Shown: piece by piece, positions 1-64,000 of the stretch | Layout of the letters: each line of letters opens with the position of its first letter | Position numbering within the stretch: the stretch's first letter is position 1 | Assembly (NCBI GenBank): GCA_037576195.1 | Contig: CM075103.1 | Span: 15,252,001 to 15,316,000, forward strand | From: Phytoseiulus persimilis | Lineage: Eukaryota > Arthropoda > Arachnida > Mesostigmata > Phytoseiidae | Direction of reading: 5' to 3' | Length of the DNA: 64,000 nucleotides | Made by a program: the position numbers and the translations under genes | Notes under the pieces: generated by a model | The model's input: only the letters and a program-made list of their open reading frames with translations | What the model was told of the DNA's origin: nothing | The model's database searches: none

Positions 1-1340
1 ATGAGTACCTTCCAAAACAGTGGTACAAGCAAAGCCAGCCTACCGACAACGGCTCTTCAGAACAGGCTTACCCTTGCTCTTGAGCTCAAAATCACATGGT
101 GTCGATGGACTCGAAGATCCACTGCTGACCTTCCCTTTCTCCTCGCTTCGACCCCCCGCCAGAGACCTTGGCTGCTCGTACCGGGGAGTAACGTACGCAT
201 GGCCACCGTGCCCCCCCCCCCTGGGTACGCCACTGGACGCAACTCTCCCGACGTATCCTGACTCGAGAACCTCCTTAACTAGTAGCAATAGTGGCAATGC
301 CCTGGTCCCAGTTATGTATCGGATTTCCAGTTTTCATACGATCGGAGATTCATCGGTCGCCCTACCACATCACTACTCTCCCAAAAACGGAGTCCACAAG
401 GGAACCCAGGATCTTGAAAGTGATCCGATCCCCTCGAGAACAACGAACAAAATCATCCTGTATTCCCAGTGTGTCTTCTCAGCGACGACACCACAAATCT
501 GTTTCCAACCATGCTGCAAACTCTCTGATCCCAGAGACGCGACATCCACATGGTTCGCACACGACTGCACTGGACAGAGCGTTCTATCCCGGAATCACCT
601 CAACTCCCCATCTGAGAAACCACCCGAAGAAGCCAGAGACCCATGAGTGGAAACCAGACTCATGACGCCCAGAACATGATACCTCTCAACCGATCTCCCA
701 AAATACGCAACACGCAACTTGGCTCGCATCAATATCATCTCTATTCCAAAGAATCGACGTTCAGTGGATTTCAGGCAACGTTGGGACCTCCATACGAGAC
801 AAGAATTCGACAGTAACAGTCACACACACCTCGGAGAGTTCACCCCCAGAGCGCGACCACTCCTCTGAACCGTTTGCTTCGCCGCTTCCGTCGGCGAATT
901 CTCCCGGGGATCTTATCACCTCAAGAATAGCGGATGATCTACTGAAGAACGATCCACTGGATCTTTCCACGGATTCTTTCCGCTTCTTCATGTAAGTTTC
1001 AGTGAATGCTCGATACACATGCGCCACGGTGGGCCATGCGCGACTCGCAAACCCGCTAAACACTGTTCTCTCCCCGTCCTCCCCCGGGTCGGAATTGCTG
1101 AGCAATCGCTGCAAAACTGGATTTCCCACAAACTGAGGTCAACCCGCCGCCACGTGACCATGGAGAGTCGTATTGCGAGGGCATATTAGACATCGCGGTT
1201 CCCACGCGCTACTCAATACCGCGCTGCGCGGCGGGTAGCGCTAGTGTGCTATATTTTTCTACTGAACTTGAGGGAGTGAAATGATGTTCGCTCTCGCCTG
1301 GGAATTGGACGGAACTGCCTTCACTCCTTGGACCTGACAA
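1..1340. other. Anonymous sequence, no gene recognised
   Basis: Several overlapping open frames exist on both strands (the longest at 20-646), but they are low-complexity and Ser/Pro/Arg-rich. They show no domain, no start context and no codon pattern that separates them from shadow frames. I see no RNA gene and no inverted-repeat element boundary here. Around 1240-1345 the sequence leads directly into the 45-bp minisatellite without an evident junction motif. Confidence 0.5.
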
Positions 1341-1349
1341 GAGGGCGCT

Positions 1350-2205
1350 CTTGTCATGGTGCGCCAAGATGGTCAGGTTGGTCTCGGAATCACCCTTCCG
1401 GATTCGGGGAAGTGTGGTCAGATTTGCCCCGGAATCATCCCTCCAGACTTGGAAAGTAATGGTCAGATTGGTTCCAGAATCACCCCTCCAGGTTTGGAAA
1501 AGCATGGTAAGTTTGGCCCCGGAATCATCTCTCCAGGTTTGAAAAAGTATGGTAAGATTGGTCCCGGAATCACCCCTCCAGACTCGGCAGAGTAAGGTTA
1601 GATTTGTCTCGGGATCACCCCTCCAAGTATATAAGAGTATGGTCAGACTGGCCTTGGAATAACCCCTCCAGGTTCTTAAAGTTATGGTCCTACCAGAGTT
1701 GGAAAGTAATGCTCAGATTGGTTCCGAAATCACCCCTCCAGCTTTTGAAAAGCATAGTCAGACTCGTACCGGAATCACCTCTCCAGACTCGGGAGAGTAT
1801 GTTCAGATTGGTCCCGGAATCACCTTTATGTCTTCCAGAAAAAGTGCGGACAAACTGACTGACAAACGGACAGACTAAGCCGATTATATATATTATGGTC
1901 CTCTTGGTTCACGAATCACCCCTCCAGATTCGAAGAAGTGTGGTCAGATTGGTCCCGGGATAACCCCTCCAAGTATGGAAGAGTATGGTCAGATTGGTCC
2001 ACGGATCACCCCTTCAGATTCGAAGACGTGTGGTCAGATTGTTCCCGGAATCACCCATCCAGGTTTTGAAAATTATGGTCAGATAAGTCCCGGAATCACC
2101 CCTCCAGATTCGGACAAGTATGGTCAGATTAGTTTCGGAATCACCCCCATGACTTCGGGAGGAGTGCGGACAAACTGACAGACGAAGCCGATTATATATA
2201 GTAAG
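1350..2205 (+). repeat. Degenerate 45-bp minisatellite, two blocks, each with a conserved tail
   Basis: Diverged tandem units of 45 bp with the core CAGATTGGTC..GGAATCACCCCTCCAG. The first block (about 1350-1830) ends in a non-repetitive tail containing GTGCGGACAAACTGAC, a GACAGAC run and CCGATTATATATA (about 1835-1895). A second, shorter block (about 1896-2150) ends in the same tail (about 2155-2205). Because 45 is a multiple of three, long spurious frames run through in several phases (ITPP..IG-type peptides); these are not genes. The same unit, younger and nearly uniform, forms the arrays inside the hAT element at 3.4-8.7 kb. The same tail recurs in reverse at 47040-47100. Confidence 0.85.
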
Positions 2206-2868
2206 GATGTTTCCATCGCTTCTAAGCGTTCGGATGAGGCCCACCCCAGTTCTCCCTCTACGAACTCATTCGCATTATTGAAGGATGACTGGCCTAGTGC
2301 CCATTCGTCTGCCTCACGCTGTGATGTTTCCATCCTCTCTGGAAAGACCTCTGCATCCCGGAACCCACGGTACGACTTACTTGCAGTACGTCAGCGCGGG
2401 CACACATGTCGCCTTCCATTGTATCTTGGTTGTCTCAAACCCATTGAACTTCCACAGCGATTCGGCATACATTTGTGTAAGCGTTTTTGTGGCTTCCTCT
2501 TTCCACAGCTTCTCCTGCTCAGCTAGGTAGTTCCTGTCATTGCTTGGCAGGTTCGCAAGATATTCATATAGCTCCGCTCAAGGGATCAGTTGCCCCTAGA
2601 TTTCTAGCCCGGGGTTAACGCTGTTTGCTGGCTCGTTGAAGTCTATTGTTGCTGATTTTTTTGGGTCGAACACCAGGTTCAGCTCATTCCCCATCTCAGT
2701 GGTGATCTGCAGCAGCTGTTTCATCTGAGCCCATGTGTGAGACATAAGAATCAGACCATCGGCGTGAAGTATCCCGACCCTTCCCTTGGAAGCACATTCC
2801 GAAAGTATTTCTAGTGATCTAGGAACCCTCGTAGGCCTCAACTGGTTGAACCACAACATAACAAACAT
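2206..2868 (-). pseudogene. Non-LTR retrotransposon reverse-transcriptase fragment
   Basis: On the minus strand the translation from 2868 carries a decayed RT catalytic box (HADGLILM where FADDLVLM is expected), followed by the post-catalytic stretch with MKQLLQITTEMG and the FDPKKSA motif. After a stop near 2600 it continues in other frames with the thumb-like segment (NYLAEQEKLW, WKFNGFETTKIQWK) and the C-terminal motif WALG..FN.ANEFVEGELGW. The same order of motifs occurs in the better-preserved copy at 48976-49880 and in the 41-kb copy. The catalytic Asp pair is damaged and frames are broken, so it is non-functional. Its downstream side abuts the tail of the 45-bp array at 2205, suggesting the array was inserted into it or replaced its 3' part. 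Confidence 0.75.
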
Positions 2869-3390
2869 CTACTTGAGACTCATCTGGAGGACAGAGGTAA
2901 CGCAACTCCAAGGATCAGCGACAGTCGATATTCCATCTGGAGACATTTACTGTGGGACGTCTGATGCAGAGGCTGGTTATTCGGTACCTAAGGGGTTGAG
3001 CGGAACCAGTGGAAATCACACGTCGCGCTCATTTTCTCACGTTTTTCATTGCAAAGCGCGAATCACGTGTGGAGACTCTCGCACTGTTTGATGACTCAGA
3101 AAGCACTTCCGAGATGCTCTCGCAACGCGGGTCGACAGAGAAGTGTGCTTCAGCAAGCGCTGCGTCTTTTTTATTGGATTCGTGCAAAAGTTCTGAGCGC
3201 TAAACTTTGACAGCTCATAACTCCGCTCCCAGGAGTCGCAGAGAGATGATGGAATACTCAAAATACGCGGAATCCAGTCAACTTTCAGATGCTGTCGATC
3301 TGATTCAACGAACGGCCTGCTGACACCGACGGTTTTACTGGAAGGATCGGAATCGGAAAATCGCGATTTTTCAATTCCGACGGAACTAAG

Positions 3391-3398
3391 ATCATGAC
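3391..3398. repeat. Left 8-bp target-site duplication of hAT
   Basis: ATCATGAC immediately precedes the left terminus TAGGGGTCGCA. The identical octamer follows the right terminus at 8700-8707. Eight-bp duplications are the hallmark of hAT insertion. The flanking sequence on either side joins up to the undisturbed mariner-MITE sequence seen at 22262-22320. Confidence 0.92.
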
Positions 3399-3620
3399 TA
3401 GGGGTCGCAAAAATCCACGAGTCCGACTCGCGAGTCCGACGAGTCCTTATCTCTTGGACTCGTCGGACTCGTCGGACTCGCGAGTCCGGCGAGTCCACGA
3501 GTCCAGGTGAGGGCGCAAAATCTCGGTTACGGGTTCGAGTCCGAAAATCTCTGATTCTGAGCTAGTACGATCGGAAACGGAGGCTGACTTTCGTTTGAGA
3601 ATCACTGACGAGAGGGGTGA
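3399..3620. repeat. Left terminal inverted repeat of hAT
   Basis: Starts TAGGGGTCGCA, then a palindromic GACTCG/CGAGTCC cluster (about 3415-3505) that is longer than at the right end, then unique sequence through 3620 that is the exact reverse complement of the right end as far as I can follow by eye. It contains GGTTCGAGTCC (3532-3542), which looks like a pol III B box but has no matching A box. Confidence 0.85.
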
Positions 3621-4715
3621 TTCCGAGACCAATCTGGCCATTACTTCCCAACTCTGGAGGGGTGATTCCGAGACCAATCTGGCCATTACTTCCCAACTCT
3701 GGAGGGGAAATTCCGAGACCAATCTGAGCATTACTTTCCAACTCTGGAGGGGTGATTCCTAGACCAATCTGAGCATTACTTTCCAACTCTGGAGGGGTGA
3801 TTCCGAGACCAATCTGAGCATTACTTTCCAACTCTGGAGGGGTGATTCCGAGACCAATCTGAGCATTACTTTCCAACTCTGGAGGGGTGATTCCTAGACC
3901 AATCTGAGCATTACTTTCCAACTCTGGAGGGGTGATTCCAAGACCAATCTGCGCATTACTTCCCAACTCTGGAGGGGTAATTCCGAGACCAATCTGAGCA
4001 TCTTTTTCCAACTCTGGAGGGGTGATTCCAAGACCAATCTGAGCATTACTTTCCAACTCTGGAGGGGTGATTCCTAGACCAATCTGAGCATTACTTTCCA
4101 ACTCTGGAGGGGTGATTCCTAGACCAATCTGAGCATTACTTTCCAACTCTGGAGGGGTGATTCCAAGACCAATCTGCGCATTACTTCCCAACTCTGGAGG
4201 GGTAATTCCGAGACCAATCTGAGCATTACTTTCCAACTCTGGAGGGGTGATTCCTAGACCAATCTGAGCATTACTTTCCAACTCTGGAGGGGTGATTCCA
4301 AGACCAATCTGCGCATTACTTCCCAACTCTGGAGGGGTAATTCCGAGACCAATCTGACCATTACTTTCCAACTCTGGAGGGGTGATTCCGAGACCAATCT
4401 GACCATTACTTTCCAACTCTGGAGGGGTAATTCCTAGACCAATCTGAGCATTACTTCCCAACTCTGGAGGGGTAATTCCTAGACCAATCTGACCATTACT
4501 TTCCAACTCTGGAGGGGTGATTCCTAGACCAATCTGAGCATTGTTTTCCAACTCTGGAGGGGTGATTCCTAGACCAATCTGACCATTACTTTCCAACTCT
4601 GGAGGGGTGATTCCGGTGCCAATCTGAGCATTACTTCCCAACTCTGGAGGGGTGATTCCTAGACCAATCTGAGCATTACTTTCCAACTCTGGAGGGGTGA
4701 TTCCGTGATCAATCT
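3600..4715 (-). repeat. Left subterminal 45-bp minisatellite array (about 24 units)
   Basis: About 24 tandem 45-bp units, reading in reverse with cores CAGATTGGTC and GGAATCACCCCTCCAG. Units differ by a few substitutions (for example TCC/TAG/CAAG at the middle position, GAGCATT versus GACCATT). A continuous minus-strand frame of 374 codons runs through it with a 15-residue period, but the other frames are equally open, so this is a by-product of the 45-bp period rather than a protein gene. The array ends near 4710, about 60 bp beyond the transposase stop codon. Confidence 0.95.
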
Positions 4716-4775
4716 AACTCTACGGATTTTTATTGCTTTTGAAATTTGTTCCATGTCTTGTCTCTTTCTACGAAG

Positions 4776-6929
4776 TTATAGCATAGCGGTGTCGCGATAG
4801 AGAGCCCGAAGTACCACCAGGTTGTCGAGTGTTCTGGGGCTGAGGGAATTCCGAGCTTTTGAGCAAACGTGATTCATGATGCTGAACTCACGCTCAGCCT
4901 TCACTGACGTTGGCTGAACAGTCAGCAGTCGGTTGCAGCACGATTTGAGAATCATGCCATGTTGCTCGCCAGCTTCGAAACGTTTCATTTCCCGGAGTAT
5001 TCTTCCGGAGATCGGCTCCGCCTCGTACGGAGTCCTTGGCGAACGCAACGGCGTACTGAATACATTCTGGAAATTCATGGCGAACGAAGGCGTTGCGCTA
5101 GGCAAGAGCGCTTCCTCTCCGATGCCGCCAGAAACATTGTCAACATGCGCGATACCGTTGAGCAGGTTCCGAATCTCCGATTGGCTGAGCCGCGCGATGC
5201 CGAGCGATTCTTCGAAAGACCAGTCATACCTGGGGTCCAGGAGATATTGTAGGACACTCGAGTAGCCTGTCCTTCGTTTCAGTACTTCCACGGCCACCGA
5301 ATTGCTGAGAAGTATTGACAGACCCGAGTTAAGGTCGTGCAGGCATTGCAGGAGGGCGAGTATGATGCGGTCAGCATACACGAGGTTGGCCTGCGCAGAG
5401 CTGAGCATGTCTATAGCGGTTTTGAAAGGCTTGATCGCCGCCAGGATATGCTCCAAGTTCTGCCTCTCCTGTGCATTGATAGCACTCTCGTTTGAGTCCA
5501 AGAGAACTGTATTGATCGATGGCAGAATCAATAAGGCTCGCTCGAGCATTGCTGCCGTCGACGACCAGCGAATTTTGGTATCAAGAAGCACCTGGAAATG
5601 AGAAGAAAAGTTGGTTTAGCCGTCTACAAACCCCATGAGGATGATGACGTATATACAATGAATCGTCGCGAAATAAGCCACGAGCTACGACTGAACGCTC
5701 ACCTGGAGACTCTTGCCGTGGTTTTGCCTGGTAACTTCTCGAAGCTTGTGGCGCTTGGGGGCACTTCTCTTGATGAGTTTGAGGGTCTTTCGCAGCCGGC
5801 GCAAACTCGTCTTCACGGAGACGACCACTTCGTTCTCTCTTGCTTCGTCCTCGGACACAGCCGCGGCGAAGCATTGGAAGTCGCCGTCATCTGATTCGCC
5901 GTCCATGGAGTTTTTAGAGATGTCATCGCCGGATGCATCATCCAGGGAGCTTCGCGGCTTGGTCTCGGTTTCCATGTCCGTGTCGTCCTGGACGTCGTCG
6001 CCTGATGAAACGGCTGCCTCGTTCTCGTCGTCGCCTTCATCCACATCATCACTGGAGAACGTTTCACCGCGCTGCGAGATGGACACACTCGCCGATAGGT
6101 CGAGGACCTTCTGGAGAGCGATATGGAGGGCGTGAGCAAAACACAGCTGCGATTTCAATCCCAGCTTCGAAACGGTGCTCTTCATCACAGCTGCCCCGTC
6201 CGTTACAGCAAAGAAGCAGTTACGGATGTTCACTCCATACTCTTGTAGGCGATTTGTAACTGCCGCGGCGATGGTGTCGGCGTTCCCTTTACCGGCGAGT
6301 TGTATCAGTCCGAGGTATGTATCAGGGCCAGCATGATCATCACCGGCCGCTGGTTCTGTCCGCAGACTCAAGCTGATGTAGCTGTGCTGAGAATTGGATG
6401 CGACGGCCTCGTCGAAGCATATGGAGAAGCTTTTTCCTGACCTTTGGTACTGCTCCAACGAGTCTCGCACGCTCTTCCGAGCTTCGTTTGCCTTCGTGTT
6501 CACGATCGCTTTCACTGAGTTCGGCGATTTCGGCGAGGCTCGTCCGACAAGCGACTCGAGGAGGAGTTTGAAGGTCGGTGACGTGGCTATGGTCTTGAAG
6601 GGAACGTTATCCTCGGCCGCGAGTCTTGCGATGATGGTGTTTAAATCGTAGTGCACGGCAGCAGCATCGAACGCAGTTGACAATTGTGACGACTGTGACG
6701 CTGTCGCTTGCGCAACTCGCCTTGGGATAGATGGAGATGGCGGTGGGATCATGCAGTGAACAGTCCTGAGATGCTTTAGCATCGAGGTCGTTTGGCCCAT
6801 GTATGCCAACATCCTACGACAAATCCCGCACTCTGTCTTCACCACGTCGTCCGAGATCTGAACGAGTGTGAAGTGGCTCCACACCCAAGCTGAGAACCCT
6901 CCGAGTTCTGACGTATTCGCGGAAGCCAT
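4776..6929 (-). CDS. hAT transposase, two exons, about 680 residues
   Basis: Enzyme predicted to excise and reinsert the surrounding transposon, acting on DNA in the nucleus. Exon 1 (6929-5703) encodes residues 1-409 and exon 2 (5591-4776) the remaining 271 codons. A BED zinc finger is visible near the N-terminus (Trp15/Trp17, Cys34, Cys37, His53, His58; spacing C-x2-C-x15-H-x4-H). The hAT catalytic core follows: Asp near 173 (CFDEA), Asp near 244 (VTDGA), and the CFAHALH motif near 263. A very acidic Asp/Glu/Ser stretch (about 290-350) separates it from the region beginning D.KIRWSST in exon 2. The C-terminal dimerisation motif (PTSVKAEREFS ... LSPRTLDNLVVLRAL) is complete. I chose ATG 6929 because the GTG further upstream is not a plausible eukaryotic start. 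There are no internal stops. The gene lies between two inverted 45-bp arrays inside a bounded transposon. Confidence 0.88.
5592..5702 (-). other. Phase-0 intron in the hAT transposase gene (111 bp)
   Basis: On the minus strand the donor reads CTCCAG|GTGAGC (exon ends at 5703) and the acceptor reads CTTCTCATTTCCAG|GTGCTT (exon 2 begins at 5591), with a pyrimidine-rich tract before AG. Exon 1 to 5703 is an exact number of codons and exon 2 opens in frame at 5591, so removing the intron joins the two hAT halves without a shift. The intron itself contains stops in the exon-1 frame (the first just after 5690). Confidence 0.85.
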
Positions 6930-6941
6930 TGCGAGTAACAC

Positions 6942-7810
6942 GATTCGAAGCTGAACTTACTCGAACACCAGCGAAGGAGTTTGTGGCGCTGATCGGGATC
7001 GGGTTGAGAGCTCGGAGTTCGCTGGGACTACACAATGAGGGAGTGGATGGATAGTCTCACGATTCGTCCGAAAGAACAGTGATTCCTTCAGTCTCGACGC
7101 CTCTTTTTATTCGCTTCGCTCCCCTCTCGTGAGGTCTCTCTCTTTCTGCCCGCCATATTTTCCCCCCTGAGCGTTCGTTGTTTCTCCGGCCTTCTGAACC
7201 GTGCTCGTTCTCAGATTTGTTGACGGACATAGCGAAAATTGTAAACGAGCGACCCCTAGTATAGCGGTACAATCCAAAGACGATCACATCTACGCCGCCA
7301 ATTAGATTGCATTGTAATTGGTAGCCAGAAGGCAGTCAGATGTGCCCCCATGTGAAACATGTGCAACATGTGCAGGCGGCGAAGTCGACACCGCGGTCGG
7401 GGCGAGATTTGAATCTATGGAGAAACACCGCAAGCACCGTCTGGCGGAGCCCAATCAGGAGAATATGGCAAAATCGTTCGTTGCTTCCTAGCGGCGAAAT
7501 CAGGCCGTTCCTCTAGATCTAGATCTGAAGAGAAACACCGTGTGGAGTACGGTCTACGGGGTCCTCACTCGAGTTTAGGACGTTTCGAGGCCAGATTGAA
7601 GATCGACACGGAAAAAGATGATGGGCGATGATTTGGTTGAACACCTCACAACTGCACTTAGCAGACTAACTCTTTATTGTTGTTCTCGGGGGAGAGGCGA
7701 CGTTGTCTCGACATTCGAGGCTCGGAAGACGCGCGAATATATCGGTCATCACAATTGACACACCGCAAGCACCCCGTCTACTCTACCAGGTCTATTCCTA
7801 GCCCGACTAA
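6942..7810. other. 5' leader / promoter region of the hAT element
   Basis: About 870 bp between the transposase start and the right array. It has no convincing frame. A motif ACACCGCAAGCACC recurs (about 7423 and 7760, with a shorter version near 7535). An internal copy of the terminus, GCGACCCCTA, lies at 7250-7259 in the same orientation as the true right end; it has no matching left partner or target duplication nearby. Promoter elements are not identifiable by eye. Confidence 0.5.
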
Positions 7811-7825
7811 GCTTCGCTCGAGTCC

Positions 7826-8545
7826 TCCAGAGTTGGGAAGTAATGCTCAGATTGGTCTTGGAATCACCCCTCCAGAGTTGGGAAGTAATGCTCAGATTGG
7901 TCTTGGAATCACCCCTCCAGAGTTGGGAAGTAATGCTCAGATTGGTGTTGGAATCACCCCTCCAGAGTTGGGAAGTAATGCTCAGATTGGTCTTGGAATC
8001 ACCCCTCCAGAGTTGGGAAGTAATGCTCAGATTGGTCTTGGAATCACCCCTCCAGAGTTGGGAAGTAATGCTCAGATTGGTCTTGGAATCACCCCTCCAG
8101 AGTTGGGAAGTAATGCTCAGATTGGTCTTGGAATCACCCCTCCAGAGTTGGGAAGTAATGCTCAGATTGGTCTTGGAATCACCCCTCCAGAGTTGGGAAG
8201 TAATGCTCAGATTGGTCTTGGAATCACCCCTCCAGAGTTGGGAAGTAATGCTCAGATTGGTCTTGGAATCACTCCTCCAGAGTTGGGAAGTAATGCTCAG
8301 ATTGGCACCGGAATCACCCCTCCAGAGTTGGAAAGTAATGCTCAGATTGGTCTAGGAATCACCCCTCCAGAGTTGGGAAGTAATGCTCAGATTGGTCTTG
8401 GAATCACCCCTCCAGAGTTGGGAAGTAATGCTCAGATTGGTCTTGGAATCACCCCTCCAGAGTTGGGAAGTAATGCTCAGATTGGTCTTGGAATCACCCC
8501 TCCGGAGTTGGGAAGTAATGGCCAGATTGGTCTCGGAATCACCCC
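7826..8545 (+). repeat. Right subterminal 45-bp minisatellite array (16 units)
   Basis: Sixteen 45-bp units, nearly uniform, containing GTAATGCTCAGATTGGTC and GGAATCACCCCTCCAG. It is inverted relative to the left array. Variants include one unit with GGTGTTGG and one with GGCACCGG. The last unit has the same AATGGCCAGATTGG variant as the innermost-terminal unit of the left array, so the terminal end of both arrays is homologous unit by unit. The 306-codon frame through it is a period-three by-product. Confidence 0.95.
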
Positions 8546-8699
8546 TCTCGTCAGTGATTCTCAAACGAAAGTCAGCCTCCGTTTCCGATCGTACTAGCTC
8601 AGAATCAGAGATTTTCGGACTCGAACCCGTAACCGAGATTTTGCGCCCTCACCTGGACTCGTTGGACTCGCGAGTCCGAGTCCGAGTCTGCGACCCCTA
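8530..8699. repeat. Right terminal inverted repeat of hAT
   Basis: Ends in TGCGACCCCTA at 8699. Preceded by GGACTCGCGAGTCC, a perfect palindrome (about 8667-8680), and by about 120 bp that mirror 3498-3620 on the left. The GACTCG cluster is shorter here than on the left (length asymmetry of about 50 bp). Confidence 0.85.
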
Positions 8700-8707
8700 A
8701 TCATGAC
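8700..8707. repeat. Right 8-bp target-site duplication of hAT
   Basis: ATCATGAC, identical to 3391-3398. The following CCCTGTTCTCTCTCC resumes the host mariner-type sequence found undisturbed in the copies at 22262-22300 (reversed) and 44960-44985. Confidence 0.92.
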
Positions 8708-9534
8708 CCCTGTTCTCTCTCCAGAATCTTGAAGTTCCTGGAAAATTGAGCTGTTTCTAAAAAAAATCGAGCGATTCGGCCGCTGCCAAGCGGAGCTATC
8801 GGCCTCGGAAGTTTCGATTTTTAGGCCTCTCGATCTATGTTGAGTGACTAGGAAAAATATGGGCTTTCTCAAGAAATGCTTCCTCTTCACCCAAAGACGA
8901 GCCACTTTGAGATGCCGCATAGCACACCTTATAGCTGGGCTCAAAGCTTCGAAAACATGTCATCTGATCCAATTTTTGGTTCGCTGCCACCGGCACGAGT
9001 TTCCCTGGAAACTTTTGGAAAGCCTGAAATCGGATCATACGACATGTTTTTGAAACCTTGATCTTGGGCACCGTGATACGCGGCTATAGCATGTGCTGTG
9101 CAGTGTCTCGAATTGGCTCGTCTTTTGGGGGAGATGGAGCATTTTTGGAGAAAGCCCATTTTTCGTCGCAATCACTCAGCATAGATCGAGAGGGCCAAAA
9201 ATCGAAACTTACGAAGCCGATATCTCCCCTTGGCCAGGGCCGAATCGCTCCATTTTTTTTTTTGAAACAGCTCGATTTTCGACGAAGAGAAAACAGGTAA
9301 ATAATATTACAATTGGTTTCGCTGGAATCGAAAACTCGCGATTTTTCGATTTTCGACCCTCTAAGTAAAACCGTCGGTGTTGGCAGGTCGTTTGTTGAAT
9401 CAGAACGCAATCAGCAGCATCTGGAAGCTGACTAAATTCCGCATATGAGTACTTCCTAATCTGTCTGCGACTTCTGGGAGCGGAGTTATGAGCTGTCAAA
9501 GTTTAGCGCTCAGAAGTTTTGCACGCACCCAATA

Positions 9535-10555
9535 TGAACTGATCAAGGCGGGAGAGCAGTGTTCTCAGGGGAGGGATTGTGATCACCTGAACGCCTCTTG
9601 CGGGTCCCAAATACTTACAGGGGAGGTCTCACTCCGAGACAGCAACATGTGATACCGCAAGTGAGCCAAGGGTGCCGAGTTCATGCTCAGTTTACAGGAA
9701 CTGGATGCTCTTGGAATGGAATTCGCGAGTGAGCGCGCTCGGAGTCCGGGTTTTCTGGGAATTCGTCGAGGAAACCCCAGTCAGACGAAAAGGCCTCCCC
9801 CGAACGAATATCTGCCGCTGTTTTCCGCGAACGAGCTTTCCGGTTGTTTCGACTTGTTGGGATGAGGTTCATACTGGAGAAGGGGCTCACTCGGAAGCTG
9901 TGCGTGAGAGTAACAGGCCATCCGCGAGATTCCGAACCGTCGATGTCACCGCTCCGAGAAGCCGAACCGTCAATGTCAATACTTTGAGAACCCGAATCGA
10001 CTGAGTCACTACTCTGCAAACGGCGCATTCGCCGCACTGCCGAGGAGGCCTCACGGACGCGGAGCTTCTCGGTCTCCAACCGCCGAAGGATGCAGCACCC
10101 GTGGGATTCCATCTCAGTGTGTGTCATTCGGGAAGAGAATCACTCGAAGCGTCTCGCTGTGCTCTTTCTGTGCTGAGCCTGGCTCAATGTCCTGTCGTTC
10201 ACCTGACGTATCAACCACTCGCCATCGAAACTGTCATTTTTGACGGAGGATCATATGTCCATCATAGGAACTCTGGGAGTTTCATCATTCAGCGGAGAAC
10301 CATTCTGATTCTCATTGCTATTACGCGCCTAGATCGTGCTTCGAATGCTCAGTAGCTCCGCTAGGCTCTCCGCTGGAGTCGCGGTCCTCCAGCAACAGCT
10401 CTCATGGCGATGCGATCAATGAATTCGTCATTATGGGAGCCCGCAAGATTCAGTTCTGGAGCTCGGACCCGTCCGAATGATGAGTTTTCTGGACCGAATC
10501 TGTACATGGTTCATGGTCTATTGGATCTGATTCTTGTACGTATGAATAAAGCTCT
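9535..10555. other. Anonymous sequence, no gene recognised
   Basis: A minus-strand frame (10127-9687) contains an internal short repeat of IDIDGS / SRSGDIDGSESR type peptides but no recognisable domain. Nothing marks an element end, RNA gene or promoter. Confidence 0.45.
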
Positions 10556-10559
10556 CAAT

Positions 10560-11205
10560 TCAGGCGCTAGCATGCTCAGCGGGTCCTTTCTCGTTGCATT
10601 CCCGTGATTCGAGAAGTCGCTCAGTCGTGCTCACCAATGAATGATTAAGCTCATTATTCAGGCCGAGGCGAGCGGCGAGGTCTTCGTTGGTGTAGGAGAG
10701 TTCATTGCATCCAAAGATCACATGTGGCATTGTTTCGGGGTGAACCACCACCATAGGTCGCAGAATGTGTCTGGGGCAGCTGGGAAGATAGCATTATGAC
10801 ATTTTGTTGGGAGAGTCCCAGCTCTCGCCAGGACTAGTAGGGGGGATCCTCTACTATTGTCATACATGTGGGTGATTATGGTCCTTGACTCTTTGTGGGC
10901 TCGATACAGCTCGAGAGTCGATCTCTTTTCCATCCCGTCTTCCTAGGCCTTATCCTGTAAGGTCCTAACTTTTGTAACTGTCTGGTCCGGCATGAAGCGG
11001 ATACTCGAAAAATACCCGAGCTCACTTTTGGCTTCCTTCGCTTCGAAGGAGGTCCATCTCAGCTCCGATGAGAGGTATTCGTTTGCAACCTCCCATCCTG
11101 GTATACCCAGTACCCATCGCGCTGCCTCACGCTGGGCTTTCTCCAGTTCTCCAGAGAATCAGTACAGCCTATTTCTCAGTGGGATTTCGGTCGCTTTTTC
11201 TCTGT
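10560..11205 (-). pseudogene. Non-LTR ORF2 C-terminal fragment
   Basis: Reading right to left, the translation gives an AARWVLGIPGWEVANEYL-type segment (about 11130-11080), then ELYRAHKE..I..MYDNSRGS and LLVLARAGTLPTK (about 10900-10800), then PETMPHVIFGCNE (about 10740-10700), where the His and Cys resemble the last ligands of the C-terminal zinc finger of this LINE family. The order matches the copies at 23289-23620 and 41119-41709. It is split over at least three frames and lacks the first Cys pair of the finger, so it is dead. Confidence 0.75.
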
Positions 11206-11249
11206 AAGAGGATTACATTTCACTGAATGCGGCACCGATCGGGGTGCCA

Positions 11250-12280
11250 TGATGAATGAGGGCAACCACGATGGATAGTGTTCCCTCCACGCTCGCTCTG
11301 AGACCGTTTGTTGACTGCAGAGACTCCAAAGACTGCAAGTTTGTGGAAGAAGATAGGATGATTCGCGACCAGATCGTTTCCGGCGTGGCATGCAATTCAA
11401 CATGGAGAGAGCTGCTGGAAAAGAACGAGTTCACGCGGCGAGCGGCGATGGACATTTGTCGCACGATGCAGAATTCGGAAGAGCAGTTGAAAAGCTTCCC
11501 ACCAGAGAGACGATTGGCTGAAAACGACAGGGCTGACGAGAGTGACGAAGCACCCGGGGAGCCGGGAGCGACCGCGATCGCGAGGAGAGGAGAAGTTCCG
11601 AGCAGACGAGGGCCGCCAGTACGTTTTGGAAACAACAACCACAACGGTACCTGGAACTATCAAGGTTCAGACTCGCGGTCAGTCAACTCAAGGCCACGTT
11701 GTGGTGAATGCGGACGTGAAAACCGGAGAGGAGGAAAGGGGATGCCCATCCGAAGGAAAACAGTGCTTAGTATGCGAGAAATGGAATCACTTTGCCATAG
11801 TATGTCCTACAAAGTCGGCGAAGGTAAATGCGGTTGAAGCCGAAGAGTGGCGGCCGATGACCGGTGTGACTCAGAGGAGGGCGCCGCCCACATGGACACC
11901 GTATACGCGGTCACTTATCGAAGAAAAACGCATGATAGTCACATCATGTGTACATAGTTCCAGAGAATGGGAAACGTATCACGAAGTTTCAAATTGGCTG
12001 CGGGGCGACGAGAACAATAAGAACTGCGGGTGAACAACAAGAAACTCATTCAGGCTGTCGGCAAAGCCACGGTTTCACTGTAACAGTTGAATACTGGGAA
12101 AGGACACAAAATGGAGTTCGTGATGGTACAAGAGGGGCTGCAGCCAGTCATAGGCAGATATTCGTCGGAGAAAATAGGAGTGATCCAGTCCGACTACGAG
12201 CAGTTAGATACGGTGAAGGAGAGATCCAACCCTCGTGAGGATGACCCATCGCAGGCCGTCGCAGAAATTACCAGATGAAA
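11250..12280 (+). pseudogene. Ty3/gypsy gag-protease remnant
   Basis: The frame from 11256 shows a gag segment typical of gypsy elements (EEDRMIRDQIVSGV, a TRRAAMDICR alpha-helix, then a basic stretch). It is followed by CGECG at about 11700. The reading then shifts by one frame near 11738, where GCPSEGKQCLVCEKWNHF continues a CCHC zinc knuckle (C-x2-C-x4-H-x4-C, about 11765-11805). Further on, VPENGKRITKFQI.CGAT looks like the protease entry with the Asp of the D-S/T-G motif lost (about 11950-12015), and KMEFVMVQEGLQPVIGR (about 12110-12160) is the protease C-terminal part. Reverse transcriptase and integrase are absent. No LTR is visible. Its 3' end abuts the opposed copia remnant. Confidence 0.75.
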
Positions 12281-12289
12281 GCGGGAGCT

Positions 12290-13960
12290 TGATCTTCAGT
12301 TTTTAGCAAAAAGATTCGATTGAAACGAGACATGGTGTCTTCCATATTCATGAAGTAACGGTCTCCTTCTGGACCAGAAGTTGATATGGAGCCACACAGA
12401 TCGCGGGAAATTCATCTCGGGGACCGCGGTGCAGCTGAACCGGGTTTCGAGCGATACGTCGCCCGATTCAGTTTTCCTTCAATAAAGGCAGTGCAGGTGA
12501 TCGGTCCCTTTTGAAGGGAATCCCCTCTCGAGCTGAAAATTGCTGAACTCGGCGTTCATCAACGTGTCCAAATGTTTCATGAGCAGTCTGCAGAGTGACT
12601 GATTGTGACGAGGACAGCAAGCGATCGGTAGATATGGGAACCGTCACAGCTGTAGCTTGGAGGGCAAAAAGACCGCCGTTCACTCGAACCTTAAGAGTAG
12701 CTAAGTCTCGGTTCGAGCGAAGGCTGGTCTTGGTGGCAATAATTGACCAACTGTCATTCATCGGACAGGCCATCGACACGAGTTTTCACCCCATTTCGGG
12801 CACATAGAGGACCTCATGGAGATGTGAAAGAGTTTCTCCATTGGAGCCGTCCACAACCAGCAATATCGCCTTTACCGATTGCTTGGAGTTGTTGGTAACC
12901 ACCGACTTTCACAGTACGGGGACAAGAGTATGCGAGACAGTTTCGGAAAATATCCAAATTATTTCGGATATTATGGGTCGCTCCTGAGTCGATTCAGCAT
13001 ACAGAGGAATCAAGATTATTATGCGCAGCAGAGGCAATGGGAGCGTCGACATCAGATCCGAATGGATCCACTGTCTCAGCATTGTAGGCTGTTGGGCGAG
13101 GAGTGCGCCTCTGATTCAGAGGTGGCTGGCGTGAGCGTGGGGGTTGGGTCGAAACACGAGGTCGAGAAGGTTGGCTTGATCGCCAAGTATCAGCGGGCGG
13201 AGTTTGAGTTAGATTGAGGGCGACTCTTCGATTTTGATTGGAGTTCTGGTAACAAGCATCGGAGTTGAAATTGAAGCGAGAAGCGCGTCGGAAAGTATCC
13301 GAAGGGCGTGGAGGAGGCCGGTAAGATGAGTTCTGCTTACGACGAATGTCGTATCGAGGACGATTGTGGAAGATGGGTCGTCTAGTTGAGCGGAGAGAGA
13401 CGAGAGACCAAGACGGTCGGATCCGCCTGGAAGGAGTTTTCACTTCGCATTGCTTCTCCACGGAGAAGAACGTAAAGGTTGTAAAGGGTCTGAGATGTTC
13501 CGGTTCTAACACTCCAGAACAAACGAAGACCTTCCCAGGACGAGGGCAAGCTTTGCAAGAGACGCTGGCATGCCTGCTTCTCGCTGGCTTGCCAATTTCG
13601 TGCCAGCAAGCGCGATGCGCTGCATAAGTTGTTTAAAATCGATATTCTCCGTCGTCAATTTCGAAGAATCGTAGCGGAAGTTAAAGAACGATTTGGGAGC
13701 TATGCCTTGAGTTATACCGCTTCAATGAGCAAAACGCATCTTCAGTGCCTCATAGACATCTTCGGCATTAAGATCTTGGGTAGAAATGCTGAAGTACTTG
13801 GCTATCAGAACCGGGAGGACGGAGTTCAGAATGATCGTCTTGGCGATGGCGTTTGCAGCCTAATAGCCAGTTGTCCTTATGACGAAATCGCCAGGAACAA
13901 CCGTTCAGGCGTTCCCGCTATTTTTCAGGAACACGGTGGCCAATGAAGACCACGCGATAC
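12290..13960 (-). pseudogene. Ty1/copia gag-pol remnant
   Basis: From right to left: gag helices (AKTIILNSVLPVLIAKYF, DVYEALKMRF, about 13850-13720, interrupted by TGA near 13730), the UBN2-type motif LLQSLPSSWEGL (about 13560-13520), a basic Arg/Pro-rich tail, the gag-pre-integrase domain (HETFGHVDERRVQQFS, about 12580-12530), and the start of the integrase zinc region (TAFIEGKLNRATYRSKPGS, about 12490-12430, with DLCGSIS just after). At least four frameshifts or stops. No RT or RNase H is present because the element is truncated at about 12290. Confidence 0.8.
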
Positions 13961-14189
13961 AGTTTCCGCCATCATCAGCCAACTTGATGCTGCATGCATG
14001 GCTGGATTTTGAACCAGATCAGCTTGCGGAGTCAGCCATCAATATCTCTTCAGGAAACTCTAGGAGCTCGTAATCGTCACGATCAAACGAAGCTTCGGTC
14101 TCTTGAGCACTTTGCATGGGAGGTCAGCTTACCCGACAGTCACGCTGTGTCGTCACGTAGCGAATACGTGGCTGATAACGTGATGGACT

Positions 14190-14510
14190 GGAAGTCGTAG
14201 GGTTTGAAGGTAGAGGATCGAAGGGTTCGGAACACTAGCTCAGTTGACAACAAGAGTGACAACGCAAGAGGCGTGTAGAGTAGAAGGCTCTGTACCACAG
14301 TAAAGTTTATTCGAAAAAGAGGGTCCTTATATACCTAGAAGGGGATCGTAGCTCTCCTACGGTTGGTCTAGAGTCCAGACACCGGATGAGTCACATCTTA
14401 GCATAAGTAGACAGATGGTCTCGTACGTAGTTCGAAGGGGTTGTAAACCCGACTCCGTACTCTTGGTTTTATGTGGACTGTGTGTATCAGTCCCTTACAT
14501 CTACTGTCGA
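14190..14510 (-). repeat. Probable copia LTR (single copy)
   Basis: Upstream of the copia gag on the minus strand. Read in reverse it begins near TGTAAGGGACTGATACACAC (about 14505), contains TATATAAGGA (about 14335-14325) and AATAAA (about 14312), then GTGGTACAGAGCC. The order start-TATA-polyA fits a copia 5' LTR. Exact ends are uncertain because the second LTR is missing and I cannot place a primer-binding site with confidence. Confidence 0.5.
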
Positions 14511-14686
14511 GGTTGGAACCCCAATTCCGTTGCATTTACCAGACGTCGTCAGTTGAGAGCACTGTGAGTCATCTGAATAAGTGATGCTCTCAGGCGCGTG
14601 CGAGATCTGAGCCCGAGAGGCTTCAGATTCTAATCTCTGACATCAACAGGAGGTAAGGTGGAGCTCTACGATCTTGATTCAGAAAC

Positions 14687-16475
14687 ACCTGATGGACGAA
14701 CATCTCCAACGATAGATTGTATCTCTTCCGCAGGCATCCGAGGAATGGGGCAGTCGACAATGATCGGAGCCTAGATGCGTGAGATAGCATCTCTGCGAGT
14801 TGAATCTGAAACATTCCCATCCTCCCCGGAATGCTCAGCGGCAAACTATTCCCTATTCGAGAGCTATCTCCGAAGGAATGGACACATATAATTCGTAGGA
14901 ACCAGGGCTCGTTTATCATCTCAATCTACAAGCACGTGATTTTTATCATATTCGAATCATGCGGATACAAACAGCTTCTCCGACTCCGATCATCGCCTCG
15001 TTCCGCCGGAAATCGGGGATTTCGGCGGCGGACAACGTTTCTCTGCATTTTCTTTCGAGCGCAGGGCTCAGAGTCGGAGCTCTCATCGTCAGCGCTTCCC
15101 TCCCGTGATGATCTGTCCGACGGCGAGCCAGCGGAAATGTTGCGGAAAGAGCGCAGCGCTTGTCGGGATTCTAGCCACTCTGGAGGCTTCACGCATGCAT
15201 GCAGCGGCTCGCACGTCAGCCTCGTTTCGTCTGAGTCCGCGAAGTATAGTGAGTGGGGCTGACTGTGGCTTTCCCGAGTCGTTCCACTTCGTTTTCCACA
15301 GCAGCCGGAGACTTCTGGGCGGTTTCTGAATTGGGTACCGCCGGAGGTGGGATTACCGGGCGCCGAACGGCACCTCTTGACGATTCTTTCCGTTTTAAGG
15401 CGGGAAGGTGGTTGGGTGGGGCTGGTGGTGGGTTCTTCGGCCGCTGAACACCAGTCCCTGACGGTCGTTTCCGTTGTGCGGCAACGAAACAGGTTGGTGG
15501 CACCGGCGGTGGGTACTCCGGCCGACGCACCGGCGTTCTCGGTCTGGGTTCCTGAATTCCAGACGGAGTAGGTCTGGGCGTCTCAGGTTCAGCCTTTCGC
15601 GGTGCAAAAGGTTTCTGTATCACACCGCCATTCTGGTTATTGGCTTCGAATTCTCGCCCTTTCCGTTGACGAGCCCCCGACACCATGCTCACGAGCGGTT
15701 TGAGAGTTCGTCTGATGGAGTTACGGAGGCTTGGCCTTCCAGGAATCTCGCGGGGGCTCTTTCCGTTCTCCAGTGGAGCCAAATTCGGATTCACCATGGT
15801 GAGTCCCCGCTCAGAACGAGCTCCTTGCGGATTCGGAGCCAATGTGCCTGAGCCGTTGAGCGCGGCATCTTGGGAAGGTAAGGCCGGGCTCGGCCGCCGG
15901 GGGAGAGTAGCAACCTTGGCACGACGTAGACTTCTGCGCATGCTTGCGAATCTGCCGGAGGCGTTGAACGGCATTTCCGTCGAGACTTCTTGGATGGAGG
16001 CGAACGAGCTTCGAACGATAGATAGCCTGGAACACTGGGGCGAGTTGTTCCGAAGCTGGTGAACGATCGGAGCCGCTGAAACTGAAGCTGGAACGGTTCG
16101 CTCGTGGGATTCCAGACTTCTAGTGCTCTCGGGGAGGCTTGCGCACATTTTCATTGAATGAGACAAGAGAGGAGCGTCTGTATCACGAGGAGAGCCGCAA
16201 TGATCGAGTGTGCTTTCAGCATGAGAGAACACCGCAGCCGCGGAGCACCAGGGCTCATCATGCTCCTGGCTGAACTCTCGTTCTCAAAAATTCATGGCAT
16301 GCTTCAGAATCCCACCCCGGTTTCAGAACTCCACCGCTGCTCCAGAGCGTCGATTCCACGAATCAGAGTCCAAATCTCGCTATCGCCCCTTTGTGGCTAC
16401 TGATGCGTGCGCAAACCGCCGAAAACCCATTGAAGGTCTGGGAGTCCTACTCGATGAAAATCACAGCCAAAGAGC
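14687..16475. repeat. Dispersed duplication, copy A (partner at 61379-63335)
   Basis: About 1.8 kb matching 61379-63335 in the same orientation, from CTGATGGACGAACATC on the left to GACTCGATGAAAAT on the right. Copy A lacks the foldback insertion seen in copy B at about 61411-61690 and retains about 90 bp (near 14945-15015) deleted in copy B. Both copies contain the proline-rich minus-strand frame. Confidence 0.85.
15216..16232 (-). CDS. Proline-rich ORF in the duplicated locus, function unknown
   Basis: An open minus-strand frame of 338 codons. I do not recognise the protein. Visible features: a Ser/Arg-rich first half with SMRRSLRRAK (about residues 100) and SIRRTLKPLVSMVSGARQRK (about 170-190), then three imperfect modules of about 25 residues containing RRPEYPPPVPP, QRPKNPPPAPP and RRPVIPPPAVP, each followed by a basic RK..S.G segment. 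Such PPPxPP modules suit SH3/WW/EVH1-type binding, which is inference. In copy B the homologous frame is broken upstream but extends further downstream through an acidic-basic tail (SPSDRSS, ARKKMQRNVVRRRN); in copy A that tail is open at 15192-14926 in another frame. The copies differ by 7 bp there (CCAGAGT duplicated in copy B). It may be an exon of a spliced gene or part of an unrecognised element. Confidence 0.4.
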   Translation of the reverse strand: MFSHAESTLDHCGSPRDTDAPLLSHSMKMCASLPESTRSLESHERTVPASVSAAPIVHQLRNNSPQCSRLSIVRSSFASIQEVSTEMPFNASGRFASMRRSLRRAKVATLPRRPSPALPSQDAALNGSGTLAPNPQGARSERGLTMVNPNLAPLENGKSPREIPGRPSLRNSIRRTLKPLVSMVSGARQRKGREFEANNQNGGVIQKPFAPRKAEPETPRPTPSGIQEPRPRTPVRRPEYPPPVPPTCFVAAQRKRPSGTGVQRPKNPPPAPPNHLPALKRKESSRGAVRRPVIPPPAVPNSETAQKSPAAVENEVERLGKATVSPTHYTSRTQTKRG

Positions 16476-16479
16476 TCAG

Positions 16480-17345
16480 ACTCCTCCGTAATCCGTGGTC
16501 CCAATTTCTGCCTTGCAGCAGCGTAAGGAGAAACTGAGATTCCTCGGCGATTCGACTGAAATATGGTATAAGACGGAATGGGCAGGGAATAGGAGGGAGA
16601 GTTGAGAAAACTGATCATCGTTATTCAAATCGATGTTGAAGCGGTCCGCGCAATTTCTGTCCATAGTGAACGATTTCTCTCGAATTTCACTCCGAACCAC
16701 TAGCGTAGCGAGAGAAAGGGTCAGACTGCCTCTCCGTTCCTGGTACATTAGGGTACTTGAGTTCTGCCTGGAAGATTTGTTTCCGAAGTCCTTGGAGTAG
16801 GGGGAAATCTGGTGCATCTAATTATATTGCCCTCTCGTCGAACCATGATCCATGTTGTGCTCACCCTTATGATCATGAGGCGACATCCAGTTCACTTTGC
16901 TCCTGCCACAGATCATGCAACGATCCTTATGAGAGGTGCTTCCTTACAAGGGAAGGTTTTGAATTGAACGACTCCGATTCCAACCAGATAGATTGCGATC
17001 AGTAGGCCTACCAGAGATATGGAAAACGGCTGATGAAACTTTTCCCAATAGGCCGTCGTTTGCGAGGTCAGAGCCCTCAAAACTTGGAATTCAACATGGG
17101 CTCCTATGGGAGCATGCCGGATTGGTGGAAGCCAAAGCCAAGGAAGCTCTGGAAATCGTTATGAAAGGTTTCCGGTATCGAGCAATGTCCGGAAAATTGG
17201 GCCGCGCGATGGTGGTGTCACCGAAGCGCTGGCTTCAATTTCATTAACAGCTTGTCTGCACTCTCCACGCGCTCTGTTCTTTTCTGTGGCTTTACGTGGA
17301 GCTTTGATGAGATCTCTGTTCGAAACCAGGAAAGTCGTCAAAGCA
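16480..17345. other. Anonymous sequence, no gene recognised
   Basis: A minus-strand frame at 16817-16476 and a plus frame at 16993-17247 are open but carry no recognisable motif. The last 250 bp may belong to the 5' part of the following pogo-like transposase remnant, but I cannot read its N-terminal DNA-binding domain there. Confidence 0.4.
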
Positions 17346-17349
17346 GCTG

Positions 17350-18470
17350 TTGCTGATCCAGCAACAGCTGGAGTCCTTGCGTATCGCCCCAAGTGCTCGA
17401 GAATACACCCGGGAGATCGAGGAGAAACTAGCGGGTGATATCGTGTCAACGGTGGAGAAGTTCGCGGACAAAGATTCCGTAGACGTTGAGGAGGTCGAGG
17501 ATCTGTACGAGTCGTACGGCCATGGCGACGAGTACGAGCCTCTGATCGAAGACCTGGATATGGGAGGACCACAAGGACTGTCCACGTTCGGACGAATCTG
17601 TCGGATCCTGGACTGCATTGGTGCCAACCCAAACGGGAGGCTCGAATCAATGCAGCACAATTTACCACGTGTACGGCAATCAAACTATATCACGAGATTC
17701 AGACTCTACAGAGAACGAACGGGAACTCGGAGGGATCGGTTGATCAAGATATCCGAACACCGGAAGGAGATGTTCGACGTCTTGCGGGCGAATGGACTGA
17801 TCATTCACGATCAGACCATGAGAATGGGGGCCATTCAAAAACCTTGTGAGCTGAACATGAGCGACCTCACGGCTAGTCATTCTTGGATCTATAAATTCAA
17901 AAATGCGCACAGAATATCGTCGTGGAAAATAGTCAAGTTTGTCACCAATAAACAGCGTCGATCGAGAGAACACATCGAAAATGCAGTGGTTGAACTGGTC
18001 GTGCAGCACGGAGATCAGTTTGGAGATGTCGACCTGACGAATGTTTCCAATACCGACCAATCGGGTTTCTCTTACGTCGTCCACACTAATCGCACGCCAT
18101 CTCACACAGGAGAACGATTGACAACGGGGACCGTGAATGCTCTCGGATGCCTCATTTACAGTTACACAATCCAACTTGTGATGACTATGGACGGAGCGCT
18201 CGTTGAAAAACTCTACGTCAACTTGAAAGAAACGAGCAATCAATTCGGCCCGATCGCAGCGGCTTCCATGCCGAATTGTCCAAAGCTGTATGTGACCTGC
18301 ACAAAATCGGGGAACTTGAAGAGAGATCTTGTCCACATGTGGAGTCAGACCGTCTTGAAGGACATCGTGGATCGCTTGCATGACAACAGATGTGTCCTGT
18401 TCGTCGACTCGTGAGGAGGCCACAGCGATCAAGAACTCTAAAACATCCCGGGGAAAGTAGTCGCAGTGAA
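17350..18470 (+). pseudogene. pogo/Tc5-like DDE transposase with nonsense mutations
   Basis: The 354-codon frame carries a CENP-B/Tc5-type helix-turn-helix segment (SHSWIYKFKNAHRIS, about residues 175-190), the first catalytic Asp in SNTDQSGF (about 238), then LVMTMDGALVEKLYVNLKE and PKLYVTCTKSGN motifs seen in Tigger-like proteins. It stops at LFVDS, exactly where the second catalytic region continues: the next codons read TGA (expected Trp), GGHSDQEL, then TAA (expected Gln). Two point nonsense changes therefore kill it. The third acidic residue is not found; downstream sequence is taken over by a dispersed repeat at 18535. No TIR pair was identified. Confidence 0.75.
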
Positions 18471-18534
18471 AGTTTCCTCCGCCGGTTCAACGAGCTTTGT
18501 GCAACCTCTCGATCCTCATTGTGGCTGGTGAGTC

Positions 18535-18720
18535 GAATCTGCGAGTTTTCACTGGGATGCCAGAATCGCATATGCCAGAATCCCAAACGTCAGAAAAGTG
18601 CCCTTCCCCACCCCGACCGCTTTGGATCCAACTCGGAGCGAAGCTTCTACGGATTCGACTCCTTCTTCTATTGGCTGTATACCGAGGCATCTTGGACCCG
18701 AAATCGGGCTGAATAACATT
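18535..18720 (+). repeat. Dispersed repeat (about 185 bp)
   Basis: Contains CATATGCCAGAATC, CCAACTCGGAGCGAAGC and a stretch ending ACCGAGGCATCTTGG. A diverged copy lies in the opposite orientation at 21165-21370 (TCTAACTCGGAGCGAAGC, AACCAGGCATCTTGGG). No coding content; class unknown. Confidence 0.6.
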
Positions 18721-18939
18721 ACTGACCATACTTTTCAAAACCATAATGCTGACCCAGTAAAGATAAAGGAAAGTGCCTCGATGCCAGGGAACGCCGTCCA
18801 ACCGGGCGTAGCGCGGCTGACTCCAGTCGGCCGAAGGCCGGCTGCTATTCGATGTTTATCACATTATGGAATAATCTCACGAGTTCTCCTTCAGCGACGA
18901 GATCTTCGGACTTAACAGTCAGAGAGAATGTTGTAGATA

Positions 18940-21140
18940 ATAACAGATTTATTGCGTGTTGTTACACATGGTGCTCTGCACCTCCCAGTTTGTCGAGTCC
19001 GGGTCTCATCTCACACACTATAGCATGATATCTTGGACAGCTCTGACCGCAGTATTTACATGAACACATATCACTTGGCGCATGACAATTCTCTCTACTA
19101 CACAGTTGATTGTGGAACCCGTGTATGAGGTACCTAGCGAAGAGGTGCCTTCTTGGGTACATTGCGGCACTCCATATTCCCGGGCGTTTGAGGATTGGAG
19201 CCCCTTCAAGCTCCGTGCGTACCGCCCCGACCTTATGCTTCCAATCCTTGATGATTTCGAGGAACGCTGGCGTATTTTCTGTCTTGAGTCTTCTTCTCAT
19301 GATCTCCATTAAGGGTACATCACTGTCCGACAGCACGTACAAGTAGCGATTTCGTGCGCTTTTGTGGACTCGAAAGGCTCGTTTGAGATAAGTGCAGTAG
19401 CCGCTCTCGAGTTCTCGGAAACTCACTGTGAGATGTCTCCATACGCGGTCCATACCGTGAGAAAGTTTTGGAAGGGCTTTTATGAGAAACAACTTTATGG
19501 CGGTGGAGATAGACAATTTGTGGGGGTCCCCGGTGTCTCCGTACATTGTAGCGATCGTCTTGCAGCAAACCTCTTCGACATGCTCCGTGAAGCATGTCCC
19601 AGTTGTCTGCAAGCGAAGCCCGAGGTATTCTGCTGATGTCACGAATTCCAATTGGTTTCCTTTCCACAAAGTTCGGCCATGTCGGCTGAGTCGGCCTCCT
19701 CGTCTAATCCTCATCACCACTGTCTTCGAAGCATTGAGTCGTAGTCCTTCCTCCTCAAGATGTTCGCTCACTACGTCGAGCATCTTTTGGAGTTGGCTCC
19801 GGCTTCGATGGAGAATGATAATGTCATCCGCAAACATTGCGATCGTCCCTGTTCTACACTCGTCAATGACCTTCGCGGGGAGCTCTGCGAGTAGGAGTGA
19901 GAACCCCGTGCAGCTTAGTGGATCGCCTTGTGGTGTTCCGCAGTTCTGTTGTATGTCAACGCTGATTCCTGCTCCGATGTTGACTTCGGGGAAGTCTTCG
20001 TGGTAGAAACTCTCAATGACTTTGAGAAGTTGCCAATTGACTCCTGCTCGCTTGAAGGCGCTCACCATTCTCTGTCTTGGTGCTAAGTCGAAAGCTTCCT
20101 GACAGTCTATCAGAATGGCATACGTATGCCCCTTCGTGGCGAGACTTCTCTCTATTTGCGACATCACGACGTGGAGCGCGTCTTGCGTTCGCGATCCCCC
20201 TGAAGAGATCCATGTTGCTCTTTGAATCCGCTGGCTTGCCTTTGAACAGTAGCGTGAGTCGGGCCCGATGCCACGAACTCGGTACTCTTCCTCCTAGCAT
20301 GATATTGTTGAAGGGACGCGAGATCAGACCCGCTGTGATGTGGATGGTCGCTTTCCAGTGTTCGTAGTATAGTCCGTCAGGGCCCGCACTCTTTCCTTTC
20401 GGCAGAGACCTGACGACTTCTTGAACTTCTAAGGGCGTCCACGGGACGTTGATCAACCACTGGTCGAAGCTTAGCGGTCATTCGACATTTGCTCCTGGTT
20501 GTGCTGTTTCCGGATCGAATAGAAGTCTCTCAAAATGTTCCCTGACCGACTCCGAGGTTGCATTGCAGACGCTTCTGTTGTTCCGTTCGATTATGTATCG
20601 GTATGGTCCTTCTTCCGCGTTTGATACCATCTGCCGTTCGTCTTCTTCAGCGGTTCGCAACTTACTCGCCTTGACTTCCGCGTGGTATTCTATCCGGGCG
20701 CGACGGTATCCTTCCTTGGCCTCCTGTGCTCCGTTACGCAGTCTTCTCAAAAGATCCTTTGCCTTGTCGAGTAGTTGTCGGCACTCTGTGGTGAACCATC
20801 GTTTCGTCTGTTTTCTCTGTTTCGCCTTTCGGAGGCCGCATGACATGAATTTAACGATGATTCCTTCGGTTATGTCCGGGTCTCCGATTTCGATTCGCTG
20901 GTCGTGTCTCACGTGCTCCAGTTCGTTCTCCATCGATTGAAACTGAATTATTCTGAAAAACTGAATCATTGAGAATGTTGTAGATGAGAACCCAAAGCCT
21001 ATCACGATGTCAGCGGGTCGTTTCGAGTTTCCCCCGGTCCAGGGGGAAAATTTACTTTCTGACACCTCGAGGTTGCGAAGGTGGATCAGAGGCGTAGTTT
21101 GGATTGATGATTGCCCATTCCACGTGCAGCTATGAGTGAT
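18940..21140 (-). pseudogene. Non-LTR retrotransposon ORF2 (reverse transcriptase), frameshifted
   Basis: Reads right to left. The pre-RT linker (EGIIVKFMSCGLRKAKQRKQ, RRARIEYHAEVKASKL, about 20880-20660) ends at a stop near 20470. The RT N-terminus (EVVRSLPKGKSAGPDGL, about 20430-20370) is in a second stretch. After a frameshift near 20220-20160 the palm follows in a 401-codon frame (20167-18962): LIDCQEAFDLAPR, QGDPLS, and the catalytic MFADDII (about 19830), then the thumb and a C-terminal CKYCGQSC....H....C zinc finger (about 19050-19010). The endonuclease is at best a scrap. The polyadenylation hexamer AATAAA lies just after the stop (about 18951-18946). The catalytic FADD is intact; the damage is limited to shifts and the missing 5' end. 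Confidence 0.85.
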
Positions 21141-21164
21141 CCATGCGATCTGATTTCCCCGGCT

Positions 21165-21370
21165 CATATATTCTTCTAGTAGATTCACTCCCAAGATGCC
21201 TGGTTCCCTCTTTCTACGACCCATCAACCAATGAAAGGAGCTGAATAGATAGAGGCTTCGCTCCGAGTTAGATTCCGAAGCCGTCGGAGTGGGAGAGGGC
21301 ATTTTTTCTGGCACATGAGATTCTTGCATATGAGATTCTGAGATCTGAGATAGTAGCCTCATTGTTCCCG
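21165..21370 (-). repeat. Dispersed repeat, second copy
   Basis: Reverse-orientation relative of 18535-18720. It lies immediately upstream of the LINE ORF2 remnant on the same strand and adds iterated GAATCTCA..TGC motifs (about 21310-21350). Confidence 0.55.
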
Positions 21371-21867
21371 ACTCTGAAAGATTGTGCCAAGAAACTAACT
21401 GAACATTGTTCTTTGTACAGCTTCCGCGTGGACCAAAGGAATGACGTCCTATGGATGCATTCGTTGATATACAATCAATTTCAGAGTCCGTTGTCACGTC
21501 CTCATTGGCTTTGTGATTCGCGTTTGGGCGGCTTCGACGTGCCCGCAGTGCCATTTTCGTCCATGTCCAAGCTTCTTTTCGAATTCGACGGTGATTGCGT
21601 GAAGCCGTGCTGCATTCTTGTACCATTCATTCGATGCGCGCATTCCCAGAGTATTTTTTGCTGCGAGTGTTTCTACATGAAATACCATTTTAACCTGTTG
21701 AGTGCCATCCATGCATATACAAGGTGCCGCCCATATCACGGCACCTGGAGAGCTATGTTACGAATGCGGAAAGACGCATCGTAGGTATCTATAATTCCGT
21801 AATAAAGAGCCCGGCTCCGAACCGTCTCTCGCTTGGCTCTCTCGAGATGCCGTCGGCATTCAAAATT

Positions 21868-22522
21868 TTGGGTGGATGCAAAAGTTCTGGGCAGAACGAT
21901 AATAAAATACACGAAATGTGCGGTTTTCTCTTCGGAATCATGAAGTTCGTCAAAAAAAAAACCCCGGTTAAAAAAAATTGGGCATTTCGACTACGGCAAA
22001 GCGGAGCTATCGGCTACCGAAGATTTGATTTTTTTTGTGATTTTTCGATGACGTTTTCTCCGCCAATTGAACGGTCTCATGAGTGGGATACGCTGGAATT
22101 TCCATTGAAATGCTCAGAAGCCTCTTGGAACAGCCTCTCAACACTTTTCATCGTTGTTCGCCTTGCAAGAAGAGACCTTGGAATCAGAGTCGCATTGTCG
22201 AATTCATTTTCGTCTTCTCCAGCGACGGAAGATTTTTTTCTGAAACCGCTCATTTTCTGGCGAACTTTATAATTCCGGAGAGAAAACAGGGGGTCATAAT
22301 CTTAGTTTCGGAATTGCAAAATCGGGATATCCCGAATATCGACCCTTTCTCAGTAAAATCGCTCCTGTGAGCACGGTGCTTTTTAAAAATGTCGCGGTTG
22401 ACTCGATCTGAAAGCTGACTGGATTCCGCACATTTCGTTTATTTTATTATGTTTTTGCGCCACCTGGGAGCGGAGCTATGAGCGATTGAAATTAAGGGCC
22501 CAGAACTTTTGCATCCACGCAA
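21868..22522. mobile_element. Mariner-type long-TIR MITE
   Basis: A 655-bp non-autonomous element. It begins TTGGGTGGATGCAAAAG (21868) and ends with the complement ...CTTTTGCATCCACGCAA (22522) followed by TA. The right arm carries the family landmarks CTGGGAGCGGAGCTATGAG and GAGCACGGTGC. The left arm is shorter, having lost about 180 bp after the first 30. Internal sequence shares GGGATACGCTGGAA and the region beside it with the mariner copy at 44734, indicating an internal-deletion derivative of the same family. Confidence 0.8.
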
Positions 22523-22724
22523 TACTTGGCTTCTGCCCGAGGAGAGCTCTAGTGAGACTTGATGAAACAGCCCCTGCACAGCCATTTCTCACATTCTCGG
22601 CACCTCGTATTCACTTTTTCCATTGTGTTCTGAGCCGCCAAACTAACTGAGTGCTCGCGATCTTAGAATAATTTTTTGATTCTTTGATTTGATTTGATTT
22701 TATTGGACCTCACATATGCACATA

Positions 22725-23243
22725 CAGGGTGGCTTTTTTTAGTCGGGAATTTTCGAGCCCGATCTTGTTTTGGTCATAACTTCTTCAATTTTTGAAATTT
22801 TCTCAAAAATCAAGAAGTGATCGATAGAGGATATCGAGGCGGTCATACAAAATTCAGGAGGATCTGATGAAAATCCCGGTCAGGAGATGGTTTTGAAAAT
22901 GACCCTTTCTCTTTTTTCGAGGTCTTCCTAAAAGTTATCGTTAAAACGTCAATATTTATCGGATCGGACTCGTGGGGGTAGCATTCGACGCGCAAAAGGG
23001 AGCCGGTCATTCGCCAGAAAACCGATTGAAGTTATCTCGTTTCTCCGGAAAATGGCAACCGATTTTCAAAACCATCTCCTGACCGGGATTTCCACCAGAT
23101 CCTCCTGAATTCCACATCAAAATGACCGCCTCGATATCCTCTATCGATCACTTTTTGATTTTTGAGAAAATTCCGAAAATTGACGAAGTTATGGCCAAAA
23201 CAAGATCGGGCTCGAAAATTCCCGACTAAAAAAAGCCACCCTG
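22725..23243. mobile_element. Foldback MITE with about 200-bp inverted repeats, TA target site
   Basis: Termini CAGGGTGGCTTTTTTTAG at 22725 and the complement ending CACCCTG at 23243, each bordered by TA (22723-22724, 23244-23245). The arms match over roughly 200 bp (GTCGGGAATTTTCGAGCCC, ATCGAGGCGGTCAT, CAGGAGATGGTTTTGAAAA). No frame inside. It interrupts the 3' UTR of the deleted LINE. A solo end of the same family is at 44297-44345. Confidence 0.9.
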
Positions 23244-23259
23244 TATGTTCCCTTTGATT

Positions 23260-23620
23260 TCAGGGGTGAATTGTATTGCGTTCACAGATCATAGTTCGTT
23301 GTTCTGCCATCGCCTTAGGATATCCATCGTCCTTCTCAGGTTCCTCGCTGTTGAATCAGGGTGAAGTCCTAGTCGGTGCGCGAATTCCGTCTGGGAGTAT
23401 TTCCCTTCCTCACATTCCAGAATGACATGTTTGTCGGTTTCCGGGGCTCCACATCGAGCGCATTTCATGTCTATGGAAGGGTCTCGGGAGTTTTGTCGGC
23501 TCTTGGTGTTGAGCATTCCTGCTCTGGCTAGCGCCAATAACTGCTTGCTGTGCCTCCGATACGGCTTCTCTCCTGTTGTTGGAGGCCTCTCTGAATACCC
23601 CCTGCCCACCCCACACCATG
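23260..23620 (-). pseudogene. LINE ORF2 C-terminal remnant fused downstream of ORF1
   Basis: Frame 23609-23289 reads KQLLALARAGMLNTK, CARCGAPETDKHVILECEE (a C-x2-C...H-x4-C finger) and a C-terminal helix. It is homologous to the last 90 residues of the frame at 41119-41709. It has no RT upstream: the junction with ORF1 lies at about 23610-23640, so this is the scar of an internal deletion. Confidence 0.75.
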
Positions 23621-23640
23621 ACTGTAGCCGCGCAGGTGAT

Positions 23641-24156
23641 TCAAGGCTTCTCCAGCTCTACCTTCGCCTTCTCGCAAAGCTTCGCAATGGAGGTCACTGG
23701 AAACACCTTCAGCCCGTTGTGTCGGTTGAGCATCTTAAACGAGCTTATTTCCGCCGGTATCAGATCGGCACATTGCCGATCTTTAACCACCATGACAATC
23801 GGTCCCGTGTAGACCTCTTTAGGCGGTGGCGTTCTATGCAGTACAGGGTTGTTACTGATGGCCTGCTTCAACTCCTCTTGGAGTTTTGCATTTTCTGACT
23901 GAACCCCAGCGACAGTCGCTCGGAGGCAAGCCAGATCGCCATCTCTCTCCGATATTTCACGCCGTTGCCACTCTATATAGTATAGAGCAGCTGATCGCTC
24001 GTTTCGGAGTGCCTGGCGCTCGTTCATCAGGCAATCATAGCATTTCAACATCGGAAAATCATTTGGTCCCATCCCCGAGTCTATCAGTTTCTCCTCGCAT
24101 TTGTCACAGTAGTCAAATGCGGGGTCTACCTTAAGCTGGTCTGGGGTGAAAGCCAT
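23641..24156 (-). CDS. LINE ORF1 protein, 171 residues, intact
   Basis: Predicted nucleic-acid-binding ORF1 protein of a non-LTR element. It starts at ATG 24156. It has a treble-clef-like Cys cluster (CDKCEE at about 17-20, CYDC at about 39-42), a coiled-coil helix (about 45-105, RNERSAALYYIEWQR then ENAKLQEELKQ), and a C-terminal alpha/beta segment (GPIVMVVKDRQCADLI, FKMLNRHNGLKV) resembling the RRM-like fold of some LINE ORF1 proteins. No internal stop. It is separated by about 20 bp from the ORF2 remnant. Why ORF1 alone stays open is discussed in the findings. Homology is inferred from position and architecture. Confidence 0.6.
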   Translation of the reverse strand: MAFTPDQLKVDPAFDYCDKCEEKLIDSGMGPNDFPMLKCYDCLMNERQALRNERSAALYYIEWQRREISERDGDLACLRATVAGVQSENAKLQEELKQAISNNPVLHRTPPPKEVYTGPIVMVVKDRQCADLIPAEISSFKMLNRHNGLKVFPVTSIAKLCEKAKVELEKP

Positions 24157-24599
24157 GTTTCTGATCTCTTACACCCTAGTTCTCGGAAGCTCTCAAGTAG
24201 AACGTTCCGTTGTTTACAGTAGATACTGTTTGGCGAGAAGTCTCCAGGGAGAAGTCTCGTTGAGCTTTCCAGCAGTATGGAATCCCAGTCAGTACTACTG
24301 TTACCAGGGTGTGTAGGGTTCTTATTCGCACGCTGTACTCTTGGCAAGTACTAACTTTTTTGCGAATATTTCCACTATTCGGTCGTTTCTCAGGTAACTT
24401 CCGCTCCGTGGGGGTGCACGGGGTGTGGATGGTTTTCACTACGGGGAACCAGAGGGGTATCGCTCCGATTTTTCGACACTTTCACGCACTTTTTTTTCAG
24501 AGCTCGCAAACCGTGTCTTAATCGTCCGACAAGCAGACGCATAGACAATCTTGGCATTTCCCTCTCATTTTCCGATCCCTGGCATCGTTGACATCGATG

Positions 24600-25990
24600 G
24601 AACTGATGGCATGGCCCTGTTTCGAGCGAGAGGAGCGTTCCTTGTTCTAGAACGAAGGCTCGTCAATGCCAAGAAGATACCGGACGATCGCTTCGCGGAA
24701 ACTCTTCATCGATACGTTTTTCTTCGTCAGTTTGTTGAAAATAATTCTGGAATTGACAATGGCAGTTTTCAAGGAAGATTTCGAAAACAACTCTGTGATA
24801 CCATCGGATACTTCGCCTCAATGGAGAATGATAGCTCGCTTATTGATCCGACATGTCGACGCCTTGTTCAGTTATGTTGTAGTCAAGGATTACGGCTGGT
24901 GTGATTTTTCGAGAGCCATCCCTCCTCAACTTCCCTGATTCCACCATCCGGAAATCGTTGTACTGAGGAGAAACACGTCGCGTTTGTCTCTCCATTTTCC
25001 GACAACTATTCCATCGCTTGACACGCTTTCAACGATTTGATCCCGCTGTAACCGCGTGTTCACAACGTATTGCGGCAGATGTCTTCGGTTTTTACGCAGC
25101 GTTCCAACAAGATGGGTTCGCCGTCGCAGTAATTCTCTCGCGTGGGGCACGGGAGTGAAGTAGTTGTCAGTAGCCACTGTCCTTCGCTCATCTAGGTATG
25201 GTTCAGAAAGGTCCATCATGATGTTGGCCGGAAGACTCCTCGAAACGGCATTTTTTTTTCCGCTTATATCTGCATTCAAAGCGTGTATCCCTCAGGATTG
25301 CAGAGTTTGAACATTTTGACGCCATATTTGTGATTTTGACTTGCCATATACTGACGGAACGAAAGCCGGCCACTGAACGGGATCATGGTCACATCTACCG
25401 TCAGTTTTTCTCCCGATGTGAAAGCTTCGCAGAATTCGTCTTGGAGCTTGTTGAGCACCTTGATGAACTTCCTTGACTTATCAGCGTGGTCACTGGTCAC
25501 CTTCGCTGTTGTCTGAGAAATGCACGAAACGGAGCAGAGATTGGAACCTGTTTTGGCTTATGTAGGTGGTGAAGAGATCATTCTCATACAGTGAGTTACT
25601 GCTCCAGTAATCGTGACAGCCCCACGCGCAGAGCAATCGATTCGGCGGAGATATTGTTGGTCTACACCCTCCAGAGAGCTGGAGCATTCGACGCCACCGA
25701 GATTCCTTGTGATCGGGAGGCCAGCGAGTCATCGGATTCATCAGCATCGGAGGTTGGCGCACCCCCTGAGAATGCTGAACCAGAAACGGAGTAACCCTCA
25801 CTCTCAGTTGTGCAGTCCAAAAATTCGTACATGTTCTTGTACGCTCTGCCGTACTCTTCCTCTTCCTGGACGATCGAAGGCAGCGATCGGAGCTGCCGCT
25901 GCAGCTTGCCTCTCCCATTTGAACAATCTCAGAACGGGCGGCTAGTGCATTTGAAAACTTCTGGATTCTCTGATTCAGGTCCGACACAGC
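24600..25990 (-). pseudogene. piggyBac-type transposase, three frames
   Basis: The translation moves through the DDE_Tnp_1_7 fold. N-terminal acidic/Ser region, then DYWSSNSLYENDLF and NRFQSLLRFVHFSDN (about 25620-25515). After a frameshift at about 25500: DEFCEAFTSGEKLTVD, GRLSFRQYM, HKYGVKMFKLC (first catalytic Asp in LTVDVTM). After a second shift at about 25278: TVATDNYFTPVP (second Asp), GTLRKNRRHLP and KWRDKRDVFLLST. Beyond a stop at about 24938: VILDYN...GVDMSDQ then TAA, ASYHSPLRRSIRWYHR and VVFEIFLEN (about 24895-24770). The first shift coincides with a 7-bp tandem duplication (GTGACCA twice, about 25495). No TTAA-flanked TIRs identified. Confidence 0.88.
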
Positions 25991-26214
25991 TCTCGAAAGA
26001 CAGTTTCACGCCACGAGCAGGGAACATCGTCTGCGTCAAAATCAGTCTTTCTCGGAGGAGAATGCCGAAGTCACAAGCGCTGTGAATCCATAGAAGACTG
26101 CGAGCACGGGCTCGCAATTTTTGAGGGTGCTGTAGCTCGGAAACGACAGCCCATTGGGAAAAGTTTCATCAGTCGTTTTTCATGTCTTTGGTAGGCTCAT
26201 TGAGCGCAATTTAT

Positions 26215-27347
26215 CTGGTTGTAATCGGAGTCGTACAATTCAGACCTTCCCTCGTGAGAGATGCGGCGTCTCCGCGTTGGCATGATCCTCGAGCAAAGCC
26301 TGGTTCCTGCCTATCACGATCTGAGCGAATTCATCTGCAAAGACGACAGTAGTCACTGTAGTAGGCTGAGGGATAACAAGTACATCGTTTCGAACTATGT
26401 TCCATAGGTGGAGCCAGGGATCGATGTTTTATCCCCATAAGAGAAGAGGTGGGCCAAGTTTCCGCGGTTTGTCGGCCACCGTTCTCAAGGCTTTTCTCAA
26501 GGGATGACCGCTTCCGTTGGGGTCCAGGAGCAGCGACCGGCATCTGCGCTTGCTCGCCGCAATTTCCGTCCTGAGAAGACGCTTGACGAATTCGTATCTT
26601 CTTTGAGTCTGGGACTCGGGTATTTCGTAGATAGACCTCGTTTTCCGTAATACGGTGAACACCCCATATTCTAGATGCTCGTGTAAGAGTTGTTTGGGGG
26701 ATGGGGGACAGGATCGCATTCGATCGAGGGAAATCTGAGTCGACCTCTCGACCTCTGTCTCGTTGCGCGACAGCAACGTTATCCTCATTCCGACTTGCCG
26801 TTCTTCGTTAAATTGCCTCTGTCGTGAGTATCTCGTTATCAGGCGAATTTAATGTATGCATGTCATTGGGCTCATGTCCATGAGTCTTCGTGATAATATT
26901 TGACCTTCCGTTCACCATTCGGACCGATATCCGCATATCTACTGCGACTATCAACGACAGCGCCAGCCTATGGCGAGAGTGGGCATAAGTTGACGATGTC
27001 GAAAGTTTCCATTCGTGAGGGGCCGAAATTTGCTCAAGAAAATGCATTGAGTCTAGTTCCAGTGGACGGCCAGCTGCGATTCTCGAATGAAGTTCCAGAA
27101 CTCAGAAACCGAAGAGTGGAACATCCGCGCTAATTGCCCCGGTTGTTGCCCCTTGTTGTGTAGGATTGATCGCGCTCAGGGTTCCCCGGGACTCGTTATG
27201 CTCCCACAGACGTGGCCGTCGGCTTGACACGAGAACCTCCACTAGGCGGACTTGGGCGAAAAGCAGCGGCCACAAATCGTTTAGTGGAATGAGATGCTCC
27301 ACTTTATGAACTACGAGGAGTTTGATCGAAAACTGAGACATTAGCAT
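26215..27347 (-). pseudogene. R1-like non-LTR ORF2 scraps
   Basis: A weak chain of motifs in order. An endonuclease-like segment contains ISAPHEWK...TYAHS (about 27040-26980). A linker with RRYEFVKRLLRTEIAASKRR (about 26610-26540) is typical of R1/I-type elements between endonuclease and RT. Then VFADEFAQIVIGRNQALLE (about 26350-26290) looks like an RT catalytic box in which the second Asp is replaced by Glu. Most of the fingers-palm region is missing between them. Frames are broken at several points. The R1-like label rests on motif style only. Confidence 0.4.
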
Positions 27348-27539
27348 CCTGCCCGATTCAAGGACAGCAGAGCATTCAACTTGAGTGGCTCTGTCGTCTC
27401 CCCAGCTCAGTTGCGGTCGCGGAGAAGTCGTGGTCGATTCTGCTTGTCGAAGTTCTCGTCGTTCAGCTCATCCGGAGAACTGTTCACCCCGAAGTAATTT
27501 GAACACGCCAACACCCCTTGCTCACCGCAAGCGAGAAGG

Positions 27540-29285
27540 ATGCTCCTGACGGCACTCATCTTGGTCCTTTTGCACCCCCTCGGCAAGATTTGTGCTTTTC
27601 AAAATCTGAGACCAGAGGAACAGACTGCGATGAAAGTCATGAGTCAAGCTGAGAGGTACGCGTCCGACCATGGGGTACCGCCGCCTCAGCTTCTCATTCT
27701 CATGACCGGCAGTCATCTTGTGGACGAGAGCATGAATCTCAATGCGAGTCTACTGGTGTTGAAATTTCGCCCAGAAATCGTTAAGGACCCCTTCGCCGAT
27801 GTGATGCCTCTGTACTTGGATGTTCTGGCCGCCGACATCGAAACCGTCGTCATCTCATCGCGCATTTCAAATCCGATTTCAACTTTTCAAAATTTCAGAT
27901 GCAAGGTGCTGCTGCATATCGTTGTTCTGAAGAAAGCTGGCGGGGAGCAGCGTGTTGCATTCAGCTCACTATTCTGGTACGCGAATCATGTTCGGAAATT
28001 CCTTTGCGCTGACAGTTTCGATGAGCTCATTTACTGGCATGTGAACGAGTCCATTGACACCTGCAAGGCCAGTGATAACTCATGCTCCATGATCAATATA
28101 CGTCATTGGAGGCTCGCCTGGGATATACCTAGGGTCATTCTGAATAGCCTGATTGTTTGTAATATTACCTCGGTCGAAGTCAATTTCCTCGCAACCAGGC
28201 AAGTCCACAGACCTTTCCAGAAGAGCATGCTCTTCCGATATTCCACGTCCAGATCGAACATACACGAATGCTTTTCCTTGATTCATTGGCGAGAAACCGA
28301 CGTTTCGGCTTTTCTCGAGCCATTTCGATTCGAGGTTTGGGTCGTCACGATATTGAGCACGCTGATGTTGGCAACGATGATTTCATCGTTGGGTATGAGC
28401 AGTTTCGCGAGTGCGCTGATGAGAATCCTGATGAGCCTCATCTCGGTTATGGACATGAAAGCTGAGAATCAGAGATGGTCTCAGACCATGTTGACCGGCT
28501 CGGCAGCGCTGATGTGCTTCTTCATCATGCAGGTTTACACCAACGGCATAATGGCGTCCTTCTTGAATCCACAAGTGTTCCACGATTGCGTAGTGAGTTT
28601 CGACTGCAATAACTTGGCTCCATGTTACTCAAAATACTACCTTGACTTCCATTTCGCGACGAAAAAATGTGTTTGTAGCCTCAATCAGAAGCAAATAGCC
28701 ATCGTAAACAAGCCTCTCCGCCGAAAGTTGTATGATGTTGACAAATACTCCGGCCTGTTCCATGACCAGAATCTCTTCTATATCCAGAGATTCGAACAAG
28801 CAGTTACCGGTGGACGTCCACTGGACAGAGGACAATACCTGTTGGTCTCGCCGAAAGCGAGTTTTACCGTAGACCGCCTCATCGAAACCGGTCTCCTCTC
28901 GAACGCTCAATTCGAACCAAGAGAGAGTGATATAAGGAAACATTTCGCTGGCACTCCATACCTTATGTTCAAGGCGAGGGGGAACTGGAGCTCCAAGCAG
29001 TTGCAATATTCGGTTGATTTCAATGCAACAATAGGTGAGTTTGACATGAACGGATTTCGCAAGATCCTGCCGGTTTTCGTAGCGAGTGCACTCATCATTG
29101 CAACTGTCTTCTTGTGTGAGCTTCTGTTGGCTTACTGCGGAAAGTTTTCTCGCTCATTCTGGGCATTCTGTCGGACCCAGTTCAGAGTGAGGGGACCCAC
29201 CTGCTCCCGATCAAGCGGGTCGTCAGTGCTTCGCATTGTTTCCAAGATTTTTCCCCATTCGAGGACGGACCTAAGTGATGGCTAG
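27540..29285 (+). CDS. Divergent ionotropic receptor (iGluR-like), single exon
   Basis: A 581-residue frame with no internal stop, starting ATG at 27540. It opens with a hydrophobic signal peptide (about 1-19). The architecture matches ionotropic receptors: extracellular S1 half (20-262), TM1 (about 264-286, VWVVTILSTLMLATMISSL), a pore-loop region (about 290-306), TM2 (about 315-338) followed by VYTNGIMASFLN, which aligns with the SYTANLAAFL consensus of glutamate-receptor channels, the S2 ligand half (340-508), TM3 (about 509-533, PVFVASALIIATVFLCELLL) and a short basic cytoplasmic tail. Probable role: chemosensory cation channel at the plasma membrane of sensory neurons. The S2 domain is Cys-rich and I do not see the canonical glutamate-binding Arg/Thr/Asp set, as is usual for divergent arthropod IRs. 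No intron is needed. It is surrounded by transposon debris, with no adjacent paralogue in this window. Confidence 0.72.
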   Translation: MLLTALILVLLHPLGKICAFQNLRPEEQTAMKVMSQAERYASDHGVPPPQLLILMTGSHLVDESMNLNASLLVLKFRPEIVKDPFADVMPLYLDVLAADIETVVISSRISNPISTFQNFRCKVLLHIVVLKKAGGEQRVAFSSLFWYANHVRKFLCADSFDELIYWHVNESIDTCKASDNSCSMINIRHWRLAWDIPRVILNSLIVCNITSVEVNFLATRQVHRPFQKSMLFRYSTSRSNIHECFSLIHWRETDVSAFLEPFRFEVWVVTILSTLMLATMISSLGMSSFASALMRILMSLISVMDMKAENQRWSQTMLTGSAALMCFFIMQVYTNGIMASFLNPQVFHDCVVSFDCNNLAPCYSKYYLDFHFATKKCVCSLNQKQIAIVNKPLRRKLYDVDKYSGLFHDQNLFYIQRFEQAVTGGRPLDRGQYLLVSPKASFTVDRLIETGLLSNAQFEPRESDIRKHFAGTPYLMFKARGNWSSKQLQYSVDFNATIGEFDMNGFRKILPVFVASALIIATVFLCELLLAYCGKFSRSFWAFCRTQFRVRGPTCSRSSGSSVLRIVSKIFPHSRTDLSDG

Positions 29286-30724
29286 TTCTGGCTTGATTCA
29301 GCCTGCTTATCAATAGTGCTTTGCACGATCGCGGTTTTGAGAAATGGCGAAGGTGAAAAAGAGCGCCGTCTCGCCTGGCGGCTCGAGGCGGGGTCCACCA
29401 ATGTGCTCATCGACCTTCCCGAGCTCTCAGACCTCCGGTTCTGACTCGCTGGTACTACAATGGAACATGTTCGTCACTGTATGCTTTATGATGTCCTCTT
29501 CCTCTGAGATACCCGAGCTCTGAGCTCAATGAGCGAAAAGTACAATGATGAAGGAAGCCGGCGCTACAGGAGCGACCGCTGCTCTATTTCACTCAAAATG
29601 ATGCGTCCTCACACACAAGCTCATCCCCAGAAAGCGTCTGCGATCACGCACGAGCACGATCTGAGCCATAAATAAGAATCACTCCTGTTGATAAGAAGGA
29701 TCTTACATACAATGGCAGTCAATGAAAGAGAGCCACGCTGAGAGATCGGAGCTGTTTTTCCATAGCTCTTCGGAAAATGACCTGAATTCGGATCATAAGA
29801 AAAGCATTCTGTAGGGGAAGCAGAGAGCCTCCCGAAGAGGACAGCAAATAAACTTGATAGCGGAGGCAACTGACTCCAGCGTTAGCCGATTTTATCATAC
29901 TGTCAGGCTGTTCCAAAAGTCCGGTGTGTCGGAAGGAGGGTGGCGAGCACCCATAAGTGAAGCACATTGTAGCACGAAATCAGAGGTGCCGATTGCTCTT
30001 CAACATTTTGAAACCGGACTTCTGGGTCGAGAGCTACGGACGTTTCTACGTGGGTCGGTCATCGGTCAAACGAATCGAGCCACCTCGACTCCATGCCTTC
30101 GACATGCGAGCTTGGAACTGATGTTAATCATCGGGAATGGAGTCGTTGAACTACATTCTCGATTTGAGATTTCGGCTCGGGACTTCCGGACAACTCGTCC
30201 CACGCCGCGACGTTTCTCTCGTGCTCCAGATCACTTTCCAGCTCGGATGTTGGAGGCAGACCAGACTCACGCCTCTGGTGCTTTCCATCAGAGGTGTGCG
30301 CTGCGGGTATTCCCGACGGTGGCGGCGAAGGACCGGAAAACACACAGCGGCGACGCTCGCCACGCCGAACGGTGGCGGACCGGAAGTTTCGCGGCGCGCC
30401 ATGACGCGCCGGGAAATCCGGTCCCTGCGTGACTCATGAACCCATTGATTGTCAACCATTCCTCAAAATTGATTTTCAACCATTCCTCGGAGCCGCTCGT
30501 CAACCATTCGTCGACGATGTACATCTGCCCATGAGTGAAAAGCCCTTCTCGCAGAGACGGGTGTTCTAAACTAGGTTCTGAACTCGTCTAGTATTTTTCG
30601 ACTATCACGCGAATATCGTCAAATTCCTCTGGCCGTAACGGAACACTCATAAGATCCCGTCTCCATGAACACATCGTTCAAACCTTCAGCTGAGAGCCTG
30701 ACACTTCGAATTCATGGATATGTC
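29286..30724. other. Anonymous sequence, no gene recognised
   Basis: 3' of the receptor-like gene. ATAAATAAG at about 29668 could serve as a polyadenylation signal but is 380 bp away. The frame at 29854-30432 overlaps three others and is GC-rich, Arg/Ser-biased and without motif. No element ends found. Confidence 0.4.
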
Positions 30725-31039
30725 TGTATTTTCGCGCCACTCAATTCTGGTGCGTCTCTACAGAGGGCGCACTGGAAGCTTGGAGAGACGTCTGCTCTCA
30801 ACGTCAATACGCGCTTGCGTGGCGGTCGAGAGTTCGAGAGAGACCGGGAATTGTGAACTCTAAAAATCGATTCTTCAATTCAAGGTATTTGGTGTTCCAC
30901 TATTCCTTCTATCCTCCGGCTCTACTTCGTGCCCACTCCCATTGGGAACCGTGAATAAATTCTGATAAGATAACTTCAATTCAAGTGGGAATCGATCGAG
31001 TCCTTTCTGATCACCGAACCTGTAGAAGAGCAACTTATA
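30725..31039 (+). repeat. 5' LTR of a Ty3/gypsy element
   Basis: Matches 33121-33390 from TTTCGCGCC to GCAACTTATA. It begins TGTATTTTCGCGCC. It contains an extra segment of about 37 bp (about 30742-30778) missing in the 3' LTR, and AATAAA at 30954-30959. Substitutions and indels between the two LTRs show the insertion is not recent. Confidence 0.85.
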
Positions 31040-31106
31040 AATTTTGTAGATTTACAGATTTTTGTAAGTTCATACCAAGTTGAAGAATTCAAGCCGAAGA
31101 CACGCA

Positions 31107-31740
31107 ATGGAACGGAAAGACACAATCCGACTGGTGCTGAAGAATCAGAACGCTGGGAACGTGGAGTGCTTAGAGTCAATCAAATGCACCGATGAAGAGA
31201 CTACATATTTGTTCCCGACAAGATTCCAACCGGTGGTTCTTCATGCAGACCTCCTCAGTCTGTCGCCAGTTGGGAAAGCTGCAAACAGCTTGACAAAAGC
31301 AGGACACTTCCGGAATCTGAAGATCATTTTGAAAGACCTACTCGTGAACAATTACATAAACGAAGCCGGAGACTTCATATTTGGTGATTGTGTCCTCGAA
31401 GAGCTCTAATTACATTCTGCGACAGACGAAGAAGAAAACGGAAACCTCTCGTACGAATTACTGAAGTTTCTTAAAAGCTTCACAACCGGAGAAAAGCAGA
31501 AAGAATCCACGTGGAACGAGCTCGAAAAATTCGCGATTGAAAAGTTCTCAGGCAAAGAAAAAGCGACGGAGTGGCTGACCTCGTTCGAGAATGAATGCGT
31601 CAGGCATAAACTGAAAGATGATCTACAAAATATCAAATGTCTCAAACTCTTCCTCGTAGACAACGCATTGGACTGGTACAACAGCAACGCCATCGAGCTC
31701 AAACACGAACACTGGTCTATTTGGTCGGCATTTTTCTGAA
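31107..31740 (+). pseudogene. Gypsy gag (capsid part), one nonsense codon
   Basis: ATG at 31107 begins MERKDTIRLV. A TAA at 31407-31409 interrupts an otherwise open frame that continues in the same phase to 31740 with the capsid motif EKFSGKEKATEWLTSFE, LKLFLVDNALDWYNSN and WSIWSAFF. That order (substrate-like F-x-G, W-L, A-x-x-W-Y) is typical of arthropod gypsy gag. The stop at 31738-31740 marks the deletion junction; nucleocapsid, protease and RT do not follow. Confidence 0.75.
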
Positions 31741-33076
31741 GGTGTACTCTGACTTGAAGGTCAAAGCAAGAACAGATGAAATTCTGGGAGACTCGATCTT
31801 CTATTTGTCTCAATACAATTTCACGATCAAATATGCAGCGGGCAAAAATAATGTTGAGGCGGACTTTCTATCGAGGAACCCAGTGCTTGAGAGCTTCGAA
31901 AACGAAGAGGATGTACTCAAGGTCGTGAATTTGGTGGAACTAGATCGAATCGTCAAGGATCAGGAGTCGATTGAGAGCGAAATAAGACACTCTACGAACA
32001 TCATTGAGAAAAACAATGTGAACTACAAATGTTCGGGAAACAGACGTCGCATCTTCGTATCTGAGATTTTCGGCAAAAAGTTGGTGCGAAAAGTTCATGA
32101 GTTTTATGGACACATCGGATCACACCATCTGACGCAGAAATTGAGACCGTTCTATTGCTTCAGGAACATGGACTCCATAATTGAAAACTGCAACAAATGC
32201 GAGATCTGCATCAAAAACAAGACTAGACGTGGTCGGCCAATAGGAACCCTGGCCAAACTCGGTCCACCTAGGATGCCGTACGAAATAATGTCTATCGACA
32301 CCATTGGGGGATTTGCCGGAAACCGATCATCAAAGAAGTACATGCATCTACTCGTTGACCACTTCACCAGGGAAGCATTTGTTTCTACGTCGAAGAACCA
32401 GACTACCATAGAGTTCATTAACTTCATCGATCGGGTCAAAAGGAACAAAAATGTGAAAATCTTGTTGGCTGACCAATACTCCGCTCTGAACTCAACGGGC
32501 TTGAGAGACTATCTCCGGAAAAGAAAGATCAAATTACTGTTCACCTCTGTGAATTGTGCGTCCTCAAACGGTCTGAATGAGAGACTCAGTCAAACACAAG
32601 TGAATCGTATAAGATGTAGAATGAACTCTGGCTCGAAGAAAGCTTGGTCTTCCATAGCGCACCAATGTGTGGACGAATACAACCGGACGATTCACAGTGT
32701 CATGAAATTTCCACCCGATTACCTAATGGAGGGTCAAGATTCGCGAATCATCCCAACATCGTTGATAGAAAGCAGAGATCTAGCTCAGGATAGAGAGCTC
32801 GCATTCAGGAACTCGATGCAGAATTTCAAGGAAAACAAAAAGAGAGTCGACAAGAATCGAAAAAGACATGTATTCCAAGTAGATGATCTAGTCTATGTGG
32901 AGAACGGGAACAAACTGAACCGCAATAAGCTGTCAGCTCAAATCAGAGTGGGACCGTTCCGAGTATTGAAACGAGTGTCTGAATCAATGTACGAAATCGA
33001 CGGCGGGAAAAAAAAAGAAGCCAACGTGTTCCACACCAGCAAACTCACCCCCATGGAGGACTATGCGAGATTGTGA
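31741..33076 (+). pseudogene. Gypsy RNase H end plus complete integrase
   Basis: The frame begins within RNase H (DEILGDSIFYLSQYNF, YAAGKNNVEADFLSRNP, about 31775-31885). The integrase follows. HHCC zinc domain: H-x3-H (HEFYGHIGSHH) and C-x2-C (CNKCEIC), about 32095-32210. Core with Asp in SIDTIGG (about 32295), Asp in LLADQYSA (about 32470) and Glu in NGLNERLSQ (about 32580). C-terminal SH3-like segment VDDLVYVENG...VGPFRVLKRVS (about 32880-32985). The catalytic triad and zinc ligands look intact and there is no stop from 31741 to 33074. It is called a pseudogene because it has lost its upstream pol context and has no start of its own. Confidence 0.87.
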
Positions 33077-33120
33077 GCTTCCATGAGGGGCGTATTGACG
33101 TCTTCCGAGGGGGGGGGAAG

Positions 33121-33390
33121 TAGTTTCGCGCCGGAGCTTGGAGAGACGTCTGCTCTCAACGTCAATACGCGCTTGCGTGGCGGTCGAGAGAGACCGAGAA
33201 ATTGTGAACTCTAAAAATCGATTCTTCAATTCAAGGTATTTGATGTTCCACTATTCCTTCTACCCTCCGGCTCTACTTCGTGCCCGTTCCCATTGGGAAC
33301 CGTGAATGAATTCTTATGAGATAAGTTCAATTCAAGTGAGAATCGATCGAGTCCTTTCTGGTCACCGAACCTGTAGAAGAGCAACTTATA
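33121..33390 (+). repeat. 3' LTR of the Ty3/gypsy element
   Basis: Begins after the polypurine tract, TAGTTTCGCGCC, and ends at GCAACTTATA. It is 45 bp shorter than the 5' LTR, mainly from one 37-bp deletion, and the polyA hexamer is changed to AATGAA. Confidence 0.85.
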
Positions 33391-33639
33391 TGTCTTATAT
33401 GCCGACGTTCGTAGAGCGATCACTGAGAACTGGATCTCTGTAGTTGTTGCCCGACGCCGGAGTTCACGCGTCGATGTATGAATGAAATCAAAAGCGGGAG
33501 AGGAGAAAATATACGTAGCATTGAATTCCGCTTCGTCGTGATTTGTCTTAGCAACCCTGGGATTCGGGCTCGAATCCATGAAGCGCCGCCATGAAAACAA
33601 TGCGGCGGCGGCGCAGCGGCGCGCTGTCTGGCTCGGCGC

Positions 33640-36185
33640 GCCGGGGTGCAATCCTGCTCGGAATGGGTCAACTACACAGGTTCATGATCGACTCGAAACC
33701 CGAGATCATCAGCGGTAACATCCGTGGGTACATGAGTCATTTTGGTTGGATTCTGGGAGGACCCATAGATCGCCAGAAACAAGGGATCAGAAGGCTGGAG
33801 AGTCCGGAAGTCGCTCACCTTGTCTGCTGCGCGGCTACGCTGGCTCACATGTCAACACAGCGTTCGCCGCCAGTGGGGACCATGCCGAATTTTTGGACGC
33901 TGGAGGCAATCGGCGTCACGGACTCGACATCATCACCGTCAATGTCCGCCGATGAGGCGTCGGCCGTGCATCAGTTCAAGTCGACGCTCACGTACGCAGA
34001 ACAACGTTACATACATGGTCGCAATGCCCAAGCGCCCAGGCATCTCCGCCCTGCTCAACAATCGCGCCGGAGCTGCCGACCGTTTGCAGCGAAAAATAAG
34101 TCAACTGGAGAGAACCCCAGGCAGGTACGAGAGGTACCACGAAGAGCTCATGAAGTGTGTCGAAAATGGGTACGCTGTCGAAATCGTTGATCCAACGCCG
34201 GTTGTGGCTACGTTTAGTGACGGATCGTTCCATATGCTCATCATGAAGTTGTGACCACTTCAGGCTCAATTGAGAACAACGAGAATCGCCTTCGACTGCT
34301 CGGCTCGAGCGAGGGCGTCTACTTCCTTGAATAATAACCTGCTTCCCGGGCCGAACCTCAATCCCGAATTGCGCGGTATCCGCCGACATCACCCGGGCAT
34401 ATATGCAGATCCAGGTTACAGAGGTCGATCAGCGATACTTCGGATCCCTGTGGATGTCCCTGGCGAGTAATAGTTACGAACGTTCCAGTAGCAGCGGGTC
34501 ACATAGGGTGCCGCTCCCGGTGGCTTCATCTTGGCTGCTGTTCTCAAAGAACACTTTGGTCGAAGTGGTTCTAACGCCGAGTTCCGGTTTGGAACGAGGT
34601 TCTACGCCGACGACTTTCTGGCAAGCTACCCCGATCACAACACCGCGGTTGCTGCCACAGACGCTCTGCGGCGGACACTACGCGCTGCCGGTATGAAGCT
34701 TGCCAGGTGAAAGTCGAGTTCGGCGGACTCCATGGACCACCTGATGTTCTCGGGCGTTCGGGAGCAGTTGTTTGACGCCGGAAGCAATGGGGTCTTCAAG
34801 GTCCTCGGCCTGTCGTGGTCCGCGGGCAACGACATCTTCCGGTGCACGACACCCGATCTTTCCGTCAGAGTTCAGGGCGGTATGGAGAGATCAAAGCGCG
34901 ACGCGCTGAGTATCGTCAATTCTCTCTATGATCCCCTAGGTTGGTTGGTCCCGTTTGCCTTGCGTGGCAGACGCATCATCCACAAAATTTGGTCCGTGAA
35001 AATCGATTGGAACCAAGGGATCCCAACCGAAAGTCAGCGAGAAATGACGAACTTGGTCAACGAGATGTCCGCATTTAACAGTTTTTAATTTCCTCGCTAG
35101 TACGGTCGAGCAGGGAGGGCTCTGGTCGCTAACCGGCTTCATGTGTTTGGTGACGCGTCTCCCGATGCGTACGCTGCTGTTGCGTATCTGCAGAGCGTGT
35201 GTCACGATGGCGCATCGGAGTTCTCGTTCATCATGTGTCGATATCGACTCGCGCCGCTAGATGCTCAGACATTGCCCAGGCTGGTGCTCCTCGCAGCCCT
35301 GATCGCGGTTCGTCTCAAGAAGTTTTTGACCGAACGCAAGGAAGTCAAGTTCGAGAAAGTCAGTTTCTACACAGATTCCACGATCACGTACCACTGGGCT
35401 ACGTCTAAAAACCCGGGAAGCTACAAAATATTCGTTTGCAATCGTGTGCGTGAAATTCAAGAACATTCGGACAGGTCTGATTGGTTCCACCTGGCGGGCG
35501 AATTCAACATAGCTGATAAGGCTACAAGAGGCATATCGGCGGAGGAACTGAATAACTGTCGCGAGTGGTGGGTTGGCCCGTCATGGCTTGGTTTGCCTGA
35601 CGGCCAGGCCTTGCACAACCCAAATCAGTGTCGGCGGAAACAGTGGAGCTCGTGCGCTCGGAGCTCTGAGGGATTGTTGCCCCGATTGCACCTATGCCAG
35701 CTGTTGTGGATCTCAATCGCTACAACAGTCTGGGCCATGAGGCCCGCATCCTGGCTTACGCTCTTCGTTTCGTCGCCGCTCGCCGTCGGAGGGACCTCAC
35801 TGCCAAGGAACTCTATCGTTCGGCTGAGATGAAGCTCGTTCAGTCCACGCAGGTCGAATACTTCCGCGAGGAGATATCGCTCACTCGCGCCGGCAAGCGG
35901 GTGCCAGCCTCCTCAAAGCTGACAGCCTTCAACATCTTCATCGACTCGGACAGTCTTCTCCGCGCGAAGACGCGTCTAACGCAGGGAAATCTACTCTCCT
36001 ACGATGAGAAAAACCCAATTGTGATCCCCGGCGAGTCGAGACTGGCAAAGTTGTACATCATCGATACCCACAGGGCCAATGCTCACTTCGGTGTGTTGAC
36101 CATCCTCTCCAGCCTTGTGGATTTCACTTTGCCCAATGTATCTGGCGCAAAGCTCGACAGTTGGGCCTCAGTCAGTTCAACAACG
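33640..36185 (+). pseudogene. BEL/Pao pol remnant
   Basis: Successive motifs of a BEL/Pao polyprotein in order but across frames. Post-protease region: YMSHFGWILGGPI, FWTLEAIGV (about 33730-33915). RT entry: PKRPGISALLNNR, YHEELMKCVENGYAEIV-like (about 34030-34190). RT palm with GGFILAAVLKEHF and the catalytic FYADDFL (about 34520-34615), with TGA for Trp at about 34708. RT connection: KVLGLSWSAGNDIF, SLYDPLGWLVP (about 34800-34955), stop TAA at 35086. RNase H: FGDASPDAYAAVAYL, FYTDSTITYHWA, FHLAGEFNIADKATRG (about 35145-35540). Integrase zinc entry with THRANAHFG (about 36065-36095), truncated at about 36185. YADD is preserved but nonsense changes and shifts make it dead. No LTR seen. Confidence 0.88.
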
Positions 36186-36189
36186 ACAT

Positions 36190-36665
36190 TGAAATAAAAA
36201 AACTCCGGCGCTCTTGTACAGCGTTGTCCATGGTTCCTCTCCAGCAGCTGGATGAGGCTTGGTTGGAAATAAATGCGCGCTCCCCCGACGTCCAGCCTAT
36301 GAGGCCGCGGGAGCTTTCAAAGACAATGTCGTCGATTCGTGGCTCGAGAACGAGAACGTATTTCCGCGCTCGCTGTGGACAACACCGCAACTACGGAGTT
36401 CGTACCACAAACCATCCGGAGGGATGGCACTCCGGTTTCAGTTCGCTCGTCGGGAAAGAACACTTGAACATCTTCGAGATCATAAATCGACTCAAAGAAC
36501 AAGAGGAGATCTTCGGGGCTCAGATGCTGTTGCTTCGTAACGGGCACCAAAGCCGAACCCGAAATACGAGAGAATCAATGAGAACGTCATAAAATTCACA
36601 GAACAGTACGAGTCCCGGGAGATCACCCTCATACAGTATGTCCGCTTGGTGGCATTCAATTCTTA
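36190..36665 (+). pseudogene. MULE transposase C-terminal fragment
   Basis: Begins abruptly after the BEL remnant. Visible: ALSMVPLQQLDEAWLEI (about 36225-36275), a shifted segment VDSWLENENVFPRSLW, then RTTNHPEGWHSGFSSLVGK (about 36395-36455), the signature of the C-terminal part of MULE-type transposases found in many animals, LNIFEIINRLKEQEEIF, and KPKYERINENVIKF...LIQYVRLVAFNS ending at TAA (36663-36665). At least two shifts. The catalytic core is absent. Confidence 0.75.
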
Positions 36666-36669
36666 AGCA

Positions 36670-39125
36670 TTCTTAACAAGGAAATTAATGAAAAGGTCTC
36701 AGGATGAGAATAGTAAAAACGACACATTTCTGTGGAGAACGACTTTCGGAGTCCCAGTAGAAATATTTAGAACTTCAATCGGGATAGGAGACTAGAACTC
36801 TTGGATGACGTGATTCTCGAGGGAGAGGCAGTATAGGCTGACTCGAACTTCCGAATATCTGTCGGCGCGCGAATCGGACATGGAGCTTCAGCGCATGAGG
36901 ATTTAGCGGTGAGAGAGGGTAGTTTGGATTCGCGTACCTGGGATTCGGGTAACTGGTACCCGACCCCTCGGCGAGATCTCAACGACCGCCGTCGGAATGA
37001 CGGCTCGGAGTGATGATATGCTCTCCAGCAGCGGCATCAGGGAGAGGGCGCTTTGAGAAGATCATCGATCAACTTGAGCCGATAGCCTACAGAGGTGCTG
37101 CCCAAGCATTGCAGCAAGGTGCGAGGAGCCGAAACTTCGAGACGACACCCACCGCCGGTGTTCACGCTGCCCTCATGCTCATATCACCGACGACACAATC
37201 GTCGAATCCGAGTCCCCACAGCAACCGATAAGAAGTCAGTTGTATCACAGAGAACCGAATCTTCAGTAGAGCCGAGAGGAACTTGAACATTGCCATCCTG
37301 CTGCGAAACATGACTCAAGCTCAGCAAGAGCTCGGTCGGTCGGATGGTTACTCAGTCCCCGGAGCGGAGGGAACTGGAAATACCATGCAACATTTTCTGG
37401 CTGTTCAGCTGCCTTCGGGGTCATTATGCATCGTCGACTCGTGAACGCAAAGAGAACGCTCAGACGGATTTGGGTTCGTGGAGAATTTCTCTCGTAGCTC
37501 CCCCGTCTGATTGTGCTGTCTCTATATATGAGAGCTTGTGTATATCATCGAGGAAGATATTGGGAGGGCTCTTCTTACCGCATCTCCCCTCCGGTGATTC
37601 TGTCTCGTGAGCCCGACAAACCGCCCGCCCAAGAAGCTTTGTGCTCGTAACGCCGCGAGTTATACAACCCTTCCCGTTTGCTCAAAGGTTTGTGGGAGCG
37701 AGTGAACTTTGCATTCTTCCGCCAATGGCCTTCGTGACACAGGAGCTGAAGGGCGAGCGCTGGGCCAACTCATTAGTTCCGTGGCGTTCACCACCTCTCG
37801 ACTGACGAGGGAGAGTTTTTCCTCGAAAATATTTCCGAGATCCTCCCGATGATGAGAAGAGAGCTGATGATCCTCAGCACCCGAACTCAGCAGAAACATC
37901 AAACATGAGGCCGGAATGGCGGGAGTCGGATTCGATATTTCTGCGGAAACGCGTTTCGGATGTCCTCATTCGATGTTATCCAAGCTGGATCTCGCTCTCT
38001 AGCTCGTGGAAAGGAATCAAGATCTAGACTGCTAAACCGACCTGTAGTCCATCTTGTTTCCGTGAAAGCCGATAGAACGGCAGTTCGATATCCGGAGAAC
38101 GTCATCAGTTGCCATTACTTGCGAGACCAGTCGAGCCAGTTGCATGGTCTTCGGTGGTGGTCCGGGGGGACTAGATTCGATCAAAGCCACGAATCTTTCT
38201 GCGAAACAGGTAGCGGCTGTCACGTGTAAATATTCACAGAAGTGAATGTACGGGTCGAGGATTGCCAGATCCAATGTGGGATAAATTTGCTTGAATCACC
38301 GGAGCGAGAAGCCGTCGATACTGTTGCGGAACCTTCTAAGGTCACGGTCTCTCTTTTCCGGCCGAGCGATTGGTCCAACCCCTCTGCGAATGCGTTGCCG
38401 GAGATCGGTAGCATCCAAGCTGAACACTGAGGCATGAGATCAGTTTATTTCGATCGGCCCTCAACCTTGGCAGGAGCGCCATTCGAATCACATGGCACAG
38501 AGCAGAGACCTGGCACAGAGATGGGGAGCGCAGATCGGCACGCCCAGGCGGAGACCAGCAGCGATGCGGAGTGTGTTGTTGTCCATCATCGTGCCTATCG
38601 ACGGCGAAGGAAGGGCATAGAGCCATTTTCCGCTGCTTGGATGGAAGACGGCGCTGAGTCTCGCTCTCTCCCGGGGTCACCGGGGGCGGCGTCAGTCAGC
38701 TCCGAGCGCCGGGACGCGACGACGACCCTGTCCAGAGTGGTCTGCGAGATCTCATCTGGGATGACATGCCATCGAGTCACAAATCTCCGAGAAAGAGCCC
38801 CGATCCTGTTCCCGAGGTGGGCGGCGACTTCAGGTGGCGAGAAGCTCGCCGCAGGGAATCGGTATCTTGACCAGGTATCCACTCAATTGCGAGCATTCAA
38901 CATATCGATTCATCCAGCGCTTCCGGTGTTTTCGTCCTCAAATGTGGAATAAGGGGACTCGGAAGGTGGGATCGTTATCGGGAAAATCTGTCGACTTACG
39001 AGCTCCTCTCGGCAATGAGAAAGTTATAAAATCGAAACTTAACGGTAGTCTGCTGCTTTTCGGATAATGCGTCATCCTTTCGAAGGGCGGCGAAATAGAT
39101 CAAACTCTTGGTCGACCTGGCGAGA
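36670..39125. other. Anonymous sequence, about 2.4 kb, no gene recognised
   Basis: Overlapping medium-size frames occur on both strands at 37660-38270 and 38340-38950 (longest 172 codons, plus, 38434-38952). They are mutually shadowing, Arg/Ser-rich and show no motif I can name. No inverted-repeat ends, microsatellite or RNA gene seen. Confidence 0.4.
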
Positions 39126-39126
39126 T

Positions 39127-40175
39127 CTGAGGAGACTCATTGCGGAACTACACGAAGTGTAACACCCAGACTCGAATGAGAGATCGCCCATTTTGTAGTC
39201 CATGGTGGGCCATGTTCAGCCCCCAGTTGATCGTCTTGAATAGGCTCGTGATCTTTTTCTAGAAGGGGTTGAAACTCGATAAAAAATACAGGCTTTCCGG
39301 CTCTCAAGGGCGGATTAACTCCCCTGTTCTTGATTGGTGACTCGAGTTTTCGACCCTGAATCAGTGACTGATGCAGCGACTGCACAGTGAGATCAACTGG
39401 ACTCATTCTTCTCACACCTGGTTCGTTTGCGACCGAGCGGCAGCACGACGGGACGCCTCCTTATAGTCATGATCGTAGCTCATCATTCGACCCATCGATT
39501 CGATTGGTCAAAGAATTGCGTACCATGCGCTGCGCATGCATCTCTGCATTTTTCATGACTATAAAGACAATCATGACTTCGTTGCTGGATTTGACTCCAC
39601 GAGAAAACGAATCTGCGCAGCAAAAGTTAAGCTGCGATTGAAAGGCTCTCCTGTAAGACCAGGGATGATTCCAGTCCTGGTCAAATAACGTCTCACGACT
39701 GTGGGCTTAGATGCCCTGAGGACGACTGATGAATCTCCCATCAAGAGACAAACGGCGCAGAAGAATCACCGAATTGCAGAGAAAGATATTCTGTAGCATG
39801 CTGCCCCGAGTTTTGCTGATGACAACGAGAAGAAATAAGCTCATGTTAGCGGCAAGGTGTGCAATGGGCAGAGCTCCCGTTGGAGGTTATGCCTTATAGG
39901 TCTCCCAGAATCTCCCTTCCCGCTCTGACTTGGGTGAAACGAGATTCACTCGATCCCTCTGTGTACTACCTAGTCCAGTCACTGATTCAAAGTCGAAAAT
40001 TTCAGCTAGAAATTAAGAAAAGAGGCTCCAATCGGCCCTGGAGTGGCAACAAAACAATTTTGTCCCGAGTTTCGGACCCGTCGAGGAAAAAAACCACGGG
40101 CTCATAAAAGACTATCAACTACGAGCCTGAACATGATGGACAAGGGAACTACACTTCGTATAGTTCCCTTGTCAG
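39127..40175. mobile_element. Long-TIR MITE (about 1.05 kb)
   Basis: The left arm (39127-39420), read in reverse, matches the right arm (about 39930-40175) over about 250-290 bp: CAGTCACTGATTCA..GTCGAAAA, GAGTTTC..CC, GATCACGAGCC / ACGGGCTC, and terminal GGAACTACAC.TCGT. The terminal AACTACAC..GTGTA / TATAGTT is itself palindromic. The 510 bp between the arms have no frame. It lies directly before the BEL integrase fragment. Target duplication not resolved. Confidence 0.7.
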
Positions 40176-40204
40176 AGCTTTCTGACAAAACATGGGATCG
40201 ACTG

Positions 40205-40806
40205 AAAGTTCAATACGGAAATAGCATCGTGGAGGAATGATGCCGTGGGAAAGCTCGTCGGGACAAACAAAAAGCCCTTGCGGAAGGTCCTAGGGAAAAA
40301 TTTGCCATCATTCAGAGAGCTGGAAACACTTCTCATGGACATCGAGAATATTTTAAACAATCGACCGTTGATATGTGTCAGCAACGACCCGGATAAAGCT
40401 TCGCAAGTGACTCCGGCGGACTTGCTCTATGGCAGAAAAACGGGTCCAGCTCGACCGGAACATAGCGAAACCCTAGGAATGTCGGAATCGGCGTCAGTGT
40501 CATAGCGATGGAAATTCCAACAATATGTCCTGAATGCGTTCTGGGATAGGTTCCGCCGGGACTATCTACATCATCTGAAATCTATCTCAAGCGCTCCGAA
40601 GTAGGCCAATCGGAGTTGGAGACGTGATTTTGTTGGACGATTCAGCGCCGTCAAGGAGATATGGCCGATAGCGCGAGTGCAGTCTCTCTGTGCGCGGGGA
40701 GCGGAGGAGACGGCAGAATGCGTATACGCATCATCGGACCACACGAGAAGAGAATCATGAAAAGGCCCATCCAACTATTGTACAACCTTGATCTGGCTCA
40801 ATTCTA
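40205..40806 (+). pseudogene. BEL/Pao integrase C-terminal fragment
   Basis: After the MITE the translation reads KFNTEIASWRNDAVGKLVG (the expected W-GG-WER region, decayed), KKPLRKVLGKNLPSFRELET, ILNNRPL and VTPADLLYGRK (40245-40440). It then continues in other frames with NAFWDRFRRDYLHHL, IWPIARVQSLCAG and MKRPIQLLYNL, the C-terminal domain and its K-R-P-I end. Order and motifs fit BEL/Pao. It is not the missing end of the 33.6-36.2 kb copy in simple continuity, since 4 kb of unrelated sequence intervene. Confidence 0.82.
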
Positions 40807-40989
40807 ACAGCACTGGCATGGACAAAACTAGGCAGAGCGAATCGAGGGGTAGGAATGCAGTTATTTGGTAAATAGATGAAATTGACGCGCCGGGCTCAGG
40901 ATGTTCGGGTAAGAATACCAGAGGTCTACTGGGCCAGCCGCATCAGCTGCACTGTTCCGTCCGGGAGCTGGACGTCGTAGAAAGGCCTG

Positions 40990-41790
40990 TCTCCGGAGTC
41001 ATGGCAGAGAGACGCGGGAAGATGGACTCTTGGCATACCGCACTCCACTATAGCGAAGGAGTTCATTGAGGGAGAACTCGGATGGAGCTCCTTCGATGCC
41101 AGAGAAACCATAAACAAAGTGATGTTCTTCGAGAGGATAAAACAAAGGGATCCTCATAGATGGCCAAAACTTGTCCTCGAGGCCATCGAACTCACCAAAA
41201 CCAAAATCGAAGCATCCGAGAGACTCAAAAAACTGAGCATGCAATTCGAATGTGGGGACATCCGACTGGCCAAAAACACATCCGGCAAGCTGATGTGGAA
41301 GGCGTTCCGCAAAGAACTCAAACTGAGGGTGCGGAATAAATTGGACGCCACCTGGAGAGACAGGATGGAGTCCAAATCCACACTGAGTACATACCGACGA
41401 TACAAAGAGACTAGAGGAATCAACCCCGGACTGTACGATAACTCCCGCGGAAGCCAACTCTTAGCGTTAACCAGGGCAGGAATGCTAAACACCAAGACCC
41501 GGCAACACAACCGCGATTTCTCCATCGACATCAACTGTTCAAGATGTGGAGCACCCAAAACAGAAAGACACGTAGTCTTGGGGTGCGAGGAACGAACTTT
41601 ACCCCCAGAGGAGTTTCCCCTCCGAATTGGACTCACACCCAATAGCAAACATGAAGTTCTGCGAAAGACGAAGGTGACCCTAACTAACTGGGAGCGGCAA
41701 GATCTGTGAACGCAATACGACTCACCCCTGGAATGAAAGGGACTATAAGTGCATATGGAAGATCGAAATAAATCCAATCCAATGCATGGC
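40990..41790 (+). pseudogene. Non-LTR ORF2 C-terminus with 3' tail
   Basis: The frame open from about 41050 gives GRWTLGIPHSTIAKEFIEGELGW, then in 41119-41709 a basic helical stretch, YDNSRGSQLLALTRAGMLNTK (about 41440-41500), the zinc finger CSRCGAPKTERHVVLGC (C-x2-C...H-x4-C, about 41535-41590) and a stop at 41707. A short 3' UTR contains AAATAAATCC and ends in AATCCAATCC (about 41767-41782), the target-primed tail. 5'-truncated just after the RT thumb. The 197-codon frame itself has no lesion. Confidence 0.83.
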
Positions 41791-41799
41791 GAGCCGGGC

Positions 41800-43635
41800 C
41801 ACAAGCTGATACCGGTCTACGGGGTCCAGCGCGCGCTAGTTCTCCGGGCTCGCGAGCCGTCGAGCGGACAGCACCTCGCAGGGTGAGTTCCGGCATAGTT
41901 GCAGTCGGTACCGCGGCTCCTGGTGCGCATGAGATGCGGATTGGACGGAATCGATCGCCGGGTCAACTGGCGTGAACTCAGGGTCGATTTCGGTCGTACT
42001 GAGCATGGTCGCGGTCGGTTTCGGATGGGCCATCGGGAACGGAGGGCGGATGAGTGGGATCGGAAGGCGGTTGCTCGCAAGCTGCACGAGGAGTTGTGGC
42101 GATGGTTTGAGAGCAAAATAGGATTGTTCCGAGCGTCTGCGGATTCTGGTTTCTTACTCTAGCTAGAGGGAGGAAGCTCCTGAAAGGCGGGATTATTGGA
42201 ATCCCAGAGAACGATGCAGTGTTCTGATTCGTCACAGAAAATCGCGCGCTGAACGGACTCGCGTTCCTCACGGGCTATCTTTCTCGTCGGTCTCGAGGAA
42301 ACGTTCCGCAGTCTCTGAATTGATCCACGTCAAGGCGAGGAGAAAACATGTCAACTGAATGTGGAACACATGTAATTCATTGAAGTTTCGGGATGCCCAT
42401 CCTCTCCCTTGCTCAGGGTTTCTCGCGTTCCAGAAGCGCTGTTAGAGTAGTTTTCCGGCCAGTGTATAGAAAGCCGAGAGAGCATCTATATCTGTCCGAA
42501 ATAAATAAACAAAACAATTACACGTCGACTCCGTGAAGCAAACGTCTCTTGAAAGTTGTCGACTGTTTGCTAACAGCCGACAAAACAACAGTTGCAACCC
42601 GACCGCGAGCGACGCGCACGCGGTGCCAGCGATACGCTTGCGAAATCTCCTACCAAGTTCGCTTCGCGGAGTCCCAACAGGGCGGCTGCCTCAAGTAGAC
42701 CATCTTCCTGTGTCTTTCCTAGCGGACCCCCGGCGGCTTTGTTAATAAATACCTCGAAATTGAAAATTTGTTTGGACGCGTTTCCAGAGCTCATTGAGCT
42801 TAGGAAGCCGGAGCCGGTTCTTGGAGCTGAGGGACAATCTCCAACAAACGGACGAGGCTGACTCGAAACATGCTTTGCGTGGAGACGGAGATTTTTACGC
42901 AGATATGGTGGCAGTCATTCCCGAATTTCGACATGACCCGTTCGTAACACGGCGGGAATCGGGAGTTTTCTAAGATTTGTATGACCATTAGGCAAAATCT
43001 GAAAGCGACAGGCCGGGAGAGGGTCGGAACATGCTCGACACTCTTTGCGGTTCTGGAGAACCAGACCATCGGTTCTACTTCGCGAGACCATCACGTTGAG
43101 CATTGGAGAAGCTTCGAGTCGCTCGGTGGACGGATGGATCAGAAGACAGATTCTGACAGAAAAGACGTCTTGGAGACGAAATAGTTTTCAGAAGCGGTTT
43201 GGAGCGACGCGAACAGAGAGCATCGCGAGGCGCGGTGTCCAGCGTCAAACTTCTGCGTCAGAATTTTCCAGAGTAACATCGAGTGAAAAGCGATCCGCGT
43301 CCAATGCAGCAGAAATCAGCGTTTCCCATGCCGTGTAATTCGAGCCTTTTAGTCTTCGTAGCTCAGTCGGTGACACTTCACCTGGAAGTATCTGTAAGTT
43401 TGATTCACCTCAAAATCGCGTATTCCGGCTGGAGTCGGTCGCGAAGGAAGCCTGAATCCCAAAACATTGAGGGGAATGTTAGGAAGAGAGCTCTGACTCA
43501 AGCCGTACAAGATCCGGAGAGCCCAGTGTTGAGGGTTGAACCATGCCTCCACTCCGGCTCCTCCTTTTTCATAGCCCTGATCAGAGAGTGATCAGGCAGC
43601 GCCGCTAATCGGCAACACACGTAAATCTAAATTGG
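41800..43635. other. Anonymous sequence, about 1.8 kb
   Basis: 41817-42162 has open frames on both strands, a GC-rich shadow pattern. 42592-42861 has an open Arg/Ser/Pro-rich frame that passes into a leucine/proline stretch and could be the start of a retroelement gag, but nothing confirms it. AATAAATA near 42503 and 42746 are simple A/T motifs. No element ends found. Confidence 0.4.
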
Positions 43636-43639
43636 GAAG

Positions 43640-44125
43640 AATGAAGACGTTCTTATGAAGAATTCACAAGGACCGTACGTGTTTTCCGTCTCGTCAGATG
43701 AATCCAAGCGACTGGAGTCGGAGGACATGAATCAAACATATCGCAAAGTTGCAGAAGCTCTTCACCGACTTGAAGTGCAAACTGACGGAGAATGGAGAGA
43801 ATCCGCTATCGGGGCGTATGCTCACCGGTAGAGTTTCGTCGACTCTATGAACCGAATTCGACGATTCCAAAGATGTGTGGGATACTACTGCGTTGAAGGA
43901 GCAAACGTTGAATCTTTTGATCGAGAAGCTTTGCTCGATCGATTTGAGAACATCTCAGTTGGAACATGCCAGCGTTGCTCACAGAAGTAAAAATCCTCAC
44001 GAAGAATCGAATTCTGCGGAGTCATCCGTTGAGAAGATCACAGAGGACGCAAAACAGAGGTATCCATGCCGTGTGTGCAAAAAGAACTGGGCCGCACACT
44101 GTCCTGAAAAGTCAGTGGGCAATAT
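43640..44125 (+). pseudogene. Ty1/copia gag scrap
   Basis: The frame 43875-44125 reads VWDTTALKEQTLNLLIEKL, LRTSQLEHASVAH, then a degraded zinc knuckle YPCRVCKKNWAAHCPEK, in which the Gly-His of the CCHC knuckle is changed. Upstream (43690-43850) the frame is broken. The layout (Leu-rich helices, then knuckle, then Pro-Glu-Lys) is that of copia-type gag. No pol follows; the sequence passes into a GGATCC-rich stretch (about 44130-44190). Confidence 0.5.
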
Positions 44126-44129
44126 TCGC

Positions 44130-44192
44130 GGATCCAGATCCACAGGATCCACGAGATATTCGCGTATCCGGATCCGCGAGACCAGCGCACAT
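44130..44192. repeat. GGATCC/GATCCG-rich short repeat
   Basis: Iterations of CGGATCC, CAGGATCC and ATTCGCG (GCGGATCCAGATCC, AGGATCCACGAGATATT, ATCCGGATCCGCGAG) giving a strongly palindromic 60-bp stretch. No function can be read. Confidence 0.5.
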
Positions 44193-44296
44193 TTAATCGT
44201 GGAATTCCATGAGGGAATGCTCGTAGGGCAAACACGGATTACCTGTCTTTTGTTGTGGTTATCGCCCGTGGTTCCGTAGCCCGATGGTGTCAGCCG

Positions 44297-44345
44297 TACA
44301 GGGTATTTCCAAGTCGGGAATTTTCGAGCCCGATTCTGTTTTGTT
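44297..44345 (+). repeat. Solo end of the CAGGGT foldback MITE
   Basis: TA followed by CAGGGT, AGTCGGGAATTTTCGAGCCC and GATTCTGTTTTG. It matches the outer 45 bp of the MITE at 22725. The second arm and centre are missing. Confidence 0.75.
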
Positions 44346-44733
44346 TGTGCGTTTGTATCGCGCCACAGTAGCTCAGAAGCAGCTGTCAGATTTTGGAGTC
44401 CATACCGCCCACCCCCGTTCAGCCCGAACGGGACCTCAGCATCTTGCGAATGATCCGCGGCGAAAACCGCGTGAGCCTCGAACCAGAAAGTTTGAACGAT
44501 ACTTTCATGCTCCGAAGAGCGTTTGAATCGGCAAGAAGGAAGCCATCAAAATCCACCGATGATCCGAGCAAGAATTTGTAGATGAGAAATCCGTAATGAT
44601 AGGATACAGCCCTCTCAAGAGTTCCCTAACTCGCTTTGTGATGTACATAGTTCATTGTTTGCTTGTTCTTTTACAGTGAATTGAACAATGCGTTCATTTG
44701 GCGAGTTGCCACATGAATGAAAGAGCTCATATA

Positions 44734-45720
44734 TTGGGTGGATGCAAATGTTCTGGGCCCCTAATTTCAATCGCTCATAACTCCGCTCCCAGGTGGCGCA
44801 GAAAGATAACAAAATATACGAAATGTGCGGAATTCAGTCGGATTTCATATGGAATCAACCGACTTTTTTTAAAAAGCACCATGCTCACAGAATCGATTTT
44901 ACTGAAAGGGTCGAAATTCGAAAAATCGCGATTTCGCGGTTCCGGCGAAACGAAGATTATGACCCCCTGTTTTCTCTTCGGAATCATAAAGTTCGTCAAA
45001 AAATGAGCGGTTTCGAAAAAAACAGAGTTATCGGCTTCCGAAGATTCAATATTTTTGTGTTTTTTTGATGACCCTTTTCCCGCCAGTTGAACGGTCCCAT
45101 TGATGGGATACGCTGGAAGTTCGTGAAAGTTTCAAAAACTCCAGCTATCACCTCGGGATGGCCAACCGAGATCAACTGATCCGGAGCGCAATGCTCTACG
45201 AGTTCCTCAAGGGGAATTCAGCGGCCGAGACGAAGCAATTGAAACACGTGTTCCGTGAAGCCACTTCGTCTCTTTTCACAGTGAAGAGGTGGTTCGCCAA
45301 GTTCCAAGACAGCGAATACCTGAACTGTGAGCAACGATCAGGCCGACCTGTCGAATTGAGTGACGACGACTTGGTTGCCTTTCTCAACGAGAATCCGTCG
45401 ATAACAACCGGCGAGCATATACCCGATGGATGGGTCGCAGTGAAATGACTCTTCCGTCGCTGAAGGAGACGAAAATGATTCCGACAATCCACCTTTGATT
45501 CGAAGGTCTCTTCTTGCGAGCCGAACATTGATGGAAAGCGTTGAGAGGACGTTTCCAAGAGGCTTCTGAGAGTTTCCGGGAGAATTTCAGCGTATCCCAT
45601 CCATGAGACGTTCGATTGGCGGAAAAAGGTCAACAAAGAATCACGAAAAAATCGAATCTTTGGGAGCCGCTATCTCCGCTTTGCCGTGGCCAAAATGCTC
45701 AATTTCTTAGCGCAGAAATG
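44734..45720 (+). mobile_element. Internally deleted mariner element with long TIRs
   Basis: Starts after TA (44732-44733) with TTGGGTGGATGCAAATG and carries the complete left TIR (CATAACTCCGCTCCCAGG, AGCACCATGCTCACAG, CCCCTGTTTTCTC, then GGGATACGCTGGAAG at about 45105). A transposase N-terminal frame follows (45158-45448). Sequence from about 45540 to 45715 is the reverse complement of the inner left TIR (GAATTTCAGCGTATCCCATCC, GATTGGCGG, GCGGAG), so the right TIR is present only in its inner half; the outer end is lost near 45720. This copy links the MITEs at 3174 and 21868 to a mariner-like source. Confidence 0.82.
45158..45448 (+). pseudogene. Mariner transposase N-terminal fragment (96 residues)
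   Basis: Starts MANRDQLIRSAMLYEFLKG and continues through the first helix-turn-helix (SAAETKQLKHVF), VKRWFAKFQDSEYLNCE, and the linker RSGRPVELSDDDLVAFLNE between the two DNA-binding motifs, all as in mariner proteins (family length about 345). It then breaks into a stop; the DDD catalytic domain is missing. The fragment contains only the DNA-binding part, so if made it could bind TIRs but not cut, which is inference. Confidence 0.8.
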
Positions 45721-46148
45721 CGTTTTTCTTCGGGCGTGTTTACTAGGGTGTCACTGGGAGTGGAGCGAAAAAATGGGAACGAAAAAAACCCAGGAACGGT
45801 TCATCCACGGGTTGAACCGGGGCGCAGAAATGCGAACAACCTAGCGTCAAGCCGGGAGACAGACAAAATTCGTCGATGAATGAATTGAAAAGTACGGTGG
45901 ATTGGTTTCGGAACACCTACCAAAAAACGAGACGACGATTTTTTTGTTGAGTGGTGCCCCACCCCCTCGAGAGGGGGAAACGCTTCAGCACATTGAGATT
46001 TCTTATCAATGGCGGTTGCATGTGTCCAATATTTCTCGAGTGCTTCCGCCCAAAGCCCCCCTCAATTTGTTTTCGACGGTCTTATTTTCAGTGCTCCGGA
46101 ACGTTGACGGGCGTTCATCAAATTATCATGCTAAGGTTAGAAGGTCGC

Positions 46149-46615
46149 TTAGAATTTGGTCAGGAAAGTGAATACCGGGTTTTGATGACTGAAGTAGCTT
46201 ATGTGTGTGTCACAGTAGCAATCTTGGATGCCTCTCGAGAATATGATATCGATGCATGTCCGGCCACGTGTTGTCGATATCTCAGGATCGGTCATTAGTT
46301 CAAGATTTTCAAATTTTTTCGTTTTACAATAATTACAATTTATCTGATGATAATGGTTGTATGCACACAAATTTTCAAATTGATTTTGCATAAATCCGAT
46401 ATTTTTCTCCTTTCTGAGGGGTCTTTCAGGTTCCAATTGAAATCACCGCATAGAATCAGCGAAGTTCTCTGGTTTTGTATACCAGGGGACAGAACATGGT
46501 CATATTTCAGTAGGAACTCTTCAATGAGTTCGAACGATGTTCCCGGATTCATAGATACACACTGTCACAAGGACGGTTAGTTGGTTACAGGTAGTATTTA
46601 ACAGGCACAAATGTC
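46149..46615 (-). pseudogene. LINE apurinic-type endonuclease fragment
   Basis: Read from right: NPGTSFELIEEFLLKY, SLILCGDFNWNL (the GDFN motif of APE-type endonucleases, about 46440), TTRGRTCIDIIFSRGI (the T..S..D.I motif, about 46260-46215) and SYFSHQNPV (a decayed SDH motif, His kept, about 46185-46170). The reading changes frame at about 46370. No RT is attached. It stands alone between the mariner copy and a 45-bp array. Confidence 0.72.
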
Positions 46616-46819
46616 ACCAGGATATTCATCAATGAGATCTGGTGTAATTGTGGGAGTTGCTTGCGTAGGTGCTCCTCTGCGTTCGTGAATAGCAACTCCA
46701 CCTGTCGACCACGGGGTCAAACGTGGACCCCCTGAGCGACTTCGATGAAGTTTGTGGACTGCCGTGCCCCAGGGGGTCGATCACCGACCTTCGATTTTTC
46801 GGAGCGATTCCGGGAAAAT

Positions 46820-46960
46820 CAGACCTTCACTTTCCAAGTCTGGAGGGGTGCTTCCGGGACCGATCTGATCATTACTTTCCCAGATTTGAGGGGTGATTCC
46901 GGGACCGATCTGACCATTACTTCCCAAGTCTGTAGAGGTGATTCCGGGACTAGACATCAT
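46820..46960 (-). repeat. 45-bp minisatellite, diverged, three units
   Basis: Reverse-orientation units with GGGGTGATTCCGGGACC and TCTGACCATTACTT. It stops at a non-repetitive 75-bp interval before the next block at 47040. Confidence 0.8.
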
Positions 46961-47039
46961 TTTCCGTAGTACTGCAAATGAATTCCCGTACCAGCCGGTA
47001 CAGAAGTTAATTTTTCGTACCCTGGATCCGAGGATCCTC

Positions 47040-47435
47040 ACTACTTATGATCGGCTTCGTCTGTCAGTATGTCCGCATTCCTCCTGGAATACATGGGGGT
47101 GATTCCGGCACCAATCTGAGCATACTTCTCTGAGTCTGGAGGAGTGATTCCGGAACCAATCCGACAATATTTTTCCGAGGCTGGAAGAATGATTCCGGGA
47201 CCAATTCGACAACACGTTGCCGAGTCTGGTGGGTGATTTCGGGACCAATCTGACAATATTTTGCCGAGTCTGGTGGAGTGATTCCGGCAGCAATCTGACA
47301 ATCTTTTGCCGAGTCTGGTGGAGTGATTCCGGGACCAATCTTAGGATACTCTTTGGAGTCTGGAGGGGTGAGTCCAGTATCGACCTGACCATACTTTTTG
47401 GACGCTGAGGAGGTAATTCCGGAGTCCATCTGACC
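47040..47435 (-). repeat. 45-bp minisatellite with conserved tail, reverse orientation
   Basis: About eight diverged units (GATTCCGGGACCAATCTGAC, GAGTCTGGTGG). Its low-coordinate end carries the tail seen at 1835-1895 and 2155-2205, here reversed (ATGATCGGCTTCGTCTGTCAG, TGTCCGCATTCC). The tail therefore marks one fixed end of the repeat family. Confidence 0.85.
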
Positions 47436-47439
47436 ATAA

Positions 47440-48235
47440 CAGCATGTACCAATCAACCGGATGAGAACATTGTTTCAGAGTGCCAAAAGTGTCTCGATGC
47501 AAGGGATCGTAGTCCGACCGCGCCAAGCGCGGCCCACTCTAGTCGGCCCCACTCTACATGTTGTAGCTCCCGATACGTGCCGGAACCTGAGTAAATCGTG
47601 AGCTAGAAGTTTGGAGCGAGGAGTGACTATTGAGCGACCGAACAAACTGCGTGCTTTAGTGTTTCCTGGATTGGGTTCGGATGTTTCCGTTTTCTGAGAT
47701 GGTTGGGGAGTTAGTCGGGGAGCTGGTAGCCGGATAATATAACGATCACAGTGGCCACATGTGTGTTATGCGCTGGCGGTGAAACCGGCATTGCATCCGA
47801 GGGCGCAGGCGCGGGGTAGAGATCAATAGTGAAGAAGCGAAGGCACCCGGGACCAATGTAAAGCAAGAACGCGACCGGCGAGAAGAGAAAGACCCTGCAA
47901 GAGGGAAATGTATTGAAAAAGCTTGAGAGTAGAAGAGTAGATTTGCTCGCCGACAAATTGTGACCGTCCTCAAAACGTCCCTCTCTTCCGCTGCCCTAGC
48001 GTCAAAGGTCGACTAAGCATCCAGCCCCCGCTCCCAGTTGTGTCCGAGTAAGTTCGTCTTCTTACTCCGTGAGTCGTAGCTCCTTCTTCACCCAGATCTT
48101 AGGACCTCACCTAGTGCGAGCTTTGGCACACAGCGGAAACCTCCGTTACAGTATTGTCAGAGAACAGAGGTAGAGTCACAATACCGCACGGAGCGAGAAT
48201 CAGGTATCGACCGCTCCCTTATCCGGCTTCCGGCT
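47440..48235. other. Anonymous sequence between arrays
   Basis: No convincing frame (two minus frames near 47711-47973 shadow each other). No element end seen. Confidence 0.4.
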
Positions 48236-48237
48236 CT

Positions 48238-48628
48238 CCAGATTCGGAGAAGCATGGTCAGATTGGTCCCAGAACCACTCCTCCAGACTCGGCAAAATGT
48301 TGTCAGATTGGTCCTAGAATCACCCCCACGGACTCGGAAAAATATTGTCAGATTGGTCCCAGAATCACCCCTACAGACTCGGAAAAATATTGTCAGATTG
48401 GTCCTGGAATCACCCCTCCAGATTCGGGAGAGTATGCTCAGATTGGTCCCGGAATCATCCCTTCAGACTCGGCAAAATATTGTCAGATTGGTCCTGGAAT
48501 CAACCCATCAAACTCAGAAAAGTATGCTCAGATTGGTCCCGGAATCACTCCTCCAGACTCGGAAAAAGATTGTCCGATTCGTCCCGGAATCACCCCTCCA
48601 AATTCAGAAGAATATTGTCTGGAATGAG
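48238..48628 (+). repeat. 45-bp minisatellite, plus orientation, about 8-9 units
   Basis: Diverged units with TCAGATTGGTCC and GGAATCACCCCTCCAGA. Frames of 157-163 codons pass through it in all three plus phases, showing they are by-products. Confidence 0.85.
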
Positions 48629-48964
48629 AGTTTCGCTCCAGTCGAGTTTGAGGCCGATAGAAATTCGGTTCGTTGGCGGAGGGAAGTTTCCTTCTTCTTC
48701 TCTTCGGCCAGCGTCGAACCAGCCGATGGGATTCCTTGTTGGTAAAGAACTCCGCCAGCCAGGAGAATTTACACCGCACCGATATCTAGTTCTCCTTGCA
48801 TCTCCTGGGGCGGAATGATCTCCTTTGCGCCGCCCGCCGCTAAAGAGCGAGAAATAGGCGATAAATCTCCTCAGGAGGAGGCTCGCTCTCTGGCTGGCTC
48901 GCTCGCTCGTTCGTTCGGCCCCTCGTCAGCTAGCCGGCCTGGCGGCTAACGCACCCCTTCATCA

Positions 48965-49195
48965 CCCCTTCAGACTCAGAAGAGTAAGGTCAGATGGGTC
49001 TCGGAATCACCCCTCCAGCCTTGGAAGAGGGTGGTCAGATTGGTCCCGGAATCACCTCTCCAAACCTGGGAGAGGATGGTCAGATTGGTCCCGGAATCCC
49101 CCCTCCACCTTTCGAAAAGTATGGTCAGAGTGGTCTCGGAATCACCCCTCCAGACTTGAAAGAGAATGGTCAGATTGGTCTCGAAATCACCCCCC
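48965..49195 (+). repeat. 45-bp minisatellite, plus orientation, about 5 units
   Basis: Units with GGTCAGATTGGTC and GGAATCACCCCTCCA, ending in a C homopolymer (49190-49200) that abuts the LINE ORF1 zinc-knuckle segment on the other strand. The preceding interval 48640-48960 has no gene; it contains a GCTC/GCTG-rich run (about 48885-48945). Confidence 0.85.
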
Positions 49196-49199
49196 CCCC

Positions 49200-49882
49200 C
49201 CATCGATTTTCTCCCCACCGTGATCCATTCGTCGGTCGGTCTTGTATCGCCTCGGTTGCCCCGTTTCCCGGCACCAATGACCTCTTTTATTTTTTGCCCC
49301 CGAGCCGGACAGGCGCTGCTTTCAGCCCGGTGCCCGTCTAACTTACATACATAGCACCTCGGGGCCTCCACGCAATCGTTCGCCAGATGATCCGGGCTTC
49401 TGAATCTGTAACATAGTTTGACGGGCATGGTTGTAACCGAGTCTGCATACGTTAGTGCTGGGACTGCTGTGCTTTTCCATTGGATCTTTGTGACTTCGAA
49501 TGTGTTGAATCTCCACAGCGACTTGGCGTGCATTTTTCTGATCACTTTCTCTGCTTTTCCCTCCCATATCTTTTCCTGTTCCTGAAGGTAGTTTTTCTCG
49601 TTGCAGAGCGTTATTCCTAGGTATTTGTACTGGTCGAGTAGCGGTATCAGTTGGTTCTGTATACGGAGTGTTTCCTCCGATTCTGAGTCTTTTAGTTTTG
49701 CAAATTCTACAATCGCGCTTTTATCGGGGTTGAATCGGAGTCCCATTTCTCCTCCGAATTCCGATGCAACTTCCAATAACCGCTCCATGTTTTTCATGGA
49801 TTGTGCCATCAGCACCAGGTCATCGGCAAATAACAGGCCACATATGTTGAGGTGTTTTGGTTGTTGTAGGTCGAAGATAGAG
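49200..49882 (-). pseudogene. LINE mosaic: RT C-half fused to ORF1 zinc knuckles
   Basis: A single open frame (continuing into the array) reads FADDLVLMAQSMKNMERLLE (catalytic Asp pair intact, about 49830), LRFNPDKSAIVEF, YKYLGITLCNEKNYLQEQE, SLWRFNTFEVTKIQWK and PALTYADSVTTM of a non-LTR RT. Then, without a stop, it reads KLCYRFRSPDHLANDC and CYVCKLDGHRAESSACP (two CCHC knuckles; in the first the second Cys is Phe), which belong at the end of LINE ORF1, not downstream of RT. The boundary is at about 49430. The RT half continues across the pogo insertion at 52306. Confidence 0.83.
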
Positions 49883-50367
49883 TACAACCTCGATTATTTC
49901 AACTAATCGATGCAAGAAAACGTTGGAATAATCGGAAGTTGAAATAATCGAGAGAAGACAAAATCACCCACATTCTTGGACTCCGCAACCGATTTGGGAA
50001 TAAGGGTCCGAGTTCGAACGCCAACCGATCCTGAATGATACGAGATATTTTGGCGACGGAAGATTCTGAACGATGGTTTCATATTCCACATAATTTATTC
50101 AGTGTGACGAGACTCTCCGATTCTCCTTGCCGCTGCCATTGCTCGGAGATATGCCAGACGAATCAGGTCGTGCTCTTCACTACCTTCTTGCCTCTCCAAC
50201 CACCTCAACGCCACGTCGAAGGCCTCGTGGGCTTCCGCGGCGGATGGAGGAGGAGGGAAGTTCTCTTCTTCCACCTCAATCTCATCTTCAGAAATATGGG
50301 TTACGTCGTGGATGATTTCATCGTCGTTCAAAATGGGGAAACCTTCGAGTGATGCATCGCATCTCAG

Positions 50368-51661
50368 TCATTCGTCATCATTGTCCGTGTCACACTCCTC
50401 GAACCCTTCAGTTTCGCGGAGTGTCTCCCCGATGTTTCCGGCTTCCACAGTACCGTTCGCTGATAGCGGCCCGCGATCGACGTTTGTTCTCATTAGCTTG
50501 CTCCAAGCGTTCTTCAATGTCTCTGGTTTCACGGACTCCCATGCTTCTGTGAGCATGTAGCAAGCGTCTTTCAGAATGATCAACTTAGAGAAGTTTTTCA
50601 TCGCATTCTGATCTGAGTCGTCCAAAGCGAATAGTCTAGACCCGAGGCACCTACGATACGCTCGCTTCAACGTTTCGATCAGACACTGATCCATGGGCTT
50701 AAGGATGGATGTAACGTTCGGATGCAGATTCATAACGCTGAAGAATCCGTCGTCTCTTCGAAGTGAATCCTGTGAGGGGTGGGACGGGGCATTGTCTAGA
50801 ATGAGCAGGACTTTGCCCCGTTTCCCGGTGGATTCCTGATTCTTCTTCACTTCCGGTATGAACGTGTTTTCATACCAATCCGTGAAAATGTCTCGTGTCG
50901 TCCATGCCTTGGTCTGGCTCCTGTACACCAGTGGCAGCTTCTCATTCTTGAAGCATCTCGGGTTCTTCGATCTCCCGATTAAAAACATGGGAATCCTGTG
51001 AGTTCCAGTTGCGTTGGCGCACACCATCACCGTGACACGTTCTTTCCTGGACTTATGGCCCGGTGCTGCTTGCTCACGACGCGCCACCAGAGATTTGCTC
51101 GGGAGTGCCTTGTAGAACAGTCCTGTCTCATCAGCATTGTAGGTGAAGTCCGGGTCATACTCTCCAGCCTCAATGAACCTTCTGTAGCTGTCGACGAAGA
51201 ATTCTGCCGCAGCTGTGTCTGACGACAAACTCTCCCCTTACCATTCCGATTTCACGGATTCCGTGGCGTCCTTCGAAGTTCTCCAACCAGCCTTGGCTGG
51301 CTTTGAAGTTAGGATCACCTCCGAGTCTTGAGTTGAAATCAAGTGCTTTTTCTCGTGAAATGAAGCCTGACAACGGAAATCCCAGCAATCGTTTCTGAGT
51401 GAACCACGTGAAGAGTGCGGCTTCCAGCATTTCGTTTCTGGTCTTTTTCATCGATTTGATATCTACCGCGAGGTCTTGCTCTTGGTGTGTGTTCATGACC
51501 GCCACAATGGCCTCGGAATTTTTCTTCAGATAGGAGAGAGTGGACCTTGTAACACCATGCTCATCTGCTAACGATGAACCCGAGACGCCACGTTCCAGGT
51601 CTTCGATGATCTTGGCCCTCTGTTGAACAGTCAACACTTTCTTCGGTTTTCGACCAGACAT
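50368..51661 (-). pseudogene. pogo/Tigger transposase with a single frameshift
   Basis: ATG at 51661 (MSGRKPKKVLTVQQR). Part 1 holds a Psq/CENP-B-type helix-turn-helix (AKIIEDLERGVSGSSLADEHGV, about residues 17-40) and the second CENP-B-like binding motif (ASQGWLENFEGRHGI). At about 51230-51240 the frame shifts by one base at GGTAAGGGGAGAG. Part 2 (51228-50368) contains the whole DDE_1 domain: YNADETGLFYK (first Asp), LLILDNAPSHP (second) and LKPMDQCLIETLKRAY (third), then an acidic C-terminus ending DTDNDDE. Apart from that one base nothing is broken, so it may be a very young pseudogene or an assembly or sequencing error. An intron is unlikely, as no acceptor is near. Confidence 0.88.
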
Positions 51662-52204
51662 GGTACTCAGCGACTGCTTCGAATGATGTTTCAAAGCGAC
51701 TGATCGATTCTCAAGTCGAATCATACATGTCCGACGAGATTCGCTGATGTCGCTCTCAGCTCGATTGACATCACTCCGATGGTGACCATTCATCGAAGTG
51801 TCGTGTTACACATTTACATCGAACTTATTCTCAGAGGCTCGTTCTCAGACGGCGATAAGGTGTTTCCGATTGATCGACCCCGCAGCGTCGAATCTGTCTT
51901 TGTCGTGTAGCTGAATGAATGCGTCCCGAAATGATGCAAGAATCAGCCCATGACCAGCTTAAACTCTGATTCTGGGGAACACCTCGAATGTTCGTTCGTA
52001 GGTGACTCGTCGTGGTTTTAGAATGAATGTTTTTTTTTCATCTGTCGGGGTTTTCGCAGTATAGCATCGACCCTCTCTGGCCTGCAAATTCTCATGTCAG
52101 CATGGATGCCCCTCGTATGTGTTTCTCCGAACGACCGGCCAATCGAAATCAGACGGTGTCCCCGTTGAAAATACGCTTCCGGTCGACATCCTTCGGCCTG
52201 CTCC

Positions 52205-52302
52205 GCAGAGTTGAAATGATCGAGGTTGAAATGATCGAGTTTGAAATGCGAAAGGTTGAAATAATCGAAATAGAAATAATCGAGGTTGAAATAATCGAGG
52301 GT
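52205..52302. repeat. Subterminal 15-bp iterations of the pogo element
   Basis: Six imperfect 15-bp units GTTGAAAT(A/G)ATCGAG in tandem ending in the TIR. The left end has two such motifs (about 49895 and 49930-49943, opposite orientation to each other). Probable transposase-binding sites, by analogy with subterminal motifs of pogo elements. Confidence 0.75.
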
Positions 52303-52305
52303 GTA

Positions 52306-52795
52306 CTGTATTTCCCTCCGTCCTGACCTTGAACCCAGCTTTGGTTCGCTCCAACCTTTTTTCCAGGTCGGAGATGTATAAAATAAATAGTACTTGACTC
52401 ATTGGACATCCTTGTCGGAGGCCTTCATCACTTGGGATCGTTTCGGACATGTGTGCCATATTGTAGGGTCACCTCATTGTCACTATACAGACCCTGAATT
52501 ATTTCTACCATAGTTTTGGGCATACCTTTTCTCTTCAGCACCTCCCACAGGCGAGTTCTGTCTATTCTATCATAGGCCCGCGTGCGGTCTAAGAAGCAGG
52601 TGACTAGTCAGGCTTTTTCCCGCCTGGCCGCCTCTATCAACGGTTTGAGGATGTAGATGCATTCGTCTCCTCTCCTTCCTTTTCGGAAGCCGTGCTGCAT
52701 TTCTCCGAGGATCCCATCATCTTCCATCCAATTCTGGATTTCTTTACACAGGATCCTTGCGAATAATCTATACATATTACTGGATATTCCGCTTC
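52306..52795 (-). pseudogene. LINE RT N-half, other side of the pogo insertion
   Basis: From right: SSNMYRLFARILCKEI, MQHGFRKGRRGDECIYIL (RT fingers, about 52705-52655), LVTCFLDRTRAYDRID (palm, about 52605-52560; a TAG precedes it), LWEVLKRKGMPK, then GLRQGCPMSQVLFILYISDLE (about 52425-52365) and FKVRTEG just before the transposon. FADD follows on the far side at about 49830. The join is off by one base, so a small deletion or the TA duplication shifted the frame. Confidence 0.85.
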
Positions 52796-53036
52796 CACCG
52801 GTGAGACCAGCGGGTCGAAACCCCAGAGAGCCACTGTTCGCTCCCCACGTGCCACTCTCACGTCGGCGTCTAGATTCGCCTTCTCCTTGAGTATCCTCAC
52901 TAGATCCCTCCGCGCACCCTCCTTCACCTCGGGTTGAGTCTTATAATGAGATTACCCTCCCCATCCCTCGTCGGTACCCCTCGGATTCTCAGATCCGATT
53001 CGCAGGAGTCCCATTGTTCCCTGATCCCCCTCAGAG
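52762..53036. repeat. 275-bp tandem duplication, unit 1
   Basis: CGAATAATCTATACATATTA through CCCCCTCAGAG; unit 2 is 53037-53312. It differs from unit 2 at several sites (ACTGG/ACCGG, TCGAAACC/TCGGAAACC, CTCGGGTTGAG/CTCGTTGAG). The unit contains the ORF1-to-RT boundary, so the duplication happened after that fusion. Confidence 0.9.
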
Positions 53037-54210
53037 CGAATAATCTATACATATTACCGGATATTCCGCTTCCACCGGTGAGACCAGCGGGTCGGAAACC
53101 CCAGAGAGCCACTGTTCGCTCCCCACTCGCCACTCTCACGTCGGCGTCTAGATTCGCCTTCTCCTTGAGTATCCTCACTAGATCCCTCCCCGCACCCTCC
53201 TTCACCTCGTTGAGTCTTATAATGAGATTACCCTCCCCATCCCTCGTCGGTACCCCTCGGATTCTCAGATCCGATTTGCAGGAGTCCCATTGCTCCCTGA
53301 TCCCCCTCAGAGCCTCCGCGAAGGTCCTCCACTCCCCCACCTCAACTTTTAACGTGGCCCCCTGGGAGCCCTCATTCCCGCTCGTCGTCCCTGCTGAGAC
53401 GAATTTCCCCCTTGAGCATACCCCGAGTTCCCCACGGACCCCAAGGGTCTTTCCCACGACTCTGTATGCAACTTCCAGAGCTCTCAGGAGCCACTGGGTC
53501 CGACAGGCCGGGTCAACGAAGACCTCCGGTCGGTCCCTCCCAGTTCCGGCGACCTCCAGAACCTTCTCGGCCCTCCTACCAGCAGAATGAGAGTCTCCGC
53601 CCCTGCGATCTGCCCTTTCTGATGATCCCTACAACCAGTCGTCTGGTGCCCTCCGGTCGCTTAGACCCCCTCGATTCCTCAACGATTTCCATCACGTCGA
53701 AATTCCTCAGGACCGCCACGTTGCCCGCCGCGAGCCCGCAGAGCTCCTCAATCTTAGGAAACTGTGCCCGAATGTCTCTCCAGGTTTCTCGATCCCCCTC
53801 GCCAATGATGACCATCTCAGTACCCCTGGCCCAGTTCTCCTCCGGTGTCCGCTTGACGTGCTTGAAGCGCTCCTCCGGCCATTCGAGGTCAAGGAGACCC
53901 AGGCGGTCCTCGAGCGTTACCGCCGTCGAGATCCTCTTCTCGATCTCCCCCACCTCTTCCTCCCGTGTTTTCACGCTATTGCCGCTTCCCTCACTGCCGC
54001 ATTTACTGCATGTGTCGCACCCCCTTTTTCCGTGCCCAGTCCGGGTCAATATTGCATCCCCTGCCTTCCTCGCCTTGGTTAAAGACCTCCTGAGGCTGGC
54101 TTCCAGCTTACTATACAGAATAGGTAGACCTTACCCAGGTCTTTCAGCTCCACCTTGGTATTCTGAGCTATACACAGATTCGAGAGTTTCTCCATCTACT
54201 TCCTCATAAG
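52796..54210 (-). pseudogene. LINE ORF1 N-terminal and middle part
   Basis: Reads right to left: a helical segment (EKLSNLCIAQNTKVELKDLG, about 54190-54130), CDTCSKCGS (about 54015), KRISTAVTLEDRLGLLDLEW (about 53940-53880), ETWRDIRAQFPKIEELCGLA (about 53790-53720). In the frame 53457-52924: EVGEWRTFAEALRGIREQWD, SDLRIRGVPTRDGEGNLIIR and DLVRILKEKANLDADVRV then RTVALWGF, the RRM-like core that precedes zinc knuckles in LINE gag proteins. Instead of knuckles it continues GLTGGSGIS.NMYRLFA, which is RT. The core is repeated by the 275-bp duplication. Confidence 0.72.
53037..53312. repeat. 275-bp tandem duplication, unit 2
   Basis: Second unit; continuous with the intact ORF1 sequence beyond 53312 (CCTCCGCGAAGG), so unit 2 is in original context on that side and unit 1 on the RT side. 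Confidence 0.9.
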
Positions 54211-55150
54211 ATTGAGCTCATGCTCGAGCTGCATTCCGTCTTTGTCTGTCCCCAAGCTAGCCCCCTGACTCTCCCCCTTCTGGGACGCCCCGCCTCCTTG
54301 GGTCGGCGCCGCTCCCTGCATTCCGGTTCCCTCCACCCCTGTTTTTTTTCCTCGGTGTCTCCTTCTCTGGGGTCAGTACGCCCTCGGGTCTTCTTTTCCT
54401 CGATGCGCGCGCCCCCTCCCCAGGTATCCCCTCGTCCCCCAGCTCCATCCCCCTTCCTTGCGTCGAAAGGGCCAACGATGTCCGCGCCCCTCCGTCAAGT
54501 CCTCCCATGCCCTATGCAGGCGAGCGCGCAATTTCCGCGCTACGCTTGAAGGCTTCCCCCTACCCCATTTCTTGGGCAACATCCCCTCTCTCGATATCCC
54601 CCTCTCCGGGCACCTCGCCCCCTCTCCTCCCCTCGGGGGCCGTTGCCTCCCTCTCGAAAGCGTCGAGTTCTCCCAACTCAGGCTCGGGCGCTGAGCCTCT
54701 TCGAGCCATCCTGCCCCGTCTAGTCTTCCCTTTTTTTAAGCCCTAACCCCCTAACAGAGTCTGGGCAAAATTATTGGCGGAGTTCCCGCCGCAATCCTCT
54801 AACCTCTGAAACAACTACCTATGCTCTAGGTTCCCCTGCTTGGGAGAACCCTTCGAATCGAACGAAAACTGTCCTAGCCGGACAGTCCTAACCCCCGTCT
54901 TCGAGACAGTCTTTCCCCTGAGCGGTTAGGCAGAAACCCGAAGAGACTTGGCTTCCTTACCTCTCTGTTAGCCTGCCTTTCTCAATCCAAGCGGATTATC
55001 GTTGATTGATTGCCTCAAGAACCGCAACAGTCGCCCAAAGTAGATCCGGCAGGTGTCTCTTCAAAAACCCAGCGTTTCGTATTTATTATAATTCCGTGGA
55101 TTGTCAACCCCTCGGGCCCGGATGATGCGATACTCACCAAAAATGGTCTC
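53810..55150. repeat. 1341-bp direct tandem duplication, unit 1
   Basis: From GACCATCTCAGTACCCC to AAAATGGTCTC. Unit 2 is 55151-56491 at a constant offset of 1341 bp. The only difference I found is CCCCAAGC (54251-54258) versus CCCCACGC (55592-55599). On the minus strand it contains the LINE 5' leader (about 55150-54600) and the beginning of ORF1 (basic frames around 54582-54257, and the helical/Cys segment 54190-53880). Confidence 0.95.
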
Positions 55151-56491
55151 GACCATCTCAGTACCCCTGGCCCAGTTCTCCTCCGGTGTCCGCTTGACGT
55201 GCTTGAAGCGCTCCTCCGGCCATTCGAGGTCAAGGAGACCCAGGCGGTCCTCGAGCGTTACCGCCGTCGAGATCCTCTTCTCGATCTCCCCCACCTCTTC
55301 CTCCCGTGTTTTCACGCTATTGCCGCTTCCCTCACTGCCGCATTTACTGCATGTGTCGCACCCCCTTTTTCCGTGCCCAGTCCGGGTCAATATTGCATCC
55401 CCTGCCTTCCTCGCCTTGGTTAAAGACCTCCTGAGGCTGGCTTCCAGCTTACTATACAGAATAGGTAGACCTTACCCAGGTCTTTCAGCTCCACCTTGGT
55501 ATTCTGAGCTATACACAGATTCGAGAGTTTCTCCATCTACTTCCTCATAAGATTGAGCTCATGCTCGAGCTGCATTCCGTCTTTGTCTGTCCCCACGCTA
55601 GCCCCCTGACTCTCCCCCTTCTGGGACGCCCCGCCTCCTTGGGTCGGCGCCGCTCCCTGCATTCCGGTTCCCTCCACCCCTGTTTTTTTTCCTCGGTGTC
55701 TCCTTCTCTGGGGTCAGTACGCCCTCGGGTCTTCTTTTCCTCGATGCGCGCGCCCCCTCCCCAGGTATCCCCTCGTCCCCCAGCTCCATCCCCCTTCCTT
55801 GCGTCGAAAGGGCCAACGATGTCCGCGCCCCTCCGTCAAGTCCTCCCATGCCCTATGCAGGCGAGCGCGCAATTTCCGCGCTACGCTTGAAGGCTTCCCC
55901 CTACCCCATTTCTTGGGCAACATCCCCTCTCTCGATATCCCCCTCTCCGGGCACCTCGCCCCCTCTCCTCCCCTCGGGGGCCGTTGCCTCCCTCTCGAAA
56001 GCGTCGAGTTCTCCCAACTCAGGCTCGGGCGCTGAGCCTCTTCGAGCCATCCTGCCCCGTCTAGTCTTCCCTTTTTTTAAGCCCTAACCCCCTAACAGAG
56101 TCTGGGCAAAATTATTGGCGGAGTTCCCGCCGCAATCCTCTAACCTCTGAAACAACTACCTATGCTCTAGGTTCCCCTGCTTGGGAGAACCCTTCGAATC
56201 GAACGAAAACTGTCCTAGCCGGACAGTCCTAACCCCCGTCTTCGAGACAGTCTTTCCCCTGAGCGGTTAGGCAGAAACCCGAAGAGACTTGGCTTCCTTA
56301 CCTCTCTGTTAGCCTGCCTTTCTCAATCCAAGCGGATTATCGTTGATTGATTGCCTCAAGAACCGCAACAGTCGCCCAAAGTAGATCCGGCAGGTGTCTC
56401 TTCAAAAACCCAGCGTTTCGTATTTATTATAATTCCGTGGATTGTCAACCCCTCGGGCCCGGATGATGCGATACTCACCAAAAATGGTCTC
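55151..56491. repeat. 1341-bp direct tandem duplication, unit 2
   Basis: Nearly identical to unit 1. In minus orientation it is upstream: a complete 5' leader plus truncated ORF1, followed directly by a second leader (unit 1). The outer boundary at 56491 (GGTCTCG|TCTCACCC) is where the LINE-derived sequence ends. Confidence 0.95.
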
Positions 56492-56589
56492 GTCTCACCC
56501 GCTGCGCAGCCAGAAACACCACAAGCCTCCAAATCTCTCAGAAGGCGGAGCGACGAAAAGTGCGACCGTCGTCTTCGAAGGTTCAACGT

Positions 56590-56740
56590 TGACTGTACTT
56601 TTCCAAGTCTGGAAGGGTGATTCCGTAACCTATCTGGGTATACTTTTCCAAGTCTGGAGGAGTGATTCCGGAACCAATCTGAGCATACTTTGACGAGTCT
56701 GAGAGGGTGATTCTGGGATCGATCTGACCATTGTTTCCAG
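56590..56740 (-). repeat. 45-bp minisatellite, reverse orientation, about 3 units
   Basis: Diverged units (CAAGTCTGGA.GGGTGATTCC, CCAATCTGAGCATACTT). No conserved tail visible on either side. Confidence 0.75.
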
Positions 56741-56789
56741 ATAGATGACTCGATACAATGACTTCTATCCAGTTTTATGCTGGGTTTCA

Positions 56790-57263
56790 AGCGAGTTCTG
56801 GGGAAAAACCGCTTCATCGCCGATCTTCAACTGTTCATATCTCGGCCCCGCAAACTCGCATCGGGATGAAACTTGCCCTGCGAGTAGACGATGGATAGGA
56901 GTACTTTCAGCGATATCTGAGAAAGTGGTCAGCCTTCTCCTTCTTGGTAGACCAACCAACTCTTCCATTTTACTCGACCAGAAAAGTGGTTTCCGGGACC
57001 CGCTGCCTACGGCGTTCGATAGCCCTTAAGAAGAACTTCACAACGGTCCTCTTATCGGCGCTGTAGCTCCACTAGTTCCCGAGATATGAGCATTTTGAGT
57101 TTTCAAAAATCGATCGACCAGTTCTATGCTTCGGCAGGCGGCCATCGTAGAACCCGCCTCAGATACCCGGGTTCACCCGAGGCGGCCATCGTAGAACCCG
57201 CCTCAGATACCCGGGTGCACCCGAGTCTGGAACCGGGTATCATACCCGGTCCTGCGACCCCTA
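56790..57263. repeat. Non-autonomous hAT-like end with 44-bp duplication
   Basis: Ends TGCGACCCCTA at 57263, identical over 11 bp to the right terminus of the complete hAT. It is preceded by a hairpin (ACCGGGTAT/ATACCCGGT, about 57231-57250) and by two 44-bp direct repeats (57137-57180, 57181-57224; GGCGGCCATCGTAGAACCCG). A left terminus is not found, so the element is either truncated or its left end is diverged beyond recognition. 56790-57110 is unclassified, with inverted-repeat-style sequence. Confidence 0.5.
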
Positions 57264-60200
57264 AGCACAACTATGTGTTCTTCGGAATCATACCCTCGTT
57301 CCAACCGATCATTCCCAGGTGATGGATGGAATAATTTTGGAACGTCACTCGAGACTCTAACAACATTATGTTGTTAACAAGCTTGGTACACTGAGAGCTC
57401 GTTCGGCGGCGAAGTTGTCACTGGTAAGATGGAGACGATCTTTTCCGAGTACCAGATGCTGATTTCTCATGGCTGTACTCGGTCTGACTGGCGCGGAAAC
57501 GGTAGCCTACTTTGCTTCCCGCCTTCGATACTCTTCTTGTAGTACACATGTGCTACCGCCGAGATGGGCTTCGTGAGATAAGAGAACGCCCGTGATGTCA
57601 TCGGAATAACTCTTTACGATGCCATGCGGCTGCAAGAACTGAGTTCTCAGCGCATTCTCTCGCGAGTCGGTGGAAGGCCTATATTCAATGCGCTTCACAG
57701 TTTGTCAGAGGTAGCACGCAGAGGTTTCTGCGAGATTTTGCCCCCTTGATACCAAGTCCCCGAGCTTCGCGCCGATTTTCGGCTACAACGGTCCCGATTC
57801 ACCCTCTGCTACAGTTCGAACGCACGAGAGTGACTCGGTCGCACTGGTCTCCGCTGATTTTATGTATGATAGTTTGGGTCAGTAACTTGGATTTCCGTCC
57901 GAAATCTCCATGAAGACAAGAAGAGCCATATGAAGTGTATCTGAACGCTCTAGACATCGCAGAGCAACTCAGAATCCCGACTTGGATAGTATGTGTTAAG
58001 ATTTAATTCCAATCAGCTTGTAAGGACAGAACGAAATAAGCATTCAGTACCACTCTCCCTAGCCGCTCTCCACCAACTGCGAAGAATCGGCGGCTGCGTT
58101 GCATCACAATAAAGTTGAGAGACCTCTTGTGAACCTCGTAGGACCGCTGTCGTCGATCCCGAATCGCCGGCTTCAACTTCTTCAACCGGTTCTCAGTCTC
58201 CGATCAGGGTTGTTTTCAACAGTACGGGTGTCGAGGCTTGGAAGGGGGCTATAGCCTCGCCAGCCGCAAACTGTTCACGCCACTGATTTCACTCCGAAGG
58301 TCACGCGGAGCTACCGCGTCAAGTTTCAGCTCCCGGCGATTCCTCGTTCGGTTACAATAACGGAAATATCCGTTCAGTTCCAATAATCTTCATTTGTATA
58401 TGATGCTATTCATGTGAATGATGATGACAATCAAAAAGCTGAAATCATAACTGTGCGACAGAGAAAGGGAAGGATCACTAGGAGTTTGCCCTCTCGAAAT
58501 TTTTCAACAAATTCTCTACTCTGGACTCCGGAAGAAACTTGAAATCGGTATTCTCAAGAAGCGCTCGGAAATCCGCAGAAACATTCGCTTGACAACGAGC
58601 TGACTGAAAGATTACAGCGCGGTCCCCGCTGATAGAGAAGACAACGCTGCACTTGGGTCGGCGGGGAAGATCTTCTATTACCCCTGGACAAGCACAACCA
58701 TCGTTTCCACGGAACGTTTCCTCGGGTGTGGTTACAACAAGATCATTCTGAGCGAGTGATTCCATAGAACCCATTGTTGCTGGTACTGTTTGAAGTTCTC
58801 CGAAACGGAACCACTCGGAAACAATCACCATTTTTCGTTATATTTCCTGGCAAAGGTGCGGGCTATGATGTCCTGAGTACCCTGAGTCAGAACAGCAACA
58901 GCATCCCGGGTACGTGACATGAATGCTCAATACACTCTTTGAGCGAAGTGTTACGAACCTCCGTCCGCAAAATTCATAGCAGTTCAATGGGAAAAACTCG
59001 TTCGAAGATGAGTTTCTTAAGGGGGGTAGAACGGGAAAAATCGGAGAAAAATGCATTCTCAGTTCATGGCACGGAGAGATAGAGGGAGCATCCCTCTATC
59101 ATCCACCACAAATCGGGCCTCGATCTCGGTCGTAGTTTTCGAGATATCCGTTCTTTGGTAATATTTTCAATGTTGGCCAATGACGAACCCCAAGGTCCGA
59201 ACAACCCGATCTCTGAAATCGATTCTATCAGATTGGGAATCCCTTCTTTCGAGCTGGAAACACAAGACTCTCGCCGGGAGCATCCTAACGTTTGAAATCC
59301 CCGCGGAAACAAACCCTCGGAATGCGTTCATTACAGAGACACAGCTGATTCCAGCAAGATTGTCGCTCTCAATTTTTCCTTCCGACCGAGTCCACTGTGT
59401 CCCCGATTTCTCCTCGACAGGTTCTTCGATTTTGATGCGGTTTGTTCGTGGGGTAGCTAACGCATGTGGTTCGCGAATGAACCAGGATCATTGAGATCAG
59501 AGCGCCTCTCGGCGAGGAAGCACTCTGATGGCGAGGAAAAGAACAGTTTCTGGGTCTCTTGAACTCGAATTCCGAAATGTTTTCCTGGCTTCGATTTCAG
59601 TAACGCTAGTTCAGCCGAGGAAGGACTCCTTTGGCTATACTTGAGAGCAAAAAAAGAAGACTCTAGCTTGTTCTGCTGGCTTGGAATCTCGTCCAAATCA
59701 CGAGACTCTGGGAACCCTCGGTTCGATGGTGGTGAGCTTTGGCGCGCAAAATCTCGGGATCGATTTTCGACGCATTCCGGTTCACGTTGTCCCTAATTTC
59801 TCCTCGCCAGGTGCAACGATTTTGATTCTGTCTTTTTCAATTTGTAGCTGAAGCATTCCACAAGCGAATGAACTGAAACGGTTGCATTCGGAGCACACGT
59901 TCCTGATTGATCATTTTTTTGACTCCGCATTCAGAGTTCCTCCTGTGCTTGGATCTCCATTATCCTGGTTCATTCGGAAGATCTCTTCGTTAACTACATG
60001 CGAAAAAAAAAATTAGGACTCTAGCTCATGTTGGTGACGAGTAATCAGGGCCAAAGGGCGAAATCGATAAGTTCCCCGTGGGAAGAGCGACAACGAAGTT
60101 GCGCCGCCGTCTTTTTTCCGTGGATAGCTCGAACCTTCCTCTGCTCAGAACTCATTTCATAAAATCTCAGGCTGCTCTCAAAGCAAAGATACAGCCCGAG

Positions 60201-61378
60201 AAAACAGACCAACATTTCCTCGTTGCACCCCCCTCAAGACAGCTGGGTGGTGTAGGCCAGTGGCGTACCCGTATAAGAGCCACATCTGCTTAATAGCAGA
60301 GGCTCGTGGCTTTTGACTTGTGACCCTTGGAATCCAATCCCTGTAGAAGCCGACGAAGGTTGGGAAAAAAAATTGAATCCGTTGAAATCGTGTGAATTTC
60401 CGAAAAGGTTCGTTGTTTGATGATTTCAAAGCCCTTTCGGAGGAACTGCAAGCAATCTTGGTTGGTTGGCATACTGCACAAGTAACACCTATTCTGAATC
60501 CGAGTCCTCGAATATCCTACGCGGTGAACAATACTCCCCGCCACATCTCCGACATCTGACAAGCGTTGGTAGTACAACGAAAACCGAATTGGATTCCAGC
60601 AGAACGAGCTGGAGGTTTTCGTTCACTCTGGCGTTGATCGACCCGGCGGGGGACAACTCTCTTCGGGGCCGAGAACTCGATCTCTCCCGCTCCGTGTCTT
60701 CCTTCCCCCTCTTAGGCACAGCTTTCTTAGCTTTCCCGGCTCTCGCCCGGTTTCCTCGGCTCATTTCGCGATCGATTCAATATATTTGAGGCGTTATGAG
60801 TATACAGGCGCTGTTGCGGCTTTCGAATAAGCTGGATCAATCAACAAGCGCCTGTCTAGGGAATCCCACTTATGCGCTCAAATTATGTATTGCGCAGTCT
60901 CGGGCAGTGAAACCATGACAGAAGTACAAACTAAGAGCCAGTTCGTGCACTCTGAGTCAGAGAAAGAGGGTGACGGAAATTGGGTCGACTCTCGGCTATG
61001 ATGGGTCCTACATTTTGACCCCTCATGGCGCGACTTTTCAGGATTTTCGGCGTTCAGATCAGCGACGTTGTTAAGAGCAAAGCTTGAAATAGTTTTTGTG
61101 CTATCGAACAACAATCAAATTTTCTGAACCATACACACCACCCAGCCTCCTTGAGGCAAACATCTGGGAACAATAGTCGGACTCAACTAACAATAACTTT
61201 GGAGATTGGGATTCCCAATACAGGGTGTTCGGGCAGCTTTGGAATGTTATCCCCGAACAGATAAGTTCCCGAGAGAAAGGGAGCAAAATCGTCCTCATTC
61301 CAAGTTCTCCCATCTGGACGGAGCTAATAGGGGGACCTCAATATTCTCAACAATAGGTGAGGTGTTGACTCCGAAGCA
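57264..61378. other. Anonymous sequence, about 4.1 kb
   Basis: No gene recognised. A direct diverged repeat is visible (about 59385-59480 and 59785-59880; ATTTCTCCTCG.CAGGT, CGATTTTGAT, GCGAATGAAC). The minus frame 58831-58478 (117 codons, ATG start) and the minus frame 60764-60492 (basic N-terminus, then CRRCGG and an acidic end) are open but unsupported. The latter may be the N-terminus of a Mutator-like transposase, a guess. No RNA gene or element end identified. Confidence 0.4.
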
Positions 61379-61410
61379 TCTGATGGACGAACATCCCCAA
61401 CGAGAGATTG

Positions 61411-61690
61411 TATCTCCGCTACATTTGAGCGGAGGTCCCATTCGAGCGGAGGCACGACTCGAGCGAAGGCCCGATTTGAGCACGAGGACCTCGAGAAACG
61501 AGGGCTGCAGTAGTCCTTCAGTCATGATCGCCACCAAGAGGTGCCGGGGCCCAGCCCTAGCGCGAGCAAAAGTACCACGAGCGCTGTTGGCTTCCGCTCG
61601 AAGCGGGCCTCCGCTCAAATTGCGTCCTCGCCCAAATCGGGTCTCCGCTGAAATCGGGACTCATCTAAAATCGGGCGGAAGCCTCTACCG
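61411..61690. mobile_element. Foldback insertion made of inverted GAGCGGAGG repeats
   Basis: Absent from copy A, where GATTGTATCTC runs straight into TTCCGCAGGC. The left arm has repeats of TTTGAGCGGAGG / TTCGAGCGGAGGC / CTCGAGCGAAGGCCCG. The right arm carries the complements (CGCTCGAAGCGGGCCTCCGC, AAATCGGGTCTCCGCTGAAA). About 280 bp, arms pointing toward each other, with a short non-repetitive centre (about 61510-61575). No frame. Target duplication not resolved. Confidence 0.7.
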
Positions 61691-61877
61691 CAGGCTTCCG
61701 AGGAATGCGGCGGCCGATGATCGGAGCCTAGATGCGTGAGATAGCATCTCTGCGAGTTGAATCTGAAACATTCCTATCCTCGCCGGAATGCTCAGCAGCA
61801 AACTATGCCCGTTTCGAGAGCTATCTCCGAAGAAATGGAACGATATAATTAATAGCAATCAGGACTCGTTTATCATC

Positions 61878-63178
61878 TCAATCTACAAACACGCGATTTT
61901 TATCGGCTAGGGGATTTCGGCGGCGGACAACATTTCTCTGCATTTTCTTTCGAGCGCATGGCTCAAAATCAGAGCCCTCATCGTCAGCGGTTCCGTCCCG
62001 TGATGATCTGTCCGACGGCGAGCCAGCGGAAATGTTGTGGAAGGAAGGCAGCGCGTGTCGGGATTCCAGCCACTCCGGATGCTTCACGCATGCATGCAGC
62101 GGCTCGCACGTCAGCCTCGTTGCGTCCAAGTGCGCAAAGTATATTGAGTGGGGCTGACTCTGGACTCTGGCTTTCCCGAGTCGTTCCACTTCGTTTTCCA
62201 TAGCAGCCGGAGGCTTCTGGATGGTTTCTGAATTGGGTACCACCGGAGATGGGATTACCGGGCGCCGAACGGCACCTCTTGACGATTCTTTCCGTTGTAA
62301 GGCGGGAAAGTGGTTGTGTGGGGCCGGTGGTGGGTCCCTCGGCCGCTGAACACCAGTCCCTGACGGTCGTTTCCGTTGTGCGGTGAAAGAACAGCTTGGT
62401 GGTGCCGGCGGTGGGTACTCCGGCCGGCGCGCCGACGTTCTCGGTCTGGGTTCCTGAATTCCAGACGGAGTAGTTCTGGGCGTCTCAGGTTCAGCCGTTT
62501 GCGGTGCTTGAGGTTTCTGTATCACACCGCCATTCTGGCGATTGGCTTCGTATCCTTGTCCTTTCCGTTGACGAGCCCCCGACACCATGCTCACGAGCGG
62601 TTTGAGAGTTCGTCTGATGGAGTTCCGGAGGCTTGGCCTTCCAGGAATCTCGCGGGCGCTCTATCCGTTCTCCGGTGGAGCGAAATTCGGATTCACCATA
62701 GTGAGTACCCGCTCAGAACGAGCTCCTTGCGGATTCGGAGCCAATGTGTCCGAGCCGTTGAGCGTGGCATCGTGAGACGGTTAGGCCGGGCTCGGCCGCC
62801 GGGGGAAAACAGCAACCTTGGCACGACGTAGACTTCTGCGCATGCTTGCGAATCTCCCGGAGGCGTTAAAGGGCAGTTTCGTCGCGACTTCTTGAATGGA
62901 GGCGAACAAGCTCCGAACGGTGGATATCCTGGAGACACTGGGGCGAGTTCTTCCGAAACTGGGGAACAATCGGAGCAGCTGAAACTGAAGCTGGAACTGT
63001 TCACTCGTGAGATTCCAGACTTCCAGTGCAATCGGGGAGGCTTGCGCAGCTTTTCATGGAGTGGGACAGGAGAGGGGCGTCTCTGTATCATGAGAGAAAG
63101 CCGCCTCGGATCCCACCAGAAAACAACACACGTGAGACCCTTCTCGGGTTCTGTAAGCTCTCGTTCTCGAAGATTCAT
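61878..63178 (-). pseudogene. Proline-rich ORF, copy B, frameshifted
   Basis: 62594-61878 is open (about 238 codons): three PPPxPP modules as in copy A (RRPEYPPPAPP, QRPRDPPPAPH, RRPVIPSPVVP), then the tail SPSDRSSRDGTADDEGSDFE and ARKKMQRNVVRRRNP joined in the same frame. Upstream the homology to copy A moves to another frame (63178-62693 and 62969-62781), with lost bases near 62775 (CGTGAGACGG versus CTTGGGAAGG). The two copies are therefore broken in different places. Confidence 0.5.
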
Positions 63179-63439
63179 GGCATGCTTCAGAATCCCACCC
63201 CTGCTTCAGAGCGTCGATTCCACGAATCAGAGTCCGAATTCCGGTATCGCCCCTTTGTGGCTAGTGATGCGTGCGCAGAACGCCGAAAACTCATTGAAGG
63301 TCTGGGAGTCCGACTCGATGAAAATTATGGCCAAGGATCACCAGGTCGCAGTCGAGGACAAACCCAAGACCATAACTTCTAACGCACTTCCACAATCGTC
63401 CTTTCAAAGTGGCTCTGAATAAGCCTTCCGAGAAAGCAG

Positions 63440-64000
63440 CTTTGTGCTCGAATCCCCCTTGTCTACCTTCAGCCACAGCCCTCCGCCAAGCGCACCAACT
63501 GCTCGGCCCGGGCGGACAATTTTTGTGTTGAGGGTGCTCGTCCGCCGAGCTCCAGTGGTAAAAAGTCCTTGGCGGTTAGCCCATTCCTACCCCACAGGCG
63601 CGAATTCTCTCGGGAGTCTCCGAAGTCTAGCGCTCATGCGCTTGCCTACATGACGGATGCACTCCTTCTCGACCACAGGGTTCTCTTCGCCGTAGGGTTC
63701 TGAGTTCAAGACGGCCTCATATGCTCTGGAGTCACCATCACCAATGAAATGCTCGTATGCGAGCCCGCGACGTTCGATAGATATATTGAATAATTCTGTA
63801 GCCCCTGCCGCTTCCATTGCTCCGCTCTTTCCTCCATGATTCACGTAACATTCAGAATGATGACCTCCCATGACTTCTTGAAGCTCCGAAGAGCCAACAT
63901 AGTTCTTCCATTGATGACAAAAACTACAGTACAAGCTCTTCACGGTTGCGTCCAGAACATTGCCTCTTACTTTACCGATCACGATGACGAGTTCGAAGAG
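63440..64000 (-). pseudogene. Mutator-like transposase fragment, runs off the window
   Basis: Open from the right edge to 63587 in one frame: SLYCSFCHQWKN, HHSECYVNHGGKSGAMEAAG, YEHFIGDGDSRAYEAVL (the Gly-Asp-Gly-Asp motif), PVVEKECIRHVGKRMSARLR. These are characteristic of the Mutator-like transposase domain found in many arthropod and cnidarian genomes. After 63587 the reading shifts and continues GRNGLTAKDFLPLELGGR (about 63575-63520). The N-terminal part lies beyond the window. A one-frame shift makes it probably inactive. Confidence 0.7.

Follow-up and report, generated by a model that had tools for sequence, protein, structure and literature searches.

Results

Structure of the element

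Do the large inverted tandem arrays inside a DNA transposon serve its transposase, do they serve some other function, or do they simply travel with it? The question is posed by a hAT element at positions 3399-8699 (5,301 bp) in the sequence of a 64-kb window, by which we mean the whole stretch of DNA analysed here. We believe the best explanation, to which we give a probability of about two in three taken as a whole, is that this hAT transposon, a member of what we call family A, has a foldback-like architecture and an open, autonomous-looking transposase gene, and that its arms consist of a passenger minisatellite common to at least three element types.

The perfect 11-bp termini and the 8-bp duplication reported in the first-pass annotation are both present: TAGGGGTCGCA stands at 3399-3409 (+) and 8689-8699 (-) with 0 mismatches between the two, and ATCATGAC flanks the element at 3391-3398 and 8700-8707. 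Genome-wide, TAGGGGTCGCA has 291 exact copies, as against 56 for the reversed control pattern. Inward of the termini lie short family-specific repeats (left, 3410-3496, +, with GGACTC / GAGTCC and the palindrome GGACTCGCGAGTCC; right, 8663-8688, -) that form a putative transposase binding region, followed by an inverted block that is identical on the two sides (3497-3611, +; 8548-8662, -) and, at 115 bp, slightly shorter than the 120 bp first claimed for it. The 45-bp minisatellite then occupies 3612-4715 (+) on the gene's 3' side, with about 24.5 copies at 93% match, and 7824-8547 (-) on its 5' side, with 16.1 copies at 97% match. Mirror arrays of about 24 and 16 units had thus been described correctly, but they are not the ends of the element, since they start 213 bp inward of the left end and 152 bp inward of the right. 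The inverted arms are 839 bp long and 95% complementary, and their tandem-repeat structure (25 + 16 units) is that of a foldback-type element.

The transposase gene is read on the minus strand from exon 1 (6929-5703) and exon 2 (5591-4776, with the stop), which splice to 680 residues plus stop. We consider the 111-bp GT-AG intron (5592-5702, -) supported, because an uninterrupted frame from a second family, family B, aligns straight over the exon junction. Exon 1 encodes an N-terminal BED zinc finger (zf-BED, PF02892, 5.6e-7) and exon 2 a C-terminal hAT dimerisation region (Dimer_Tnp_hAT, PF05699, 2.9e-5), both above the Pfam cut-off; the family-B frame L025 has a BED zinc finger too (5.5e-5). 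The best solved relative is Hermes, a weak match at E 0.076. An ER-x-FSIMN block is kept in families A, B and C, and FDEA and VTDGAAVM blocks are kept between A and B, the aligned family-C frame stopping short of both; some residues of these blocks are candidates for the D-D-E catalytic residues of an RNase H-like core. Transposase identity is 96-99% among family-A copies and 46-48% between family A and array-bearing family-B copies. The spliced frame and its domains bear out the annotation's complete two-exon transposase, and with it a structurally complete hAT element with large inverted arrays.

A single insertion

With the joined flanks as query, at least 39 of 49 matches bridge the junction (40 of 345 candidates scored); of the remaining 10, two are the window's own flanks and eight are short inverted scraps. 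The joined flanks thus match uninterrupted copies of a host repeat, and arrays and gene must have entered as one insertion. What arrived was a single piece of 5.3 kb that already held the arrays, and its 8-bp duplication is of the nTnnnnAn type; the duplication is exact at the window locus, and paralogous sites are seen empty. Duplications with at most one mismatch flank 17 copies, 16 of them exactly, and among these 17 position 2 is T in 15 and position 7 is A in 16, which is the target preference 5'-nTnnnnAn-3' given for Hermes (PMC10368747).

A chance origin of the arrays and the insertion structure is excluded by this search and by control windows, in that a profile of the 45-bp unit found no match up to E 0.01 in one Markov-simulated window or the reversed window. 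That the arrays are foreign to the element, either an ordinary genomic satellite into which it jumped or an artefact of assembly, is highly improbable. Large 45-bp arrays do occur outside elements, for instance about 0.2 kb past L039, a copy whose duplication is intact, but the uninterrupted host-repeat copies carry no array at all, which already contradicts such an origin, and several loci of families A and B hold mirror arrays within intact TIRs and duplications.

Array length in other copies

The relatives that the annotation proposed to look for exist: they share the TIR, have 8-bp duplications and carry arrays of other lengths. The cores of the window copy and L039 differ at 14 of 3,108 bases, and their 5' and 3' arrays hold 16 and 25 units in the window versus 30 and 17 in L039; array length differs strongly between copies with near-identical cores. 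The arrays of L042 are strongly reduced, to 4 and 2 units, and in L040 the core is inverted relative to the ends. Across duplication-flanked copies the unit total ranges from 0 to 76.

Full-length copies lacking arrays had been named as evidence that would count against the first interpretation. The copies identified without units, L068, L069 and L072, all lack transposase sequence, whereas each of the eight duplication-flanked copies that have it carries units on each side, and their mirror orientation is the same in families A and B. Nothing would require a mere passenger to preserve such a layout. Unit-free forms include two from family B, of 60 and 86 bp, each found once and flanked by an exact duplication, and a 754-bp copy with 7 of 8 duplication positions matching; the interior of short copies could have been lost after insertion. 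Short TIR pairs number at least eight among the first 100 of the 291 TAGGGGTCGCA places, and five of the eight were read. The pair at C1:2052763/2057930 was not counted as a complete family-B element, as its flanking octamers differ (GTCGTCGT, TCTGCGAC).

One unit in several element types

The exact unit core GGAGGGGTGATTCC occurs 36,441 times genome-wide and its reversed control 0 times. Arrays outside elements, which the annotation had named as evidence that would count against its interpretation, are found at large scale. A nearly identical 45-bp unit is present in family B, whose transposase is about 46% identical to that of family A. We compared units from 32 arrays of 21 elements (14 A, 5 B and 2 Helitron-like), leaving out arrays of fewer than 4 units, units with at least 8 missing positions and the family-A-like loci L047, L049, L050, L051, L052, L053 and L056; five free arrays were compared with the element arrays and kept out of the counts. 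Between arrays of different elements, unit identity averages 0.886 for pairs from one family (264 pairs) and 0.889 for pairs from two families (221 pairs). By family it is 0.884 (A-A), 0.891 (A-B) and 0.913 (B-B) for all copies, and 0.921, 0.916 and 0.934, respectively, for young copies only (6 A, 4 B). At the same time, 25 of the 32 arrays have their nearest neighbour within their own family (permutation mean 15.5, p 0.0045), and among young copies identity is slightly higher for A-A and B-B pairs than for A-B pairs. Some family structure is therefore left in the units, and a model of entirely free exchange between families is not fully supported.

In a third family, C, an array is present in two of the five copies read (L031 and L033), on the gene's 3' side, inside a 790-bp insertion. 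The same site is empty in L034, so we rejected the idea that arrays are native to family C. Comparison of filled L031 with empty L034 gives CGAATA / TCCTTAC...GGCCGGCTGG / TGGCAG; the last base of the insert is uncertain, since GGCTGC stands at this end in the window copy at 18844. Helitrons begin with TC and end with CTRR, and the insert has a 5' TC, a 3' CTRR with hairpin, and A/T insertion without duplication, representing one insertion event in two copies. It consists of head, array and tail and is too short for a Rep/helicase protein. PF14214 is matched 101 times elsewhere in this genome and in none of 14 control genomes, so a Helitron helper may exist, and we label the insert Helitron-like and non-autonomous. 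No Rfam family was found up to E 0.1 in L031, L033 or L060.

A unit useful to any carrier, for example by binding a host protein, acting as promoter or enhancer, or giving rise to dsRNA or piRNA, would explain its presence in unrelated elements, and its mirror orientation in two hAT families, its occurrence in the Helitron-like element and the single consensus common to several A and B copies (with diverged units in the more diverged A copies L045 and L058) are all consistent with such a role. We nevertheless think it unlikely: array length is very variable, down to the few units of L042, and a two-unit stretch folded as single-stranded DNA does worse than all 200 shuffles, which means no local hairpin and led us to reject a hairpin function. 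Tentatively, at somewhat less than even odds, we also hold a fuller form of the passenger reading. In it, the minisatellite rides on a minimum of two hAT families plus one Helitron-like family, exchange between these elements would keep its copies alike, and at least two transposition chemistries would have carried it to some 0.9% of the genome or more.

Candidate binding sites

BED-finger hAT transposases bind short repeated subterminal motifs, as in Ac/Ds, and Ac is grouped with Hermes as a hAT-type comparison. The annotation accordingly proposed that the 45-bp unit is an amplified BED-finger site whose array length could tune transposition. The mirror units on both sides of all eight transposase-bearing copies, the weak family signal left in the units and the 6-mer AGGGGT common to unit and TIR can be cited for this proposal, and the same idea has been put forward for Galileo and Tetris (PMC4079207). 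AGGGGT, however, is the sole shared 6-mer, no more than chance given that 10% of shuffled units share one, and we rejected it as evidence that the unit originated as a binding site. Moreover, the unit is common to families with transposases only about 46% identical and to a Helitron-like element, which should not use a hAT transposase; the unit totals vary from nothing upwards; and Hermes left-end BED sites need precise placement relative to the TIR (PMC10368747).

Inward of the TIR, each family has short palindromic repeats of its own. GGACTC, chosen from the commonest 6-mers of the same family-A ends, reaches 5.81 per 110 bp there (16 ends), versus a mononucleotide-shuffle mean of 0.06; the corresponding densities are 8.57 for ACCCGG in family B and 9.0 for GAACCG in family C, and none of the three lies within the 45-bp unit. 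These family-specific palindromic repeats are better candidate binding sites than the unit, and we regard the proposal that the arrays are binding sites as improbable, more so than a role unrelated to the transposase.

Discussion

Overall, the transposase would recognise the 11-bp ends together with the short family-specific palindromic subterminal repeats, while the 45-bp arrays would be passengers, lengthened, shortened and overwritten as they undergo unequal exchange or gap repair with other arrays. The elements, for their part, would bring the minisatellite to new places.

The annotation's statement that no hAT element of this design has been described meets nothing contrary in the literature found, though Galileo and Tetris, from other superfamilies, share the foldback design, and the idea of repeats as binding sites had already been proposed. 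Galileo, a foldback-like element of Drosophila, shows strong variation in length, duplications of 7 or 8 bp and ectopic recombination, and its long inverted arms can contain direct tandem repeats; its transposase, however, is of the P superfamily with a THAP domain, its repeats are about 140 bp and confined to one D. willistoni copy, and the excerpted account does not describe sharing with unrelated element types (PMC4168063). Tetris, from Drosophila virilis, likewise has tandem repeats of variable number in its inverted arms and as free satellite arrays, but it is apparently non-autonomous, with Mutator suggested by its authors, and its 220-bp repeats possibly derive from the outer TIR (PMC4079207); family A has a hAT gene, and its 45-bp unit is shared with a second hAT family and a Helitron-like element. 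Hermes resembles family A in its BED finger, hAT dimerisation region, 8-bp nTnnnnAn duplications and short subterminal repeats that include a palindromic pair close to the TIR; its end motifs are dispersed and the excerpted account describes no kilobase arrays (PMC10368747), whereas family A has two successive repeat systems. Some Helitrons, such as those of Crassostrea gigas, hold central satellite arrays, and one array type can be found within elements, outside them and in different Helitrons (PMC12628747), whereas here the array is also found, in mirror orientation, in two hAT families.

Two easily confused repeat systems of hAT ends can now be told apart, namely family-specific short palindromes near the tip and a long minisatellite that hardly varies between families. 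Families A and B, with arrays in their arms, and family C, with an array by insertion only in the copies read, provide a natural comparison for the spread of a satellite with transposons. Our data suggest that transposons may exchange their internal tandem arrays even at a transposase identity of only about 46%; if the passenger reading is true, transposons would be the satellite's vehicles rather than its owners.

The window element and its insertion

By its structure, the element at 3399-8699 of the window (5,301 bp) is a hAT transposon. The first-pass annotation had described perfect 11-bp termini, an 8-bp duplication, a two-exon transposase and mirror-oriented 45-bp arrays, and all are present: the 11-bp ends are perfect, the duplication is ATCATGAC, and from the left the element runs through the TIR, GGACTC-type subterminal repeats, a 115-bp inner inverted block, an array of about 24.5 units of 45 bp, the transposase gene (minus strand), a mirror-oriented array of about 16 units and the mirror end. 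The inner TIRs, described there as near-identical and 120 bp long, do form an inverted pair, with the left copy identical to the right, but they measure 115 bp. The gene has two exons separated by a 111-bp GT-AG intron and encodes 680 residues with a BED finger and a hAT dimerisation region; an uninterrupted frame from family B, one of two further hAT transposase families (B and C), aligns straight across the intron junction.

The genome searched comprises 181 Mb in 127 contigs, the window being G000:C3:15252001-15316000. When the window flanks were joined without the element and without one duplication (40 of 345 candidates scored), they matched the genome in at least 49 places, 39 of which bridge the junction at 81-86% identity; two others are the window's own flanks and eight are short inverted scraps. 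The element is therefore a single insertion, arrays included, into a dispersed repeat. Copies of this host repeat (window 3301-3398 and 8708-8800) are frequently paired, oppositely oriented and separated by a few hundred bases, as at C4:9969939 and C4:9970528, and the repeat may itself be a transposon whose inverted arms are long. Elsewhere, window 50368-51228 holds a DDE_1 transposase fragment (PF03184, 2.4e-41), presumably of pogo/Tigger type.

Related copies and their arrays

We read 21 family-A loci (the window and its relatives L039-L058), ten of which have both TIRs and the duplication with at most one mismatch each. The search for other copies so bounded, suggested in the first-pass annotation, thus found them, and their array lengths differ widely. 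Listed left/right in genome orientation, the counts are 25/16 (window), 17/30 (L039), 33/39 (L040), 6/15 (L041), 4/2 (L042), 5/14 (L045), 18/5 (L046), 5/0 (L049), 2/3 (L056) and 14/7 (L058). In L057, tandem units numbering at least 81 (4-3652) lie beside family-A transposase sequence and run to the edge of the stretch read. Two of three family-B TIR pairs read are complete copies, B1 (55/8 units) and B2 (43/33); the third was rejected for its unlike flanking octamers.

Each of five short TIR pairs (L068-L072) is flanked by a duplication, exact in four and matching at 7 of 8 positions in one. Units are absent from L068 (60 bp), L069 (86 bp) and L072 (754 bp), and the 60- and 86-bp forms occur once each in the genome and so are no proof of mobility without arrays. 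Transposase sequence is found in eight of the 17 duplication-flanked copies (window, L039, L040, L041, L042, L045, B1 and B2), with no transposase match in the other nine, and all eight have units on both sides. The first-pass annotation had named full-length copies lacking arrays as evidence against its own reading; copies lacking units are present among the short forms but not among copies with transposase sequence.

Alignment of the window and L039 cores over 3,108 bases shows 14 differences, but their gene-oriented 5'/3' arrays hold 16/25 versus 30/17 units. Within the 5' array of L039, units 5-6 form a variant pair that recurs at 15-16. L040 (1381-8102, G000:C1) has an intact duplication, yet its core lies inverted between its own ends; in the other five family-A copies that have the gene and both ends, core orientation is mutually consistent. 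Recombination within the inverted arrays would produce this inversion. In L046 the two arrays meet and the transposase match is absent.

Ends and units across transposase families

Families A, B and C are separated by tree and by transposase identity (A-B 0.46-0.48 for array-bearing B copies, A-C 0.40-0.44, B-C about 0.47-0.54), and the 11-bp TIR is common to all three. The 110 bp behind the TIR contain a different set of short palindromic repeats in each family: GGACTC in A (5.81 per end, 16 ends), ACCCGG in B (8.57, 7 ends) and GAACCG in C (9.0, 2 ends), against mononucleotide-shuffle means of at most 0.12, counts that are descriptive rather than a test, the motifs having been chosen among the commonest 6-mers. 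GGACTC is absent from the B and C ends read and ACCCGG from the A and C ends read; GAACCG occurs 2.57 times per family-B end. None of the three occurs in the 45-bp unit. The family-specific repeats resemble those of Hermes, where two subterminal repeats arranged as a quasi-palindrome are bound by BED domains (PMC10368747); we consider the repeats here candidate transposase binding sites. A family-B-like hAT end at window 57136-57263, with a perfect TIR at 57253-57263, has ACCCGGGT-type subterminal repeats inside a duplicated 44-bp block, and no partner with at most one mismatch lies within the window.

The 45-bp unit, by comparison, hardly follows the transposase family. Across 32 arrays from 21 elements, paired between different elements, mean unit identity is 0.886 within families (264 pairs) and 0.889 between them (221 pairs). 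In this full set A-B stands at 0.891 and A-A at 0.884, the latter pulled down by old A copies; the more diverged copies L045 and L058 have diverged units too. Among young copies alone (6 A, 4 B) the values are A-A 0.921, A-B 0.916 and B-B 0.934. Some family signal remains, as nearest-neighbour arrays belong to the same family in 25 of 32 cases versus 15.5 in permutations (p 0.0045), but unit differences between families are tiny compared with transposase divergence.

Only some members of the B clade carry arrays in the 1.5 kb behind the gene, which was checked at eight loci: five have an array there (L022, L023, L024, L026 and L029), a single weak unit is present in L025, and L028 and L038, which are more diverged, lack one. 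Genome-wide, the exact unit core occurs 36,441 times (reversed control, 0), which at 45 bp each and one core per unit gives a lower bound of about 1.64 Mb, or 0.9% of the genome. Degenerate arrays in mirror order at window 46801-49193 (plus at 46801-47344, minus at 48241-49193) represent one old array-bearing element or several, and include a Helitron-like tail relic at 47035-47108.

A second vehicle

In family C the array came by another vehicle. It lies behind the transposase in two of five copies (L031 and L033) and not in L030, L034 or L035; both arrays belong to one shared insertion, 790 bp long in L031; we count it as a single event, and L034 provides the empty site. The opposite strand reads CGAATA/TCCTTAC...GGCCGGCTGG/TGGCAG at the filled site and CGAATA/TGGCAG at the empty one. 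Placement between A and T without duplication, the TC start, and the hairpin and CTGG at the end point to a Helitron-like element. The window has a related head, at 18844, that reads on as GGCTGC, which makes the exact last base tentative. One of its tails has 226 exact genomic occurrences, and Helitron replicase-like domains give 101 genomic matches.

Other traces of this element occur. Degenerate 45-bp arrays at window 1369-2147 end in the same Helitron-like tail, GACAGACTAAGCCGATTATATATA..., and the stretch 1369-2211 probably comprises two nested or tandem remnants. A reverse transcriptase frame (18962-20167, RVT_1 2.3e-22) is followed after about 120 bp by a head copy, at 18722-18844, whose array has shrunk to part of one unit. 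On the largest contig examined, close to its start, a Helitron-like tail is followed after about 280 bp by a 45-bp array at least 5 kb long (G000:C1:25521-30833).

Discussion

The sea urchin TU elements may be one precedent for this design. Galileo (PMC4168063) and Tetris (PMC4079207; listed likewise in a review table, PMC9659126) share foldback arms holding tandem repeats with the window element, and both lie outside hAT; the Tetris authors propose that arm repeats supply extra binding sites and act as seeds of satellites (PMC4079207). Helitrons with satellite arrays are also known, with the same arrays inside and outside elements (PMC12628747), as for the 45-bp arrays here. In searches of open-licence PMC papers, none of the listed titles and abstract openings named a hAT with kilobase minisatellite arms or a minisatellite common to hAT and Helitron elements. 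Within that scope, the earlier statement that no hAT of this design had been described is uncontradicted, but foldback precedents exist outside hAT.

The first-pass annotation took the arrays to be amplified BED-finger sites whose length tunes transposition. Our data argue against such sites, as the units are common to A, B and the Helitron-like element and absent from minimal copies. The same sharing might instead reflect arrays that serve the host or any carrier rather than the transposase specifically, which we consider unlikely. Against a passenger minisatellite stand the constancy of the mirror arrays in copies with transposase sequence and the family signal remaining in the units, and the young-copy identities, A-A above A-B, slightly lower our confidence in it. 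Nonetheless we believe, at a probability of roughly two in three, that a passenger minisatellite is a better account of the arrays than a switch specific to the transposase: several transposase families and element types have them in common, their length varies, and minimal copies lack them.
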